Assembly: GCA_016722945.1 (NCBI GenBank) | Contig: JAEQMT010000038.1 | Location: forward strand, 620,001-684,000 | Direction: 5' to 3' | DNA from: Desulfofustis sp. PB-SRB1 | GTDB lineage: Bacteria > Desulfobacterota > Desulfobulbia > Desulfobulbales > Desulfocapsaceae | DNA length: 64,000 nucleotides | In this document: one piece after another, positions 1-64,000 of the stretch | Position numbering within the stretch: position 1 is the first letter of the stretch | Layout: the number at the start of each line of letters is the position of its first letter | The notes under the pieces: generated by a model | Seen by the model: only the letters and a program-made list of their open reading frames with translations | Database searches by the model: none | What the model was told of the DNA's origin: nothing | Position numbers and translations under genes: made by a program

Positions 1-1019
1 CATTGGAAAGGTGGATAATTGTCAGGTCGGTGTATTCGCGGCGTATGCCTCCCCCCAGGGGTACGCCCTGATTGACAAGCGGCTTTTCATTCCAGAGAAA
101 TGGTTCACCAAAGACTATGCCGCAAAACGGGAAAAATGCGCTTTACCCGAAAATATCAAGTTCAAAACCAAACCGCAACTGGCGGTTGAGATGTTTACTG
201 CAATTCGAGACGAGGGGATACTTCCATTCAAATACATTGCCACCGACAGCCTGTATGGCTCAAGCCCCGAATTTATCAATGCGGTTGATCGGCTTCCCGG
301 GGTCACCTATTTTGTATCCATGGCCAGTGACACCCGTTGTTGGCTGAAAAGACCCGTCGTCAGGGAAAAGACATACAAATACAAGGGCACGGTCAAAACC
401 AGGAGAATTCTGGAAGATACATCAAAGACCCCCATTGCGTTCATCGATCTTGCCAAAAGCATCAATGATTTCTTCTGGTACAGGCGAAAGGTCTCCGAAG
501 GCACCAAAGGCCCTATTATGTATGAATTCACTAAGCGCCGGGTTGTATTGTCAAAAGATGGATTGCCGGAAAAGGAAGTGTGGTTGGTCATCAAGCGAAC
601 GCTCGGCCCCAAGCCGGAATATTCGTTTTTTATCAGCAACGCCCCGGTCAGCACTCGCCTTGCAAAGTTTGTCTGGCTGAGCGGAGTGCGGTGGGCTATT
701 GAGCAATGCTTTGAAGAAACGAAAACAGAGCTGGGGATGGACCACTATGAAGTTCGTAAATATTCCGGCTGGAATCATCATATTCTGACATGTATGCTGG
801 GGCATTTTTTCCTCTGGCACCTCAAGATACGGTTGGGGGAAAAAAACGCCGTCTATTACTCTGTCGCAGCTTAGGATGTTGATTGAAACGGTTCTGCCAA
901 TCGCCCACTATGACGCCATGACAATGTTGGCGCTGATTGAGAGCGTGCAGGTTAAGAATCACAGAGCGTATCTTTCGCATCGAAGACGACGCCTGCGATC
1001 ATTAAATGATTTTAAATAA
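1..1019 (+). pseudogene. IS701-family transposase, cut by window edge and frameshifted
   Basis: The reading frame is open to the first base of the window, so the N-terminal third lies outside; GTG at 11 is not a true start. The visible part reads GKVDNCQVGVF, then a second catalytic Asp in ATDSLYG and the Glu region WAIEQCFEETK, the layout of IS701/IS4-type DDE transposases. The frame stops at 872-874, but a different frame continues with typical C-terminal IS701 sequence (SQLRMLIETVLP, then HRAYLSHRRR) to a TAA at 1017-1019. The switch falls in a run of seven A at 840-846, where removing one A (a +1 shift) restores the protein. This is either an indel in a decayed copy or an assembly homopolymer error. 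Terminal repeats could not be delimited. Confidence 0.85.
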
Positions 1020-1243
1020 CTTTCGTTGTAGGGTTACTGCTGTTGATTACATGGTGCCGTTGCGTTCGTGCACCTTTTTTCTGCACCTATTTTTTCGCCG
1101 GTCTGGAGACCGGCACTCCCGGCCGTGTGGATCATCACGATCAACCTGCATATGCGGCGGATTATGATGACCCCGGAACCGAAAAAAGCAATGAGTGTGC
1201 TGGAAACTCGTCAGGCAGTAGATGGCGGCAACCGGTCTGACAC

Positions 1244-1798
1244 TCAGGCAATTGCCATCTGAGTTGCCACTTCCTTTTTTTTGTCTTCCCCACAGAGGAT
1301 GCCCAGAAGCTCCAGGCCAAATTCAATGGCAGTACCGGCGCCTCTGCTGGTTACGCACTTGCCGTCGATCACCACCCTCTCTCGGCCATGCTCCTGAGAA
1401 GAAAGCTCCTCAAGAAACATCGGGTGGCAGGTCGCCTTTTTCCCTTCCAGCAGGCCATGGCTCTGCAAAACAACCGCCGGGGCTGCACATATTGCCGCAA
1501 AAAACTTGTCCTGTTGATGCTGTCTTTTCAGCAGTTTTTCCAATGGCTTTGATTTTTTCAGGTTTTCCGCACCCGGGATGCCGCCGGGCAGAACGATAAG
1601 ATCGTACTCCTGATCCTCACATTGCTCGATAAGTGTATCCGCCTGAACAACCACCTGATGCGATGAAGTGACCGCCAGTTGGCCACCGATGGCGGCGATA
1701 TCAACTGAAACCGAGGCCCGGCGGAACACATCGACAACGGCAAGGGCCTCAATCATTTCAAATCCTTCCGCCAGTGGAACGAGAATCTTTTTTTTCAT
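1244..1798 (-). CDS. DJ-1/PfpI (YajL/ThiJ-like) family protein
   Basis: A 184-residue single-domain protein of the DJ-1 superfamily, usual family length. It opens KKKILVPLAEGFEMIEA, has LIVLPGG around residue 68 and the nucleophile-elbow Cys in AAICAAP near residue 105, with the conserved acidic residue in AEGFE. Family members are cytosolic stress-response proteins linked to methylglyoxal or thiol protection; older annotation as thiamine biosynthesis (ThiJ) is not supported here by any thiamine neighbour. It is transcribed alone, facing the IS remnant. The family call is firm, the substrate unknown. Confidence 0.88.
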   Translation of the reverse strand: MKKKILVPLAEGFEMIEALAVVDVFRRASVSVDIAAIGGQLAVTSSHQVVVQADTLIEQCEDQEYDLIVLPGGIPGAENLKKSKPLEKLLKRQHQQDKFFAAICAAPAVVLQSHGLLEGKKATCHPMFLEELSSQEHGRERVVIDGKCVTSRGAGTAIEFGLELLGILCGEDKKKEVATQMAIA

Positions 1799-1949
1799 GA
1801 ATTCCTCTCTGATTTGCTTTTCGTAATGGTCGGTAAACGATGCTACAACTGGTGGGATAGATCAAGTCTCTTGTAAGCTGCCAAGCCCGAAGCTTCTAGG
1901 AAAAAGGATGGGATCAAATAAAATGACGGTATGTTTACTTGTCATTTAT

Positions 1950-2082
1950 GATGGCTTCGTAAAAACCCCAATTACGGTCATTGTGGAGTTGAATCGAAAT
2001 CCATAATCATTTGAAATTACTGGATTCCCGCTTTCGCGGGAATGACGTCAGCAAGCAAATTCAAGGTTTTTACGAGCCCATC
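1950..2082 (+). repeat. MITE-like element, long form (copy 1)
   Basis: Non-coding element starting GATGGCTTCGTAAAAACC and ending GGTTTTTACGAGCCCATC, so the termini are imperfect inverted repeats. Inside is the hairpin TTCCCGCTTTCGCGGGAA. The six bases ATTTAT occur directly on both sides, fitting a target-site duplication. Related long copies are at 4067-4226, 38139-38271 and 40086-40222 (reverse). The rest of the 1799-2229 gap shows no gene. Confidence 0.8.
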
Positions 2083-2229
2083 ATTTATATGAACATGGCA
2101 ACTCACCATTAAGTCGGCTATTGTAGCAGCTTATGTATAACTTGCTGTAATGCTGATCTATTGGTTTACCGTGGTTGAAGGTAGGACTGACAATTTTTAG
2201 GGCCCTCACCTTTCCATCTCTCTTTCACC

Positions 2230-4068
2230 ATGTCTTTTTCATTCACCCGACAAATCTTAGGCGAGGCCTGGCGCGATGTGCGGACATGCTGGCCTTCGCT
2301 ACTTATCTATAATCTGTTTTTTCAACTCTTCTCGGTGATCATCCTGCTTCCCGTCACCACCTGGATGGGGCAGTGGGTTGTGCGGCGCAGCGGCGCCACG
2401 GCGATCAGCAACACGGCAATCATCTCTTTTATCTTTTCACCGGTGGGTATTGTGTGGGCGGCATTCACCGCCGTCACCACTCTGGTACTCATCTGGGCGG
2501 CGGTGGCCGGCATGCTGCACATCTGCTGGGCAGTTCAGCAAAACCAGCGGCTAAGCGCAACCGAGGCACTGATTTACACCGTTTTTTCGATTCCTTCGCT
2601 GGCACGGCTCGGCGGTCTGCACGTCCGCGCTCACCTGCTTCGGCTGGCGCCCGCAATAGCACTGATGGTGGTGATCTATGCCGTTTTTCTGGCCGGCTAT
2701 GACATCTACTACCTCTTTACCCAGCGACCGCCGGCACTGTGGGTGGCCGGCGCCCTCTTTGCCCTGGTCGGTATCGGCATAATCATCGTCAACGGCCGCC
2801 TGTTTCTGAAATGGTTTCTCTCCCTGCCCGCCATGCTCCACGACAGCCTCGCACCGCGTGATGCACTGAGCAGAAGCGTTACGCTTATCGGGGCGCGGGG
2901 GCGCTCGCTGGTGCTGCCGGTTATTATTGCAACGGCGCTGCTGATTGGTTCGCCGCTCATGGTGAGCATCCCGTTCAATGCGGCGGGTACGCTGATTTTC
3001 ACCAATCTCCCTGAAAAGATGGCGCTGGTGCTGCCGGCGCTGGTTATGTTTGCGGGACTCTATATCACTGCCGCCGCTGCCGTGGGTTTTTTCGTGGTCG
3101 CCTTTGAGTCGGCCGTTCTCGCCCGCCTCTACCGCCACCTCCGCCAACCCGGCCCTGATGAAACCACTACCAGGCATGCCGCCGTGGCCACCGAAACCAC
3201 CGCGCAACGGTTTTCACGGGGGGCTCCCGCCCTGCTGGCGGCAGGACTCTGCATCGCGGTCGGGTACGCCGCCTCTGTGGTAAACACGATCGATGTGGAC
3301 ACCGATATTTTGATAACCGCCCATCGCGGCAGCTCTTTACGTGCCCCGGAAAACTCGATTGCAGCCATCGAACTGGCCATCGAAGAGGGGGCCGATATCT
3401 GTGAACTGGACTTCATCCAGCTTGGCGACGGTACCATCGTCATGATGCATGACACCGATTTTCGCAGAATCGCCGGGCGTCCGGAACGCGCCTGGGAGGT
3501 GAGCTACGATCAGGTGAAGGGATGGGACGTGGGGAGCTGGTTTTCGCCCGAATATAGTTTCATGCGGTTGCAGACTCTAGATGATGTACTCGAAGTGGCT
3601 CGGGGGCGGATTCTGCTCAATATAGAGCTTAAGTTTCACGGCCATGAAAGAAGATTTATTGAACGAGTTGCCGAAACCTTGCGGAATGCCGATTTCCGTG
3701 AGCACTGCATCGTCACCTCACTTGATATCGATGCCCTCAAGCAATTCAGCAGGTTGGCGCCGGATTTTCGCATTGGCGCCATCCTGGCACAAAGCATCGG
3801 CTCTCCCATGCGCCTGGTAGCCGATGTACTGGCCATCAATACCCGGATGGCAACAACTGATTATGTTTCCGCCGCCCACCGGGTGGAAAAGAGGGTGCAT
3901 GTCTGGACCCTTAACGACCCTGAATCGATGTCGCGATTCATCGACCGCGGGGTCGACAGTATCATGACCGACGACCCACTGATACTGGCCGAGGTTCTGC
4001 GCGAGCGCCGGCACCTGAGCCCCGCCGCCACTCTACTGCTGCGTGCCCGCGCCTATTTTCTTGATTGA
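2230..4068 (+). CDS. membrane-anchored glycerophosphodiester phosphodiesterase
   Basis: A 612-residue protein in two parts. Residues 1-350 are hydrophobic with about six to eight membrane spans, like the membrane domain found in front of some GDPD enzymes. Residues 355-600 are the catalytic GDPD barrel: ITAHRGSSLRAPENS carries the His/Arg and Glu, followed by ELDFIQLGDGTIVMMHD with the metal ligands and second His, then IELKFH. It should hydrolyse glycerophosphodiesters to glycerol-3-phosphate and an alcohol; glpK and glpD lie elsewhere in the window. The stop TGA at 4066-4068 is formed by the last T of the gene plus the first GA of an inserted repeat, and the uninterrupted sequence would have ended TAA at the same codon, so the protein is not shortened. 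Confidence 0.9.
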   Translation: MSFSFTRQILGEAWRDVRTCWPSLLIYNLFFQLFSVIILLPVTTWMGQWVVRRSGATAISNTAIISFIFSPVGIVWAAFTAVTTLVLIWAAVAGMLHICWAVQQNQRLSATEALIYTVFSIPSLARLGGLHVRAHLLRLAPAIALMVVIYAVFLAGYDIYYLFTQRPPALWVAGALFALVGIGIIIVNGRLFLKWFLSLPAMLHDSLAPRDALSRSVTLIGARGRSLVLPVIIATALLIGSPLMVSIPFNAAGTLIFTNLPEKMALVLPALVMFAGLYITAAAAVGFFVVAFESAVLARLYRHLRQPGPDETTTRHAAVATETTAQRFSRGAPALLAAGLCIAVGYAASVVNTIDVDTDILITAHRGSSLRAPENSIAAIELAIEEGADICELDFIQLGDGTIVMMHDTDFRRIAGRPERAWEVSYDQVKGWDVGSWFSPEYSFMRLQTLDDVLEVARGRILLNIELKFHGHERRFIERVAETLRNADFREHCIVTSLDIDALKQFSRLAPDFRIGAILAQSIGSPMRLVADVLAINTRMATTDYVSAAHRVEKRVHVWTLNDPESMSRFIDRGVDSIMTDDPLILAEVLRERRHLSPAATLLLRARAYFLD

Positions 4069-4226
4069 TGGCGTCGTAAAAACCCATATACCAGTCATAA
4101 CGGAGTTGACCCGACATTTATAATTAATTGTAATCACTGGATTCCCGCTGTAGCCTGCCCTTGAGTGTTGTTATCGAGGGCGGGAATGACGGCAGCAAGC
4201 AATTTTGAGGTTTTTACGAGTCCATC
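4067..4226 (+). repeat. MITE-like element, long form (copy 2), in a stop codon
   Basis: Starts GATGGCGTCGTAAAAACCC and ends GGTTTTTACGAGTCCATC. Flanked by a perfect 6-bp direct repeat TTGATT at 4061-4066 and 4227-4232. The internal hairpin loop is about 27 bases longer than in the other copies (CCCGC, then TGTAGCCTGC and more, then GCGGG). It lies within the stop codon of the preceding gene and supplies its last two bases. Confidence 0.88.
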
Positions 4227-4392
4227 TTGATTAAAGGCGTCGGCAGCGGGCGGGGTCGGCGCCAGTAGCTCCGCTGTAGTTGTTCCGGCCCAGGGCGTCA
4301 CTGCCTAAAGCATCTTGACAAAGGTGCAGAGGAGAGGCAAACTTACAGTTTGGCAAAAAAATCAACATATTCCACCAATAGAGCAATACCTC

Positions 4393-5379
4393 ATGAAGCT
4401 GCCGCCCCTTAAAATTGGCAATCTCATTGCACCCATCCCGCTTATTCAGGGCGGCATGTCCGTACGTGTTTCCACCTCAGCCCTGGCCGCGCCGGTCGCC
4501 TCTTGTGGCGGCATCGGGGTAATCGGCGGCTCCGGCATCGATGTGCGGGAGTTGCGCGACGATATCCGCCGGGCCAAAGAAAAAAGCAGCGGCGTCATTG
4601 CGGTAAATATCATGTACGCCATGAAAAATTTCTACGAACTGGTCGTCGGCTCCATCGAGGCCGGGGTAGATTTTGTTATCACCGGGGCCGGTTTTTCCCG
4701 CGATATATTTAAAATCGGCAAGTCGTACAACATCCCCATCGCCATGATCGTCTCTTCGCCGACCCTTGCAAAACTGGCGGAACGGCTCGGAGCCGCGGCC
4801 ATCATCGTGGAAGGTAAGGAAGCAGGCGGTCACCTGGGCACCGACCAATCCTTGCGTTCAATTTTCCCCCCCATTCGCAAAGTAATAAAAAAGATACCCC
4901 TCATTGCCGCCGGCGGCATCACCGATGGCTACGAAATGGCCGAGATGATGGATACCTACGGCGCCGACGGGGTGCAGATCGCCTCTCGGTTCGTCCTCAG
5001 TGAGGAGTGTGATGTGGATGACGCCTTCAAGCAGGCGTATCTTCGCGCCCAGAAGGATGACATCGTGCTCACCAGCTCGCCGGTGGGAATGCCGGGACGC
5101 GCCCTGAAAACACCCTTTATCGATAAACTCGCCCAGGGGTTTGATCTGAAGAGTAAGGTCTGCCGCTACCAATGTTTGAAAAAATGCGACAAACACTATT
5201 GCATCAACGAGCGGCTGCGGGCCTCGCGGGACGGCAACATTGAAGAGGGGCTGTTTTTCTCCGGGGAAAATACCTTCAAGATGAAAAAAATCCTACCGGT
5301 GGCGGAAATTTTCAGACAGTTCATCAGCCAGGCGGAATCGGTTTACAAGGAAAAACGAACCCCGGTTTCAGCCTCGTAG
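4393..5379 (+). CDS. FMN-dependent nitronate monooxygenase / FabK-like oxidoreductase
   Basis: A 328-residue TIM-barrel flavoprotein of the 2-nitropropane dioxygenase family: IPLIQGGMSVRVS at the N-terminus, a GGIGVIGGSG loop, VEGKEAGGHLG near residue 145 and IAAGGITDG near residue 175 for FMN phosphate binding. Near residues 255-275 is a Cys-rich stretch (CRYQCLKKCDKHYC), more Cys than most relatives, possibly binding metal. I chose ATG 4393 over an in-frame TTG at 4315 because that TTG is the start of TTGACA, which looks like a -35 box, and family members begin near KLPPLKIGN. Nitronate oxidase, enoyl-ACP reductase or another flavin role cannot be told apart from sequence. Confidence 0.82.
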   Translation: MKLPPLKIGNLIAPIPLIQGGMSVRVSTSALAAPVASCGGIGVIGGSGIDVRELRDDIRRAKEKSSGVIAVNIMYAMKNFYELVVGSIEAGVDFVITGAGFSRDIFKIGKSYNIPIAMIVSSPTLAKLAERLGAAAIIVEGKEAGGHLGTDQSLRSIFPPIRKVIKKIPLIAAGGITDGYEMAEMMDTYGADGVQIASRFVLSEECDVDDAFKQAYLRAQKDDIVLTSSPVGMPGRALKTPFIDKLAQGFDLKSKVCRYQCLKKCDKHYCINERLRASRDGNIEEGLFFSGENTFKMKKILPVAEIFRQFISQAESVYKEKRTPVSAS

Positions 5380-5423
5380 CACTGCCTTATTCGCATCTCA
5401 GAGGCACACCCCTATCCCGCGGC

Positions 5424-6761
5424 ATGTCTACCCCAGTAACGTCGACGACCATATCCCGCGCCGATCATCCCATCCGGCTCGAGATGATCGACCAAGATGG
5501 TCTGCGCGTCATGCAACGGCTGGGAGAGGCGGGATTTTCCAGTTATCTGGTGGGCGGCGCCGTCCGTGATTTATACCTTGGCAAGACGCCAAAGGATTTT
5601 GATATCGGCACCAACGCCAGACCCGGACAGATACGTCGCCTCTTCAAGAACAGCCGGACCATCGGCCGCCGTTTCCGGCTGGTGCAGGTTTTTTTCAGAA
5701 ACGACAAGATCATTGAGGTCTCCACCCTGCGCTCCTTAAGTGAGCATGACCTGGACGGCCCCGAGCAGGTACTTGCCCCCAACAACACCTACGGCACCCT
5801 GGCCGAAGATGCCCAGCGTCGCGACCTGAGCATCAACGGGTTGTTCTACGAGATCGATCAGCAGACCATCATCGATTATGTGGGCGGGGTCGCCGACCTT
5901 GAAAACGGGGTAATCAGGATGGTTGGTGATCCGGAAAAACGAATCCTTCGTGATCCGGTGCGGATGATGCGGGCCATCCGCCACGCCGCCCGCAACTCTT
6001 TTACCATTGAACCGGCTAGTCGCCGGGCCATCCACCGCCATGCCGACAAACTGTCGCTCTGCCCGGCCTCACGGTTGCGTGATGAACTGCTCAAAGACCT
6101 TGCCGGCGGCAGCGCCGCACCATGGTTCGAGCTGGCCGTCGAATCAGGCCTGTTTGTGGAACTGGCGCCGGTATACCGCTCGCATCTGAGCAGCCAGTCC
6201 ACCGACCGGGAGCACCATTACCGGAAGATCCATCAACTGCTTCAGGCCCTGGACCGGATCGGAGCAACCCTGCCGGGGGCACCGGCCCGCACCCTGCCCG
6301 ATCATCTGATTCTGGCCTGCCTGCTTGCCCCGTGGGCAAGTAATGCCTTTGCAGTGCCGGCCAAACCGGTTAAGGGCAATCAACTGCATAAGCGGGCAAA
6401 GCTGATTAGAGAGGCCATCAACGCAACCATCGGCGCATATCTCAACCTCAATCGCGCCCACCGCCAGGAAATCACCGCACTGCTCGGCAACCTGCCGATG
6501 CTGAACCTGTACCGAGGTGAGCGGGACTGGCCGAAATGGCTGAAGCGAAAAAGCTATTTCGCTGCTACCAGAGTACTCTATGCGATTATCCAGGAAGCGG
6601 AGACGGGAAGACAGGTGCAGCCGCAACAGGTAACAACCATCAGCGGCGCCGAGAACAAAACGCCACCCCGCCGCGGACGCAGCTCACGGGGAAAAAGCAG
6701 AACCCGCCCATCATTTGCCGATACCCGCCAGGGTGGCATCTTCGGTTTCAAGAAGCAATAG
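5424..6761 (+). CDS. pcnB: PcnB-type poly(A) polymerase / CCA-adding family nucleotidyltransferase
   Basis: 445 residues. The nucleotidyltransferase core SYLVGGAVRDLYLGKTPKDFDIGT holds the GG motif and catalytic DxD (residues about 39-60), followed by RRLFKNSRTIGRRFRLVQV, which is typical of PcnB rather than plain CCA enzymes, and RRDLSINGLFY. An RNA-binding helical region follows, and the tail (residues 400-445) is basic (PPRRGRSSRGKSRTRPS), as in poly(A) polymerase I. It acts on RNA 3' ends in the cytoplasm, tagging transcripts for decay. It follows the flavoprotein by 44 bases and may share its transcript. A tRNA CCA-adding role is the alternative. Confidence 0.87.
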   Translation: MSTPVTSTTISRADHPIRLEMIDQDGLRVMQRLGEAGFSSYLVGGAVRDLYLGKTPKDFDIGTNARPGQIRRLFKNSRTIGRRFRLVQVFFRNDKIIEVSTLRSLSEHDLDGPEQVLAPNNTYGTLAEDAQRRDLSINGLFYEIDQQTIIDYVGGVADLENGVIRMVGDPEKRILRDPVRMMRAIRHAARNSFTIEPASRRAIHRHADKLSLCPASRLRDELLKDLAGGSAAPWFELAVESGLFVELAPVYRSHLSSQSTDREHHYRKIHQLLQALDRIGATLPGAPARTLPDHLILACLLAPWASNAFAVPAKPVKGNQLHKRAKLIREAINATIGAYLNLNRAHRQEITALLGNLPMLNLYRGERDWPKWLKRKSYFAATRVLYAIIQEAETGRQVQPQQVTTISGAENKTPPRRGRSSRGKSRTRPSFADTRQGGIFGFKKQ

Positions 6762-7104
6762 ACCCCACTTGTACCCGGACACGTGGTCCTCGTGATGTTT
6801 ACTCGTCTGCGATAGTTTTCCACACCCCACCTAAGTGATTGTCACATCGTGGTATTTACCCGCCATCCCGCAAAAAACCGCTATTTCTCCCGAGCCGTCA
6901 CCGAAAATGAATTGACATTCATCCGCCTAACATATTATTAAGATTGGTAAAATAGTGTTTTTTCAGTATCGGGCTCAGCCTTGATGAGCGTTATGAGCAA
7001 GATAGGCAGAGCACGAGCTGAGTAACGGTTACCTACTTTTCCGGTTTATTGCCGGTATAAACGCGCTTTGCGCCAACGTGTTTTTCACGCAACAGGAGGT
7101 TGAT
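6762..7104 (+). promoter_or_regulatory. leader and probable promoter region of the hydrogenase operon
   Basis: No gene seen in this 343-base gap. TTGACA at 6912-6917 is followed by an AT-rich stretch with TATTAT at 6933-6938 (15-base spacing) or TTATTA at 6935-6940 (17-base spacing). The following leader has inverted repeats: CTCAGC near 6972 with GCTGAG near 7017, and CGTGTTTTTCACG at 7077-7089, just before the AGGAGG ribosome site at 7094-7099. I see no clear sigma-54 (GG-N10-GC) site. Confidence 0.4.
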
Positions 7105-8190
7105 ATGGCAGACACGGCAAACAAAACTCTGGATCCGCGCCTTAACCGTCGCGGTTTCCTCAAAGGGTGTACCATGGCAGCGGCGGCCCTCGGGCTCTCC
7201 GAAACCGTGGTCCCCAAAATGGTGGAGGCCGCCACTTCGGGGCAGCGTCCGCCGGTCATCTGGATGCACTTTCAGGAATGTACGGGATGTTCGGAAACCC
7301 TGCTGCGGGGCGCCCATCCAGATCTCGCCAACCTTATCTTAGACATCATCTCGCTGGATTACCACGAGACGGTCATGGCCGCGGCCGGTTACCAGGCCGA
7401 AGAGGCCCTGCACGATTCCATGAAGAAAAACCGCGGCAAGTACATCATGGTGGTGGAAGGCAGCATTCCCACCAAAGAAGACGGTATCTACTGTAAGGTG
7501 GCCGGCAAAACCGCGCTCGACAGCCTCAACGAGGTTGCCGCCGGGGCCGCCGCAATCATTGCCATCGGCGCCTGCGCCACCTTTGGCGGCGTCCAGGCGG
7601 CCAGCCCCAATCCCACCGGCGCCGTCGGTGTGGATAAGCTGATCACCGACAAGCCCATCGTGAACATTGCCGGATGCCCGCCGAACCCGGTGAATTTCCT
7701 CGGCACCGTCCTGCATTTTATGACCTTCAATCGCTTTCCCGCTCTTGATCAATTGAAACGTCCCAAGTTCGGTTACGGCCGCCGCATCCATGATCATTGC
7801 GAACGCCGCGCCCACTTTGACGAGGGTCGGTTCGTCGAGCAGTTCGGCGACGAATTTCACCAGGCGGGCTACTGCCTCTATAAGGTCGGTTGCAAGGGCC
7901 CAGAGACCTTTGCCAACTGCCCCACCGCCCGTTTCAACGAAATGGGGGTATGGCCGGTATCCATTGGTCACGGCTGTATCGGCTGCACCGAACCGGCTTT
8001 CTGGGACACCATGACCCCGTTCTACGAGCGCATACCCGATGTGAATATCCCCGGTACCGGTATCATTGAAGACGCCGATCGTCTCGGCACCCAGATCCTG
8101 GGCGTAACCGCCGCCGCCGTCGGTATCCATGCCGCCGTTGGTATCGGCAAGCGACTGATCAAAGGAAAATCAGGCAGCGACGAATCGTAA
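7105..8190 (+). CDS. hyaA: [NiFe] hydrogenase small subunit (Tat-exported)
   Basis: 361 residues; ATG 7105 is preceded by AGGAGG, so an in-frame GTG 27 bases earlier is not the start. The N-terminus carries the twin-arginine motif NRRGFLK (residues 14-20), a hydrophobic stretch and a likely cleavage near residue 45, placing the folded heterodimer in the periplasm. Cys59 and Cys62 (ECTGCSE) begin the proximal cluster; the HDHCERR, GYCLYKVGCKGP, FANCP and GHGCIGCTEP motifs bind the remaining FeS clusters. The proximal site is CTGC, not the CTCC of oxygen-tolerant enzymes, so a standard oxygen-sensitive group 1 uptake enzyme is inferred. The C-terminal membrane helix is short and weak (residues about 333-350). 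Confidence 0.95.
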   Translation: MADTANKTLDPRLNRRGFLKGCTMAAAALGLSETVVPKMVEAATSGQRPPVIWMHFQECTGCSETLLRGAHPDLANLILDIISLDYHETVMAAAGYQAEEALHDSMKKNRGKYIMVVEGSIPTKEDGIYCKVAGKTALDSLNEVAAGAAAIIAIGACATFGGVQAASPNPTGAVGVDKLITDKPIVNIAGCPPNPVNFLGTVLHFMTFNRFPALDQLKRPKFGYGRRIHDHCERRAHFDEGRFVEQFGDEFHQAGYCLYKVGCKGPETFANCPTARFNEMGVWPVSIGHGCIGCTEPAFWDTMTPFYERIPDVNIPGTGIIEDADRLGTQILGVTAAAVGIHAAVGIGKRLIKGKSGSDES

Positions 8191-8246
8191 ATAGCATCAT
8201 GGTTAACATACCGTGATCACACAAATAATTTGTGGAGGAGTTACAC

Positions 8247-9947
8247 ATGGCTGAAAGAATTACCATTGATCCGATTACCCGGATCGAAGGTCACCTGAGA
8301 ATTGATGTCGAGGTGGACGGCGGCGCGGTAACTGATGCCTGGTCATCAGGCCAGATGTTCCGCGGTCTCGAGATTATCTTGCAGGGTCGCGACCCGCGCG
8401 ATGCCTGGCACTTCGTGCAGCGCATCTGCGGCGTCTGCACCACGGTGCATGCGCTTGCCTCGGTGCGTGCCGTAGAGGACGCACTGAACCTGCCGATCCC
8501 GCTCAACGCTCAGCTGATCAGAAACCTGGTGCAGGGCATTCACTGTCTGCACGACCATATCGTTCACTTCTACGCCCTGTCCGCCCTTGACTGGGTGGAT
8601 GTGGTCTCCGCCCTGGACGCCGATCCGGTGGCCACTCAGCAGCTGGCGGAATCACTGTCCGACTGGCCGGGCAACAGCGCCAAGCGCTTTGCCGCCGTCC
8701 AGGGGAAAGTAAAAGCCCTGGTGGAAAGCGGCCAGCTTGGTCCCTTTGCCAACGCCTATTGGGGCCACGCCGCCATGAAACTGCCGCCCGAGGCCAACCT
8801 GATGGCCGTATCCCACTACCTGGAAGCCCTCGACTATCAGCGCAAGGCGACCATGGCTCTGGGTGTTATCGGCGGCAAGAACCCGCACGTCCAGAATCTC
8901 GCGGTGGGCGGCGTTGCTACCGCCATCAATCTGGACAACGAGGCCACCCTGAACATGGAGCGGTTGTTCCGGATCAAGGATCTGATTACCGAGGTCAAAG
9001 GATTCGTCGATAACGTCTATATTGTTGATGTTGCCGCGGTCGGTGCTCTGTATGCCGAATGGCTGCCTTACGGCGCCGGTGTCACCAACTATCTGGCCGC
9101 TCCCGATATGCCCACTAATGCGGCGGCCACCGCCTTTGATCTGCCCGGCGGCACCATCATGGGCGGCGATCTGGCCAGCTCCCAGGCGTTTGCCGACTGG
9201 AAAGATGTACGCTTCCGCGACAACGTCGAGGAATCCATCGCCCGCGCCTGGTATGACGGCGACTGGCAGAAGCATCCGTGGCAGGAAGATACCGTTCCCG
9301 CCGCCGGCCAGTGGAATGCCGATGGTCGCTATAGCTGGCTGAAGGCGCCGCGTTTTGAGGGCCAGCCCATGCAGGTGGGACCGCTCTCCCAGATGCTGGT
9401 CGGCTATGCCCAGGGCCATGAGGAGATCGTCAAGCGAGTCAACGGCGCACTCAGCCTGGTGAGCACCATTGCCGGCACCAGGGTCGGCCCCGACGCGCTG
9501 TTCGGCACCATCGGCCGGCATGCCGCCCGCGCGGTTCGCTGCGGCCTGATGGCCGATCTTACCCTCAAAAACTGGCAGATGCTGGTGGACAACCTCAACA
9601 CCGGCGATCTGGATATCTTCAACGCCCCGACCTTCCCGAAAGGCGAACAGCAGGGCGTCGGCATCCACGAAGCGCCGCGTGGACTACTCTCCCACTGGAT
9701 CGTCATTCAGGACGGCGCCATCAAGAACTACCAGTGCGTCGTTCCCTCCACCTGGAATGCCGGGCCGCGTGACGCCCAGGATCAATTGGGCCCCTACGAG
9801 GCCTCCCTTATCGACAACCCGATTGCCGATCCGGAGCGACCGCTGGAGGTTCTGCGTACCATCCACTCATTCGATCCCTGTATTGCCTGCGCGGTTCATA
9901 TGCTTGATCCGGAAGGCCGTGAAGTGATCAATGTCAAGGCGCTCTAA
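8247..9947 (+). CDS. hyaB: [NiFe] hydrogenase large subunit
   Basis: 566 residues, starting at ATG 8247 behind GGAGGAG. It holds the NiFe active site: RICGVC (Cys61, Cys64) and DPCIACAVH (Cys545, Cys548). All four nickel ligands are Cys, so this is not a [NiFeSe] enzyme. The protein ends 15 residues after His551, matching the peptide removed by the maturation protease after nickel insertion (HyaD downstream). With the Tat-tagged small subunit it should be co-exported and oxidise H2 in the periplasm. The gene follows hyaA by 56 bases in one operon. Confidence 0.96.
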   Translation: MAERITIDPITRIEGHLRIDVEVDGGAVTDAWSSGQMFRGLEIILQGRDPRDAWHFVQRICGVCTTVHALASVRAVEDALNLPIPLNAQLIRNLVQGIHCLHDHIVHFYALSALDWVDVVSALDADPVATQQLAESLSDWPGNSAKRFAAVQGKVKALVESGQLGPFANAYWGHAAMKLPPEANLMAVSHYLEALDYQRKATMALGVIGGKNPHVQNLAVGGVATAINLDNEATLNMERLFRIKDLITEVKGFVDNVYIVDVAAVGALYAEWLPYGAGVTNYLAAPDMPTNAAATAFDLPGGTIMGGDLASSQAFADWKDVRFRDNVEESIARAWYDGDWQKHPWQEDTVPAAGQWNADGRYSWLKAPRFEGQPMQVGPLSQMLVGYAQGHEEIVKRVNGALSLVSTIAGTRVGPDALFGTIGRHAARAVRCGLMADLTLKNWQMLVDNLNTGDLDIFNAPTFPKGEQQGVGIHEAPRGLLSHWIVIQDGAIKNYQCVVPSTWNAGPRDAQDQLGPYEASLIDNPIADPERPLEVLRTIHSFDPCIACAVHMLDPEGREVINVKAL

Positions 9948-9970
9948 CCAGCTTCGGCAAGGAGGCATGT

Positions 9971-10615
9971 ATGGCTTATGAAAAGAAAAAGGCCTGGAGC
10001 ATCCTGCTCAGGCTGTACCATTGGGCCTTTGCGCTGTCCATCGTGGCGCTGTGTATCACCGGCTTCTATATCCACGACCCGTGGACGAACACGGTGGCTG
10101 AAGGCAGTCAGAGCTTTGTCATGACCTGGATGCGGTTCATCCACTTCGTGGCCGGCTATGTATTCACCGGCGCCATGCTGGCGAGGATTTTTCTCTATAT
10201 CTTCGGCAACAAATGGGAACGGCTTCCCGAGCAGTTGCCGGTGACCCCGCGCAACATCAAGAACTTCTTCAACACCCTGTTGCGCTACAGCTATATCAAG
10301 GACGACCATGACACCGATCGCCTGGGCCACAACGTGCTGGCCGGAATGACCTATGTCGCGATCATCGTCGCCGCGGTGTTTCAGACCATCAGCGGGTTTT
10401 ATCTGCTGTTTCCGGAAATAGGTACCTGGGAGGTCTATGGGGTGATGATTTTCGGCAGCCAGCAGTATGCCAGGTACATCCACCATCTGTTGATGTGGCT
10501 GTTCATGATTTTTGCCTTTATCCACCTCTATCTTGTCATCTGGAATGACATAAAAGAACCGGAGGGACTCGTTTCCGCGATTTTCACTGGTGTTAAGTTC
10601 CAACATAAGACCTGA
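9971..10615 (+). CDS. hyaC: hydrogenase b-type cytochrome subunit
   Basis: 214 residues with four membrane spans and several membrane His residues fit to hold two b hemes (RLYHWAFA near residue 16, MRFIHFVAGYVF near 55, YIHHLLMWLF near 165, FIHLYLVIW near 182). This is the HyaC/HupC family, which anchors the dimer and passes electrons from the small subunit to quinone. A strong AAGGAGG site lies 23 bases after hyaB. Its stop overlaps the proposed hypF start by 26 bases, which suggests translational coupling. Confidence 0.93.
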   Translation: MAYEKKKAWSILLRLYHWAFALSIVALCITGFYIHDPWTNTVAEGSQSFVMTWMRFIHFVAGYVFTGAMLARIFLYIFGNKWERLPEQLPVTPRNIKNFFNTLLRYSYIKDDHDTDRLGHNVLAGMTYVAIIVAAVFQTISGFYLLFPEIGTWEVYGVMIFGSQQYARYIHHLLMWLFMIFAFIHLYLVIWNDIKEPEGLVSAIFTGVKFQHKT

Positions 10616-12947
10616 GTCTTACCATAACGGGGTCGAAATCCGCGTCCAGGGCATTGTCCAGGGCGTCGGGTTTCGGCCCTTCATTTTTACCCTCGCCACT
10701 CGCTTCGGAGTCGCCGGTTCCGTCACCAACACCAGCACCGGTGTGTACATCAGAGCCCGGGCTGACGAAAAGGCCCTGCATGGGTTTATCGAGGCGATTT
10801 GTGCCGAAGCGCCACCTTTAGCGAAGATTCACGAACTTACCTGGGAGGAACTGCCGGAGCCATTGGCGGCAGACTCTTTCACCATCAGCGCCAGCGGCGG
10901 CGGCGAAAGTGCCAGCGCCATCATCCCGCCCGACATTGCTCTGTGTGAGGATTGCCGCGGTGAACTGATTGATCCCGCCGATCGTCGCTACCGCTATCCG
11001 TTTATCAACTGCACCAATTGTGGTCCCCGTTTTTCCATTGTGAAAACCATACCGTACGACCGGCCAAAAACCTCTATGGAGGTTTTTCCGATGTGCGAGC
11101 AGTGCTTATCCGAATATGAAAACCCCACCGATCGCCGGTTCCATGCGCAACCCAACGCCTGTGAACGGTGCGGGCCGTCGCTGAGCTGGCACGATGGTAC
11201 CGGCGAGAAAATAGTGGTGGACGATGTTATCGACAGTGGTGTAGCAGCGCTGAAGGATGGTAAGATAATCGCCCTGCGTGGTCTGGGGGGATTTCATCTC
11301 TGTGCCGACGGCTGCTCGGAGCAGGCGGTGGAAACATTGCGGCGTCGCAAGCACCGGCCGCACAAACCGCTGGCCATCATGGTTGCTGATCTGGAGGCGG
11401 CGGCCAGGCTATGCCGGCTGAGTCAGGAAGAAGCGGCCACCCTGCAGGGCCCCGAACATCCCATTGCCCTGCTCAAACCGTTGCCGGACTCGGTACTGGC
11501 CGCCAACCTCGCCCCGGCCATGAACGATATCGGGGTTATGCTGCCCTACACCCCGCTCCATCATCTCCTCTTTGCCCATCCTGACTGCCCGCCCGCCCTG
11601 GTAATGACCAGCGGTAACATGAGCGGTGAGCCGATCTGCACCAGCATCACCGACGCCATAGCCAGGCTTTCGCCCATTGCCGACAATTTTCTCCTGCATA
11701 ACCGTGATATCGTCACCCGGGTGGACGATTCCGTGGTTAAGAAAATGGCCGGCGCCACCCGGCTGCTGCGCCGAGCCAGAGGCTATGTTCCCAGCCCGCT
11801 GCTGGTGCCGTATGAGCTCCCCGATATCATCGGCTGCGGGGGTGGTCTTAAATCCACCTTCAGCCTGGCGCGTGGAAAAACAATCTTTCCCAGCCAGCAT
11901 ATTGGCGATCTCTTTAATCAGTTCTCTTTTGATTTCTACCTGGAATCCATCGACAATCTCAAACGGCTCCTGCGGATCGAACCGGCAGTGGCGGCCTGTG
12001 ACCTGCACCCGGATTATCTGAGCACCCGCCATGCCGAGAGCATCGGCCTGCCGCTCTACCGCATTCAGCATCATCATGCCCATGCGGTTGCGGTTATGGC
12101 CGAGCATGGCATCACTGAACCGGTGCTGGCGGTGGTGCTTGACGGCACCGGCTTTGGCCCGGACGCGACGATCTGGGGCGGTGAAATTCTGCGGGTCGGG
12201 CTCACCGATTACACTCGCCTTGGGGCGCTTGAGACAACGGTTTTACCGGGTGGAGAGAAGGCGGCGGAAGAACCGTGGCGGATGGCGCTGGCGTATCTCC
12301 ATGTATTGCGAGGCAACCATGCGGCAGACAGCGATCTGCTGGCGGGCATCGACCGTGACAGTCGCCGCGCCATTGTCGAGATGATCGAAAAAGAGATAAA
12401 CTGCCCCCGGAACACAAGCTGTGGGCGGCTTTTTGATGCGGTGGCGGCACTTCTGGGGCTGAATCTTAGGGCGAGTTTTGAGGGCCAGGCAGCCATGCAG
12501 CTGGAGGCCTGCGCCGAACCCGTGGTGGCAGGTGAGCGCCTTGCCCGGTTGCTCAGCGAAGCGGCCGAATCGGCCGGTGATTTTATTCTGGCCGATGAAG
12601 AGATATCCCGCATCCGCTCAACGCACATGGTCGAGCGGGTGGTTGAAGGACTTACCAGCGGTGTCGATAGAGCGACCATCGCCGCCGGATTTCACATTGA
12701 CCTGATCAGTGCCATCAGCCATCTGGTGGCCGAGCTCGGCGCCACCCATCAGCTTAAGCAGGTGGTCTTGACCGGGGGATGTCTGCAAAATCGAATAATT
12801 ATGGAAGGCTTATTCTTTACTCTGGGCGAACGCGGCTTTACTGTACATAGTGGAACATCAATTCCGGTCAACGATGGCGGCATCTCGATCGGTCAAGCAG
12901 TTATTGGAGGTTTACGACATGTGTCTGGCAGTGCCCATGCGGGTTGA
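10590..12947 (+). CDS. hypF: carbamoyltransferase HypF
   Basis: 785 residues, full length. An acylphosphatase domain comes first (VQGIVQGVGFRPFI, residues about 18-95), then two zinc-finger-like CxxC groups (CEDCRGEL, CTNCGPRF, CEQCLSEY, CERCGPS, residues 110-190), a YrdC-like domain (residues 200-385) and a Kae1-like domain (VLDGTGFGPDATIWGGE near residue 515). HypF makes the thiocarbamate on HypE from carbamoyl phosphate and ATP, the source of the active-site CN ligands. GTG 10590 is the furthest upstream start and lies within hyaC; no good internal start is seen before the acylphosphatase domain, so the exact start is uncertain. Confidence 0.94.
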   Translation: MLSSNIRPESYHNGVEIRVQGIVQGVGFRPFIFTLATRFGVAGSVTNTSTGVYIRARADEKALHGFIEAICAEAPPLAKIHELTWEELPEPLAADSFTISASGGGESASAIIPPDIALCEDCRGELIDPADRRYRYPFINCTNCGPRFSIVKTIPYDRPKTSMEVFPMCEQCLSEYENPTDRRFHAQPNACERCGPSLSWHDGTGEKIVVDDVIDSGVAALKDGKIIALRGLGGFHLCADGCSEQAVETLRRRKHRPHKPLAIMVADLEAAARLCRLSQEEAATLQGPEHPIALLKPLPDSVLAANLAPAMNDIGVMLPYTPLHHLLFAHPDCPPALVMTSGNMSGEPICTSITDAIARLSPIADNFLLHNRDIVTRVDDSVVKKMAGATRLLRRARGYVPSPLLVPYELPDIIGCGGGLKSTFSLARGKTIFPSQHIGDLFNQFSFDFYLESIDNLKRLLRIEPAVAACDLHPDYLSTRHAESIGLPLYRIQHHHAHAVAVMAEHGITEPVLAVVLDGTGFGPDATIWGGEILRVGLTDYTRLGALETTVLPGGEKAAEEPWRMALAYLHVLRGNHAADSDLLAGIDRDSRRAIVEMIEKEINCPRNTSCGRLFDAVAALLGLNLRASFEGQAAMQLEACAEPVVAGERLARLLSEAAESAGDFILADEEISRIRSTHMVERVVEGLTSGVDRATIAAGFHIDLISAISHLVAELGATHQLKQVVLTGGCLQNRIIMEGLFFTLGERGFTVHSGTSIPVNDGGISIGQAVIGGLRHVSGSAHAG

Positions 12948-13194
12948 AGAAATAAAAGGCGACCCGGAAGATTTCACTCAGGATCAGATTGCCCGGGTCG
13001 ACATGGACGGGGTTTCCACCACCGTTCGTCTTGACGTGGTTGACCGATGGCCGGAAGTGGGTGATTACGTTATCGTCCATGCCGGTTTTGCCATCCACAG
13101 CCTGGATGAAGCAGAGGCCAAGAAGAATATCGAATTGATCAGAGAACTGGCGTCGCATATGCCGCCCGAGCTACTGATGGCCGATGGTAGTTGA
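12919..13194 (+). CDS. hypC: hydrogenase assembly chaperone HypC
   Basis: 91 residues. Starts at ATG 12919 with TTGGAGG upstream, giving the required N-terminus MCLAVPM, where Cys2 carries the Fe(CN)2CO unit after Met removal; the longer frame beginning at 12850 would bury this Cys. It forms a complex with HypD and hands iron to the large subunit. Its first 29 bases overlap the end of hypF, and its stop overlaps the hypD start (TGATG). Confidence 0.95.
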   Translation: MCLAVPMRVEEIKGDPEDFTQDQIARVDMDGVSTTVRLDVVDRWPEVGDYVIVHAGFAIHSLDEAEAKKNIELIRELASHMPPELLMADGS

Positions 13195-14291
13195 TGAAGT
13201 TCGTCGATGAATATCGCCACGGTGATCTTGTCAAACCGCTGGCGGAGAGGCTCCGAAACACCACCATAACCAGGCCGGTGCGGGTGATGGAGGTATGCGG
13301 CACCCACACCATGTCCATTTTCCGCAGCGGGGTGCGTACCATCATGCCCGCGGGCATGGAGATTGTCTCCGGTCCGGGCTGCCCGGTGTGTGTTACCTCG
13401 GCTTCACACATGGACGCCTTCATCGAAATGGCCGGGAAAAAAGACGTCCGGGTGGCCATTTACGGTGATCTCTTCCGGGTACCCGGCACCCACGGCTCGC
13501 TGGCCCAGGCCAGTGCAAAGGGAGCCACCGTCGATATTGTCTACTCCGCCATGGACGCACTGGAAAGGGCACGGCAGCATCCCAATGAGCTGGTTGTATT
13601 TTTGGGAGTCGGTTTTGAGACAACTACCCCGGGAATCGCCGCCACCATTATGGCGGCAGCCCGTGAAAACATTGATAATTTTTGCGTGTTCTCCACCCAG
13701 AAGGTGATCCCCGGCCCACTGGATGCCCTCATGCAAGACCCGGAGCTTTCCATCGACGGGCTGATCTGCCCCGGCCATGTATCCGCCATTATCGGCGCCA
13801 AGGCGTACCAGCCGTTTGTCGATAGCTACGGTCTGGCCTGCGTGGTCGCCGGTTTTGAGCCGGCCGACCTGCTCAAGGCACTACTCCTGTTGAGCGAACA
13901 GATCAACGAGGGGACGCCGAGGGTAGACAACATCTATCCGCGCGTGGTCTCCTGGGAGGGTAATCAGCGGGCCATAGCAATGATGGACGAGGTGTTCGAA
14001 CCGGTCGATATGCAGTGGCGCGGCCTCGGGGTGATCCCGGCAAGCGGTTTGGGCATCCGGGACACCTATCGCCAGTTCGACGCCCAGAAGCGGCTGTCCA
14101 TCACCCTGCCCGAGGCTCACGAACCAAAGGGTTGCCTGTGCGGTAAGGTGCTGAAAGGAATCACCACTCCGCCCCACTGCCCCCTGTTCGGTACCCGCTG
14201 CACACCGGCAACACCGGTGGGACCGTGTATGGTATCAAGTGAAGGGACATGTGCTGCCTATCACAAATATGGCCAATCTGAATCCATCTGA
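13194..14291 (+). CDS. hypD: hydrogenase iron-center assembly protein HypD
   Basis: 365 residues. Family motifs are present: VMEVCGTHTMSIFRSG (residues 30-45), GPGCPVCVT, LGVGFETTTP, and the C-terminal Cys group CLCGKVLKG...CPLFGTRCTP...GPCMVSSEGTCAAYH that binds the 4Fe-4S cluster. With HypC it is the scaffold on which CN and CO are placed on iron. ATG 13194 overlaps the hypC stop by one base; a TTG immediately upstream is less likely. Confidence 0.95.
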   Translation: MKFVDEYRHGDLVKPLAERLRNTTITRPVRVMEVCGTHTMSIFRSGVRTIMPAGMEIVSGPGCPVCVTSASHMDAFIEMAGKKDVRVAIYGDLFRVPGTHGSLAQASAKGATVDIVYSAMDALERARQHPNELVVFLGVGFETTTPGIAATIMAAARENIDNFCVFSTQKVIPGPLDALMQDPELSIDGLICPGHVSAIIGAKAYQPFVDSYGLACVVAGFEPADLLKALLLLSEQINEGTPRVDNIYPRVVSWEGNQRAIAMMDEVFEPVDMQWRGLGVIPASGLGIRDTYRQFDAQKRLSITLPEAHEPKGCLCGKVLKGITTPPHCPLFGTRCTPATPVGPCMVSSEGTCAAYHKYGQSESI

Positions 14292-14369
14292 CACCTTACT
14301 TATCCGGTTATTGAACTAAATCAAATGGCAGTTGGCCCCCAATCCGGGTCACGTTTCTCACCACATCCC

Positions 14370-15380
14370 ATGAAAGAGCCAACCATTCTTCTTGATCACG
14401 GCAGTGGCGGCTTGGCCAGCCAGGAACTGATCAGCGAAGTGTTCGTCAAACACCTGGGAAACCCTGTCTTAAACGATATGGAAGACAGCGCCGTGCTTGC
14501 CGCCCAATCCGGCAGACTGGCCTTTACCACCGACAGCTATGTGGTCGACCCGCTCTTTTTCCCCGGTGGCGACATCGGCTGCCTGGCGGTGCACGGCACG
14601 ATTAATGATCTTGCCATGCGCGGCGCCAGGCCGATCTGCCTGAGCCTGGGCTTCATTCTCGAAGAGGGTTTCGCCCTTGCCGAATTGACCCGCATCGTCA
14701 GCTCAATCAGTGCCGCCACCCGGGCCTGCGAAGTGCCCATCGTCACCGGTGACACCAAGGTGGTACCGCGGGGCAAGGCGGACAAGGTATTTATCAATAC
14801 CTCCGGTATCGGCGTAATCGACGAGACCATCGAGTTATCGGCCGGAAAAGTGCGGCCGGGTGATACCATCATCGTCTCAGGCTCCATCGGTGATCACGGC
14901 ATCACCATCATGACCAGACGAGCCGGCCTGAGCCTGGGCGGAGACCTGCACTCCGACACCATGCCCCTGCATCGACTCACCGCTCACGTGTTAGCCGCCG
15001 TGCCCGGCGCCGTTCATGCCATGCGCGATCCTACCCGGGGCGGGGTGGCCACCACCTTGAACGAAATTGCCGCCCGCGCCGGTGCTACCATCGTTTTGGA
15101 AGATGAATTGCTGCCGATCAGGGCCGAGGTTCGTGCCGCCTGTGAAATCCTCGGCCTTGAACCGCTCTATCTCGCCAATGAAGGAAAGTGTCTGGCGGCC
15201 GTGGCGGGCGATCAGGCCGATGCGGTGGTGGAAGCCATGCGGGCTACCACCGAGGGTAAAGAGGCCCGGATCATCGGGCGGGTGGAAGCGGGCAGTGCCC
15301 GGGTGGTGATCAACACTCCCATCGGCGGCAGCCGTATCGTTACCGCCCTGCATGGCGAACCATTGCCGCGAATCTGTTAA
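14370..15380 (+). CDS. hypE: carbamoyl dehydratase HypE
   Basis: About 336 residues of the PurM/SelD-like fold. It opens ILLDHGSGGLASQELI, has the ATP-binding DSYVVDPLFFPGGDIG and VHGTINDLAMRGA, and ends PRIC, with the C-terminal Cys that receives the carbamoyl group from HypF and is dehydrated to thiocyanate. I prefer ATG 14370 because homologues start just before HGSGG; ATG 14325 would add 15 residues. Neither has a convincing ribosome site. A gap of about 78 bases follows hypD. Confidence 0.93.
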   Translation: MKEPTILLDHGSGGLASQELISEVFVKHLGNPVLNDMEDSAVLAAQSGRLAFTTDSYVVDPLFFPGGDIGCLAVHGTINDLAMRGARPICLSLGFILEEGFALAELTRIVSSISAATRACEVPIVTGDTKVVPRGKADKVFINTSGIGVIDETIELSAGKVRPGDTIIVSGSIGDHGITIMTRRAGLSLGGDLHSDTMPLHRLTAHVLAAVPGAVHAMRDPTRGGVATTLNEIAARAGATIVLEDELLPIRAEVRAACEILGLEPLYLANEGKCLAAVAGDQADAVVEAMRATTEGKEARIIGRVEAGSARVVINTPIGGSRIVTALHGEPLPRIC

Positions 15381-15392
15381 GAGGGCGTCCCC

Positions 15393-15881
15393 ATGGAAAA
15401 AAAAATCGGCGTACTCGGCGTCGGCAACCTCATTGTCGGTGATGAAGGTTTCGGCCTGCATACCATCTATTACCTGCAGAATCATTACCGCTTTCCCGAC
15501 CACGTCGAACTTATGGACGGGGGCACCGCCGGCCTCTACCTGAGCCCCTTCCTGGAAGAGTGCGATCCGGTGCTGGTTGTGGATGTGGTTGATATCGACG
15601 CGGAGCCCGGCTCCATGCACTATTTCAGCAACGAGGACGTCAAGGCGGGAAGATTCAGCACCCGTATGTCACCCCATCAGCTTGGCCTTCTTGAAATCCT
15701 CGAGATCTGCAAACTGCGCGATGCGGCACCGGCTGTTATGGAATTTTATTGCGTAGTGCCGCACACCCTGGAGACGACCACTGAACTCTCCGCCGTGGTT
15801 GCCCCCCGCGTCAAAGAAATGGCCGAAATCATCCTCAAGCGGCTGAGTGATTTCGGGGTCACGCCAGAGCCGCTGAGTTGA
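15393..15881 (+). CDS. hyaD: hydrogenase maturation protease
   Basis: 162 residues, HyaD/HybD-type endopeptidase: GVGNLIVGDEGFGLH near residues 9-23 contains the first metal-binding Glu/Asp, and LVVDVVDIDAEPG near residue 62 the second. It should cut the 15-residue tail after His551 of the large subunit once nickel is bound. It lies 12 bases after hypE within the operon. Confidence 0.92.
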   Translation: MEKKIGVLGVGNLIVGDEGFGLHTIYYLQNHYRFPDHVELMDGGTAGLYLSPFLEECDPVLVVDVVDIDAEPGSMHYFSNEDVKAGRFSTRMSPHQLGLLEILEICKLRDAAPAVMEFYCVVPHTLETTTELSAVVAPRVKEMAEIILKRLSDFGVTPEPLS

Positions 15882-15890
15882 GCCGTTATC

Positions 15891-16238
15891 ATGCATGAGA
15901 TGTCTCTGATGCAGTCGCTGTTTGACCAGCTCCGTCAGCTTGCCGCCGAACATGAAGCCACCCGGGTGATAAAAGTGACCATGGTCATCGGACCGCTCTC
16001 CGGCGTGGTGGTCGAATCGCTTCAATTCGGCTTTTCGGTGCTGGCCAAACAGAGCCCGCTGACGGCATCGGCGACCCTCGAAGTGGTGCTGCCGCCGGTG
16101 GACTATCGCTGCAGTGATTGCGGCGCCGTTGAAAAGGGGGTAAAAAGCCGCCCTGAGGTTTGTCCAAGGTGCGGCGACACCCTGCTTATTGCCGAGGGTG
16201 GCAACGAATTGATACTGCAACAGGTGGAAATGGAATAG
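15891..16238 (+). CDS. hypA: nickel incorporation protein HypA
   Basis: 115 residues. The N-terminal MHEMSL holds the nickel-binding Met-His-Glu, and two CxxC pairs (CSDCG, CPRCG; residues about 73-95) form the zinc site. It delivers nickel to the large subunit together with HypB, which follows directly. The start lies 9 bases after hyaD. Confidence 0.94.
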   Translation: MHEMSLMQSLFDQLRQLAAEHEATRVIKVTMVIGPLSGVVVESLQFGFSVLAKQSPLTASATLEVVLPPVDYRCSDCGAVEKGVKSRPEVCPRCGDTLLIAEGGNELILQQVEME

Positions 16239-16265
16239 GCGCCATCAGCTATTGGAGGTTACCAT

Positions 16266-16985
16266 ATGAAACAAAATGATAGAGATACGGGCGGCGAGTC
16301 AATTGCCGATGCCGAGAGCATCGTCGTCAACCCGAACCAGTCGCTCTTTGATGCCAACGATGAAATCGCCCAGGAAAACCGGCGCCGCTTTGCCGCCGCC
16401 GGAGTGGTGACATTGAACCTTATCTCATCGCCCGGATCCGGCAAAACCACCCTGCTTGAAAAAACCATCGAAACCATCGGCACCGACGTCAAGATCGGGG
16501 TAATCGAGGGCGATATAGAGACGGAGCGCGATGCCGAGCGTATTCGCGCCAAAGGGGTGCCGGTGATTCAGTTGACCACCGGCGGCGCCTGCCACCTGGA
16601 CGGGGCCATGATTCAGCGCGGCTTCGAGGAATTGCGGGCCCAGCCGGGCGGCGATGCCATCAATCTCCTGATTATTGAAAACGTCGGCAACCTGGTATGC
16701 CCGGCCTCTTTCGATCTGGGAGAAACGCAGCGGGTAGTGCTGGTATCGGTCCCCGAAGGACCCGACAAGCCGGCCAAATACCCCAAGGCCTTTACCTCTT
16801 CCCAGGTATTTCTCATCACCAAGACCGACCTGCTGCCCTACTTCGACTTTGCCGTTCAGGACGCCACCAATGACGCCATCAAGCTCAACCCGGCCCTTAC
16901 TATTATGGCATTGTCAGCGGTAAACGGGGACGGACTTTCAGCCTGGCACGAATACCTGAAAAAGATGGTGGCCGGATCCTCATAA
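16266..16985 (+). CDS. hypB: hydrogenase nickel GTPase HypB
   Basis: 239 residues. The Walker A motif is SSPGSGKTT (residues about 53-61), the switch region EGDIETERDA, the metal-binding GGACHLD near residue 108, and the NKxD-type motif reads TKTD. There is no His-rich nickel-storage tail and no CxxCGC motif at the N-terminus, so high-affinity nickel storage is not indicated. It is the last gene of the hydrogenase operon and ends two bases from the convergent hemC stop. TTGGAGG precedes ATG. Confidence 0.95.
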   Translation: MKQNDRDTGGESIADAESIVVNPNQSLFDANDEIAQENRRRFAAAGVVTLNLISSPGSGKTTLLEKTIETIGTDVKIGVIEGDIETERDAERIRAKGVPVIQLTTGGACHLDGAMIQRGFEELRAQPGGDAINLLIIENVGNLVCPASFDLGETQRVVLVSVPEGPDKPAKYPKAFTSSQVFLITKTDLLPYFDFAVQDATNDAIKLNPALTIMALSAVNGDGLSAWHEYLKKMVAGSS

Positions 16986-16987
16986 CT

Positions 16988-17932
16988 TCAAGCTTCCGGG
17001 GCTTGCTGGGCGCCGCGGATCGCGGCCAGCACCTCCCGACCGCCGCCGGTCAGGATCTTCTCGCCCATTGCAGTCCCCATCGAGACCGCCTCATCTTTTT
17101 TCCCGCGCACCGTCTCCACCATCATCCAGGAACCGTCCAGGTTGGTGAGCCCGGCCACCAGGGTAAGGATATCGCCGTCGAGGGTGGCATGGCCAAAGAC
17201 GGGAATCGAACACCCCCCCTGCAAGCGCCCCAGAAAGGCACGCTCGGCCAGCAGACAATATTCGCTGTCGCCATCGTTGACGATATCACGAATCAATGCT
17301 CGTTTATGCTCCGGCAGTGAGGTTGCGGCCTCCACGGCAATGCAGCCCTGGCCCACCGGCGGCACGAACTGCTCCACCGCAAATTCATGGACGATACGGT
17401 GCTCAAACCCCATTCGCTTCACCCCGGCATAGGCCAGCATCAGCGCATCACAATCGCCCGCCTCGAGCTTGGCCAGCCGGGTCTGGAGATTGCCGCGCAT
17501 GGGGGTCACCTCGATATGTGGATACACCCGTTTCAGGAGCGCCGCCCGCCGCACCGATGAGGTGCCGATTCGCATCGGCCGGGCGGCAAGATCAACCCGC
17601 CCCCCTGTCTCGCTGCCGACAAGTACATCGTGGCATTGTTCTCGAAGGCTGAAGGCAATCAGCTCGAAACCTTCCGGCAATTGCGACTGCATATCCTTGG
17701 CACTGTGGACGGCGATATCGGTAACACCGCCGGCCAGTTGTTCTTCCAATTCCTCGGTGAACACGCCCTTGCTGCCGATCTTGGCGATGGAACGATCCAG
17801 TATCTGATCGCCCCTGGTCTCGATGGCGTCGATGACCGTATCGACTCCCTGTTCATTGAGCAAGCCGGCAACGAATTCACTTTGCCACATGGCCAGTTTA
17901 CTTTTTCTCGAACCGATCCTGATTGTTGTCAT
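16988..17932 (-). CDS. hemC: hydroxymethylbilane synthase (porphobilinogen deaminase)
   Basis: 314 residues, full length. Opens IRIGSRKSKLAMWQSEFV, contains VHSAKDMQ near residue 77, RIGTSSVRRAALL near 120 and the cofactor Cys in LQGGCSIPV near residue 240, to which the dipyrromethane is bound. It joins four porphobilinogen molecules on the way to uroporphyrinogen III, the common precursor of heme, siroheme and B12. It is convergent with hypB; pgeF lies upstream on the same strand with a gap of about 60 bases. Confidence 0.96.
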   Translation of the reverse strand: MTTIRIGSRKSKLAMWQSEFVAGLLNEQGVDTVIDAIETRGDQILDRSIAKIGSKGVFTEELEEQLAGGVTDIAVHSAKDMQSQLPEGFELIAFSLREQCHDVLVGSETGGRVDLAARPMRIGTSSVRRAALLKRVYPHIEVTPMRGNLQTRLAKLEAGDCDALMLAYAGVKRMGFEHRIVHEFAVEQFVPPVGQGCIAVEAATSLPEHKRALIRDIVNDGDSEYCLLAERAFLGRLQGGCSIPVFGHATLDGDILTLVAGLTNLDGSWMMVETVRGKKDEAVSMGTAMGEKILTGGGREVLAAIRGAQQAPEA

Positions 17933-17994
17933 GGTAAAAGGAGATGTGCTCAGTTAGGGGAGGGTATTGTCAACATACCGCTATGGTAACAATT

Positions 17995-18720
17995 TCACCA
18001 CACCGTATCAACAAGGGCGATAACCGAGCCCTGCCGACCGGTGGCGGCAAGACCACGGCGGCGCATCCGACGGTAGCTGAAATAGTCGGTATTGCAACAG
18101 GTACATTTCCCTGCCAGATGAACGGCACCGGCGGTAAGACCCGCCTCAATCAGTTGCATGGTGGAAATCCGCCAGAAATCAAAGTGGTTGGCACTGGTCT
18201 GAAAAGGCAGAAAGGATGCGGGCAGCTCATCGGCATAGTTGACGAACTCGGCACAGCACGGCCCCAGGGAAGGGCTGATAAACGCACGCAGTGATTCAGG
18301 CGAGCTTTTTGTGTAGTTTGTCATTGCCGCCACCGTCTTGCCGATTATCCCGGTAACACTGCCCCGCCAGCCGCAATGGATGGCGCCAATCGCCGGCGCC
18401 GCTTTATCGTAAAGCAACACCGCCTGGCAGTCAGCCTGCTGGATAAGCAGCCCGGTATCAACCGCGGTGGTGATCAGGGCGTCATAGCGGCCAACTGAGC
18501 CGTCACCGGCAACCGCGCCATCATCAACGAAGCAGATATCGTCCCCATGCACCTGCGTGGCACTCACCAGCCGGCTGATCCCCATGGACTCCTTGACCCG
18601 GCGCCGGTTCTCTTGGACATGTAGCGCACTGTCACCAACCGACATCCCCAGATTGAGGCTCTCATAGGCGCCGGTGCTGACGCCACCATGTCGATCAAAA
18701 AAACGATAGTCGCAATTCAT
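17995..18720 (-). CDS. pgeF: YfiH/PgeF laccase-domain protein (purine nucleoside phosphorylase-like)
   Basis: About 241 residues from ATG 18720. Family motifs: FFDRHGGVSTG (residues 7-17), QVHGDDI, DCQAVLLYD and IHCGWRGS, giving the His-Cys-His zinc site, then SLGPCC. Members act on purine nucleosides or in peptidoglycan fidelity. The frame extends upstream to 18768, but that part lies in a transcription terminator; ATG 18738 or 18720 are the realistic starts, and 18720 matches homologues best. Confidence 0.88.
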   Translation of the reverse strand: MNCDYRFFDRHGGVSTGAYESLNLGMSVGDSALHVQENRRRVKESMGISRLVSATQVHGDDICFVDDGAVAGDGSVGRYDALITTAVDTGLLIQQADCQAVLLYDKAAPAIGAIHCGWRGSVTGIIGKTVAAMTNYTKSSPESLRAFISPSLGPCCAEFVNYADELPASFLPFQTSANHFDFWRISTMQLIEAGLTAGAVHLAGKCTCCNTDYFSYRRMRRRGLAATGRQGSVIALVDTVW

Positions 18721-18739
18721 TGAGGGGAAGCAGGCCATG

Positions 18740-18771
18740 AAAAAAGGCGCGGCCCCACAAGAGGCCACGCC
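18740..18771 (-). terminator. rho-independent terminator after the porin-like gene
   Basis: On the minus strand: GGCGTGGCC, an eight-base loop, GGCCGCGCC, then six T. It lies 30 bases after the porin stop and just before pgeF, separating the two transcripts. Confidence 0.8.
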
Positions 18772-18800
18772 CTGTTGTCAGTCAGCTAATCAACGCGATA

Positions 18801-20342
18801 TTAGAAAAAGGCCTCAAAGGTTAGGTAAATCTGGTCAGCCGATTCCACCGGATCCATCCCCATCATCTGCAGCATCTGCAGATCGGAGCCGCTGCCTAAA
18901 TCATATGGATACATGTTCCAGTCCCCGGAGCCGGCATAATTGTAGTTGTAGTGCTGCCAGCCAAGCCGAATGAAGGCACGGCCATATTTGGAAATAGCCT
19001 CGCCCGCCGGAATATCCCAGATAGTGTACAATTCGAAGACATTACCGCGGGTGGCAAGCTTCGCCATGTAGATATCATCGTGTCCCGGGGTGAAGGAAAT
19101 CCAGTACTGCGAGCCGTAGTTCCATTCGGCGCCGAACTTGAGGTTGCTTTCATCGAGATCGTAGCGAATCCCGGCGTAGACTGCGTAGCCATTCTCGTTA
19201 GACTCGTTGGGGCCGGTCATACCGGCCGCCATGGCGGCAAAATCGTTGAATATCCCGTTGGAGTTGGGCTGCGTCTGGCTCCACCCGGCGGAGATGAAGT
19301 AGTTCAGCGAACTGATCTTATCCTGATACACCATGTCGGTATGCCAGATGTTGCCCAGTTGCTGGCGCTCACCAAAACCACTCATTTCTCCGAACGCTTC
19401 GTTGATGATCGGATCCTGGAAATTGGGATAATTAAAGACATTAAAGGCCATGAACGACTGCAGATTCAGCAGGCGAACATCCTTGCTGAGGACATCCCAG
19501 TTAAAGCCGAAGAAATCGGTATCATCAAGCCCTGTATTCTTCTGCTGCAGACCGGCCTCGAAGCCGCGCCCGAAACAAAAGCGAAATTTGCCGGTACCAA
19601 GAGCATCATTACCCCATGAATAGCCGTATCCCAAAACAAACCCGTCAAAGGGGTAATCAAAAAAGGCAACCGGCGTGGCGAACCGCTCTTCATCCCAACC
19701 AAGCCTGAACTGGCCGGGAGGACCGTCGGTGGTGGGACGCCGGCCGATGGAGAGCCAGATCGGGGCACCGCCGATGCCGTTCCAGTTGACATAGGCACGA
19801 TCGACGTAGAGGGCGCTGTCGGATACCGGGGTTCTGGTTATGTTACCGTCAAACACCGGCCACATGGTACCGGAAGCATCATTAAATGCGGACTGCATGC
19901 CCCACGCCTTGTACATGGCCAGCCGGCCCTTGAATTCCACCTGTTCGGTTGCCTTGACGTTCATGCTCAACCGAAGCCGATTGGTAAACAGGGCATCGTT
20001 GCTGAGCGTCCGGTCAAATACGGTATCAGCCTTATAGTAATCGTAGCGGGCACGAAAATCGCCGAAGAAATTGAAACGGGAGGCCAGGTCCCAGGCCTCC
20101 GAACGCTCATCCATGTCGTCGATCTCATCGCTTAAATCGGAGACCTGCTCGGATGTGGCAACGTTCACCTCTTTTTGCTGCTCCATGGCCGCTTTTAAGG
20201 CATCGAGCTGCCGACTCAGTTCCTCGATCTTTCGTTCGAGATCGGCAATATCGGGGCTCGCCGCCGCCCCGCTTCCTCCGGCCGACGCCGCCGGTATCCA
20301 GAGCAGGCTTGCCAGCGCTACCGCGGATATGACTGTGCGCAT
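18801..20342 (-). CDS. DUF3373-like outer-membrane beta-barrel protein
   Basis: 513 residues. A signal peptide ends near residue 21 (ASAGG), a coiled coil spans residues 30-75 (DLERKIEELSRQLDALKAA), and the rest alternates aromatic-rich strands typical of a barrel (FFGDFRARYDYY, AYVNWNGIGG, VYAGIRYDLDES) and ends in Phe (LTFEAFF), the outer-membrane insertion signal. The layout resembles DUF3373 porin-like proteins of Desulfobacterota. The cargo is unknown. It is divergent from cbiK with 175 bases between; a nearby terminator closes the transcript. Confidence 0.82.
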   Translation of the reverse strand: MRTVISAVALASLLWIPAASAGGSGAAASPDIADLERKIEELSRQLDALKAAMEQQKEVNVATSEQVSDLSDEIDDMDERSEAWDLASRFNFFGDFRARYDYYKADTVFDRTLSNDALFTNRLRLSMNVKATEQVEFKGRLAMYKAWGMQSAFNDASGTMWPVFDGNITRTPVSDSALYVDRAYVNWNGIGGAPIWLSIGRRPTTDGPPGQFRLGWDEERFATPVAFFDYPFDGFVLGYGYSWGNDALGTGKFRFCFGRGFEAGLQQKNTGLDDTDFFGFNWDVLSKDVRLLNLQSFMAFNVFNYPNFQDPIINEAFGEMSGFGERQQLGNIWHTDMVYQDKISSLNYFISAGWSQTQPNSNGIFNDFAAMAAGMTGPNESNENGYAVYAGIRYDLDESNLKFGAEWNYGSQYWISFTPGHDDIYMAKLATRGNVFELYTIWDIPAGEAISKYGRAFIRLGWQHYNYNYAGSGDWNMYPYDLGSGSDLQMLQMMGMDPVESADQIYLTFEAFF

Positions 20343-20517
20343 CTTTCCCCCCCTTGTTGAAGTTACTCTTTTCTCTTTCCCGGAAATAGCTTAGTCTCGG
20401 TAGAAACGTAGCAGAATAGGGGGACAGGTGCAATAAAAAATAAGTTTATTAAATAATTATTTTCTATTTTACTAAATTAAGCTGCGCCATTCTCATGTAC
20501 CGCACTCATTACCTGTT

Positions 20518-21246
20518 ATGAATGCTCATATCATTCTCGTCGCCGCTCGCCTCTCTGAACCAAACCGCCCCGCCTATCTCCACCTTCGGCAGGCCATTGC
20601 GAAATCCTGTGCCGGCGCAACGGTTCATCTCGAAGAAACCGCAACAGTGGCGACCCGACTGCAAAGCCTTGCCCATGAAACGGACGAACCATGTATCGTG
20701 CAGCCGCTTCATCTGATAGCTGCCGGTGAATTTCATCAGGTTGTGACAATTGTGAAAACCGTTTCGGCCCCCGTGTATCTGGGGATGCCGCTGTTCGCCT
20801 CCCCCGAGGACTATAGCCGGGTCGCCGAAATCCTGGCGCCTGATGTGAACAATTTTAACGGTGAAGCGGTTCTGCTCATCGGCCACGGCACTGTCCACCC
20901 CGCCTGGACATGCTACCCCGCTTTTGCCCACATCCTTGCGCAAAAATCCAATAAGCCACTCTTCTGGGCCACCCTCGGGGGGTATCCCTCCCGGCACACC
21001 ATTATCGAGCGTATCAATAACAGCGGCTGCCGCACCCTGCTGGTCATCCCCCTGCTGCTTGGCGCGGGCGCCCATCTGCGCCGCGATATCGACGGCAACG
21101 ATGAGGGTTCGTGGCGTACCAGCCTTGCCGCGTACCACATCGACACGGTCCTCCACAACCAGGGTCTCGCTCTACTGCCCGGCATTGCCCAGTGCTTCAT
21201 CGCCCATATCAAAGAGGCAAAGCAAAAACAGCCGCTGCATGACTGA
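20518..21246 (+). CDS. cbiK: CbiK-type sirohydrochlorin cobaltochelatase
   Basis: 242 residues. The core shows LLIGHGT (residues about 119-125) and GAGAHLRRDIDG near residue 182, each with a catalytic His, plus VQPLHLIAAGEFH, which match the CbiK chelatase. It inserts cobalt into sirohydrochlorin for anaerobic B12 synthesis, relevant because the mutase downstream needs B12. No signal peptide is seen, so it is cytoplasmic. The divergent outer-membrane protein might serve metal uptake, but that is conjecture. Heme-binding His residues of periplasmic CbiK were not searched for. Confidence 0.85.
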   Translation: MNAHIILVAARLSEPNRPAYLHLRQAIAKSCAGATVHLEETATVATRLQSLAHETDEPCIVQPLHLIAAGEFHQVVTIVKTVSAPVYLGMPLFASPEDYSRVAEILAPDVNNFNGEAVLLIGHGTVHPAWTCYPAFAHILAQKSNKPLFWATLGGYPSRHTIIERINNSGCRTLLVIPLLLGAGAHLRRDIDGNDEGSWRTSLAAYHIDTVLHNQGLALLPGIAQCFIAHIKEAKQKQPLHD

Positions 21247-21633
21247 TTGCGTCGGAACAACTTCACGTTCCGGTTCGAGCTTTCATGGCGCATCCCCCCT
21301 CCGGGCGGACGGCACAGCCAAAAAAGGCTGCATGTGTAGCGCTGTTTTTTTGAGAAATTTGCATGACAGCCTTTCTCTTGTACCAATGCATGTAAAACAA
21401 CAAATTGATATTATTATTATTTCAGCAAAACTTCAAACAACGAGTTTTTCCCTTGACAAGGTAGCCTGGAGCACGGTAAAAGAATGCGGTAACATCGTTC
21501 TTTTTTACCCGTAAAGAAGCTGAGCATTTTCATTTTTTTGTAAACAATTTAGGTAGATAATATCGGTAAAGCGGTAAACTTCAACTATTAAAGAGCACTC
21601 CCTCACCCTCTTTTATTGTTCCAAGGAGGCCCC
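21247..21633 (+). promoter_or_regulatory. upstream region of the propionate block with repeated CGGTAA motifs
   Basis: No gene seen. TTGACA at 21453-21458 with a weak -10 about 17 bases on. The hexamer CGGTAA occurs at 21474, 21487, 21564 and 21572, and a palindrome TTTACCCGTAAA lies near 21505-21516. These spaced repeats may be operator half-sites for the TetR regulator encoded in the block. The ribosome site AAGGAGG is at 21623-21629. Confidence 0.35.
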
Positions 21634-23184
21634 ATGGATACCATTGCAAGACTCGAGTACCTGAAAAAACTCAGGGCCGAAGCCAGGCTTGGCGGCGGTC
21701 AGGAGCGAATCGACAAGCTGCATTCGCAAGGCAAAATGACCGCCAGGGAACGAATCGACCTCCTCCTGGACAAAGACTCCTTCGAAGAGTTCGATATGTT
21801 CAAGACCCACCGGTGCAGGGATTTCGGCATGGATAAACAGCAAATCCCGGGCGACGGCGTGGTCACCGGCCATGGCACCATCGACGGCCGCATCGTCTAT
21901 GTGTTCGCCCAGGATTTTACCGTACTCGGCGGCTCGCTGTCGGAGACATTTGCCGAGAAGATCTGCAAGATCATGGATCTGGCCACCAAAAACGGCGCCC
22001 CGGTAATCGGCCTAAACGACTCCGGCGGGGCCAGAATCCAGGAAGGCATCGAAAGCCTGGCCGGCTACACCGACATCTTTTTACGAAACGTGATGTCCTC
22101 CGGAGTCATTCCCCAGATTTCGGCAATTTTCGGGCCCTGTGCCGGCGGCGCGGTCTACTCGCCCGCTCTTACTGACTTTGTCGTCATGGTCAAAAACAAC
22201 TCTTACATGTTTCTGACCGGGCCCAAGGTGGTCAAATCGGTGACCCACGAGGACGTCACCGTCGAAGAATTGGGCGGGGCCGACATGCATTCCTCGCGCA
22301 GCGGGGTTTCCGATTTCGCCGCCGAGACCGGCGCCGATGCCATCGCTTACATCCGCAAGCTGGTTTCCTTTCTGCCCCAGAACAACATGGAGGAACCACC
22401 GACAATTGCCTGCGCTGATCCGGCCGAGCGCCGCTCCGAAGAACTCAACACGATTATTCCCACCAACCCCAACGAAGCCTACGACATGAAGGAGGTTATC
22501 CTGCAGACGGTGGACAATCGGGACTTCTTTGAGATAAAAGAGAATTTTGCCCCCAACATCATCGTCGGTTTTGGTCGATACAACGGCAGAAGCGTTGGCA
22601 TCGTGGCCAACCAGCCGGCCCATTTCTCCGGCGTTCTGGACATCGATTCATCGGTCAAAGGCGCCCGTTTCGTTCGCTTCTGTGACTGTTTCAACATCCC
22701 CATCGTCACCTTTGTCGACGTTCCCGGCTTTTTGCCCGGCACCGCCCAGGAGTACGGCGGGGTGATCAGAAACGGCGCCAAGATCCTCTACGCCTACGCC
22801 GAGGCAACCATCCCCAAGGTCACGGTAATAACTCGAAAGGCTTACGGCGGTGCTTACTGCGTGATGTCATCCAAGCATCTGCGGGGCGATATCAATTATG
22901 CCTGGCCAACCGCTGAAATTGCGGTAATGGGGGCCAAAGGCGCGGTGGAGGTGTTGTACGGCAGACAGGCCAGAAAAGAGCAGAACCCCCAGGAATTCTT
23001 GAAAGAAAGAGAAGTAGAGTACCAGGATACGGTAGCCAACCCCTATGTCGCCGCCCAGAGGGGCTACATAGATGATATCATCGAACCGGCCCGCACCCGT
23101 ATCAGAATTATCAAGGCCCTTACCATCATCGAAAACAAGCGGGACACCAATCCCATGAAGAAGCATGGAAACATTCCGCTATAA
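21634..23184 (+). CDS. mmdA: acyl-CoA carboxyltransferase (methylmalonyl-CoA/propionyl-CoA, 12S or MmdA type)
   Basis: 516 residues, starting at ATG 21634 behind AAGGAGG. Crotonase-fold carboxyltransferase: [13 protein letters not shown] (residues 35-47), [13 protein letters not shown] near residue 133, [12 protein letters not shown] near 168, and the C-terminal half with [16 protein letters not shown] and [12 protein letters not shown]. It moves the carboxyl between methylmalonyl/propionyl-CoA and biotin. No biotin carboxylase gene is near; instead a 5S-plus-biotin-domain protein follows, so the pair fits methylmalonyl-CoA:pyruvate transcarboxylase. A decarboxylase is less likely because no membrane beta subunit is present. 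Confidence 0.92.
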
Positions 23185-23206
23185 CTACTGATAGAAGGGG
23201 AAAATC

Positions 23207-23488
23207 ATGAGTGTAAAAATCTTTATCAAGCGCTACGTTCCCGAAGGCAAGGAACCTGAACTCACCGTCCTGCTCAAGCGGCTGCGAAGCGTCACCCTGA
23301 TGCAGCCGGGCTATGTCTCGGGCCAGACCATGAAGCGACTCGATCAACCCGGGAGCTGCATGGTCATCAGCACCTGGCGCTCCATAGATGACTGGAACGA
23401 CTGGATAAAAAACCAAAAACGTAAAGCCATCCAGGAGGAAATCGACGATTTGCTCGGGGTGGAAACAGAGTATGAGGTATACGAGTGA
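23207..23488 (+). CDS. ABM-domain (dimeric alpha/beta barrel) protein 1
   Basis: 93 residues. The pattern KIFIKRYVPEG, then PGYVSGQTM, then STWRSIDDWNDW and an end in TEYEVY is that of small antibiotic-biosynthesis-monooxygenase (ABM) fold proteins. Two paralogues lie at 50527-50820 and 56057-56350. It sits 22 bases after the carboxyltransferase with GAAGGGG upstream, so it is probably co-transcribed. Function unknown; monooxygenase activity should not be assumed. Confidence 0.75.
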   Translation: MSVKIFIKRYVPEGKEPELTVLLKRLRSVTLMQPGYVSGQTMKRLDQPGSCMVISTWRSIDDWNDWIKNQKRKAIQEEIDDLLGVETEYEVYE

Positions 23489-23567
23489 GAGTCCTTGCCC
23501 GCACCGATCACCAATCTGGGTGCCGCAAGCGCTCCTCAACCTGAAACCACCAGCTCATCAAGATACA

Positions 23568-23780
23568 ATGGCAGACATGCAAAAGAAAATGGCAGCGGCT
23601 CTGGCGGCGGTTAACGGGTACCTGATGATGGAAGAACAGATGGCAGCGGATGCCTCCCGGCAGCTGCAGGAGAGTCAGGCACCGTTCCACACCCACAGCC
23701 CGTGGAGCCAGTGCGGGCGTCAGGATATGATGACCATGCGCCGGCTTATGCAACTTCGAACCTTCACCAGCCTTCGTTAA
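23568..23780 (+). CDS. small carboxylase-associated protein
   Basis: 70 residues from ATG 23568; the frame is open further upstream to 23472, overlapping the previous gene, but that part has odd composition. The N-terminus is an Ala/Met-rich helix (MQKKMAAALAAVNGYLMMEEQMA) and the tail reads SPWSQCGRQDMMTMRRLMQLR. Short proteins with a Trp..GRQ..M..R tail accompany acyl-CoA carboxylases and sodium-pump decarboxylases in anaerobes; I infer a similar accessory or assembly role. It lies between the two transcarboxylase subunits. No good ribosome site; the start is uncertain. Confidence 0.55.
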   Translation: MADMQKKMAAALAAVNGYLMMEEQMAADASRQLQESQAPFHTHSPWSQCGRQDMMTMRRLMQLRTFTSLR

Positions 23781-23820
23781 CAAGGATACGCCAGCAAACA
23801 GGCACAAGGAGATAGAGATC

Positions 23821-25791
23821 ATGAGCGACCAAGTTCAGATGACCACCATGAATTATGACAGTGACCGTCCGGTGGCGGAAAACCCGGTAAAAATTATGGA
23901 CCTTTCCCTGCGTGACGGCCACCAGTCGCTGTTTGCCACCCGTGGCAGGACCGAGGACATGATACCCGTTGCCGAACTGATGGATGAAGTCGGCTTCTGG
24001 GCCGTGGAGACCTGGGGCGGCGCCACCTTTGACACGATGCATCGCTTTCTCAACGAAGACCCGTGGGAGCGGCTGCGCACCCTGAAACGATACTTCAAAA
24101 AAACACCGTTCTCGATGCTGCTGCGGGCACAGAATTTGGTCGGTTACCGAAACTATGCCGATGACCTGGCCCTGGCCTTTGTTGACCGGGCCGCCGCCAA
24201 CGGCATGGACATTTTCCGCACCTTTGACGCCCTCAACGACTACCGCAACTTCGAAACGGTGGTCGGCGAAATAAAGAAATGCGGCAAGCATTTCCAGGGC
24301 TGCATCTGCTATACGATGACCGAGCCGCGACTGGGTGGAGACGTCTACAACCTCGACTACTACATCGCCAAGGCCAAAGACCTCGAAGCAATGGGGGCCG
24401 ACTCCATCTGCATCAAGGACATGGCCGGCCTGCTCGCCCCCTACGATGCCTATAACCTGATCAAGGCAATGAAGGAGGCGGTCTTTATCCCGCTGCATCT
24501 GCACAGCCATTTCACTTCGGGCATGTCGCCGATGACACACCTCAAGGCCATCGAGGCCGGCGTCGACATCATCGATACAGTCATGACACCGTACGCCTAC
24601 CGGACCGCGCATGCCGCCATCGAGCCGCTGGTCATGACCCTGCTCGGCACCAATCGGGACACCGGGTTCGATATCCGCAAGCTGGCCGCCATCAACGAGA
24701 TCCTGGAAAAAGAGGTGATGCCCAAGTACAAGCACCTGCTGGACGACTCCAAGGTCTCGATTATCGATATCAACGTACTGCTCCACCAGACCCCGGGCGG
24801 TATGCTTTCCAATCTGGTCAATCAGCTCCGTGAAATGGACGCCCTTGACAAGATCGACGAGGTCTATAAGGAGCTGCCGAGAGTACGCAAAGACCTGGGC
24901 CAGATCCCGTTGGTCACCCCGACCTCGCAGATCGTCGGGGTGCAAACCGTTAACAATGTCCTGCACGATACCGCGGACGAGCGCTACAAGATGATTACCG
25001 GTCAGGTCAAGGACCTCTGCTACGGCCTGTACGGCAAAACCGCCACCCCGATCAACCCCGAGGTACAGCAGAAGGCGCTCAAGGGGTACCCCCGCGGCGA
25101 GGAACCCATCACCTGCCGGCCGGCCGAGGTGCTGGAACCTGAACTGGACAAGGCCAAGGCAGAGATCGGCAATCTCGCCAAAGACATGGACGATTTGATC
25201 CTCTACGCCCAGTTTCCGGTGACCGGCAAAAAGTTTCTCGAATGGAAATACGGGATAACCCCGGCCCCGGACAGCGTCAAGCCGATTACCATGGAACAGG
25301 TGAAGGCGAGAGAGGCCCTGGTGAAAAAGGCCCTGGCCGGAAAGTTGATCGAGAAAAATGAAGGTGCACCGGCCAAAAGCGAATCTGCCCGCACCTTCAA
25401 CGTCTTTGTCGACAACGAGTTTTTCAGCGTCGATGTCGATCCGGTGGGCGGCCCGGTGGTGTTTGCCGGCCAACCCGTGTCGGCACCCGCCGCGGCTCCG
25501 GCGGCCCCAGCTGCCGCACCAGCGGCGCCGGCGCCACCGCCAAAAAACGAAGCCGCCGCACCCACCGCCTCACCGGCCGGCACCCTGTTGCTGGCGCCCA
25601 TGCCCGGTATGATCATCAAATATGAAAAACGGGTCGGCGACACCGTTGCCAAAGGCGACACCGTTGTCGTTCTCGAAGCCATGAAGATGGAAAACGCTCT
25701 GCCCGCCCCCTGCGACGGCACCATCAAGGCCATCGATTTTGACAGCGGCGACACGATCACCAAGGGTGCGGTTCTCTGCGTGATAGGATAA
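23821..25791 (+). CDS. pyruvate/oxaloacetate carboxyltransferase with biotin carrier domain (transcarboxylase 5S + 1.3S)
   Basis: 656 residues. Residues 20-290 form an HMGL-like barrel (LSLRDGHQSLFATR; SMLLRAQNLVGYRNY; IPLHLHSHFTSG with metal-binding His), then the PYC_OADA domain to about residue 470. An Ala/Pro-rich linker (residues 550-585) leads to a biotinyl domain with VLEAMKMEN near residue 620, the biotinylated Lys between the two Met. With MmdA this gives transcarboxylase: methylmalonyl-CoA + pyruvate = propionyl-CoA + oxaloacetate. It could also be named PycB or OadA; the neighbours favour transcarboxylase. Confidence 0.9.
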   Translation: MSDQVQMTTMNYDSDRPVAENPVKIMDLSLRDGHQSLFATRGRTEDMIPVAELMDEVGFWAVETWGGATFDTMHRFLNEDPWERLRTLKRYFKKTPFSMLLRAQNLVGYRNYADDLALAFVDRAAANGMDIFRTFDALNDYRNFETVVGEIKKCGKHFQGCICYTMTEPRLGGDVYNLDYYIAKAKDLEAMGADSICIKDMAGLLAPYDAYNLIKAMKEAVFIPLHLHSHFTSGMSPMTHLKAIEAGVDIIDTVMTPYAYRTAHAAIEPLVMTLLGTNRDTGFDIRKLAAINEILEKEVMPKYKHLLDDSKVSIIDINVLLHQTPGGMLSNLVNQLREMDALDKIDEVYKELPRVRKDLGQIPLVTPTSQIVGVQTVNNVLHDTADERYKMITGQVKDLCYGLYGKTATPINPEVQQKALKGYPRGEEPITCRPAEVLEPELDKAKAEIGNLAKDMDDLILYAQFPVTGKKFLEWKYGITPAPDSVKPITMEQVKAREALVKKALAGKLIEKNEGAPAKSESARTFNVFVDNEFFSVDVDPVGGPVVFAGQPVSAPAAAPAAPAAAPAAPAPPPKNEAAAPTASPAGTLLLAPMPGMIIKYEKRVGDTVAKGDTVVVLEAMKMENALPAPCDGTIKAIDFDSGDTITKGAVLCVIG

Positions 25792-25819
25792 GCCCCACCA
25801 CCGAATACGCCGGACTGCC

Positions 25820-26434
25820 ATGACCGCCGACACGCTTCGTCCCGAGGTTCGCGAGCGACTGGAGAAAGTGGTTCTTGACATTTTCTCCAACTCTGATTTT
25901 CACAAGGCAAGCATCAGGGATGTCGCCGAACAGGCCGGGGTAAGCTTTACCACCATATACAAACATTACGGCAGCAAGGAACAACTGGTCTTTGCCTTTG
26001 TCGATGTCTGGATGGGCAAACTTACCGACCGTATCGTCGACCATCTGCAGGGCATCGAGGACCTCAAGGAAAAACTGCGCAAGGTATTCTGGCTGCAGCT
26101 TGATTACTACGAGCGCCACGTCGGGCTGGGTAGAATCGTCTTCATGACCCTGCCGATGAACACCTGGATGGGCGACAGGACTTTCGCCCAACCCAGGATG
26201 ATGGGTCTGATGATCGAAGTGCTCAGGCAGGGGCAGAAGGAGGGCATTCTTAACTCCGAGGTCAGGGCAGGCACCCTGCTCGATTTTTTCATGGGCTTCG
26301 TCCAGCGCTCCTTTTTCATGTGGATTCTACGGGGCCAAAAGGAGAGCTTATCGGCCCAGGCCAATGCCATGTTCGAAATGGTCTGGCGGGGCATGCTCAA
26401 TCCCGACTACAAAAACGGCCAGAACAATCATTGA
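25820..26434 (+). CDS. TetR-family transcriptional regulator
   Basis: 204 residues. The N-terminal helix-turn-helix reads IRDVAEQAGVSFTTIYKHYGSKEQLVFAF (residues about 26-54), followed by an all-helical ligand domain. It lies inside the propionate block, 28 bases after the biotin protein and before the mutase, so acyl-CoA-responsive control of this block is a reasonable inference. Its stop codon coincides with an inserted MITE (26433-26497): the T of the stop is host, the GA comes from the element. Confidence 0.88.
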   Translation: MTADTLRPEVRERLEKVVLDIFSNSDFHKASIRDVAEQAGVSFTTIYKHYGSKEQLVFAFVDVWMGKLTDRIVDHLQGIEDLKEKLRKVFWLQLDYYERHVGLGRIVFMTLPMNTWMGDRTFAQPRMMGLMIEVLRQGQKEGILNSEVRAGTLLDFFMGFVQRSFFMWILRGQKESLSAQANAMFEMVWRGMLNPDYKNGQNNH

Positions 26435-26497
26435 TGGCCTCGCAAAAACTTCGCCCTACATCATCGTGGGATCGATTTGACTTTTTACGGGTTCATC
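26433..26497 (+). repeat. MITE-like element, short 65-bp form, in a stop codon
   Basis: Starts GATGGCCTCGCAAAAAC and ends CTTTTTACGGGTTCATC, with CGTGGGATCGATTTGAC inside. Perfect 6-bp direct repeats ATCATT at 26427-26432 and 26498-26503. Relatives of the same length are at 48726-48789, 50976-51041 and 58173-58237. The ends match those of the long form. Confidence 0.85.
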
Positions 26498-26537
26498 ATC
26501 ATTGACGAGTTTGACTCTTACCGACAAGGAGTACCCC

Positions 26538-28673
26538 ATGGCAACACATCCTGAATATGCACAGTGGCAGGAACTGGCAACCAAACTGATGAAGGGCAAG
26601 CCGCTCGACTCTCTTGACTGGCAGACCCCGGAAGGCATCACGGTCAAACCGCTCTACACCGCCGAGGACCTCGAGGGGCTGGAAAACACCAACACCCTGC
26701 CCGGTCTCGCGCCCTATGCGCGGGGACCGATGGCAACCATGTATGCCGGCAGACCGTGGACGATCCGGCAGTATGCCGGCTTTTCCACCGCCGCGGAATC
26801 CAATAAATTTTATCGAAACGCTCTGGCGGCGGGGCAGAAGGGGTTGTCGGTGGCCTTTGATCTGGCCACGCATCGGGGCTATGATTCAGATCACCCCAGG
26901 GTGACCGGCGATGTCGGCAAGGCAGGCGTTGCCATCGACTCGGTGGAGGACATGAAGATCCTCTTCGACGGCATCCCGTTGGATAAGATGTCGGTATCGA
27001 TGACCATGAACGGCGCCGTCATTCCCATCCTGGCAAGTTATATCGTCGCCGCCGAAGAGCAGGGAGTCGCCCATGAACAGCTGACCGGCACCATCCAGAA
27101 CGATATCTTGAAGGAGTATCTGACCAGAAACACCTTCATCTATCCGCCCACCCCGTCCATGCGGATCGTTGCCGATATCATCGGCTTCTGCTCGCACAAC
27201 ATGCCGCGCTACAACACCATCAGCATCAGTGGCTACCACATGATGGAGGCCGGTGCCAACTCGGTACTGCAGGTTGCCTTTACCATCGCCGACGGCCTCG
27301 AGTACGTGCGCACCGCGCTGAAAGCCGGTATGGACATCGACGATTTTGCCCCAAGGCTCTCCTTCTTCTTCGGCATCGGCATGAATTTCTTCATGGACAT
27401 CGCCATGCTGCGGGCCGCCCGGCTCCTCTGGTACCAACTCATGCGCCAGTTCAACCCGAAGAATCCGCGCTCCTCGATGCTCCGCACCCATTGTCAGACC
27501 TCCGGCTGGAGCCTTACCGAACAGGATCCCTACAACAACATCATTCGCACCACGCTCGAGGCGCTGACGTCGGTGCTGGGCGGCACCCAGTCGCTGCACA
27601 CAAACTCATTTGACGAGGCCATCGGGCTGCCCACCGATTTCTCCGCCCGCATCGCCCGCAACACCCAGATCATCATCCAGGAGGAATCCGAGGTCTGCCA
27701 TGTGATCGATCCCCTGGGCGGTTCCTACTATGTCGAATCGCTGACCAGCTCGATCGTTGCCGAGGCGATGAAGATCATCGACGAAGTGGAAGAGCTGGGC
27801 GGCATGGCCAAGGCCATCGAATCGGGGATGCCGAAAATGCGCATCGAGGAATCGGCGGCGCGCAAACAGGCACGTATCGACCAGGGCCTCGACGTCATCG
27901 TCGGGGTCAACAAATACAAAATCAAGGACGAGAAAATCGATTTCGAGATCAGGGAAGTCCCCGCCTCGGTGCGCGACGACCAGGTCGCCAGGCTCACCCA
28001 GATCCGGGCAACCAGAGATAACGCACAAGTGGAAAAGACTCTGGCGGAGCTGACCAGGGTCGCCAGAGAAGGGGGCAACCTGCTGGAAGCGGCGCTGCCG
28101 GCCATTCGGGCACGGGCTACGGTGGGCGAGGTCTCTGATGCCATGGAGCAGGTGTTTGGCCGCTACGTCGCCAATACCCGCTGTATCTCAGGGGCTTATG
28201 CATCGGAGTTTGGGACCGAATCAGAGAGCCTCGTCTTGCTGCGTAAGCGGACTGAGGAGTTTCTCAAAAAACATGGGCGACGTCCTCGTATGCTGGTCAC
28301 CAAGATGGGGCAGGACGGCCATGACCGCGGTATCAAGGTGATTGCCAGCGCCTATGCCGATTTAGGCTTCGATGTCGATATCGGGCCACTGTTCCAGACT
28401 CCGCGGGAAGCCGCCAAAATGGCCATCGAAAACGATGTCCACGTGGTCGGCGCCTCCAGCCTCACCGCCGGCCACAAGACCCTGGTGCCGAATCTGGTGG
28501 AAGAGCTGAAAAAGCAGGGAGGCACGGACATCAAGGTGGTTGCCGGCGGCGTCATTCCACCCAAAGATTACGATTATCTCTATAAGCGTGGAGTGCAGGC
28601 GGTATTTGGCCCGGGTACCTCGGTGATCGACTCGGCCAACCGCACCCTTGACTTGATCGATGAACCGGCCTGA
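26538..28673 (+). CDS. mcm: methylmalonyl-CoA mutase
   Basis: 711 residues starting at ATG 26538 behind AAGGAG; the 12 codons upstream are unlikely. The substrate barrel has the [19 protein letters not shown] motif (residues about 75-93) and [17 protein letters not shown]. The C-terminal B12 domain has DGHDRG near residue 595, whose His binds cobalt from below, and [12 protein letters not shown]. It is the fused single-chain form and interconverts methylmalonyl- and succinyl-CoA. No epimerase gene is in the window. MeaB follows. Confidence 0.96.
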
Positions 28674-28706
28674 AAGGCCGCACCAATCTCCCTCTACCCC
28701 ACAGAC

Positions 28707-28729
28707 GGGAGCGGCTGGCAGCCGCTCCC
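28707..28729 (+). terminator. strong hairpin after the mutase gene
   Basis: A perfect 10-bp stem GGGAGCGGCT / AGCCGCTCCC with a three-base loop. There is no following T run, so it may be a transcript-stabilising hairpin or a rho-type end rather than a classic terminator. Confidence 0.45.
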
Positions 28730-28776
28730 GCTCAACACCCAAAATGTTCCCATTAGCCGGGCAATGATTGTTCAGG

Positions 28777-29754
28777 ATGCATAACCAACCCGACTATTAT
28801 ATCCAGGGAGTATTGGCCGCCAACCGGCTGATGCTGTCCAGGACCATTACCCTGATCGAAAGTGGACTGCCTGCTCATCAGGAACTGGCCGCAACCATCA
28901 TCGAGCGGCTCCTTCCCCACACCGGCAAGGCGGTACGGCTGGGCATCACCGGCGTACCCGGGGCCGGCAAGTCAACATTTATCGAAAGCTTCGGAACCAT
29001 GCTCACCGATCTCGGCCACCGGGTGGCGGTACTTGCCATCGACCCGTCGAGCGCCAGAAGCGGCGGTTCGGTGCTGGGCGACAAGACCAGGATGCAGGAA
29101 CTCTCAATCAACGACCACGCCTTCATCCGCCCTTCCCCCTCGGGAGGCACCCTGGGCGGGGTGGCTCGCAAAACCAGGGAGACTATGCTGGCCTGCGAGG
29201 CGGCCGGGTTCGACGTGATCATCATCGAGACGGTGGGAGTTGGTCAGTCTGAGACGGCGGTTGCCTCCATGGTCGACTTTTTCCTGGTGTTGATGATCGC
29301 CGGGGCCGGTGATGAGCTGCAAGGCATAAAAAAGGGAATTCTCGAGGTTGCCGACACCATCGTCATCAATAAAGCCGATGGCGACAACCTGATGCGTGCC
29401 GAGCGCGCCCGCCGGGAATATGAAACCGCCCTGCATATCCTGACCCCGGCCAGCGCCAACTGGACGCCCCGGGTACTCACCTGCAGCGCCCTGAAAAAAA
29501 TCGGTCTGAGCGAAATTTGGGAAACCGTCGCCGACCACCACAAGGCCCTGAAGACAGCGGGAGAGTTTGACGCCAAGCGCAGAAAACAGGCGCAGGACTG
29601 GATGTATTTTCTGCTGGAAGAAGGACTAAAATCGTGGTTCTTTTCCCACCCCGATATAAAAGACAACCTGCCCCGGTTGCGCAGCGCCATCCATAACCAG
29701 GAAATCTCCCCCACCGCCGCCGCCGGCCAACTGCTCAGCCATCTCAGCAGATAA
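28777..29754 (+). CDS. meaB: methylmalonyl-CoA mutase chaperone GTPase MeaB (ArgK family)
   Basis: 325 residues from ATG 28777 (a TTG three codons earlier is also open). G3E GTPase: Walker A GVPGAGKST near residue 58, AIDPSSARSGGSVLGDKTRM, ETVGVGQSE, and NKADGDN for guanine. It protects and reloads the B12 cofactor of the mutase encoded just upstream, using GTP. The gap to the mutase is about 100 bases with a hairpin. Confidence 0.94.
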   Translation: MHNQPDYYIQGVLAANRLMLSRTITLIESGLPAHQELAATIIERLLPHTGKAVRLGITGVPGAGKSTFIESFGTMLTDLGHRVAVLAIDPSSARSGGSVLGDKTRMQELSINDHAFIRPSPSGGTLGGVARKTRETMLACEAAGFDVIIIETVGVGQSETAVASMVDFFLVLMIAGAGDELQGIKKGILEVADTIVINKADGDNLMRAERARREYETALHILTPASANWTPRVLTCSALKKIGLSEIWETVADHHKALKTAGEFDAKRRKQAQDWMYFLLEEGLKSWFFSHPDIKDNLPRLRSAIHNQEISPTAAAGQLLSHLSR

Positions 29755-29848
29755 TGGGGTCAGGTCTTTTATTTTGGTGTTTTGTCTCATAATGTAACAG
29801 CAAGTCAACAATTCGGCAAAAAACACCAAAATAAAAGACCTGACCCCA
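29755..29848. repeat. 94-bp element with perfect 29-bp inverted repeats
   Basis: Arms at 29755-29783 and 29820-29848 are exact reverse complements, beginning TGGGGTCAGGTCTTTTATTT, with a 36-base centre. It follows the meaB stop directly and ends six bases before the PIN gene. TGGGGTCAGGTCTT termini recall REP/MITE-type elements moved by Y1 (REP-associated) transposases, none of which is encoded here. It would also act as a bidirectional transcription block. Confidence 0.8.
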
Positions 29849-29854
29849 GCCGTT

Positions 29855-30292
29855 ATGAGAGTATATCTAGATAGTTGTGCCCTTCAGCGTCCACTGGACG
29901 ACCAGACGAAGCCGAGAGTTCGCGTCGAAACTGAAGCCGTGCTGGCGATCCTCGCGGCGGTGCAAGCCTGACATTGCATATTGGTGAGTTCAGAAGCCAT
30001 TGAGTACGAACTGGGCCGCATCCCAGATGACCAGCGGCGTAGTGAGATGGCGGCAATTCTTTCTCTGGCTGGAGAAAGAGCCGTGATAACTCATGCGACT
30101 GAAAAATTAGCCGGATTACTCGAGAAACATGGAATCGATCCCATGGATGCGGTTCATCTTGCGCTTTCCTCAACTGTTGGGGTAGATTACTTTGCTACAT
30201 GTGATGATTATTTTTTGCGTAAAGCAAAATCGGAGAAAATACTTGAATGCAAGCCCGTTTCCGTGCTCGCTCTCGTCCTGGAGGTTATATGA
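29855..30292 (+). pseudogene. PIN-domain toxin with in-frame TGA
   Basis: The frame begins [17 protein letters not shown], runs 38 codons, meets TGA at 29969-29971 and continues in the same frame with VSSEAIEYELGRIP, DPMDAVHLA and YFATCDDYF to the stop at 30292. All acidic residues of a VapC-like PIN nuclease are present (D6, the Glu of SSEAIEYE, DAVHLA, CDD). Homologues usually have Gly at this point, so a GGA to TGA change would explain it. It is probably inactivated, unless a shorter protein is reinitiated at TTG 29981. Its downstream partner overlaps by 4 bases. Confidence 0.75.
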
Positions 30293-30501
30293 CAACACAC
30301 ATTCACCCAATTGCCGAAGTAACCCAACGTGGTACGAGCGCATTGATCAGAGAAATGGGAGTAGTTGATACAATCCGCTTTCTCAATCAGTTCCGAGCAG
30401 GCTCTGGCGACTATACACAAGACCGGCACAAGCTTTTCGATGGCTTGTCTGCAAAAGAGATTATCAACGAGATCAAAGCCCAGCGAAAAACCTCCATATA
30501 G
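30289..30501 (+). CDS. small partner of the PIN gene (candidate antitoxin)
   Basis: 70 residues from ATG 30289, overlapping the PIN stop as ATGA. It reads HIHPIAEVTQRGTSALIREM, then GVVDTIRFLNQF, GSGDYTQDRH and LSAKEIINEIKAQ. No DNA-binding motif is obvious. The overlap and order are those of a toxin-antitoxin pair, with the PIN gene first. If the toxin is dead this gene is a leftover. Confidence 0.6.
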   Translation: MTTHIHPIAEVTQRGTSALIREMGVVDTIRFLNQFRAGSGDYTQDRHKLFDGLSAKEIINEIKAQRKTSI

Positions 30502-30519
30502 GAATCAAGGGGTCAGCCG

Positions 30520-31893
30520 TTACTTCCGCACTGGATGCAGCGGATCACGCACCGGCTCACCGGCGCCGCGGCCCATTATCTGTTGGCGGATTTGCTGGTG
30601 CACCGTCTCGCTGATAGGATAATACAGGGCAATCACAATAGCTGCCGCATTGCACAGGCACGGCACCAGGGCATAGAGAACGCGCAGCATAAACTGAACA
30701 TCGGCGCTTTGCGGTTGATTGGGGACATAACCGGCCAGCCCCAGCAACGACAACCCCACCCCGATACCCACCGCCGCCGCCAGTTTCTTGGCAATCGACC
30801 ACAAGCCGATGTACTGTCCCTCGCGGCGCTCGCCGGTGAGCAACTCATCATAGTCGATAACATCGGCCTGAATAGCCGACGGCAGGGCGAGGGTGGCACC
30901 AAAACCGATCCCGGAAAGACCGACCAGCAGCGCATACGCCATCACATCCCCCGGGCCGAGGAAAAATACCCCAACAAAGGCCCCCGTGTTCAAAGCCATG
31001 GAACCGATCCAGGCGCGTTTTTTGCCGATACGACGGGCAAGGGCGACCCAGCCCGGCAGAAAGACGATCCCCATCACCAGATAGAGCAGCAAAAAAAGCT
31101 CCGCTGAATCCACCTGCAACACGTATTGAACATAGTAGAGGATAAGCGTTGCCGGCAGGTTGTTGCCGATGGCGCTAATCGTATAGCTTGCCAGCAACAC
31201 CATAAAGGGACGGTTGCGCACCACCAGGGCCAGCCCGGATAACAGCCCAGAGGGTTGCGGAAGAATCCGTTGCGGCAACTCCTTAAGGGCCATCACACAC
31301 CACACGGCAGTCCCCACCAGCAGTGGCGCATAGAGTACCGATATCCAGAAAAAGGTGGCTTTTTCACCATCATTCGTTTCCGGCAGGCCAAACAGCGCCC
31401 GCACCAGGGCGGGAGCGGCGGCGGCGGTGAGGGTGCCGCCGATCAGCAAGCCATCACGCAGGCCAAACAGGGTAGTGCGCTCATGATAGTCAAAGGTAAG
31501 CTCCGGACCAAGCGCCTCATACGGAACAGTAACAATAGTCCAGGCCAGAAACAGCGCGTAAATACAGCAGGTGAAATAGATGGTTTCGAAACTGGGCGAG
31601 CCCGGCGGCGGATTGAACAGCAGCAGCATACTGAACGCCACCAGTATAGAGCCAACCAGAATGTAGGGCCGCCGCCGGCCAAAGCGGGTGGAGGTGCGAT
31701 CGGAGAGATACCCAATCACCGGATCGGTAATGGCGTCAAACAAGCGCACCGAAAATAAAATAACGCCAAGCAACCCCACATGAATACCCACCACGTCCGT
31801 ATAAAATTTCGGAATGTATACGTAGACCGGTATACCAACCACCGCCAGGGCAAAAGCGGGAGAACCATAGGCAAGTTTGGCAATCGTCTTCAT
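30520..31893 (-). CDS. GPH-family (MelB-like) sodium/proton symporter, MFS fold
   Basis: 457 residues with about 12 membrane spans. The motif RLFDAITDPVIGYLSDRTSTRFGRRRP (residues about 50-76) is the GPH/melibiose permease signature, followed by VPYEALGPELT near residue 120. These carriers move sugars, glucuronides or related solutes with a cation; the substrate cannot be read from sequence. It is transcribed alone; its stop faces the antitoxin-like gene 18 bases away. Confidence 0.85.
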   Translation of the reverse strand: MKTIAKLAYGSPAFALAVVGIPVYVYIPKFYTDVVGIHVGLLGVILFSVRLFDAITDPVIGYLSDRTSTRFGRRRPYILVGSILVAFSMLLLFNPPPGSPSFETIYFTCCIYALFLAWTIVTVPYEALGPELTFDYHERTTLFGLRDGLLIGGTLTAAAAPALVRALFGLPETNDGEKATFFWISVLYAPLLVGTAVWCVMALKELPQRILPQPSGLLSGLALVVRNRPFMVLLASYTISAIGNNLPATLILYYVQYVLQVDSAELFLLLYLVMGIVFLPGWVALARRIGKKRAWIGSMALNTGAFVGVFFLGPGDVMAYALLVGLSGIGFGATLALPSAIQADVIDYDELLTGERREGQYIGLWSIAKKLAAAVGIGVGLSLLGLAGYVPNQPQSADVQFMLRVLYALVPCLCNAAAIVIALYYPISETVHQQIRQQIMGRGAGEPVRDPLHPVRK

Positions 31894-32545
31894 CTATGTA
31901 CCAGGAAAGGGACAATGCGCCAGCGGCCATCTCGGCGCATCAATAAAGCTATTATTTATTCACCACCGCCACCGGTCAATGCACGATTGCAAAAAACATG
32001 CGAGGTGAGACACTCTAGCCGGCAGGGCAAAATCGTTACCGGCAACCGATTTCATAATTCCGATATTTTTCTGTGCCGGTAGGAACAGTGTCCGTATCAT
32101 GCGGATATACCTTAAAATTTGCAGAATTGAAAATACAGTATTTGCGTACTATGTTACTCATAATATCAACATGATGCAGTTCTTCAGCCGTCCTTATAAA
32201 TTGGGCTAGTACGCAAAAAGACGCACCGCAACCGCTTGATTTTAATCTTGTCAAGAATCCTTTGGTCATTTACAATGTCAGAAAAGCTGGACATTTACAT
32301 GACATATCGGCCAGTTGTAAATCAGGGTGGGAAATAAAGTTCTCTTGAATAAAGCAGTGAATTGATATGAAAATTTTCAGAATTGCATGGGAAGCGACAG
32401 GTAATTTCCCCAAAGATACCTCTGTGTAATATTATACATTTGGTTACCTTAAGCTACATTTATTCCAAAGAAATGTAAGTGAATATATTTTCATATTTAT
32501 GGGTTAATGTATTATAATTTCTATAAATAGAAAATGGGAGACTAT
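31894..32545 (+). other. AT-rich non-coding lead into the restriction-modification genes
   Basis: 650 bases with no supported gene. GC content falls sharply after about 32040 and stays low to 34125. A TATAAT box at 32513-32518 lies just before the methyltransferase, with no strong -35. This probably marks the left part of a horizontally acquired insert. Confidence 0.5.
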
Positions 32546-33505
32546 ATGGAGCAAATAGAAACAAAAATTGAGAATGGAGACTGTTTAGAAAAACTAAAAA
32601 ATTATCCTGATAATTTTTTCGATCTCATAGTAACATCCCCACCTTATGCAGATAGCAGAAGCAAAACATACGGTGGAATAAAACCACATGAATATGTTGA
32701 GTGGTTTTTACCACGTGCTGAAGAGTTCCTTAGAGTACTGAAACCAGACGGAACTTTTATACTCAACATCAAGGAAAAAGCAGTTAATGGAGAACGCCAC
32801 ACATATGTAATTGAGTTGATTTTAGCACTGCGTAAACAAGGATGGCTGTGGACCGAAGAATTTGTTTGGCACAAAAAAAATTGTTTTCCTGGTAAATGGT
32901 CTAATCGTTTTCGAGATTCTTGGGAACGATGCCTACAATTTAATAAGTCTAAAAAATTCAATATGTACCAGGAAGAAGTCATGGTACCAATGGGAGATTG
33001 GGCAAAAACGCGCTTGAAGAAACTTAGCAAAACCGATCTTACAAGAGATGAATCCAAGGTCAATAGCGGCTTTGGAAAAAACATTTCTAATTGGGTAGGG
33101 CGAGATATGGCTTACCCTAGTAACGTCTTGCATTTCGCAACTGAGTGTTACAACAAAAAGCATAGTGCTGTTTTCCCAACATCTTTACCAGAGTGGTTTA
33201 TTAAATTATTTACAAAAGAGCATGATTGGGTACTTGATCCATTCGTTGGGTCCGGCACAACTTCTAAGGTAGCTCAAAGTCTACAGAGAAATTCTGTTGG
33301 AATTGAAATTCATAAAGAATATTGCGATCTTGCTAAAGAGCGAACAGCCCATTATCAATACAGATTATGTGAGGAAGAGGCAGAGTATGAGCCCAATAAG
33401 CCAAGAAAAAATAACAGCTTACGTCGAGGACAACATACCAATTTTCCATCGAAACAGGATAGAAAAACTAAAGAAACTCAAATTGAAGGCAGTACTCAAA
33501 CGTAA
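32546..33505 (+). CDS. site-specific DNA methyltransferase (N4-cytosine/N6-adenine, beta-type motif order)
   Basis: 319 residues from ATG 32546, behind GGGAG at a 5-base spacing; an upstream ATG at 32534 lacks a site. The catalytic motif IV, TSPPYADSR (residues about 31-39), comes before the AdoMet-binding motif I, DPFVGSGTT (near residue 230), so motif order is that of the beta class. SPPY favours N4-cytosine, though N6-adenine is possible. It pairs with the restriction gene that overlaps its 3' end by 119 bases. Codon and base use are AT-rich, unlike all core neighbours. Confidence 0.9.
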   Translation: MEQIETKIENGDCLEKLKNYPDNFFDLIVTSPPYADSRSKTYGGIKPHEYVEWFLPRAEEFLRVLKPDGTFILNIKEKAVNGERHTYVIELILALRKQGWLWTEEFVWHKKNCFPGKWSNRFRDSWERCLQFNKSKKFNMYQEEVMVPMGDWAKTRLKKLSKTDLTRDESKVNSGFGKNISNWVGRDMAYPSNVLHFATECYNKKHSAVFPTSLPEWFIKLFTKEHDWVLDPFVGSGTTSKVAQSLQRNSVGIEIHKEYCDLAKERTAHYQYRLCEEEAEYEPNKPRKNNSLRRGQHTNFPSKQDRKTKETQIEGSTQT

Positions 33506-34121
33506 GAATCCGTACCTCTTCAAAGTCAAGCATATAACTACAGCAGGAGATTTCATTGAAACAATCCTTAATGCTTACTTATCCTCTCAAGAAGAAACTC
33601 TGTTTGGTGGATTTCTTGAAGGATTGGCAATATATATTTGTGGCCAAGTTTATCAAGGTAATAAATCATCAGCAGAAGGTATCGACTTAGAGTTTCAAAA
33701 AGATAATACTAAATATATTGTTTCTATTAAATCTGGCCCAAGTTGGGGAAACTCAAGCCAAATACACAAAATGAAAGACAATTTTCGTAAAGCAAAAAGA
33801 ATATTAGGTACAAATATTGCGTCATCGCAAAATGTAATTGCTGTCTGCGGTTGTTGCTATGGTAAAGACAATAGCCCTGATAAGGGAGAATACCTTAAAT
33901 TTTGTGGTCAAAGATTTTGGGACTTTGTTTCTGGAAACGAAAATTTATACACAGAAATAATTGAACCTCTTGGGCATCACTCAAAAGAAAAAAATGCTCA
34001 ATTTACTGAAGCATACTCGAACGTAGTCAACAAGTTCTCTCTTGAATTTATGGAAATGTTTTGTGACTCAAATGGTAAAATTCATTGGGAAAAAGTAATC
34101 CAGTTTAATTCAGAAAAATAA
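33387..34121 (+). CDS. type II restriction endonuclease, PmeII-like
   Basis: 244 residues from ATG 33387 (MSPISQEKI), with GAGG upstream; the frame is open earlier inside the methyltransferase. The core SSAEGIDLEFQKD, then YIVSIKSGPSWGNSSQ gives the Asp and the IK pair of a PD-(D/E)xK nuclease. Together with FGGFLEGLAIYICG and FCGQRFWDF this matches what I know of the PmeII restriction family. It would cut DNA left unmethylated by the partner enzyme. The recognition site cannot be deduced. The 119-base overlap with the methyltransferase gene is unusual and ties their expression together. Confidence 0.8.
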   Translation: MSPISQEKITAYVEDNIPIFHRNRIEKLKKLKLKAVLKRKNPYLFKVKHITTAGDFIETILNAYLSSQEETLFGGFLEGLAIYICGQVYQGNKSSAEGIDLEFQKDNTKYIVSIKSGPSWGNSSQIHKMKDNFRKAKRILGTNIASSQNVIAVCGCCYGKDNSPDKGEYLKFCGQRFWDFVSGNENLYTEIIEPLGHHSKEKNAQFTEAYSNVVNKFSLEFMEMFCDSNGKIHWEKVIQFNSEK

Positions 34122-34180
34122 TTGTGCCAAAACCCAACGCTCTACCTGTCGCTTATGTCGTCGCGCAGGTGAGCTCACCG

Positions 34181-34326
34181 GTGGACATGAACGATTTCGT
34201 CCTAGTCAATGAGATTTAAGCTTCCTACTTCAGCGAATCCCACCCCGCCCGAGCCACCATCGGCATCAGCGCCCTGGCGGTGGGCGCACCGGTAGAGGTT
34301 GAGGCGATGGCGGAAATCGACTATCC
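34181..34326 (+). pseudogene. ridA: relic of a RidA (reactive intermediate deaminase) gene
   Basis: One frame reads VDMNDFVLVNEI, TAA stop, then SYFSESHPARATIGISALAV and VEVEAMAEID, which is the C-terminal third of RidA/YjgF proteins. The stop replaces the Tyr normally found after VNE. The region before 34181 no longer matches. It abuts the purL stop and the AT-rich restriction genes, so the arrival of those genes may have removed the 5' part. Confidence 0.75.
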
Positions 34327-37300
34327 AGTACACCACCGATAAGCATTGGTGAACAACCTGAACCAGGGGCTGGTTTCGATAGTTTTCATATCTTCGGGCA
34401 GCCAGTGCGCCTGCCAGGGCAGAAAGCAGCGCTCCGGGTGCGGCATCAGCGCCAGGTGACGGCCGTCCGGCGAGCAGAGCCCCGCCACCCCGCCGGGCGA
34501 ACCGTTGGGATTAAAGGGATACCGCTCGGTGGGAGCGCCATCATCATCGACGTAGGCCAGCGGGATCAGGTTCTGCTCCTTGACGGCATTGAGCACGCCC
34601 GCATCAGGGGCGTGAAACCGCCCCTCGCCATGATCCACATGGATGCCGAAGGTGGTGTTCTCCATGCCGGCCAGCATGATGGCAGGGCTTTCCGTGACGG
34701 TAACGCTCACCCAGCGAGACTCGAAGCGCTGGGAACGATTGCGCACGAAACGGGGCTGCTTTTCCGTCGCCAGCCCCGGCCACGGCACCCAGCCGATGAG
34801 GGCAAAGAGCTGGCAGCCGTTGCAGACGCCTAAGCTGAAGGTATCGGGCCGTTGGTAAAATGAGGTGAACTGAGCACGCAGCATATCGTTGAGGGCGATG
34901 GTAGCCCCCCATCCTTTGGCCGACTGGGGAACGTCGGCGTAGGAAAACCCGCCCACCGCGGCAAGCCCGGTGAATGCGGCCAGATCGATGGCGCCGTCGA
35001 GCAAGTCCTGCATACAGATATCCCACACCTCGAAACCGGCCTGGTAGAAGGCGCTGCTCATCTCCCGATCTGAATTTGAGCCCTCATCGCGCAGGATCGC
35101 CACCTTTGGATGGGTGCCGGCTGGGCGACTGTCGGCGGGTTTTGCATCCGGTGCAAAAGAGATATGGTAGCTCGGCCCAGGCCGCGAGAAGATGGCCGCT
35201 TTTTCCTCGTCGGCACAGGCCTGGTTCATCTGCAGTCGTTCAAGCTGATGACTGGTCTCTTCCCACCAACCGCGCTGAGTTTCCATGGATTCAGCAAGTA
35301 CCGGTTCATCGTTGACACGGATACGGATTTGTTTGTCGGTGGTACTTACGCCTAAGCGCTGCACCGCGACCTCATGTTCCCGGCATCGGGAGATCACCGC
35401 TTCTTCTTGACCCGGCGGGCAGGCCACCACATATCCCAGTTCTTCGGCAAAGAGCATCTCAACAGGTGTGCCCTCCCCGGAAATGCCAATATCCAGCCCG
35501 CAGTTGCCGCTGAAGGCCATCTCCATAAGGGTGGTGATGAGCCCGCCGTCGGAGCGGTCGTGGCCGGCGTTGATGGTTTTTTCCGCCACCAGGTGCTGGA
35601 TGAGGCCAAAGGCGCGACGTACCAGGGCGGGATCATCCATATCGGGGCTTTGATCACCGATCCGGCCCTGTACCTGAGCCAGGGCGGAACCACCCAGGCG
35701 GCAGCGGCCGCCGCTACAATCAATAAAGAAAAGAACCGAACCCGGCTCTGTGATATCGGGGGTGATTTTCGCACCGATATCAGGCACCGCGCCGTAGAGG
35801 GAGACAACCAGCTGGCGCGGTGATTTCACCGTCTCCGCGCCCACCATGGTGGCCATTGAGAGGCTGTCCTTGCCGCCATCCACAGCGATTCCCAGGGGGA
35901 TCATGGCATCGTGCATGGCCTGCACGGCATCGCGCAGGGCGGCACCCTCGCCGGCCAGTTTGGGGGCCCACATCCAGTTGGCCGAACACTTGATCTGGTT
36001 GATGTCCTCCACCACCACCCCGGCCAGGTTGGTGAGCGCCTCACCCACCGCCATACGTGCCCCGGCGCCCGGGTTCACCAGCATTTTGATGGACTGCTCG
36101 CCAATGGCGGTGGCGATACCGGTGGTGCCGAAATGGGTCTGCGCCATCACGCCGAAATCGGCCACCGGCAGTTGCAGCGGCCCGCAGCACTGCTGCTGGG
36201 CCACCAGCCCGGTGACGGCCCGATCCACCTTGTTGGTGAGAAAGCGCTTCGAGCCCACCGAAACCAGAGAAAATATCCGGCGCAGCAGATCGACGACTTT
36301 CGCATCGGGGGCAATGGTCAGCGGCTCATGCGAGACGGTGCGGCGCTGGTCGGCAAAGGTTTTTTGGGGAATACCGCCGAGCAAGGGTTCCAACTCCAGA
36401 TCCACCGGGGTGGTGTCGGTGACGCTGTCGGTGACGATAAAGCGTTTGTCGCCGGTAACCTCGCCAAGCACCTCACAGGTAACTTTCTCGCGTCGGCACA
36501 GTGCTTGAAAACGGGCCAGATTGCCCGGCGCGATAAGCAGCCCCACTCGCTCTTGATATTCGGCTACGTAAATCTCCAGCACCGACATGGTGGGATCACC
36601 CACCCGGATAGCACGGATATCGATCCTGCCGCCGGCCGATTCCACCAGTTCCTTTAGGACATTGGCGGGGCCGCCGGCGCCCTGATCGTGAATCATCTCC
36701 AGTGGGTTGTCGTCGCCCAGCTCGCAGCAGGCGCGGATCACCCGGTTCATTTTCTGCTCCATCTCGGCATCGCCGCGCTGCACCGCGTTAAAATCAAGAT
36801 CCGAAACGTTTTCCCCCTGCAACATGCTGGAAGCGGCGCCGCCGCCAAAACCGACCCGATACGCCGGGCCGCCGATCTGGACGATGAGCATCCCGGGTTC
36901 CGACTCATGTTTTTCCACCAGCCGGGCATCGATCTGGCCGATACCGCTGGTAAACATAATCGGCTTGATAAAACCCCAGCGCTCACCGGTTGACAAACGC
37001 AGATCAAAAGAGCGGACAAAGCCGAGAATCACCGGCTCGCCGAACTTGTTGCCGTAATCCGAGGCACCATTGCTCGCTTCGATAAGAATGGTAAGCGGGT
37101 CGGCCAGGTTATCGGGCTGCTCGCGTTCGAGTTCCCAGTCAAGCTGGTAGTTCGGGATATGGAGGTTGCCGACACAGTAGCCGGCCGAGCCGGCCATTAC
37201 GAAGGCACCCCGCCCGGTCGCCTGCACATCGCGGATGCGCCCGCCGGTACCGGTCTCGGCACCGGCAAAGGGCGCTACGCCGGTGGGAAAGTTGTGGGTC

Positions 37301-38121
37301 TCGGCGGTCAACAGGGGATGATAGTGGCTGTGCTGCAGGGCGAACCGGCTTGGCTCACCCGGCTTTTCGGCGATGATGGTGGTAACCGGATAACCGTTGA
37401 TGGCACTGGAATTATCCTTGAAGGCGATTACCGAGCCGGCCGGGTTGGCTTCCAGGGTGGCGGCAACCAGTTCAAAAAGAGTGGCGTCCCGGGCGACTCC
37501 ATCGATTACCTGGACGCCCTTGAAAAAGCCGTGCCGGGAGTGTTCGGAATTGGCATTGTTGAGATCCATGATCTCGACAATAGTGGGATTGCGCTGATGA
37601 CGGCCGACGAAATAATCGTGGTAAAATTGTCGGTCCCATTCATCCATGGACAATCCCGGCACCCTTGTCAGTACCTCCGGGCCGCCGCCCATGAGATCAA
37701 TATCGTAGACCGGTTCAGGTGTCAGGCCGGTATCAAAAGAGGCAAGGGGGGCGGGGTAAGGGCACTCGGTCATCCGGTCGTGATGGGTAGTGACGAAGTG
37801 GTCGCGATCAGTGCCGGGGGGCACCCGGTAACGCCGAGAGCGTTCCAGCCGGGTGATCATGGCAAGACCAACGGCGGCGCAGATGGCCACCATATTAGCC
37901 GACCAGGCGGTGGCAAAATTGAGCCGCGGGCCAACCTCGACGACGTCATCGCCATCCAGGGTGGGACTATCCGAAATTGAGCCGGCCATAAAGCCGTCGG
38001 CCAGCAGCAGCCTCAGGCGCCCAAATTCGGTGTCGTGTAATTCCCGGTCACATTGGATATTGAAACAGTATTCAAAGGTGTCATCCACCCGTCGATAGAG
38101 ATGAAAAACCGTAGGTTGCAT
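34321..38121 (-). CDS. purL: phosphoribosylformylglycinamidine synthase, large single-chain form
   Basis: 1266 residues from ATG 38121, with GAGGG just upstream; the frame is open to 38154. This is the long PurL with synthase and glutaminase in one chain. It shows the FGAM synthase motifs DLNNANSEHSRHGFF near residue 185, ETHNFPTGVAPFAGAETGTGG near residue 270 and MIHDQGAGGPANV, then the class I glutaminase end with nucleophile SLGVCNGCQLF and the His/Glu site MPHPERCF. It catalyses step four of purine synthesis. A MITE-like repeat begins 17 bases before the start codon and may affect expression. Confidence 0.97.
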   Translation of the reverse strand: MQPTVFHLYRRVDDTFEYCFNIQCDRELHDTEFGRLRLLLADGFMAGSISDSPTLDGDDVVEVGPRLNFATAWSANMVAICAAVGLAMITRLERSRRYRVPPGTDRDHFVTTHHDRMTECPYPAPLASFDTGLTPEPVYDIDLMGGGPEVLTRVPGLSMDEWDRQFYHDYFVGRHQRNPTIVEIMDLNNANSEHSRHGFFKGVQVIDGVARDATLFELVAATLEANPAGSVIAFKDNSSAINGYPVTTIIAEKPGEPSRFALQHSHYHPLLTAETHNFPTGVAPFAGAETGTGGRIRDVQATGRGAFVMAGSAGYCVGNLHIPNYQLDWELEREQPDNLADPLTILIEASNGASDYGNKFGEPVILGFVRSFDLRLSTGERWGFIKPIMFTSGIGQIDARLVEKHESEPGMLIVQIGGPAYRVGFGGGAASSMLQGENVSDLDFNAVQRGDAEMEQKMNRVIRACCELGDDNPLEMIHDQGAGGPANVLKELVESAGGRIDIRAIRVGDPTMSVLEIYVAEYQERVGLLIAPGNLARFQALCRREKVTCEVLGEVTGDKRFIVTDSVTDTTPVDLELEPLLGGIPQKTFADQRRTVSHEPLTIAPDAKVVDLLRRIFSLVSVGSKRFLTNKVDRAVTGLVAQQQCCGPLQLPVADFGVMAQTHFGTTGIATAIGEQSIKMLVNPGAGARMAVGEALTNLAGVVVEDINQIKCSANWMWAPKLAGEGAALRDAVQAMHDAMIPLGIAVDGGKDSLSMATMVGAETVKSPRQLVVSLYGAVPDIGAKITPDITEPGSVLFFIDCSGGRCRLGGSALAQVQGRIGDQSPDMDDPALVRRAFGLIQHLVAEKTINAGHDRSDGGLITTLMEMAFSGNCGLDIGISGEGTPVEMLFAEELGYVVACPPGQEEAVISRCREHEVAVQRLGVSTTDKQIRIRVNDEPVLAESMETQRGWWEETSHQLERLQMNQACADEEKAAIFSRPGPSYHISFAPDAKPADSRPAGTHPKVAILRDEGSNSDREMSSAFYQAGFEVWDICMQDLLDGAIDLAAFTGLAAVGGFSYADVPQSAKGWGATIALNDMLRAQFTSFYQRPDTFSLGVCNGCQLFALIGWVPWPGLATEKQPRFVRNRSQRFESRWVSVTVTESPAIMLAGMENTTFGIHVDHGEGRFHAPDAGVLNAVKEQNLIPLAYVDDDGAPTERYPFNPNGSPGGVAGLCSPDGRHLALMPHPERCFLPWQAHWLPEDMKTIETSPWFRLFTNAYRWCTG

Positions 38122-38138
38122 CGGTACCCTCATGCTTT

Positions 38139-38271
38139 GATGGATTCGTAACAATCCCTGTTACCCTCATGCCGAAGTTGATCCTTCATCTATCGTCAAT
38201 TGAAATTACTGGACTCCCGCCTTCGCGGAAATGACGATAGAAAGCGGTTTCAAGGTTCTTAGGGTGCCATC
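38139..38271 (+). repeat. MITE-like element, long form (copy 3), in the purL leader
   Basis: GATGGATTCGTAACAATCC to GGTTCTTAGGGTGCCATC, with internal ACTCCCGCCTTCGCGGAA. It is more diverged than copies 1 and 2 and has no clear target duplication, so it is older. The remaining gap to glpD (38272-38533) holds nothing recognisable. Confidence 0.7.
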
Positions 38272-38533
38272 ACGTATTTATTAATTAGAAACACCACATG
38301 TCTGGAACAGTGCGTGGTCTTATTCACCCCCTGCATGGTGAGGATGCACACTAGCATGAAGCGGCCGGACTGTCCGCTGGAAAATTCTTCCTACCCGCTT
38401 TATAAGAATCAACGAATGGCTACTCCACCGCCGCCGTTTTCCCTTGAACCATTGGCGCTTTTTTCCTATATCTGAGCGGTGAGGGAGTAAAAAGCTGATT
38501 CACTTTTCCCCTTATTTTTCATACAGGTACGCC

Positions 38534-40042
38534 ATGACATCCACTTCATACGATATTGCCATCATCGGCGGCGGCATCAACGGCTGCGGCATCGCCCGAG
38601 ACGCAGCCGGTCGCGGGTTATCGGTGCTACTTGTGGAACAGGACGATCTGGCCAACGGCACCTCGTCGGCATCCACCAAGCTTATCCACGGGGGCCTGCG
38701 CTATCTGGAGTATTACGAGTTCAGGCTGGTGCGCGAATCACTGCGGGAGCGTGAGGTACTGCTCCGTGCCGCCCCCCATATCATCTGGCCGCTACGCTTT
38801 ATTCTGCCGCATCACAAGGGGCTGCGGCCATCCTGGCTGATCCGGCTCGGCCTCTTGTTATACGACAACATCGGCGGTCGCAAGCTGCTGCCGCCCACGA
38901 CCCGTGTCGATCTGCGCACCGATGCCCGTGGTAAACCGCTGAAGGAGGAGTTCACCGTCGGGTTTGAATATTCCGACTGCTGGGTCATCGACAGCCGCCT
39001 GGTGGTTCTCAACGGCCGTGACGCGGCACGACTCGGCGCCGACATCAGGACCCGCACCCGCTGCACCGGCGCCAGACGAAACGAGAACGGCTGGCAGCTG
39101 GCCCTGGCGGACACCGCCACCGGCGCCACCAGCGAGGCGCGGGCCAAAGCCCTGGTCAACGTCACCGGGCCGTGGCTCAATCAATTTATGAACACGGTGG
39201 AGCACCGCCCTACCACGGAGCGCATCAGGATGGTCAAGGGCAGCCACATTATTGTGCCCAAACTCTATGACCATGACCGCGCCTATATATTCCAGAACGC
39301 CGACAGCCGCATTATTTTCGCCATTCCTTATGAGCGTGCATTCACCCTGATCGGCACCACCGATGTCGATTACCAGGGCGACCCATCGGAAGTGGCCATC
39401 GAGGAATCGGAGGTTGACTATCTCTGCCGCGCGGCCAGCGAATATTTCACCACCCCCATCACCGCCGACACCGTTGTCCACGCCTACTCAGGAATCCGCC
39501 CGCTCTTTGACGATGGCGCCTCGGACGCCAAGGCGGCCACCCGCGATTATATTCTCAAGACCGACACCGGTGAGAGCGGCTCGGAGCCGCCGCTGCTGTC
39601 TATTTACGGCGGCAAGATTACCACCTACCGCAAGCTGGCGGAATCGGTGCTGGCCAAACTTGCGCCGCACCTGCCGAATACGACGCGGGGGGAGTGGACC
39701 GAGCATGAGCATCTGCCGGGCGGTGATTTCGCCCCCGATGAATTTGATACCATGGTTGAAAAGCTTTGCACCCAGCACCCCTTTATCAATGATGATCACG
39801 GTTACCGGCTGATCAGAAATTACGGCACCGAGGCTACCGCCGTGCTGGCCGGGACCACCAGTGAAAATGATCTGGGCCACCGTTTTGGTGCTGATCTTTA
39901 TGAGTGTGAAGTGAGGTTTCTCCTTAAAAACGAATGGGCCCGCACCGCCGAAGACATCTTATGGCGGCGCACCAATCTGGGCCTGGTTTTCAGTGAAGAA
40001 CAGAAAAATGAACTGCAGGAGTGGCTTAATGCGAACAGCTAG
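38534..40042 (+). CDS. glpD: glycerol-3-phosphate dehydrogenase (FAD)
   Basis: 502 residues, full length. The Rossmann FAD motif DIAIIGGGINGCGIARDAAGRG is at residues 6-27, STKLIHGGLRYLEYYEFRLVRE near residue 48, and TDVDYQGDP and SIYGGKITTYRKLAE are further on. It oxidises glycerol-3-phosphate to dihydroxyacetone phosphate and feeds electrons to quinone at the inner membrane. glpK follows on the same strand after a gap that contains a MITE. Confidence 0.96.
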   Translation: MTSTSYDIAIIGGGINGCGIARDAAGRGLSVLLVEQDDLANGTSSASTKLIHGGLRYLEYYEFRLVRESLREREVLLRAAPHIIWPLRFILPHHKGLRPSWLIRLGLLLYDNIGGRKLLPPTTRVDLRTDARGKPLKEEFTVGFEYSDCWVIDSRLVVLNGRDAARLGADIRTRTRCTGARRNENGWQLALADTATGATSEARAKALVNVTGPWLNQFMNTVEHRPTTERIRMVKGSHIIVPKLYDHDRAYIFQNADSRIIFAIPYERAFTLIGTTDVDYQGDPSEVAIEESEVDYLCRAASEYFTTPITADTVVHAYSGIRPLFDDGASDAKAATRDYILKTDTGESGSEPPLLSIYGGKITTYRKLAESVLAKLAPHLPNTTRGEWTEHEHLPGGDFAPDEFDTMVEKLCTQHPFINDDHGYRLIRNYGTEATAVLAGTTSENDLGHRFGADLYECEVRFLLKNEWARTAEDILWRRTNLGLVFSEEQKNELQEWLNANS

Positions 40043-40085
40043 GCGGGTTTGCTCTTCAGTGCATTTTTTTCAAGTCAGATTCTTG

Positions 40086-40222
40086 AGTGATTTCGTAAAA
40101 ACCTCAAAATTGCTTGCTATCGTCATTCCCGCGAAAGCGGGAATCCAGTGATTTCAATTAATTATGAATGTCGGGTCAATTCCGGTATGACATGCAGGCA
40201 TATGGGTTTTTACGAAAGCATC
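40086..40222 (-). repeat. MITE-like element, long form (copy 4), between glpD and glpK
   Basis: In reverse orientation: GATGCTTTCGTAAAAACCC to GGTTTTTACGAAATCACT, with the CCCGCGAAAGCGGGAAT hairpin. No exact target duplication is left. It separates glpD from glpK, so a formerly tight operon may now rely on readthrough of the hairpin. Confidence 0.75.
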
Positions 40223-40269
40223 ATTTTTGAGGGGTTTCATATCAACTGTCCCCGTATAAAGGAGCTGTT

Positions 40270-41754
40270 ATGACCAGTTATGTCATGGCCATGGACCAGG
40301 GTACCACGTCGAGCCGGGCAATCGTCTTCGACGATAGGTTTTCCATCATGGGCCTGGCCCAGCAGGAAACGACCCAACACTATCCTCATTCGGGCTGGGT
40401 AGAGCACGATGCCGAGGAAATATGGGCAACATCGCTTGCCACCTGCCGGCAGGCCCTTACCAGCGCCGGCATTGAAGCAGCCCAACTGGCCGCTATCGGT
40501 ATCACTAACCAGCGTGAAACCACCATCATCTGGGACCGCGCCACCGGGAATCCCATCCACCGTGCCATCGTCTGGCAGGATCGACGTACTGCCGAGTTCT
40601 GCAACACCTTACGGGAACAGGGACACGATGAGACCATCAGCGCCAAGACCGGCCTGCTCATCGACCCCTACTTTTCCGCCACCAAGATCCGCTGGCTCCT
40701 GGAACACGTGGACGGGGCGCGGTCACGGGCTGAAAAGGGCGAGCTTGCCTTCGGTACGGTCGACACCTATCTGCTGTGGAAACTCAGCGGCGGCGCGGTG
40801 CATCGTACCGATGCCACCAACGCGGCCCGTACCATGCTATTCAATATCCATGAAAACCGCTGGGACAATGAGCTGCTTGGTCTGTTCGATATCCCCGCCG
40901 CGCTGTTGCCCGAAGTACTTGACTGCTCGGCGGATTTCGGCATGAGCGAGCCTGAGCTTTTGGGTGCTGCCGTGCCCATCCGCGGCATTGCCGGCGACCA
41001 GCAGGCGGCACTGGTGGGCCAGGCATGTTTTGCTCAGGGGATGCTCAAATCAACTTACGGTACCGGCTGTTTCGCCGTGCTCAATACCGGTGCCGAACCG
41101 GTACGCTCCACCAACAAACTACTCACCACCATCGGCTACCGGCTGGCCGGCACAACCACCTACGCCCTTGAGGGCTCCATCTTCGTGGCCGGCGCCGCCG
41201 TACAGTGGATGCGCGATGCCATGGGACTCATTGATCACGCCGCGCAAAGCGGCACCCTGGCCGAGCGCGCCGACACCAATCAGGATGTCTATCTGGTGCC
41301 CGCCTTCACCGGCCTTGGCGCCCCTCACTGGGACGCCCACGCCCGCGGCGCCATCTTCGGTATCACCCGCGCCACCGGGCCCGCCGAGCTTTCCCGGGCG
41401 GCGCTGGAGTCGGTCTGCTACCAGACCAAGGATCTTATCGAGGCGATGAAAAAGGACTGGCATCACGAAGAGATTCCGGTGCTGCGGGTGGACGGCGGCA
41501 TGGTGGCCTCTGATTTCACCATGCAGGCCCTGGCCGATATCCTCGACGCCCCGGTGGATCGCCCCACCATCCTGGAAACCACCGCCGTCGGCGCCGCATA
41601 CCTGGCTGGGCTTTATCAGGGGGTGTTCCCCGAGCCAGCAACCTTTGCCCACTCCTGGCAGCTCGAGCGACGCTTCACCCCGCGGATGGACAACTCGCTG
41701 CGAAGGCGTAAATACCAGGGCTGGCAGGATGCAGTGCGCCGAACCCTGTCTTGA
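40270..41754 (+). CDS. glpK: glycerol kinase
   Basis: 494 residues, starting behind AAAGGAG. FGGY kinase: [15 protein letters not shown] at residues 8-22, GITNQRETT near 78, [15 protein letters not shown] near 160, YGTGCF near 263, and the C-terminal ATP region [13 protein letters not shown]. It phosphorylates glycerol for GlpD. No facilitator (glpF) is nearby. A rearranged copy of its 3' end is present at 51408-51574. Confidence 0.97.
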
Positions 41755-42045
41755 AGCAGGATATTAATTCCGATGTTCAAGTGGTTTCGGGAATACAAAC
41801 GACGCAAAATTCTGCAAAAGCCTTTTCCCGACAAGTGGCGGGAAATAATGCGGAACAGGGTGCCCCATTATACATATCTCGATACTGCCGAGCGATCCCA
41901 GCTTGAACAGCTTGTCGCGATTTTTATCGCCGAGAAGAATTTTGAGGGGTGCGGCGGCCTCACCATCACCGACGAGATCAGTGTAGTGATCAGCGCCCAG
42001 GCGTGCCTGCTTGTCCTGGGTCTGCCACCGTTTCAATACCTCAAA

Positions 42046-44006
42046 CAGGAGTTTAAGAGTTAATCCAGCAAATTTGCCCCAAAGCCTTGCCCAGCATAGG
42101 TTTATGCAAGCAAAGGGCGTAAGACCCCACTGCTGTCGATTTGATATCCGAAGGCGTGTAGGACTTCGGCTTGGGTCTTACCAGGTGTTTCCAGTCGACG
42201 TTCAGGCTTTCTCGCTCCCTTCTTCACCGATAACACTGAATGCAGCCGCCGCATGTCAGTCATAACATCATGTGCCGTACGTTGTACTCCGTTACGTGCG
42301 AGTCGATTCTCAAGGATGCGCACATAGGTCAGGGCAACGACGCAGGTAAACAGATGCAGTCGGATCTTGCTGTCGGTCCAGTGCCGAAACGGACGAGCAC
42401 CCACCAAATCATCATCATTGCTCAAGCGGAAGGTTTCCTCAACCTGCCATCGATCCAGACTGGCTTGCACGATTTCCGCCGTTGTCCAGTCCGTATTGTC
42501 GGTGATAATGATGTTCTTCCCACACATCGCTCGTCTCTGTTTCAATTTGTCGGGGTCCTTTCTGAAACTCATGGAAAGGCTCGTGCCCGAGGTCTCGAAA
42601 CGCAACTCAAAATAATCAGATGAGATGTGCAGTCTTTTACAAAGCATGAGATACCGCCCTTCTATTTTCTCGGCGTTACGCCAATGAGGCACCCCCTCTC
42701 GCACCTTAGCCCGCATCTCAAGGAGTTGCCGGCGGATCGTCTCGAGTTTGTTCTCAAAGGTATATGCCTTCTTGCGGGCTGTTCGGGGATTATACGTTAC
42801 GACAACCGTGCGCTCCTTTCCCCAATACTCCCCTCTGGAACGAAAGGCTTTGAGGCAGTCCTCCCTTCGGTCATCCTCAATCAACCGCTCATTCTTGGCC
42901 AGATCGACAATCTCGAAACGATCCAGCGGCGTGGCTGCGAGATCCTGAGCAAAATAGGTCGAATAGGTGGTGACGAAGTGAACCCTGGAGTGCTCGTCAA
43001 TCCAAGAAAAATTGCCCTCCGAGTTCATTCCCTTGTCGATAACAACGGTGAGGCGCTCCTTGGTGTTGTCAAGACCGCAGACAATCCCGAACATCTCGTC
43101 CATGACTGCCTCGAACAATTTGCTGTCATGGAGGTTTCCCGGATAAGCGGACCAGTGCAGCGGCAGTCGTGAATCTTTGGCCACCAGAAGCCCAAGCCCA
43201 ATCTGGCGAAGATGATGTCGTCCGGCTTTATTCTTGCCCCGCCGAGAAAGCTCCGAGTCGGTATGACTTGACATGAAGGTGTAATAGTTTGTCGTGTCAA
43301 AGAGGAGGCAGTCGGAGGCAGGGCGCTCTTTTTCCCAGACACGCGCAAAAAAGCTGTGCGAGATTTTTTTTAGGTCGTCCTCACTGACGCGGTCCCACTT
43401 TTCCCAATACCGTTGACTGGTGAGTTCATCAAGTTCAACCGGCCGAAGCTGCTGGATCGCTGTCTGCCGGTACCAATCTGCCAGTTTGTTCTTGCTGACT
43501 GCCTCCACCATTCGATTCAAGACACAGTAGAGGAAATAATCCCCCACCGGTGGTCCTTTCTCCCGTTCCCCTCTCGGCACATGGGAGTTGACGATGGTGC
43601 TTAGATCAATATCCCGGTCAACCTCCAAAGCAAGCCACAACGCGCCAAACTCCTCGACTTTCAGCTCTGAAAGTTCTTGAGTGTGTCCCGCGGCAAGCGC
43701 TGCGACCTTTTCCGGGGAGCCGAGATAGACTTGGGAGATCACCTTCGGTTTGCCGCCGACACGGGCTATTTCTCGCACGTAGAGATAGGGTCTTCCTTTT
43801 TTCTTCTTTATGTGGAAATGTGCCATGCCTATGCCTATACAATAGGGTCTTACATGTCAAGAGAAAAATTAAGCATGTTACTGATTTTATATCATTTGTG
43901 AGGAAAGATTGGGTGAGAAAAGGAGGGGCTTACAGCGTTGACGTACGTAACAGTATGATATCACACATCTTATTCTGAAAATTGCCGTTTATCTCTTAAA
44001 CTCCTG
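42046..44006 (-). mobile_element. complete IS1634-like insertion sequence
   Basis: 1961 bp. Ends are perfect 14-bp inverted repeats, CAGGAGTTTAAGAG and its complement, with looser matching beyond. TCAAA is duplicated at 42041-42045 and 44007-44011. One intact transposase gene is inside. Size, 5-bp duplication and transposase type fit the IS1634/IS4 group. Confidence 0.93.
42102..43826 (-). CDS. IS1634-family DDE transposase
   Basis: 574 residues, uninterrupted. It opens HIKKKKGRPYLYVREIARVGGKPKV, typical of the family. The catalytic triad can be placed at LLFDTTNYY (near residue 175), VVIDKGMNS (near 265) and the Glu of RWQVEETFRLS (near 470). It is probably active, since the ends and target duplication are intact. 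It moves the IS by cut-and-paste or replicative transfer. Confidence 0.92.
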   Translation of the reverse strand: MAHFHIKKKKGRPYLYVREIARVGGKPKVISQVYLGSPEKVAALAAGHTQELSELKVEEFGALWLALEVDRDIDLSTIVNSHVPRGEREKGPPVGDYFLYCVLNRMVEAVSKNKLADWYRQTAIQQLRPVELDELTSQRYWEKWDRVSEDDLKKISHSFFARVWEKERPASDCLLFDTTNYYTFMSSHTDSELSRRGKNKAGRHHLRQIGLGLLVAKDSRLPLHWSAYPGNLHDSKLFEAVMDEMFGIVCGLDNTKERLTVVIDKGMNSEGNFSWIDEHSRVHFVTTYSTYFAQDLAATPLDRFEIVDLAKNERLIEDDRREDCLKAFRSRGEYWGKERTVVVTYNPRTARKKAYTFENKLETIRRQLLEMRAKVREGVPHWRNAEKIEGRYLMLCKRLHISSDYFELRFETSGTSLSMSFRKDPDKLKQRRAMCGKNIIITDNTDWTTAEIVQASLDRWQVEETFRLSNDDDLVGARPFRHWTDSKIRLHLFTCVVALTYVRILENRLARNGVQRTAHDVMTDMRRLHSVLSVKKGARKPERRLETPGKTQAEVLHAFGYQIDSSGVLRPLLA

Positions 44007-44722
44007 TCAAACTTGCCGCGATCCTCGTCTATCCCACCACCGTAGCTATGCCGCCATCACGCACAAGCATGTTTAACGGGGGCGGTGATATCGTCCCGGA
44101 CCAGCATGCAATTCTTGGCCTGGCCTCGGCCGGCGAAACCGTCGTCCTGGTCTGGGATGCGGTGCTTCGCGGTACACGCCACGCCACCGACGGCCACAAC
44201 GTCGTCTACCACGAGTTTGCCCACATCCTCGACATGCGTGACGGCGCCGCCGACGGCACCCCGATCCTGCCAAGCAGAGAACGGTACCGCCAGTGGGTAC
44301 AGGTGTGTGAGCAGGCGTTTTTACAGTTAAGAAATGATGCCGAAAAGGGACGTAAGAGCCTTCTGGATCACTATGGTGCGGTAGATGAGGCGGAATTTTT
44401 CGCGGTTGCCACGGAGATTTTCTTCGATCGTCCCCTGCGCATGCAAAAAGAGATGCCCGCGCTCTATCAAGTACTAGCCGGCTATTACCGGCAGGACACC
44501 GCGGCACGCGAGCGACGGCACCGCAAGGGTGCAAGCCGGGCGAGGTCTTAAAACGCAACAAAAACTCGATACGCCAGCTGCCGGTTCAAGGCCGTCCACA
44601 AGACAGTGTCAGAACGGTCCCCGGTGAGCCGAGACACCTCTTCGATTCTTATATATGGTACACCGGTACGCCCCGCTGAGGTTCGCGGGCGGCGGGGCAG
44701 AAGACAGGCTCTTTTGACATGA

Positions 44723-45748
44723 TTACGGGGCACCGTAAATACCATGCCCCAGCGATCTGATCGTGCCGTCCCGCTTCAGCCTGGCGGCGACGGCGTAAAT
44801 CCTGGTGCGGCTTACCCCGGTTCGCTCCTCAAGTTCCGCCACACGTATCCCGTCAGGGTGACGCTTGATGGTTTCCTCGATAAGCAAAGATGCCTTCTTT
44901 TGTCCGGCGGCGCGGCGTGTAGGTCGGGCCGCGGGGGTACGTGGAGGCCGTCTCGATTTTTTGGGGCTACCCGCGGTATCAGCTTTTTCAGGCAGAGCAT
45001 CGCCTGACACCCCAGGTAATCCATCCAGCTCAATACCGAAGAGATCTGACAGGTCGGCACCGTGAAGCGCTTTGCCGCTCTTCTGTTTTGCCTTGGTTAA
45101 CAGGTCATCTGTTTTTTCCTCCACCACCTGCCCTACCAATTCATTGATATCAACCCGCCGCAGGGTAAAAAATAACAGCGGATTTTCGTCGAGTCGGGCG
45201 CCCACGCCATAGAGTGCAGCTGCCACGTGTTTGCACATGACGGCCCAATCAGGACATGAACAGGCCAAGGTGATTTCTCGCGGGGTGGGAAACAACCCCT
45301 CGCCCTCGGCAAAAAATATTTCACTGAATTCGCGTGGGAACTTTCCGGCTACCAGCTCGGACAGTGAAAACAGCGCCCCGCGGCACTGTTTTTTAATGCG
45401 ATTCCAACTCGCATTTTTTACCGCGGATATCCGGATACCCACTTCATACGGACGCGTCCTGGTGCCCTGTACCAAGGCATTCACCTCGCCGGCACTCACC
45501 TGCAGATCAAGAACGGCACCATGCCGGACGTAGCTCTTGCCGCGACCGATACGGTTGCTAAAATCCGCGTAACGCTCCAGATTTTTATTCCATGACCGTC
45601 CCCACCAGGTGTGCGCCAGGGTTGTGCCCGCAATAATAATTGGTGCAATATCGGGCCTTGTTTTCCGTAGTTGGGCCAGTTTTTTTGCCGCTTTTTGCTT
45701 CTTCTCGGCAACGGTGACATATCTATGGTATCCACCCCATGAACTCAT
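44723..45748 (-). CDS. SWIM zinc-finger protein with C-terminal winged-helix domain
   Basis: 341 residues, behind GGAGGG. The SWIM motif CSCPDWAVMCKHVAAALYGVG (residues about 163-183) gives CxC...CxH zinc binding. The middle is Lys/Arg/Pro-rich and disordered (residues 250-285), and the C-terminus (residues 290-341) looks like a winged helix (GIRVAELEERTGVSRTRIYAVAARLKRDG). It lies 53 bases after the SNF2 helicase gene on the same strand. SNF2-SWIM pairs recur in bacteria and are thought to act together on DNA; the process is not established. Confidence 0.8.
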   Translation of the reverse strand: MSSWGGYHRYVTVAEKKQKAAKKLAQLRKTRPDIAPIIIAGTTLAHTWWGRSWNKNLERYADFSNRIGRGKSYVRHGAVLDLQVSAGEVNALVQGTRTRPYEVGIRISAVKNASWNRIKKQCRGALFSLSELVAGKFPREFSEIFFAEGEGLFPTPREITLACSCPDWAVMCKHVAAALYGVGARLDENPLLFFTLRRVDINELVGQVVEEKTDDLLTKAKQKSGKALHGADLSDLFGIELDGLPGVSGDALPEKADTAGSPKKSRRPPRTPAARPTRRAAGQKKASLLIEETIKRHPDGIRVAELEERTGVSRTRIYAVAARLKRDGTIRSLGHGIYGAP

Positions 45749-45801
45749 TGGTACGTAGTCCCTCCGTCTCTATTAACAACATCGCTTCCCCGAGAAGTGG
45801 A

Positions 45802-48480
45802 TCAGGTGGGCATGGAGAACAGCTCACCTAACTCCTCGTCGCTCATCTCGGTAAGCCAGTTTTCTCCACCGGCGGCAACCACTTCATCGGCAAGGGTTGC
45901 CTTGTCCACCAGCATCCGGTCAATCTTTTCCTCGATCGTGCCCCTGGTGAGAAACTTATGGACCATCACATTTTTTTTCTGGCCGATGCGAAAGACCCGG
46001 TCGGTGGCCTGGTTCTCCACCGCCGGATTCCACCAGCGGTCAAAATGGACGACATGATTAGCCGCAGTAAGGTTCAGACCGACTCCTCCAGCTTTCAGAG
46101 ACAATACAAAAAATGGTACATAATCGCGACCTTGAAATGTTTCAACCAATTTGCGACGCGCCCCCACCGCCACTCCGCCATGGAGAATCAGCCCCGGACG
46201 TTGAAAAATAGTTTCCAGGAAACGGGCTAGGGGGCCGGTCATTTCCTTGAACTGGGTGAAGATCAGCACCCGCTCCCGCTTTGCATGAATGGTTTCGCAG
46301 ATCTCCCGCAGCCTGATAAATTTGCCACTCTCCTTTTCGCTGAAGCCGTCCAGGCCAAGATACTGAGAAGGGTGATTGCAGAGCTGTTTGCACTTCATCA
46401 GCGTTGACAGGATCAGACCTCGGCGCTGCATGCCATCGACGGATTCAAGCGTTGTGCGAACAGCGCTCACCATCTCACTGTAGAGCACTGTCTGTTTCTT
46501 GCTCATGGCAGCCCAGGTTTTTACCTCTACCTTGTCTGGCAAATCGGCGATGATCGCCTTGTCCGTTTTCAAACGACGAAGAATAAAGGGCCGCACCATC
46601 CGGCGCAACCCGGCATACCCCTTGGGGTGGACACCAAGATGCTTCGTGAATGCACCAAACTCGGCGGCGTTTCCCAGCAAACCCGGGTTAATGAAATCAA
46701 ACAGACTCCAGAGATCAGACAGCCGGTTCTCCACCGGCGTTCCAGTCATAACGATCCGCGCCTCGGCGCGAAGGCTTTTGACCGCTCTGGTCTGCTTGGC
46801 AGTGTGATTTTTAATGGCCTGGGCCTCGTCGAGGATAATGCAGTCCCAGCGGTAATCCTGGAGCCAGGTATATCTTTTGGCCAGGCCATAGGTGGTTATG
46901 ACTACATCAAAGCCATTCAGCTCGTTTTTCGTGGGAACCGGCACCGGTGAGGGCCGGTGCGCTTCGGGGTGGGCGACAAATACGCGAAGAGACGGAACAA
47001 AGGAAGCAATCTCCGCTGACCAGTTGGCCAGCAACGAGGTGGGAATAACGAGCAGGGAAGCGGCCCTGTCCGTGCTTTTTCGGTTTTGTTTTTTCAACAC
47101 ATCGAGAAAAGCGAGGATCTGTATCGTCTTCCCGAGTCCCATATCATCGGCAAGACAGGCGCCGAGTTGCATCGAATGGAGATAAAAAAGCCAGTTAAGA
47201 CCGGCCTGCTGGTAGTGCCGCAGGGTCGCTTTAAAGTTACGGCTGGTTGAGACGGCGGCCATGGAATCAGGTGTATGGAGCCGTCTAAAAAACGTCTTCA
47301 GCCACTCGCCATGGGAAACACCGGCATGGTCGGCGGCCCCGTCGCCGAGAGAATTTGTGGTGCCGGCGGAGATTTTCAAAGCGTCGAGAAGCGATATACC
47401 CTGGTGCTCGGCAATCTCCGCGGCCCTTTCAAAAGCATCCAGGGTCTGCCTTAACTTCTCGGGATCAACCGCCACCCATTTGTTTTTTAAAAAGATCAGG
47501 CCCTCCGATTCTTCCAGCAGCCGACGTGCCTCTTGGGGCGTAATCTCTGTATCGCCGATCATTAAGTGGGGAGAAAAATCAAGCAGCGCGTCCATACCGA
47601 CGGCGGACGGGCTCCGCTCACCGATGCTCATCCGCATGGTTACCGCGGCGGATTTTTTCTTCCACCAGTCAGGGATGCGACAGAGGATGCCGGCATCTTC
47701 ATATATCGGAATTTCCCTGAGAAATTCATACGCCTCTTGGGACGACCATCCCAAAGGGTGAAACAGTTCGCCGCCGTCGCGCAGATGTGCCACCAGCTCA
47801 CTTTTCCGGGCGGCCGTATCGACGGTGGCAAGCAGGTTGAGCAGCTTTTCGTTATCGTCTTTATATTCCTCCAACGCATATTTAAGCGGCAGGTGCCGTG
47901 ATGCGCCCGTTTCGTCCAGACGGGTGGAGTAGGTGGCAAGAAAGGCAAAGGGCAGGTCATGCCCTTTGTTTTCAACAAGGTGAAAGTAGATACGGCCGGC
48001 AAGATGGATATCAGGGCTGTACTCTTTGAGAAAACCCTCCACCGAGCCCGCATAGGCGGTAATCTTCCGGGAAAAAATCTCATGCAGTGCCTGCCACTGC
48101 CGGTCAAGCGTTGCGCCGGTGAGATACTCCCCGCCGGTCATCGGCGGGGCACTTTCCAGCAATCTCCGGCGTTCCTCGTCGCCCAAGGAAAGAGTCACCC
48201 GGTGACGGAGCGCTTCGAGCTCAGGGGTGTGTTTCAGTTTACCGGAAAAGAGAGCGGAAAATGAACACCAGTAGGCAAGTGACGGGGAGAGGGGTACGCC
48301 TTTTTGAAAAAACCCGGCAAAAAAGAGCCAGTCGTTAGGCTCCTGGGTATAGCAACTAAAGATATCTTCCTCTACCACGTGGCCGGCGCGAGAAAGTCCT
48401 TCGGTGACGGCCTCCACCCACTCAAGATGCAAAAAACCATCAGGCAAAACGATGACGGCAAGCTCGGTATCGCGTGGCAT
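45802..48480 (-). CDS. SNF2/Rad54-family ATPase
   Basis: 892 residues. The N-terminal 420 residues are a poorly conserved region found in bacterial SNF2 proteins. The ATPase core begins with LRHYQQAGLNWL and Walker A ADDMGLGKT near residue 440; DEAQAIKN is motif II and MTGTPVEN motif III. The helicase C lobe has LSLKAGGVGLNLTAANHVVHFDRWWNP and DRVFRIGQKK. It is a dsDNA translocase or remodeller rather than a strand-separating helicase. With the SWIM gene it forms a two-gene unit inside the glpK-mtfA duplication. Confidence 0.9.
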   Translation of the reverse strand: MPRDTELAVIVLPDGFLHLEWVEAVTEGLSRAGHVVEEDIFSCYTQEPNDWLFFAGFFQKGVPLSPSLAYWCSFSALFSGKLKHTPELEALRHRVTLSLGDEERRRLLESAPPMTGGEYLTGATLDRQWQALHEIFSRKITAYAGSVEGFLKEYSPDIHLAGRIYFHLVENKGHDLPFAFLATYSTRLDETGASRHLPLKYALEEYKDDNEKLLNLLATVDTAARKSELVAHLRDGGELFHPLGWSSQEAYEFLREIPIYEDAGILCRIPDWWKKKSAAVTMRMSIGERSPSAVGMDALLDFSPHLMIGDTEITPQEARRLLEESEGLIFLKNKWVAVDPEKLRQTLDAFERAAEIAEHQGISLLDALKISAGTTNSLGDGAADHAGVSHGEWLKTFFRRLHTPDSMAAVSTSRNFKATLRHYQQAGLNWLFYLHSMQLGACLADDMGLGKTIQILAFLDVLKKQNRKSTDRAASLLVIPTSLLANWSAEIASFVPSLRVFVAHPEAHRPSPVPVPTKNELNGFDVVITTYGLAKRYTWLQDYRWDCIILDEAQAIKNHTAKQTRAVKSLRAEARIVMTGTPVENRLSDLWSLFDFINPGLLGNAAEFGAFTKHLGVHPKGYAGLRRMVRPFILRRLKTDKAIIADLPDKVEVKTWAAMSKKQTVLYSEMVSAVRTTLESVDGMQRRGLILSTLMKCKQLCNHPSQYLGLDGFSEKESGKFIRLREICETIHAKRERVLIFTQFKEMTGPLARFLETIFQRPGLILHGGVAVGARRKLVETFQGRDYVPFFVLSLKAGGVGLNLTAANHVVHFDRWWNPAVENQATDRVFRIGQKKNVMVHKFLTRGTIEEKIDRMLVDKATLADEVVAAGGENWLTEMSDEELGELFSMPT

Positions 48481-48725
48481 CAGAAATTCTCGTGACGGGT
48501 AACACCTGTTAAATTAGCAACAACCGGTAGAAATTGGTAGCTTTACATGGTAAACCGTTTAAAGCGTTCTGGTACGAAGCATGCTTATGGCACCGCGGGC
48601 GCCATCTTGAAGGTAACAAAGTCGATTTTGCGGCGACGTCGGTGGACATCTCTCTTACAAGATAGGATGGCTCGATAAAAACACAGCTCGTAGAAGTGGT
48701 GGTCGTTTTGACCTCGCAGCCCTCT

Positions 48726-48789
48726 GAGGTGTGTCGAGAAGTCAAAACGATCCCACGACGACTCAGAGCAAAATTTTCACAACGCTATC
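48726..48789 (-). repeat. MITE-like element, short form (diverged copy)
   Basis: On the minus strand it runs GATAGCGTTGTGAAAAT to GACACACCTC, with CGTGGGATCGTTTTGAC inside, the same length as the copy at 26433. It lies between the divergent SNF2 and SDR genes. A further end-like piece GATGGCTCGATAAAAAC is at 48666. Confidence 0.6.
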
Positions 48790-48835
48790 TTTGCTGACCG
48801 GCACTCTTTTTAACAGATACTCATTGACCACACAA

Positions 48836-50257
48836 ATGCGTCCCAGGTTGGCAATTTTCGGCGCCAGCGGTTTTATCGGAAATGGGCTCTGTCACTATAT
48901 GAGTCCCCATTATGACACAATCGCCATTACCCGTTCGCCGCATCGGGCCGCTCTGGGCTCACCGGGACTGGACGTGGTCTGGCGGGTGAGCGATTTTTTC
49001 CGGCGGCCTGATCTGGAAAAGGTTTTGAACGGGGTGGACTATGCCATCTACCTGGCTCACACCCGGGTGCCAACCGCCCGCCTCGACCAGGCGCGATGCG
49101 AGGACATGGACCTTCTGCAGGCCGCCAACTTCGCCCGGGCCGCCGCCGTAAACAAGGTGCGACACATCGTCTATCTGGGCGGTATGATCCCCCAGGGAAA
49201 CGTCTCCAGAACCTTGTTGCAGAGCCGCAACGAAGTGACCGAAGAACTGGCCGGCAGCGGCATTGCCGTCACCACCATTCGCTGCAGCCTGATTGTCGGA
49301 CCGGGCAGCAGCGCCATCACGCTTCTGGAACAGGTGGTGCGGCGGGCGCCGCTGCTTCTGGTGCCGATGTGGGCACTGGGGAAAAAACAGCCAATCACCC
49401 TTACCGACGTGATGCGGGCCTTTCACCACTGCCTCGGTAGCGAGGAGATGTTTGGCAAAAGCTATGACATCGGCGGCCCGGACATCATCACCCTTGCCGA
49501 CATTCTTGAACATGGCGCCCACAACCACGGTCGCACCAGTCGAGTACATGTGGTCAAACGATTCCCGAAACCGCTTTTCAAGGCTTTTGTGCGACTCTTG
49601 AGCCCTCGCACCCATCCAAGCCTCATCTCGATCTTCACCGAGGCTGTCAAATATGACACCCTGGTGTCAGACAATCCGCTCCAGCGCTATCTTGCCGAAG
49701 GTGCCGGTACCTGTTTCGGGTATCTGGCAAACTATCTCGACGCGGACACCGGCGCATTGCCCCACAGCCCCCGCGAACGTTCCGTGATCAGTGACAAACG
49801 CGACTTCGAACGCTCATCGAGCGTCCGTTCAATTCAACGGGTCAGGTTGCCAGCGGGCACCGACCCCGGCTGGCTGGCACACCACTATTTTACCTGGCTT
49901 GGACGGGCAATCCGGCCGCTGATCCGTTGCCGCCAAGAGTCGACGGGCCAGTGGCTGATTACCCTGCGCCTGTTTGGCATAACCCTTTTACAATTGCAGC
50001 ACGATGAGCCGGTAAGCACACCGGATAAACAGGTCTATGCTATCATCGGCGGCCTGCTGTCCGGCACAAAGGCAAAGACGGCGGCACGTATGGAGTTCCA
50101 GGCGGTCAGCCGGGGCCGGTTTGCAATCATCGCCATCCATGACTTCAGACCCTTTCTATTGTGGCGGCTCTATCGTTTCACCCAGGCCACCATCCACGGC
50201 TGGGTTATGGCCGCCTTTCAGCGCCACCTTCGAAACGGTATGGTCGATGAGCGATAG
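48836..50257 (+). CDS. SDR/NAD(P)-binding epimerase-like protein with C-terminal extension
   Basis: 473 residues from ATG 48836 (MRPRLAIFGASGFIGNG). The frame is open to 48731, but that part overlaps a repeat. Residues 1-300 are an atypical extended SDR / NmrA-like domain (GASGFIGNG nucleotide site, HIVYLGGMIP, IGGPDIITLADILEH). Residues 345-473 form a second domain resembling DUF2867 in position and length (LPAGTDPGWLAHHYFTWLGRAIRPL). Such fusions are known in YwnB/YlbE-type proteins; the substrate is unknown. Confidence 0.75.
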   Translation: MRPRLAIFGASGFIGNGLCHYMSPHYDTIAITRSPHRAALGSPGLDVVWRVSDFFRRPDLEKVLNGVDYAIYLAHTRVPTARLDQARCEDMDLLQAANFARAAAVNKVRHIVYLGGMIPQGNVSRTLLQSRNEVTEELAGSGIAVTTIRCSLIVGPGSSAITLLEQVVRRAPLLLVPMWALGKKQPITLTDVMRAFHHCLGSEEMFGKSYDIGGPDIITLADILEHGAHNHGRTSRVHVVKRFPKPLFKAFVRLLSPRTHPSLISIFTEAVKYDTLVSDNPLQRYLAEGAGTCFGYLANYLDADTGALPHSPRERSVISDKRDFERSSSVRSIQRVRLPAGTDPGWLAHHYFTWLGRAIRPLIRCRQESTGQWLITLRLFGITLLQLQHDEPVSTPDKQVYAIIGGLLSGTKAKTAARMEFQAVSRGRFAIIAIHDFRPFLLWRLYRFTQATIHGWVMAAFQRHLRNGMVDER

Positions 50258-50402
50258 CTGGGCACCCACCGGCATACCGGCAATAAGATATCTCGATGGC
50301 GCCGGCCGCATCCACTACCACCTGCTCGGGAAGCAGGCAAAAAGGTGGGTGTTTGCCCAGAAAATCATTGATTTCGATAAGATCGGCACTCATAAACAAT
50401 AG
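50247..50402 (+). CDS. possible small protein overlapping the SDR stop
   Basis: 51 residues from ATG 50247, which overlaps the end of the previous gene. It reads GIPAIRYLDGAGRIHYHLLG then WVFAQKIIDFDKIG. The composition is protein-like (alternating hydrophobic and charged), but it has no recognisable family and no ribosome site. It could be a remnant. Confidence 0.3.
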   Translation: MSDSWAPTGIPAIRYLDGAGRIHYHLLGKQAKRWVFAQKIIDFDKIGTHKQ

Positions 50403-50526
50403 GACATACGTAAGTTTTTACGGCCTTTACACACCAGGCTCACCCTTCATGGCCACTGCGACAAACGCTGGTGCGCATCGACCGGTGGATATCACGCGTA
50501 CCAGTCGCAACACATCCGAGCAGGCG

Positions 50527-50820
50527 CTAATACTCTTCCGGTCTGTACACCTCAAAAGTAGTTTTTTCTCCAATAATTGAATCGATCTGCCACTGCAACT
50601 CCCTGGACTCCTCGGTATTCATCCAGTTCATCCAATCTTCCACACTCTCCCACTCAGCAATCACGATGAGCTCACCCGGATCACTGATTTTCGAGTAGGT
50701 GGTTCGTGAGATATAACCAGGTCTTTTTGAAGATTCTTCGCGAAGCTGTTTGAGCAGGGGAACCAACTTCTGGGTGTGATCCATGCGAAACACCCGTTTG
50801 ACAATAACAATAACACTCAC
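50527..50820 (-). CDS. ABM-domain protein 2
   Basis: 97 residues. Opens IVIVKRVFRMDHTQKLVPLL, contains RPGYISRTTY, LIVIAEWESVEDWMNW and ends FEVYRPEEY. It is a close paralogue of the protein at 56057-56350 and a distant one of 23207-23488. It stands alone on the minus strand beside repeat debris. Dimeric ferredoxin-like barrel expected; function unknown. Confidence 0.75.
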   Translation of the reverse strand: MSVIVIVKRVFRMDHTQKLVPLLKQLREESSKRPGYISRTTYSKISDPGELIVIAEWESVEDWMNWMNTEESRELQWQIDSIIGEKTTFEVYRPEEY

Positions 50821-50975
50821 GACACGCCCTCCTCAGGTGATTGATTGTGTCTTGGTCTTCTCCAGATGAAGACTTGTGCGCGGTTCTGTTTCGGACACGC
50901 CCCCTAGGTATTCAGAGACGACCACGTCTGGTTCTGATCATCTCTCACCTGTACCACTGTTGGGACGACATCGTC

Positions 50976-51160
50976 TACCGGCTCTTACAAAAACTTCGCT
51001 CTCCATGGTCGTGGGATCGTTTTGAATTCTCCTCGTACCACAGGTACCACTGCGAGATCAGACCAACCACCACTCCTGTGAGCAGTGTTTTTACTTAGCC
51101 ATCTCAGACCCTACATTAGACTTTTTGCGAGTGCATCACTTACGATGTTCTTGCAAAAAA
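50976..51160 (+). repeat. nested MITE debris
   Basis: 50976-51041 is a 65-base short-form copy (CTTACAAAAACTTCGCTC, CGTGGGATCGTTTTGAA). Isolated ends follow: GTTTTTACTTAGCCATC near 51086-51102, GACTTTTTGCGAGTGCATC near 51119-51137 and GATGTTCTTGCAAAAAATCG at 51144. Several insertions have decayed on top of each other. Apart from this and the next two entries, the 50821-51592 gap has no gene; a fragment IENRIFQDARALYEGRLQRY near 51318-51380 looks coding-derived. Confidence 0.6.
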
Positions 51161-51175
51161 TCGTCCCCCGTGTCC

Positions 51176-51270
51176 CGGCAATCCCCCCAAATCAGCACAT
51201 TTTCCATTGACCGACCACACCCGCGGACGTACTACGTAGTGGTCGAGAGAAGTGCTGGGCCCCCGGTACA
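51176..51270 (+). repeat. repeat family C, copy 1
   Basis: Shares CGGYAATCC, ACATTTTCCATTGACCG and a following GRGAGAAGTGC-like tail with 59910-59996 over roughly 90 bases. No coding potential. Origin unknown. Confidence 0.5.
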
Positions 51271-51407
51271 TCAAAAAAACAGACAGGAAGCTATCATGAA
51301 AAAGATGGTTTTCACCGATGATCGAAAACAGAATTTTTCAAGATGCCCGTGCCCTATACGAAGGAAGGTTACAACGCTATGTTCGTACCATGACGAAGGC
51401 GAACAAA

Positions 51408-51574
51408 CCATCTTCGGCATCACCCGCGCCACCAAGCCCGCCGAGTTTCCCCGGGCCGGCAGATTTTGCCGACCCCTGGCAATTGGAGGGCGTTTCACCC
51501 CGCCGCTCGTCAGCTCGCTGCGAAGGCGTAAATACCAGGGCTGGCAGGATGCGGTGCACCGAACCCTTTCTTGA
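51408..51574 (+). pseudogene. glpK: rearranged fragment of the glpK 3' end
   Basis: 51408-51456 matches glpK around 41352-41396 (IFGITRAT), then about 250 bases are missing and 51471-51574 matches the last 105 bases of glpK ([14 protein letters not shown], then stop). The frame is kept across the gap. It precedes mtfA copy 2 with the same 18-base spacer as at the true glpK-mtfA junction, showing a copied segment. Confidence 0.85.
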
Positions 51575-51592
51575 AGCAGGATATTAATTCCG

Positions 51593-52405
51593 ATGTTCAA
51601 GTGGTTTCGGGAATACAAACAACGCAAAATTCTGCAAAAGCCTTTTCCCGACAAGTGGCGGGAAATAATGCGGAACAGGGTGCCCCATTATACATATCTC
51701 GATACTGCCGAGCGATCCCAGCTTGAACAGCTTGTGGCGATTTTTATCGCCGAGAAGAATTTTGAGGGGTGCGGCGGCCTCACCATCACCGACGAGATCA
51801 GTGTAGTGATCAGCGCCCAGGCGTGCCTGCTTGTCCTGGGTCTGCCACCGTTTCAATACCTCAAACTTGCCGCGATCCTCGTCTATCCCACCACCGTAGC
51901 TATGCCGCCATCACGCACAAGCATGTTTAACGGGGCCGGTGATATCGTCCCGGACCAGCAAGCAATTCTTGGCCTGGCCTCGGCCGGCGAAACCGTCGTC
52001 CTGGTCTGGGATGCGGTGCTTCGCGGTACACGCCACGCCACCGACGGCCACAACGTCGTCTACCACGAGTTTGCCCACATCCTCGACATGCGTGACGGCG
52101 CCGCCGACGGCACCCCGATCCTGCCAAACAGAGAACGGTACCGCCAGTGGGTACAGGTGTGCGAACAGGCCTTCTTTCAGTTGAGAAATGATGCCGACAA
52201 GGGGCGTAAGAGCCTTCTGGATCACTATGGTGCGGTAGATGAGGCGGAATTTTTCGCGGTTGCCACGGAGATTTTCTTCGATCGTCCCCTGCGCATGCAA
52301 AAAGAGATGCCGGCGCTCTATCAGGTCCTAGCCGGCTATTACCGGCAGGACACCGCGGCACGCGAGCGACGCCATCGCAAAAAAGCGAGCCGGACAAGGT
52401 CCTGA
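51593..52405 (+). CDS. mtfA: MtfA-like zinc peptidase (intact copy 2)
   Basis: 270 residues, full length. The motif HEFAH (near residue 150), followed by a Glu downstream (EAEFFAVATEIFF), matches the MtfA/DUF980 zinc aminopeptidase family; E. coli MtfA binds the glucose repressor Mlc. No mlc-like gene is in the window. Copy 1 at 41773 is broken by an IS, so this is the only functional copy here. The two copies are nearly identical at DNA level. Confidence 0.9.
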   Translation: MFKWFREYKQRKILQKPFPDKWREIMRNRVPHYTYLDTAERSQLEQLVAIFIAEKNFEGCGGLTITDEISVVISAQACLLVLGLPPFQYLKLAAILVYPTTVAMPPSRTSMFNGAGDIVPDQQAILGLASAGETVVLVWDAVLRGTRHATDGHNVVYHEFAHILDMRDGAADGTPILPNRERYRQWVQVCEQAFFQLRNDADKGRKSLLDHYGAVDEAEFFAVATEIFFDRPLRMQKEMPALYQVLAGYYRQDTAARERRHRKKASRTRS

Positions 52406-52513
52406 AACGCAACAACGGCTGGACCCGGTAAGTCCCAGGCCACGGCCCGCTCAATGCCGTCTATCGGGCAGTGTCACAAAGTCCCCGGATACGGCGAGAG
52501 CCTACTGTGATGC

Positions 52514-53359
52514 TTATTTGCTCTGTGCCGGCACGACACCCTGGCGTTCGTAGGCGGCTGGCAGAACAATGTCAGATGCCCCTGAAAGATCAATTTCCAT
52601 GAGTTCAACAATCTCTTCGAGTTCTCCCTGTTCGTTGAAAGCCGCTTCGTAAACGGTTCCCTGAACGCCATCGTCCGCGCAATAGTAGGTGTGCTCAAAT
52701 TCCGAGAAGAGCGGGGAGCCGTCCAGATGTTTGACACACCCTGAAAATGCTCCGACCGGGGTATGTACCGTTTCATGAAGACCGACGACCAGGGTATCGT
52801 CCTGAGCTTCGCCGGGCAGGTATTCGTTGATGAAATAGGCGCCCATAATCGGCGTGCCGAGGACCAGCCGGCCCGGCTGCGCACCGTTTTCGCCGGCCAG
52901 CCACTGGCCCTCGTGATCGGTGAGGACGCCGTTTTTATAATTATCCACGTGCTCGCCGAAATACCAGACGTCACCGGTTCGTCTATGCTGGGCGATATAG
53001 TCGCGGGTATCTTCGATCAATTGGCCGTTTTTATACACTCGATCCCAGAAAACCAGAGTGAGGACCCCGTTGACTCTACGGGTCCAGCCGGGAATCATGA
53101 TTTCAATACGCTCAATGAGTGCTGAGTTATCGGCGGCACGCACCTGATACAGCAGCCGCTTGCCAACGGACAGAGTGAAATATGGGTTGTCGATGTGAGT
53201 GGTAAAGTCTTCCGGTGCAATGGATGGGGCATAGTCCGCGGGCATCAGCGTCCGGTGGTGCCGTAACATAGGATGAACGGATGCCGCTCTCATGCCGGTA
53301 CCCGACAGCGAAACAAACGTGACTGCACAGACCATCACCATCACCTCTTTCCAGATCAT
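52514..53359 (-). CDS. secreted protein of unknown function
   Basis: 281 residues from ATG 53359, with GGAG upstream; the frame is open to 53461. The N-terminus is a signal peptide (VMVMVCAVTFVSLSG). The mature part repeats beta-strand-like stretches, e.g. VWYFGEHVDNYKNG, GQWLAGENGAQPG, HTPVGAFSGCVKHLDGSPL, EHTYYCADDGVQG. Two Cys (near 220 and 245) could form a disulfide. I do not recognise a named family. It lies about 110 bases from the convergent mtfA copy 2. Confidence 0.7.
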   Translation of the reverse strand: MIWKEVMVMVCAVTFVSLSGTGMRAASVHPMLRHHRTLMPADYAPSIAPEDFTTHIDNPYFTLSVGKRLLYQVRAADNSALIERIEIMIPGWTRRVNGVLTLVFWDRVYKNGQLIEDTRDYIAQHRRTGDVWYFGEHVDNYKNGVLTDHEGQWLAGENGAQPGRLVLGTPIMGAYFINEYLPGEAQDDTLVVGLHETVHTPVGAFSGCVKHLDGSPLFSEFEHTYYCADDGVQGTVYEAAFNEQGELEEIVELMEIDLSGASDIVLPAAYERQGVVPAQSK

Positions 53360-53561
53360 ATCATTATCTCCACGTCCTGAAGTCGTCACATCATCGTGCC
53401 TACATGTACATTCAAAGAGTATTCCAATCGCTTGCGCGAGGCCGAGGCCGGCATACCGCATGAATGTAGCCTATCCAGATGAAGAAATAATGAATACCAT
53501 TCGCCACTGTCGCGCGGACATCTAAGAAGCGGACTATCCATGTGAAAGATGCACTTTCTCT

Positions 53562-53852
53562 CTATTCCGAGGCGGATAGTTCGAAAACACCATTAAGTAC
53601 GTCAGCCCATGACAAAACAGGCGTGAAATATGCTCCTTGCCGTTTGCGACCAGCAAAGCGTTCCAGAACGAGTTGCACCGTATCTCCATCCAGTTCGTGC
53701 CGGAATTGTTTCTGCTTCAGGGCATTAGTGAATTCTAGTTGGTGCGCCATGGTGATGGCACGGCTTGAGTATTGCCGACGATAATACGTGCCGATTCTCG
53801 GGAGTTTGGTCTCTTTACATAGATCGCAACGATAACGTTGGCATCCACGCAT
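53562..53852 (-). CDS. small CxxC protein, possibly a transposase remnant
   Basis: 96 residues. The N-terminus GCQRYRCDLCKET has a zinc-ribbon-like Cys group of the kind seen at the start of some IS proteins (QRYRC..C). The rest (FRHELDGDTVQLVLERFAG) matches nothing I know. An in-frame TGA lies just upstream of ATG 53852. 53853-54143 holds no other supported gene. Confidence 0.35.
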   Translation of the reverse strand: MRGCQRYRCDLCKETKLPRIGTYYRRQYSSRAITMAHQLEFTNALKQKQFRHELDGDTVQLVLERFAGRKRQGAYFTPVLSWADVLNGVFELSASE

Positions 53853-54143
53853 AGGGGTTTTTATCCGTCAGGCGTTTTCTCTCGTCCGTTACCTGCTACT
53901 GGCTGCTCGGTTGCCGGTTCATCGCACTGCAAAGCAGCGCCGCAGAGGGAAATTCGCTGTTCACAAAGGCCATCATGTCTGCCTCAGCACACCCCTATGG
54001 GGGGCAGGCGATTGGTTTGTATCAGGAGAGCCGTTCCTTGCGGGACTCGGCAATAAGCCTAATTGGCGATCTGCCCCGCGCCTCTACCGCTTACTGATAA
54101 AAGTCTGACCAGTCGATTTTTTGCAGAGCAATTGATGACCAGA

Positions 54144-55769
54144 CTATTTCCCGAACGGGCATTTGGGAAAGGTACAGTTCGCGCAGTGCAGGCATACCCC
54201 ACCCTCGGCGAGGCGGGCCAGGTCGGCACGGGTAATTGGCTGCTTGGCCAGTACGCGTGGCAAAAGCAGGTCAAAGCTCGTGGTTTTGTGAAACAAGGCA
54301 CAGGCGGGAACCCCAATGACCGAGACCTCGCCGATCTCGCCAAGAAGCAGCATCGCCCCCGGCAGGATGGGTGCTCCGCGCAGCACGTTGTCGACCCCGG
54401 CGGCACGCAGGCCGGCCCGGGTGACGTCGTCGGGATCCACCGAGAGTCCCGCCGTGGTTACGATAAGTCGGGCGCCGGCGGCCAGCAGTTTCTCCAGGGC
54501 CGCGGCAATGGCCGCGGCATCGTCGGCAACGATCTCGACGCCGGCGATCTCGCACTGAAAATGCTTCACCTTGGCGGTAATCACCGGCGCGAAGCGATCC
54601 TCAATCAAGCCGTCGGCAATCTCCGTGCCGGTGACCAGAATGCCCACCTTGGCAGGACGAACGGGGAGGATGCTGAGCAGCGGTTCACTCAGCGTTGCCA
54701 GGGCCTGGTTGAATCGATCCCGAGCGATAAAGAGGGGCAGGGCGCGGGCGCCGGCCACGGTTTTACCAGCGGTGACGTAGGTGTCGCCGCGACGGGTGGC
54801 GCACATCACGTCGGGAACCATGTTGAAGGCCCGCAGCACTTCCCGATTAATGATCAATAGTCCGTCGACGGCGGGGAAAAAATCAATTTTGCCCTCCTGG
54901 GGAGTCTGCGCGTAAGTGATTCCCTCCCCCGCCATGCGCTCGGCAAATGCCGTGACCGCATCGTTTTCGTGCACCCAGGCACCACTTACGGTGCGGTCTT
55001 CTTCGGTGTAGACGTTCATTCTGCCCATCTGCTGTAGACGACAGATATCGGTTCCGGTGAATTGCTGACCGGCGGTAAATTCGGCCCCCTTGGATTCATT
55101 CGGGACGATACGGGTCATATCGTGCAGCGCCCGCTTGCCGATAGCCGCTTCCACCGGAACTGGCCGGAGCTCCGGACACCCCGGCCCGGCGGCAGTAGAC
55201 CCTGGTACTAAATAGTGGGCTTCACCCAGGCAGCCGCGGCAGATTGCGCCATCGTCGAGAGAATAGGGTTCACCGCAGGACGGGCAGAGCCCGATGGCGG
55301 CCAGGGACTTTTTGCCAAGCAAACGTGCGGAAACACGCACCGGCTGCACGGTACAGTGGGTATCCCCGGCATGGCGAATTTGCACATAGAGCTTTTCGGA
55401 GTCCCGATCTTTTTTGGGTTTGGTTCTTAGATACCATGCCTTGATCTCCGGATAGCTATCGAGTTTGGCCGGGTCCAAGTACACCCGCACGCCCTCGCCG
55501 CTTAATTTGTCATAGAGCGTCACGGCGTAGCGGCCAAGATTTACGGTGCGCAGGCGGGCGTTGCCGAAGGTACACTGGGTCAACAACTGTACCGCATCAG
55601 GCAAACATTTGGGCGTTTCGCTCACCGCCTCGAAAAGTGTTTTTTCGGGAATGTGCCGTTTGGCGAGTGCCACCATGTAACCGCCAATAAGCAGTCCGGG
55701 GGCGGGAAATCCATGAAAATCCGTGGCGAGCGCAACAAATTCATCATAGCTGTAGGGACCAATGTTCAT
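54144..55769 (-). CDS. FmdE-domain / molybdopterin-binding (MoeA-like) fusion protein
   Basis: 541 residues. Residues 1-185 are an FmdE-type domain (FHGFPAPGLLIGGYMVALA; TQCTFGNARLRTVNLGRYAVTLYD) ending in a zinc ribbon (CPSCGEPYS, CRGCLGE). Residues about 290-500 are a MoeA/MogA-like molybdopterin-binding domain (GILVTGTEIADGLIEDRFAPV; TTAGLSVDPDDVTRAGL; GVPACALFHKTT). It ends in a Cys-rich tail CLHCANCTFPKCPFGK that could bind FeS. The combination suggests a role in making or inserting Mo/W cofactor. It stands alone; no molybdoenzyme is in the window. Confidence 0.82.
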   Translation of the reverse strand: MNIGPYSYDEFVALATDFHGFPAPGLLIGGYMVALAKRHIPEKTLFEAVSETPKCLPDAVQLLTQCTFGNARLRTVNLGRYAVTLYDKLSGEGVRVYLDPAKLDSYPEIKAWYLRTKPKKDRDSEKLYVQIRHAGDTHCTVQPVRVSARLLGKKSLAAIGLCPSCGEPYSLDDGAICRGCLGEAHYLVPGSTAAGPGCPELRPVPVEAAIGKRALHDMTRIVPNESKGAEFTAGQQFTGTDICRLQQMGRMNVYTEEDRTVSGAWVHENDAVTAFAERMAGEGITYAQTPQEGKIDFFPAVDGLLIINREVLRAFNMVPDVMCATRRGDTYVTAGKTVAGARALPLFIARDRFNQALATLSEPLLSILPVRPAKVGILVTGTEIADGLIEDRFAPVITAKVKHFQCEIAGVEIVADDAAAIAAALEKLLAAGARLIVTTAGLSVDPDDVTRAGLRAAGVDNVLRGAPILPGAMLLLGEIGEVSVIGVPACALFHKTTSFDLLLPRVLAKQPITRADLARLAEGGVCLHCANCTFPKCPFGK

Positions 55770-55791
55770 AATATCTGTCCTGCCGGTATAC

Positions 55792-55956
55792 TCACGGCTG
55801 GTTTACCTGTACGTGTACGTGTTCCCGGCTGAGTGTGCTGGCCGCAATACCGCCGCAACTGGATGTGCTCATAAGATTGGCCCGGACCTCGAGCATGTAA
55901 AGGCCGGGTTCACTGGCGGTCAACTTCGTCTGTGGAAAACCGGTGGTGGTTGCTAG
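55792..55956 (-). pseudogene. possible C-terminal gene fragment
   Basis: A minus-strand frame reads KLTASEPGLYMLEVRANL then SREHVHVQVNQP and a stop, resembling the last strand pair of a secreted beta-sandwich domain. No start or upstream domain is found, and the frame runs into repeat-like DNA near 55968. Family not recognised. Confidence 0.25.
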
Positions 55957-56056
55957 TGCCCTACAAAAACTCAGCGGCGCAAAGATGGAGACTGGCTCGC
56001 CGGGTCGATCCCTTCCACGGAGCCATGGCGTCGACACCGGCTTTTACTGAGCACTG

Positions 56057-56350
56057 CTAATATTCTTCTGGTTTATAGACCTCAAAGGTAGTTCTCTCGC
56101 CAATGATGGAATCGACTTCCCACTGCAGGTCCCTGGATGTTTTGGTGCCCATCCAGTTCATCCAGTCCTCGACACTCTTCCACTCCATCAGGACGATGAG
56201 CTCGCCTGGATCGCTGATTTTCGAGAACGTCCTGCGTGAGATAAAACCCGGTTGTTTCGATGATTCCTCCCGAAGCTGCCGGAGAAGCGGGATCAGTTTC
56301 TGGGTGTGATCCATCCGAAATACGCGTTTGACGATTACGGTTACACTCAT
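56057..56350 (-). CDS. ABM-domain protein 3
   Basis: 97 residues. Opens VTVIVKRVFRMDHTQKLIPLL, with QPGFISRRTF, LIVLMEWKSVEDWMNW and the same end VYKPEEY as ABM protein 2; most positions are identical. It also sits alone on the minus strand, 5.5 kb from copy 2, so the pair arose by a dispersed duplication. Function unknown. Confidence 0.75.
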   Translation of the reverse strand: MSVTVIVKRVFRMDHTQKLIPLLRQLREESSKQPGFISRRTFSKISDPGELIVLMEWKSVEDWMNWMGTKTSRDLQWEVDSIIGERTTFEVYKPEEY

Positions 56351-56495
56351 GGTGGTTTCTCCCGTGGTGCGGGTTTGAGGGCGTTAGCTATTGTTGAATA
56401 TATGGCACTTTTAATCATATCCCATTGTCTCGCAACTGCCGGCAAGAGAGCTTCCTGATCGTACCATCGGCCCGGCTCCAGCGCCGTAACAAGAA

Positions 56496-57650
56496 TCAGC
56501 AACACAGATTCAGGCTCGCGAGCCAGGGGGCGGCACGCCGTATCTGGGTGCCGTCGGGAAATGTTTTTTCCCTCTCCAGAACAGCGGCAATCTGGACTAA
56601 TTGTGCTTCCTTAAAGCGGCTTGCAAGTGTTCTGGCATGGCCGCTGACAGCGGCGCCCTCCCATTTCACCTCAATAAGCAGCACCGGTACACCATCCTGT
56701 ACTATGCAAAAATCGATCTCCCTGCCATCTTTATCCCGGACATAAGACAATTGTACGTCACCCCCGAGACAATCCTGCTGAAAATGGACTTCTTTGAGGA
56801 GGCTGCAAGCCACCAGATTTTCGAGCCTGGCACCCTTATCGCCAATGACTTGCCCGGTATCAAAAAAGTAATATTTCCCCATCTTATTGAGGGCGCGAGC
56901 AATATTTCGATGATGCGGTCCCACCCGAAAGATTACATACATGTTTTCCAGAATCTGGAGCCATCGTTTTATCGTCTTGTCGGTGCATTGCAGATCGCGT
57001 GCCAGGGAGCTGTATGAAACAGGGCTCCCGACCCGGTACCGAAGAAGTTCAATCAGGGTTTCAATCTGGTTAATCTGCTGAACATTTTCCAGATCCAGCA
57101 GGTCCTGCTTGATAATGATATCCAGATGGGAGCGTTGCCATCGTCGATAAAAACGTCTGGTACCATTGAGAAACGGTTCAGGAAAGCCACCAACCATAAT
57201 CAGGCTCTCGAACATCTGATCGGGCTCAACAGCCTCCTTGGCGGCGCATTCCTTGAGGTCAATCGGGTGCAGCCGGAAGGCAAAAAAGCGGCCGGCAAGT
57301 GAATCTCCGACCCTGCGATAGGTATCCAACTTGGCGCTGCCGGTCACCACGATGGACGGCGGAATACCTTCAGTATCATATATACCCTTGAGCCAAGCTT
57401 TCCAGCGCGGCAGTTTATGAAGCTCGTCAAAAACAATGAGCTCTTTAGATCGATCCCATGAACGCTCCATGATGGAAAGCCGGTCACCAGGATGATCGTA
57501 GTTGAAATAATCAAGCTGTTCAGCAAGCATCCCGGCAAGCGTTGTCTTGCCGACTTGCCGCGGGCCGGTTAGCAGAATTATTTTTTTATCCAGATCTTCA
57601 CGGATATATGGCGTAAGGTAACGATCCACAGCGGCATATTCGGCATGCAT
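56496..57650 (-). CDS. AAA ATPase with DUF4143 domain
   Basis: 384 residues. Walker A TGPRQVGKTT (residues 29-38), Walker B LIVFDELHKL near 72, sensor VVTGSAKL near 101. The C-terminal DUF4143 region has a nuclease-like fold signature DGREIDFCIVQDGVPVLLIEVK (Asp near 315, ExK near 328), i.e. a PD-(D/E)xK-like motif. Such proteins are abundant in anaerobes and often lie in variable DNA; no firm role is known. Its start codon lies inside a 46-base palindrome. Confidence 0.85.
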   Translation of the reverse strand: MHAEYAAVDRYLTPYIREDLDKKIILLTGPRQVGKTTLAGMLAEQLDYFNYDHPGDRLSIMERSWDRSKELIVFDELHKLPRWKAWLKGIYDTEGIPPSIVVTGSAKLDTYRRVGDSLAGRFFAFRLHPIDLKECAAKEAVEPDQMFESLIMVGGFPEPFLNGTRRFYRRWQRSHLDIIIKQDLLDLENVQQINQIETLIELLRYRVGSPVSYSSLARDLQCTDKTIKRWLQILENMYVIFRVGPHHRNIARALNKMGKYYFFDTGQVIGDKGARLENLVACSLLKEVHFQQDCLGGDVQLSYVRDKDGREIDFCIVQDGVPVLLIEVKWEGAAVSGHARTLASRFKEAQLVQIAAVLEREKTFPDGTQIRRAAPWLASLNLCC

Positions 57651-57686
57651 TCCGGAAAAGTCAAGACTTTTTCGGAATGCATGCCG
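57641..57686. repeat. 46-bp near-perfect palindrome at the ATPase start
   Basis: Outer arms CGGCATGCATTCCG / CGGAATGCATGCCG are exact, the inner part (GAAAAGTC, AA, GACTTTTTC) pairs with one bulge. It covers the start codon at 57648-57650, so it could hide the ribosome site in mRNA or be a protein-binding site. Confidence 0.75.
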
Positions 57687-57755
57687 GAAAAGTCATCCTC
57701 TGGCGACCTTAACCGCCTCCAATTCTGTTGGCTCGACAATGTATCTCCAGGAATT

Positions 57756-57796
57756 AACCATGAAAATCGAAATTTACTTTTTCGATTTTCATGGTT
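57756..57796. repeat. second palindrome, perfect 17-bp arms
   Basis: AACCATGAAAATCGAAA at 57756-57772 and its exact complement at 57780-57796, with a 7-base loop. It lies 70 bases beyond the first palindrome. 57797-57951 shows nothing else. Confidence 0.75.
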
Positions 57797-57951
57797 GGTT
57801 GCACCCATGATTCAACGAATTCCCCTTCTGAAAACCCTAACTCAAACTTGCACGTTCAAGCTGTAAATTCCAGTAATTTCGGCAATCTAGACCCCCACAC
57901 CCTGTTGGTTATGTCACTACTTTTGTCGTTTTATATGGTGGTCTTCACTAC

Positions 57952-58172
57952 CTACCCTGGCCGGCTTGCCACGCCCAGGGCGCTATATTCTTCAAGAGCT
58001 GCCTTGCGAGCAAGGAGCCGGTCGGCAATCCGATACATTTCATACAATTTTATAGTGGCGAAATCATAGCCGATGAGTTCCTCCAGTCCGGAGTGGTCCC
58101 GGAGCCATCTATGGGTTGCCAGCTCGCTGCCGGGCTCACCGGCTCTGCCGATGATCGCACCGATGGCAGGCC
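57952..58172 (-). pseudogene. possible transposase fragment
   Basis: The minus-strand frame has SGLEELIGYDFATIKLYEMYRIADRLLARKAALEEY, which resembles the N-terminal helical region of IS1634/IS4-type transposases (YRxxDxLxxxKxAxE). No catalytic domain follows. The call rests on a short resemblance only. The upstream part overlaps a short MITE. Confidence 0.35.
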
Positions 58173-58237
58173 GCTGTAAGGTCGAGAAGTCAAAACCGAT
58201 CCGACTGCGGCTCAGGGCGAAGTTTGACGACGCCATC
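58173..58237 (-). repeat. MITE-like element, short form
   Basis: On the minus strand it starts GATGGCGTCGTCAAACTTCG and contains GTCGGATCGGTTTTGACTTC; same length and order as 26433-26497, but diverged. Confidence 0.6.
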
Positions 58238-58280
58238 AGCTATCCGTATTGGAAATAAAGAGACAGCGACCTCTTCCATT

Positions 58281-59135
58281 TCATTGTTGGCTGATATGCG
58301 TGGACTTTTGCAACCACTGCTCAAAGGTGATGCGGGGAGCGCCGAGAAGGTGATTTGTTTCCATTGGATCACCGCGCTCGCCGATTTTCTCAAAAGCGGC
58401 CATAAAGTCGCTTGCCTCCCGCATCTCCTGGTCACCGCTTATCCTGGCAATCAGATTTGCCATCCAGTAGGGCAGGGTGCCCACTTTTTTGATATCAGGA
58501 TGGTGCAGCGCACAAAAGCGCTTCAGGGCGTCATGAAACAGAATCGGTTCCGGGCCGTGTATAATAAATCGCCTTTGCGGGGGATTTTCCAAAGCGTACG
58601 CCGTGACCACCATGTGAGCGTAATCATCGGCTGCCAGAAAATGATACGGGATGGGTTGCTTACCGAACACCGAAGTCCTGGGGCCAACCACGTATCTTGG
58701 CAATACTTCCATGAACCAGGTTGGACAAAAAATAAGATAGTCCAGGCCGCTGGTTCGGATTGCTTCTTCGGCGTAAAATTTCCGTTTGATTTTCGGCGTC
58801 CAGATAGTGTCCCGATGCACCGAGGTTCCAGAGATATAGGAGATGAGCCTGACATCAGTAGTCTACGCCGCGGCGACACTGTTCTCCACCCCTGTCTGCT
58901 GAATCTTCCCAGAAAGATTGATATGAACCGCAAAACAATCCGACATCGCGTTTCTCAGACTTGCAATGTCGGTAACATCACCAGTCACAAGCCCCACTTC
59001 ACCACCCACCAGAGATAATGCTTTTGTTCTATCACGCACCAAAGCACGCACCCGGTAGCCGCTTTCACACAGATGCCGGGTAACCGGGACGCCAAGCATT
59101 CCGGTGGCGCCGATGGTCAAAATGGTTTTGGACAT
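58281..59135 (-). pseudogene. NmrA-like NAD(P)-binding protein gene with in-frame TAG
   Basis: Starts at ATG 59135 (MSKTILTIGATGMLGVPVTRHL, behind AGGTG) and is interrupted after GVENSVAAA by TAG at 58863-58865. It continues in the same frame with VRLISYISGTSV, DYLIFCPTWFMEVLPRY and to a stop at 58281. Total length would be about 284 residues, normal for NmrA/SDR-a proteins. One base change (e.g. from AAG or CAG) explains the stop. The gene is divergent from a TetR regulator whose operators fill the gap, so it was probably its target. Confidence 0.85.
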
Positions 59136-59183
59136 GTTCACCTCATTTTGTTGATGTATGCTGATGAAAGGTTTTTCGTGACC

Positions 59184-59232
59184 ATGTAGGCGCCGCCTAC
59201 ATAGTTGACACAAATGTAATCGGCGCCTACAT
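59184..59232 (+). promoter_or_regulatory. two 19-bp operators and a promoter for the divergent tetR gene
   Basis: ATGTAGGCGCCGCCTACAT at 59184-59202 is a perfect palindrome around a central C. A second copy with one altered half lies at 59214-59232 (ATGTAATCGGCGCCTACAT). Centres are 30 bp apart. Between them TTGACA (59205-59210) is followed after exactly 17 bases by TACATT (59228-59233), so the second operator overlaps the -10 of tetR, which points to self-repression. Confidence 0.8.
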
Positions 59233-59256
59233 TGATGTCAAATAATAACGAGCGAT

Positions 59257-59865
59257 ATGAGAAAAAATAGTTCTTACCACCATGGCGATTTAAAAGAGGC
59301 GCTTATCCAGAAAGCGCTTGAACATCTTAACAACGGTGCGGACATAAGCGCGGTGAGCCTGCGCGGCCTGGCCGCTGAGCTAGGTGTTTCTAAAGGTGCG
59401 CCGTATCGTCACTTTCCTTCCGCCGACATGTTTGTTGCCGCTGTGGGCCAACGTGGGTTTGTCATTCTGACTGACCAACTTACCTCCACTGCTATTTCAA
59501 GCAAAGATAAAGAACCACCGGAATACGCGCTTTTCCACAAACGAGCCGCCGCATATCTGCAATTTGCCTATGATCACCCGCACCTGTATCGAACCATGTT
59601 CCTCTACAGAAAAGACCATATTATTCACTATCCCGAATTGATTGACGCCGCTTTAAATGCCCTGCAGGTGCTCAGAGAAGATATTGATGCCATCGTCAAC
59701 ACTAAAACGAAACCCTCGGTGACCGGAGAGCAGGCTTTTCTGGCGGCATGGGCCTATCTACATGGACTGGCCGATATCATCATCAACCGGCTCACGGATC
59801 TTCCAGCACCGCCGGAACCCGACTTTTTCCAGGGTATGGCAGCGGTGATAACGAGCGGAATCTGA
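59257..59865 (+). CDS. TetR-family regulator (WHG-type C-terminal domain)
   Basis: 202 residues. The DNA-binding part reads YHHGDLKEALIQKALEHL then VSLRGLAAELGVSKGAPYRHFPS (residues about 35-57). The C-terminal ligand domain contains AWAYLHGLADIII, the TetR_C_33/WHG type. It is divergent from the broken NmrA-like gene and very likely controls both through the two palindromes in the 121-base gap. Confidence 0.92.
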   Translation: MRKNSSYHHGDLKEALIQKALEHLNNGADISAVSLRGLAAELGVSKGAPYRHFPSADMFVAAVGQRGFVILTDQLTSTAISSKDKEPPEYALFHKRAAAYLQFAYDHPHLYRTMFLYRKDHIIHYPELIDAALNALQVLREDIDAIVNTKTKPSVTGEQAFLAAWAYLHGLADIIINRLTDLPAPPEPDFFQGMAAVITSGI

Positions 59866-59909
59866 AAACGGATGAGTCCAGAAACCTCGCCGCAACGACA
59901 TGCAGTCGC

Positions 59910-59996
59910 CGGTAATCCGCTCTGATCTGTACATTTTCCATTGACCGGCCCACCGGACGGGATATACATGTGAGTGTCTGAGAGAGGTGCCGGATT
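59910..59996 (+). repeat. repeat family C, copy 2
   Basis: Matches 51176-51270 through CGGTAATCC, ACATTTTCCATTGACCGG and GAGAGAGGTGC. It lies between the tetR stop and an IS630 element. Confidence 0.5.
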
Positions 59997-60021
59997 CGCG
60001 GCCTAATAGAAAAATAACCTA

Positions 60022-61246
60022 GTACCATGTAACATTAAATATTTCGTGAATATAATTAAGTGGTGTATACTGGCAGAATAAACTCTATGGGAGGCTGCCA
60101 TGGCACCGCGATATCGAGTTACGCTAACTGAAGAAGAGCGCATGGAACTTGAGCGTCTGACAAGAAATGGTAAAACCCCCGCCAAAAAATTCATCAACGC
60201 CCGGGCATTATTGCTCTGCGATGCCGGTGAACAAGGCCCGGCCTGGAGGGTTGCCGATGTCGCGGATGCGCTTGGCATTACCAGCCGGACAATTGAGCAC
60301 CTCAAGAAGCGCTTTGTGGAAGAAGGGTTTGAGGCCGCTCTGGTTCGCAAGCCACTGGTGAAGCCGCCCCGTGAAGTCATCTTTGACGGCGCGTTTGAGG
60401 CCCGGCTCATCGCCTTGGCCTGTTCGGAAGCACCGCCGGGATATGGGCGCTGGACCGTTCGTCTGCTTGCCGATAAGGCGGTAGAACTTGATTTGGCGCC
60501 ATCTGTTTCCCATATGACCGTGTACCGGGTTCTAAAAAAAACGAATATAAACCTCACCTCCGGAAATATTGGAAAATCCCGCCGAAAGAAAGTTCCGCCT
60601 TTGTAGCGGCGATGGAAGATGTCTTGGAGGTGTACCATTTGCCCTATGATCCGAATTACCCCGTCGTCTGCATGGACGAATCCTCTAAACAGCTCATTGG
60701 TGAAGTTCGTCAGCCGATTCCAGGTAAGCCGGGGCAAGTTGAGCGCATTGATGATGAGTACGTACGCCATGGTGTGGCGCACATTTTTATGGAGGTGGAG
60801 CCGCTGGCCGGTAGACGCCATGTGGCGATTACCCAGCAGCGCACCAGAAAAGAGTGGGCTGAGCAGATCAAGGATATGCTTGATATACGCTATCCTGCGG
60901 CAGTCAAAGTGAGACTGGTGATGGATAACCTCAATACCCATCAGGTGGCATCGCTCTACGAGACATTTGTGCCGGAAGAAGCACGCAGGCTGGCTGAACG
61001 TTTGGAAATCCACTATACTCCAAAACATGGCAGTTGGTTGAATATGGCGGAAATAGAGCTCAGTGCCTTGAAAGGCCAATGCTTAAACCACCGAATTCCT
61101 GATAGAGCTATTATGCAGAGTGAGGCAACGCAGTGACAGAACGATAGAAACAGCGCATCGCGGGCAATCGACTGGCAGCTTACAACGGCTGATGCACGCA
61201 TAAAGTTAAGAAGTCTTTATCCGAACTTATAAATGTTACAGAGCAC
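60022..61246 (+). mobile_element. decayed IS630-family element
   Basis: 1225 bp bounded by TA at 60020-60021 and 61247-61248, the target duplication of IS630/mariner-type elements. Ends GTACCATGTAACATT and the reverse-complemented GTGCTCTGTAACATT form inverted repeats. It carries one transposase gene with two lesions. Confidence 0.85.
60100..61232 (+). pseudogene. IS630-family transposase, frameshift plus nonsense codon
   Basis: Part 1 (60100-60606) holds the helix-turn-helix region (ITSRTIEHLKKRFVEEGFEAAL) and VSHMTVYRVLKK. In an A8 run at 60534-60541 a -1 shift leads into the second frame, KPHLRKYWKIPPKESSAFVA, which carries the DDE residues in VVCMDESS, LVMDNLNTH and SWLNMAEIE. A TGA at 61134-61136 then replaces the usual Trp codon, and the same frame continues with QLTTADARIKLRSLYP to 61232. 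The A8 site could be programmed frameshifting, but the later nonsense codon makes a dead copy likely. Confidence 0.88.
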
Positions 61247-61267
61247 TAGGAGGCTATCATTAAAAAA

Positions 61268-62242
61268 TCAGGAGTCGCCAATTGGATTGTGACACGCAAC
61301 TCTAGCTTTTCCACAAGGCCTTAAATCCGGGAATTGTTTAAAACAGATATCGATTGTTTCAGTACAACGCGGGTTGAAATAACAGCCGTGCGGAGGATCA
61401 ATCGGAGAAGGTGGCTCCCCATGCAAAACAATTCGTTTTTTTTCCCTCAGCGGATCAGCAACCGGCGTTGCTGAAAGCAGCGCTCTGGTATAAGGATGTC
61501 GGGGGTGGGTAAAAATCGCATCGCGGCTGCCCATCTCGATAACCATCCCCAGATACATGACCATAATTTCATCGGCAACATGTTTCACGACCGATAAATC
61601 GTGGCTGATAAATAGATATGCAAGGTTAAACCGCTGCTGCAGGTCAAGCAGCAGATTAAGGATCTGAGCCTGGATGGAAACATCAAGGGCCGATACCGGC
61701 TCATCGAGTACCACTATTTCCGGATTGAGCATCAGTGCCCGCGCCACTGCAATTCGCTGGCGCTGTCCGCCGGAAAACATATGCGGGAAACGATCGTACT
61801 GCTCAGGACGAAGGCCGACCAAATCCATCATGGCACGTACCGCCCGGCGGCGTTCATCTTTGCTCATGTTGGTGTTTACCAGCAACGGTTCCTCGAGGGC
61901 ATGACCAATCTTCTGCCGTGGGTTGAGGGAACCGTACGGATCCTGAAAGACAATCTGAACCTTAGATTTAAGCTTTCTTTTGGTTGCCAGGTCGGCGGCA
62001 ACAATATCGACCCCTCGGATACTCAACTCGCCGGCGGTGGGCGCCTCGATCATGGTGACCAATCTGGCAAGAGTCGACTTACCGCAGCCGGACTCTCCAA
62101 CAACGGCCAGGGTGCACCCTTTTTCGAGGGTAAAGGTCGCGCCATTGAGCGCCTTCAATTCAGCTTTGGCTTTGAATGAACCGCGTTCTACCTCGTAATA
62201 CCGCTTGAGACCGCTGGCCTCAAGGATCGTCTCACGTTTCAT
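61268..62242 (-). CDS. dppF: peptide/nickel ABC transporter ATP-binding protein (DppF/OppF)
   Basis: 324 residues. Walker A GESGCGKST near residue 51, signature FSGGQRQRIAVARAL near 160 (Phe instead of Leu), Walker B IVVLDEPVSALD, switch His in ISHDLSVV. The C-terminal oligopeptide domain has HPYTRALLSATP and HGCYFNPRC. It is the second ATPase of a dipeptide-type importer; its start overlaps the dppD stop by 4 bases. Its stop is 20 bases from the IS630 end, but the gene is whole. Confidence 0.92.
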   Translation of the reverse strand: MKRETILEASGLKRYYEVERGSFKAKAELKALNGATFTLEKGCTLAVVGESGCGKSTLARLVTMIEAPTAGELSIRGVDIVAADLATKRKLKSKVQIVFQDPYGSLNPRQKIGHALEEPLLVNTNMSKDERRRAVRAMMDLVGLRPEQYDRFPHMFSGGQRQRIAVARALMLNPEIVVLDEPVSALDVSIQAQILNLLLDLQQRFNLAYLFISHDLSVVKHVADEIMVMYLGMVIEMGSRDAIFTHPRHPYTRALLSATPVADPLREKKRIVLHGEPPSPIDPPHGCYFNPRCTETIDICFKQFPDLRPCGKARVACHNPIGDS

Positions 62243-63240
62243 GCCAACTGCCCCTCTCTATCGGGGTGGTCAATCGGCACGCCGTTTTCAAGAGGATAAT
62301 GGCACAAGGCGAGGCCAAGACGGGGTGGCGCCTGTTTTGGCTCCTCGGTCCGGCAGCGCTCGGTTGCAAAATGGCAACGGGGTGAAAACAGACAACCTTG
62401 CGGCCGATCAAATTGACCAGGGACGACACCGCCTATGGAAGGCAGATGTTTGCTCGTCGCCCGCTCAGGCAAAGCGGCCAGAAGTGCAGCGGTATAGGGA
62501 TGGTGGGGTTCGGTAAAAAGCCCGTTAACCCCCTGCTGTTCAACCTGCTGTCCGGCATATTTGACAATTACCCGTTCGGCAGTTTCAGCGACGACTCCCA
62601 TATCATGGGTGATCAGGACCAGGGCCATGTTGGTTTCTTCCTGAATCTTTAGCAGAAGATCGATAATTTGCGCCTGGATAGTGACGTCTAAAGCGGTAGT
62701 CGGTTCATCGGCAATCAGCAGGCGAGGATTGCAGGCAATTGCCATGGCGATCATAACCCGCTGCGTCATGCCGCCGGAAAGCTGGTGAGGAAAGGCTCCT
62801 AACCGCTTAACCGGCTCAGGAATTCCCACTTGGCCAAGCAGTTCGATACAACGGTCGCGCCGCCCTTTACTATCCATCCGCAGATGTGTCTTTAGCGCTT
62901 CGCCGAGCTGAAATCCCACCGTGAAGCAAGGGTTAAGGCTGGTCATGGGTTCTTGAAAGATCATCGAAATTTCTTTACCGATTATCTCTCTACGGCTTTT
63001 TTTATCCATTGCCAGCAGATCTCTACCATCAAAAGTCATCTGATCGGCAGCTATAGTGGCGGTCCACGGAAGTAACCCCATAAGCGCCAACATGGAAACC
63101 GATTTACCCGAACCGGATTCGCCGACGATGGAGAGAACCTCTTTGGGCTCAAGAGATAAAGAGACCCGGTCAACGGCCGTAAAGAGACCGCCAGCGGTTT
63201 GGAATGAGACGGAGAGGTTTTCTATTTCCAAGAGGGTCAT
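62239..63240 (-). CDS. dppD: peptide/nickel ABC transporter ATP-binding protein (DppD/OppD)
   Basis: 333 residues. Walker [10 protein letters not shown] near residue 39, signature [14 protein letters not shown], Walker [13 protein letters not shown], switch His in ITHDMGVV, and C-terminal [12 protein letters not shown] and [15 protein letters not shown] with the conserved Cys pattern of this subfamily. Forms the ATPase pair with DppF at the inner membrane. It starts 9 bases after the dppC stop. Confidence 0.93.
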
Positions 63241-63249
63241 AATTGCTGA

Positions 63250-64000
63250 TCAGGAGCTCTTCAATTTTGGATCTAACGCGTCGCGAAGTCCATCACCCAT
63301 CAAATTTATCGCTAAAACCGTGAACAAAATAGCACAGCCGGGAAAGGTCACTACCCACCAGGCTCGCAAAATGAACTCCCGCGCCTCAGCCAGCATTGTT
63401 CCCCATTCCGGGGTAGGTGGCTGTGCCCCCATACCGAGAAAGCCGAGGGCGGCCGCATCGAGTATGGCGGTAGAAAAACTCAACGCAGCCTGAACGATTA
63501 ACGGGGCCATACAGTTGGGCAAGATTGTAACGAACATCAGCCGCAGTCTCCGCACCCCGATGACCCGCGCCGCCGTCACGTAATCTTTGCTCATTTCACC
63601 CATTACCGCGGCACGGGTTAAGCGGACATAGTGAGGCTGCTGAACGATTGCGATGGCAATCATCGCATTGACAAGGCTGGGGCCCAGAATTGCCACGAGC
63701 ACCAGTGCGAGAAGCAGGCTAGGAAATGAAAGGACGATATCCATTAGGCGCATGATGGTTGTATCGATCCAGCCCCTGAAAAAGCCCGCGATCAGGCCAA
63801 GACTAACACCAACAATCAACGCCAACGAGACCACCACGCAGCCGATAAAAAGAGAGTATCGGGCTCCATGGATCAACCTCGACAACATATCCCGGCCAAC
63901 TGCGTCAGTACCGAGAATAAACTTAACCGATCCCCCCTCCTGCCAGAAGGGTGGCTGTAAAAATGCATCGCGGTATTGGTGGTTGGGCAAATGAGGCGCG
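63250..64000 (-). CDS. dppC: peptide/nickel ABC transporter permease (DppC/OppC), 5' end outside window
   Basis: The frame is open through the last base, so the N-terminus is missing; about 248 residues are visible. It has GTDAVGRDMLSRLIHGARYSL near the visible start, typical of DppC, five membrane spans, and the EAA-like loop TAARVIGVRRLRLMFVTILPN that contacts the ATPases. The first membrane span and the genes for DppB and the binding protein should lie beyond 64000. Peptide versus nickel specificity cannot be settled here. Confidence 0.92.
   Translation of the reverse strand, partial: APHLPNHQYRDAFLQPPFWQEGGSVKFILGTDAVGRDMLSRLIHGARYSLFIGCVVVSLALIVGVSLGLIAGFFRGWIDTTIMRLMDIVLSFPSLLLALVLVAILGPSLVNAMIAIAIVQQPHYVRLTRAAVMGEMSKDYVTAARVIGVRRLRLMFVTILPNCMAPLIVQAALSFSTAILDAAALGFLGMGAQPPTPEWGTMLAEAREFILRAWWVVTFPGCAILFTVLAINLMGDGLRDALDPKLKSS

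Follow-up and report, generated by a model that had tools for sequence, protein, structure and literature searches.

A 65-bp MITE within the stop codon of a tetR gene in Desulfofustis sp. PB-SRB1, and the insertion of related MITEs at gene ends

A short element at the tetR stop codon

Within the window, that is, the whole stretch of 64,000 nucleotides that was analysed, the gene for a TetR-family regulator is followed on the same strand by that for methylmalonyl-CoA mutase, and a small element lies across the tetR stop codon. The features of this junction are:

25820-26434, + strand: TetR-family regulator gene, 204 aa (open reading frame; TetR_N above its gathering score)
26427-26432, + strand: target-site duplication, left copy ATCATT, whose final T begins the tetR stop codon
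26432-26434, + strand: present tetR stop codon TGA, host T plus element GA
26433-26497, + strand: short-form MITE of family A, 65 bp (from the sequence and genome matches)
26433-26448, + strand: left terminal inverted repeat GATGGCCTCGCAAAAA, which supplies the GA of the stop codon TGA
26434-26505, + strand: 23-codon open reading frame; its ATG overlaps the tetR stop (TGATG) and it ends at the displaced host TGA
26482-26497, - strand: right terminal inverted repeat, GATGAACCCGTAAAAA in minus-strand reading (from the sequence)
26498-26503, + strand: target-site duplication, right copy ATCATT, followed by the host GA of the displaced original stop
26538-28673, + strand: methylmalonyl-CoA mutase gene (NF006944, 1228 bits against a cut-off of 876)

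The element, GATGGCCTCGCAAAAA...TTTTTACGGGTTCATC, is the short form of a family termed A here. Its terminal inverted repeats are 16 bp long and imperfect, the flanking ATCATT duplication is perfect (6/6), and directly 3' of the right copy the host sequence resumes as GACGAG. It is classed as a MITE, being short, bounded by inverted repeats and a target-site duplication, devoid of a transposase reading frame, and present in many dispersed copies whose ends are common to an autonomous element.

The tetR reading frame ends AAT CAT TGA, with T26432 coming from the duplication and GA from the element. Removal by script of the element and one copy of the duplication gave an empty site that reads AAT CAT TGA CGAG. 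Three relatives (G064, G066 and G068), with tetR genes that are 95, 94 and 93% identical, lack the element at this site; the 3' ends of these genes read AACCGCTGA, AACCGCTGA and AATCACTGA, respectively, and their stop, TGA, lies at the same codon as in the gene carrying the element. The host T and the terminal GA of the element rebuild TGA, and the TetR protein is left unchanged. The earlier note had placed the element between copies of ATCATT, which are confirmed at 26427-26432 and 26498-26503, and had read the host sequence as CAT TGA with or without it, on which the script-made empty site and the three element-free relatives agree.

The distance between tetR and the mutase gene is 103 nt (26435-26537), the MITE included, and it is 468-786 nt in 28 of 29 related loci, the 29th not being measurable. 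In G068 a gene for methylmalonyl-CoA epimerase (above the TIGR03081 cut-off) occupies this gap. The idea that the element caused the loss of such a gene in Desulfofustis was rejected: the genome carries an epimerase gene elsewhere (C39:54630-55028), and the element is still flanked by an intact duplication.

Element families and their probable mobiliser

The genome in which the window lies (4.69 Mb, 71 contigs) was searched for further copies. The 77-bp stretch comprising the element and its duplications gave 52 matching places at E values up to 10, with some copies giving two, and the long form of 162/155 bp gave at least 40 matches of at least 104 bits (40 of 158 candidates scored). The end pattern GATGNNNTCGTAAAAA, with up to two mismatches, was matched 776 times, compared with 102 matches for a reversed control pattern. 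In the 162-bp long form the hexamer TGACTT occurs at positions 46 and 143, and loss of 97 bp between them leaves exactly 65 bp. A second short-form copy, also of 65 bp, was found at another site (C1:611854-611918; duplication AAGGGT/AAGGAT). Judged from these sequences, a 97-bp deletion between the TGACTT repeats of the 162-bp form most likely gave rise to the 65-bp form, which then moved as such, because the two copies at different sites have a common length and junction. Both short-form copies found are in stop codons (2/2), a number too small to judge.

A second MITE family, B, consists mostly of elements of 133 and 160 bp with ends common to those of family A, and a 121-bp element with two copies in the genome has ends of the same kind. 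Besides the copy at tetR, the window contains:

1950-2082, + strand: 133-bp MITE of family B, with the duplication ATTTAT and outside called genes
4067-4226, + strand: 160-bp MITE of family B, inserted in a stop codon and changing the host TAA to TGA; flanked by the duplication TTGATT (4061-4066, 4227-4232)
40086-40222, + strand: degenerate MITE of 137 bp, with a called stop 45 nt upstream of it

The earlier note had counted two of eight window copies in stop codons. The two stand (4067, host stop TAA; 26433, host stop TGA), whereas the total shrinks under a stricter census, which accepts four window copies (1950, 4067, 26433 and 40086); the remainder are presumably more decayed ends. An inverted pair about 2.2 kb apart, 48724-48777 and 50990-51043, resembles decayed family-A copies, with further decayed ends nearby at 51103-51137. 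The window also holds direct repeats 8-10 kb apart, 41671-41970/51491-51790 and 44007-44306/51861-52160, which are 96 and 99% identical over 300-nt stretches.

Elements of 1931 bp with GATGNNNTCGTAAAAA-type ends enclose a 593-aa DDE transposase:

C1:87979-89909: 1931-bp copy
C6:11628-13558: 1931-bp copy, perfect duplication AATTAT (6/6)
L063: third 1931-bp copy

The flanks of the C1 and L063 copies (two of the three) are without a matching duplication. The protein matches DUF772 (PF05598), DDE_Tnp_1_6 (PF13751) and DDE_Tnp_1 (PF01609), all above gathering scores, and its best NCBIfam match is the IS1182 family (NF033551, E 2.3e-39). It resembles that family in being a one-ORF DDE transposase with DUF772 and DDE domains, but its score of 135.6 bits is far under the cut-off of 270, and for this reason it is named only IS1182-like. 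Members of the IS1182 family range from 1330 to 1950 bp in length. The common ends and duplications suggest that the MITEs are probably mobilised in trans by this transposase. An assignment of two of the IS copies to family B was rejected as a k-mer artefact.

A scan of named genomes gave 21 loci with relatives of the transposase, some of which seem to be identical with records from the genome survey described below, so that the two sets are not independent. Fourteen of these loci were examined for ends. Ends are recognisable on both sides in 11 (L283, L284, L285, L286, L287, L290, L291, L292, L294, L295 and L296) and degenerate in L288, and the right end alone was found in L282 and L289. Perfect 6-bp duplications, all of the form ANNNNT, flank five of the 14 (L283 AATTTT, L284 AAGACT, L285 ACTCAT, L287, from Desulfobulbus alkaliphilus, ACATAT, and L294 AACCTT); the other loci have imperfect or no duplications. 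Relatives also occur in records assigned to distant groups, namely the SAR324 cluster (L290, L291), Bacteroidales (L295), Mariprofundaceae (L296) and Nitrospirae (L300), and the first four of these loci have ends of the same kind as the Desulfofustis elements. Misplacement of all five is possible because all are metagenome bins.

In the survey of 93 genomes of the family, the transposase was found in 10 at E 1e-60 and at least one exact end pattern in 64, which rules out that the transposase is present wherever the MITEs occur. Of the other nine transposase-bearing genomes, four contain at least 39 exact end patterns (G010 62, G014 100, G015 41 and G021 39) and five have at most seven. The 3.2-Mb genome G022, from another genus, has 397 exact end patterns and gave no transposase match at E 1e-60; its MITEs apparently lack their mobiliser or have one that is more distantly related.

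Target motif and insertions at stop codons

Insertions were then counted in a census of about 35% of the genome (1.65 Mb) plus the family-A loci. It covered C1:1-800000, C43:1-400000, the window, and parts of C6, C15, C16, C2 and C19 that were picked because end patterns were listed there. The 124 elements recorded became 123 after removal of one duplicate site (C16 = C15) and 121 after removal of two inside genes, and 112 insertions remained once nine not bounded by called genes on both sides, or lying in gaps >1500 nt, had been dropped; related insertions among them are not independent events in time. A home-made codon-usage script served to call genes (676 genes on 800 kb, 82% coding). The duplicate site (C15:18683-18842 and C16:6414-6573) is one MITE insertion with identical flanks on two contigs, either a duplicated region or an assembly duplicate.

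Among the 123 unique elements, 46 have perfect 6-bp and 14 perfect 7-bp duplications, and 30 and 8 more match at 5/6 and 6/7 positions, respectively; these shares lean upward because the census itself used the duplication (up to three mismatches with good ends) as a criterion. In the following tandem arrays, two or three MITEs follow one another head to tail, neighbours being separated by a single 6- or 7-bp duplication:

C1:38970-39367
C1:54771-55030
C1:301634-301931
C6:39073-39343
C6:46164-46462

Six such junctions among 102 elements compare with about 4.6 expected from the target motif (8.4 if all elements were present throughout), and special self-targeting was ruled out, since the number is about as the motif predicts.

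Of 76 sites whose 6-bp duplications agree at five or six bases, 55 were used to derive the motif, stop sites and sites beside other element ends being excluded. The symmetrised consensus is TTANNNNTAA, that is, the palindrome TT-ANNNNT-AA, with T at frequencies of.53/.56 at positions -2/-1, A at.88 at position 1, T at.88 at position 6, A at.56 and G at.24 at position 7, and A at.53 at position 8. A similar consensus was obtained from 21 sites in G022, where the duplication begins with A (.78) and ends with T (.78), followed by A or G (.35 each) and then A (.53). A stop codon is a good half-site because the right half of TTANNNNTAA reads T^AA or T^GA. Moreover, the elements begin with GA, so that whichever stop is hit after its T, the result is an in-frame TGA and the protein is unchanged.

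The position of each insertion was expressed as the distance d from the last duplication base to the T of the stop, d = 0 being exact T^RA. Nine of the 121 insertions lie exactly there, where uniform placement in permitted DNA would give 0.49 (P 2.3e-9), and the enrichment for which the earlier note had proposed a genome-wide check is thus present in the census. Weighting by the motif raises the expectation to 1.49 for the hexamer alone (P 2e-5), 2.65 for the core (P 0.0015) and 2.96 for the full motif (P 0.003). When gaps between genes were limited, the numbers seen and expected were 5 and 4.8 (100 nt, P 0.55), 6 and 4.2 (200 nt, P 0.24), 8 and 4.7 (300 nt, P 0.10), 9 and 4.6 (500 nt, P 0.039) and 9 and 3.6 (1500 nt, P 0.010); with high-scoring genes only, they were 6 and 3.5 (300 nt, P 0.13) and 7 and 3.2 (500 nt, P 0.043). 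Among the 37 insertions 0-40 nt after a stop, the exact-stop class comprises 9 where 7.4 are expected (P 0.31). By these figures a large part, and perhaps all, of the stop-codon enrichment comes from the target motif.

In G022, 38 insertions were called, of which 24 were usable in the null model, and 3 of 35 classed insertions lie at T^RA, one of them depending on a gene that was called at the lowest accepted score. Three of 24 compares with 0.12 for uniform placement (P 0.00025) and 0.6-0.8 for motif-weighted placement; in gaps up to 500 nt, 1 of 15 lies at a stop against 0.63 expected, and the excess is not repeated there. The host stops hit are TGA in six cases, TAA in two and TAG in one in the Desulfofustis genome, whereas the motif alone would favour TAA (expected TAA 1.77, TGA 0.88, TAG 0.31). 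In G022 all three stops are TAA, judging from the site sequences. The insertion at C15:233147, counted among the nine, is followed by a remnant of another family-A element that hides the original host stop; without this case, 8 of 121 gives P values of 5e-8 for uniform placement, 0.010 for the full motif and 0.09 for gaps up to 500 nt.

Where the hit stops could be checked, they are genuine gene ends. That of tetR is borne out by the three element-free relatives, and seven of the proteins with hit stops were compared with Pfam. For NamZ_C and DUF1318 the final profile position coincides with the final residue, and other profiles end at residues 222 of 224 (Trans_reg_C), 166 of 167 (ICMT), 450 of 471 (cytochrome c552) and 82 of 103 (DUF167); one of the seven gave no match.

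Accounts of insertion at gene ends

Of the 124 insertions, only 2 are found at a depth of at least 30 nt within called genes, which points to strong selection. Same-strand gaps of up to 30 nt contain four insertions where 4.0 are expected, so that operon-like junctions are not avoided. Same-strand gaps of 31-100 nt contain 13 where 7.7 are expected.

In the reading that we favour, with a probability of about 0.82, the element at tetR is a non-autonomous MITE moved in trans by the IS1182-like transposase, and sites chosen by motif, together with selection, make stops recurrent landing places. The transposase would pick its sites by the sequence TTANNNNTAA, and selection would then remove insertions inside genes. 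Insertions at T^RA would survive since they are cost-free, the terminal GA restoring TGA, and stop codons would in this way become recurrent landing places, also between close same-strand genes. Placement by chance, under which the ends of some A+T-rich hexamers coincide with stops by accident and two such cases were noticed, can hardly be right. Only two copies had been noted in the window, some counts are small and one G022 case depends on a minimum-score gene call, but the figures given above (9/121 and 3/24) refute uniform placement in both genomes at the present sample sizes.

Recognition of gene ends as such, in which the transposase or a host partner (a terminating ribosome, a transcript 3' end or an R-loop) directs insertion beyond base preference, is a distinctly improbable alternative. 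It draws on what the motif leaves over in gaps up to 1500/500 nt, namely 9 insertions at 0 nt against 3.6-4.6 and 15 at 3-8 nt after stops against 3.5-4.6, on the return of the 3-8 nt excess in G022 (5 against 0.8-1.0), and on convergent gaps of up to 100 nt, which contain 9 insertions against 1.5. However, the exact-stop class is near its prediction both within 0-40 nt and in gaps up to 100 nt, insertions in divergent gaps, where there are no 3' ends, match the prediction (34 in all such gaps against 35.2), and the region 9-40 nt upstream of starts is likewise in excess (27 against 17.0). This start-proximal excess, together with a deficit more than 100 nt from a stop (24 against 43.3), indicates that missed genes have probably raised the expected numbers for large gaps, and any near-gene excess may be artefactual in part. 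In gaps up to 100 nt the 3-8 nt class still comprises 9 insertions against 4.2. Under the favoured account, this residual excess would stem from selection favouring positions where neither the reading frame nor the sequence beyond it is disturbed, rather than from recognition of gene ends. To the question posed by the earlier note, whether the elements are tolerated or targeted at T^RA, the data answer that they are tolerated (four in tight same-strand gaps against 4.0) and that they are targeted by base sequence, TTANNNNTAA; sensing of gene ends as such is neither demonstrated nor refuted.

A function retained at tetR itself, either translational coupling of tetR to the mutase gene through TGATG and the 23-codon frame or a hairpin for RNA processing, is still less probable than recognition of gene ends. 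The TGATG overlap, with a frame that stays open as far as the displaced host TGA, and the position of both short-form copies in stop codons are in keeping with it. Against coupling, the frame relation needs (length + 6) mod 3 = 2, which holds for 155 bp but fails for 160, 133 and 162 bp; because the commonest other element lengths break it, the 23-codon frame, known from sequence, may be accidental. Against a hairpin, the RNA fold of the element is unremarkable (-16 kcal/mol, z -1.67 versus shuffles, weakly better). A promoter and terminator scan gave no site within the element, which rules it out as either, and an Rfam search of 25800-26700 gave no match at E 0.5 or better, ruling out a known RNA family. 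A structured RNA under selection was also rejected, the covariation among 26 family-A copies of 140-170 bp being insufficient: one pair varies on both sides (A-U 13, G-C 11, G-U 1, broken 1) and the remaining pair changes are of G-U type only.

A further proposal goes beyond the favoured account in holding that the match between target half-site and terminus is itself a selected trait, allowing spread that is safe for stop codons, with an added pull to the first bases after stops; the IS1182-like group and its MITEs would then settle at and between genes while leaving the proteins unchanged. This we regard as unlikely, although less so than recognition of gene ends.

That MITEs occur at gene 3' ends is already known. 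De Gregorio et al. are said to have reported in 2006 that YPAL, the Yersinia palindromic sequences (RU-2), lie closely downstream of stop codons, and these resemble the present elements in being small mobile repeats with target duplications. As described in part of the text of PMC2229807, YPAL are about 168 bp long, with duplications of 3 to 26 bp and targets at or beside dyad symmetry; they differ in that this part describes no stop-rebuilding terminal GA for them. ERIC (RU-1), RUP and Correia elements are likewise small intergenic repeats compared to MITEs, most of this kind having TA ends (PMC2229807, in part), and RU-1 can reach a gene 3' end. In the case outlined in part of PMC2759123 the protein was lengthened and the normal stop seemingly removed, the opposite of the stop-rebuilding at tetR. 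For IS1272, a member of the IS1182 family, new insertions replace inverted repeats without target duplication according to part of PMC5678879, whereas the present group has 6-7 bp duplications at TTANNNNTAA. A literature search, mostly of titles and the openings of abstracts, found no report of an element with a stop-codon half-site and a stop-restoring terminus. As far as the literature was searched, what is new here is an IS1182-like group with MITEs that has a measured target consensus and a terminus restoring the stop.

These observations offer a reason at the level of sequence for the presence of small elements at gene ends, namely a palindromic target that contains a stop together with a restoring terminus, and whether such elements are targeted to gene ends or merely tolerated there becomes testable with one element and one motif. 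They also carry a warning for annotation, in that the stop codon of some genes is part of a transposable element.
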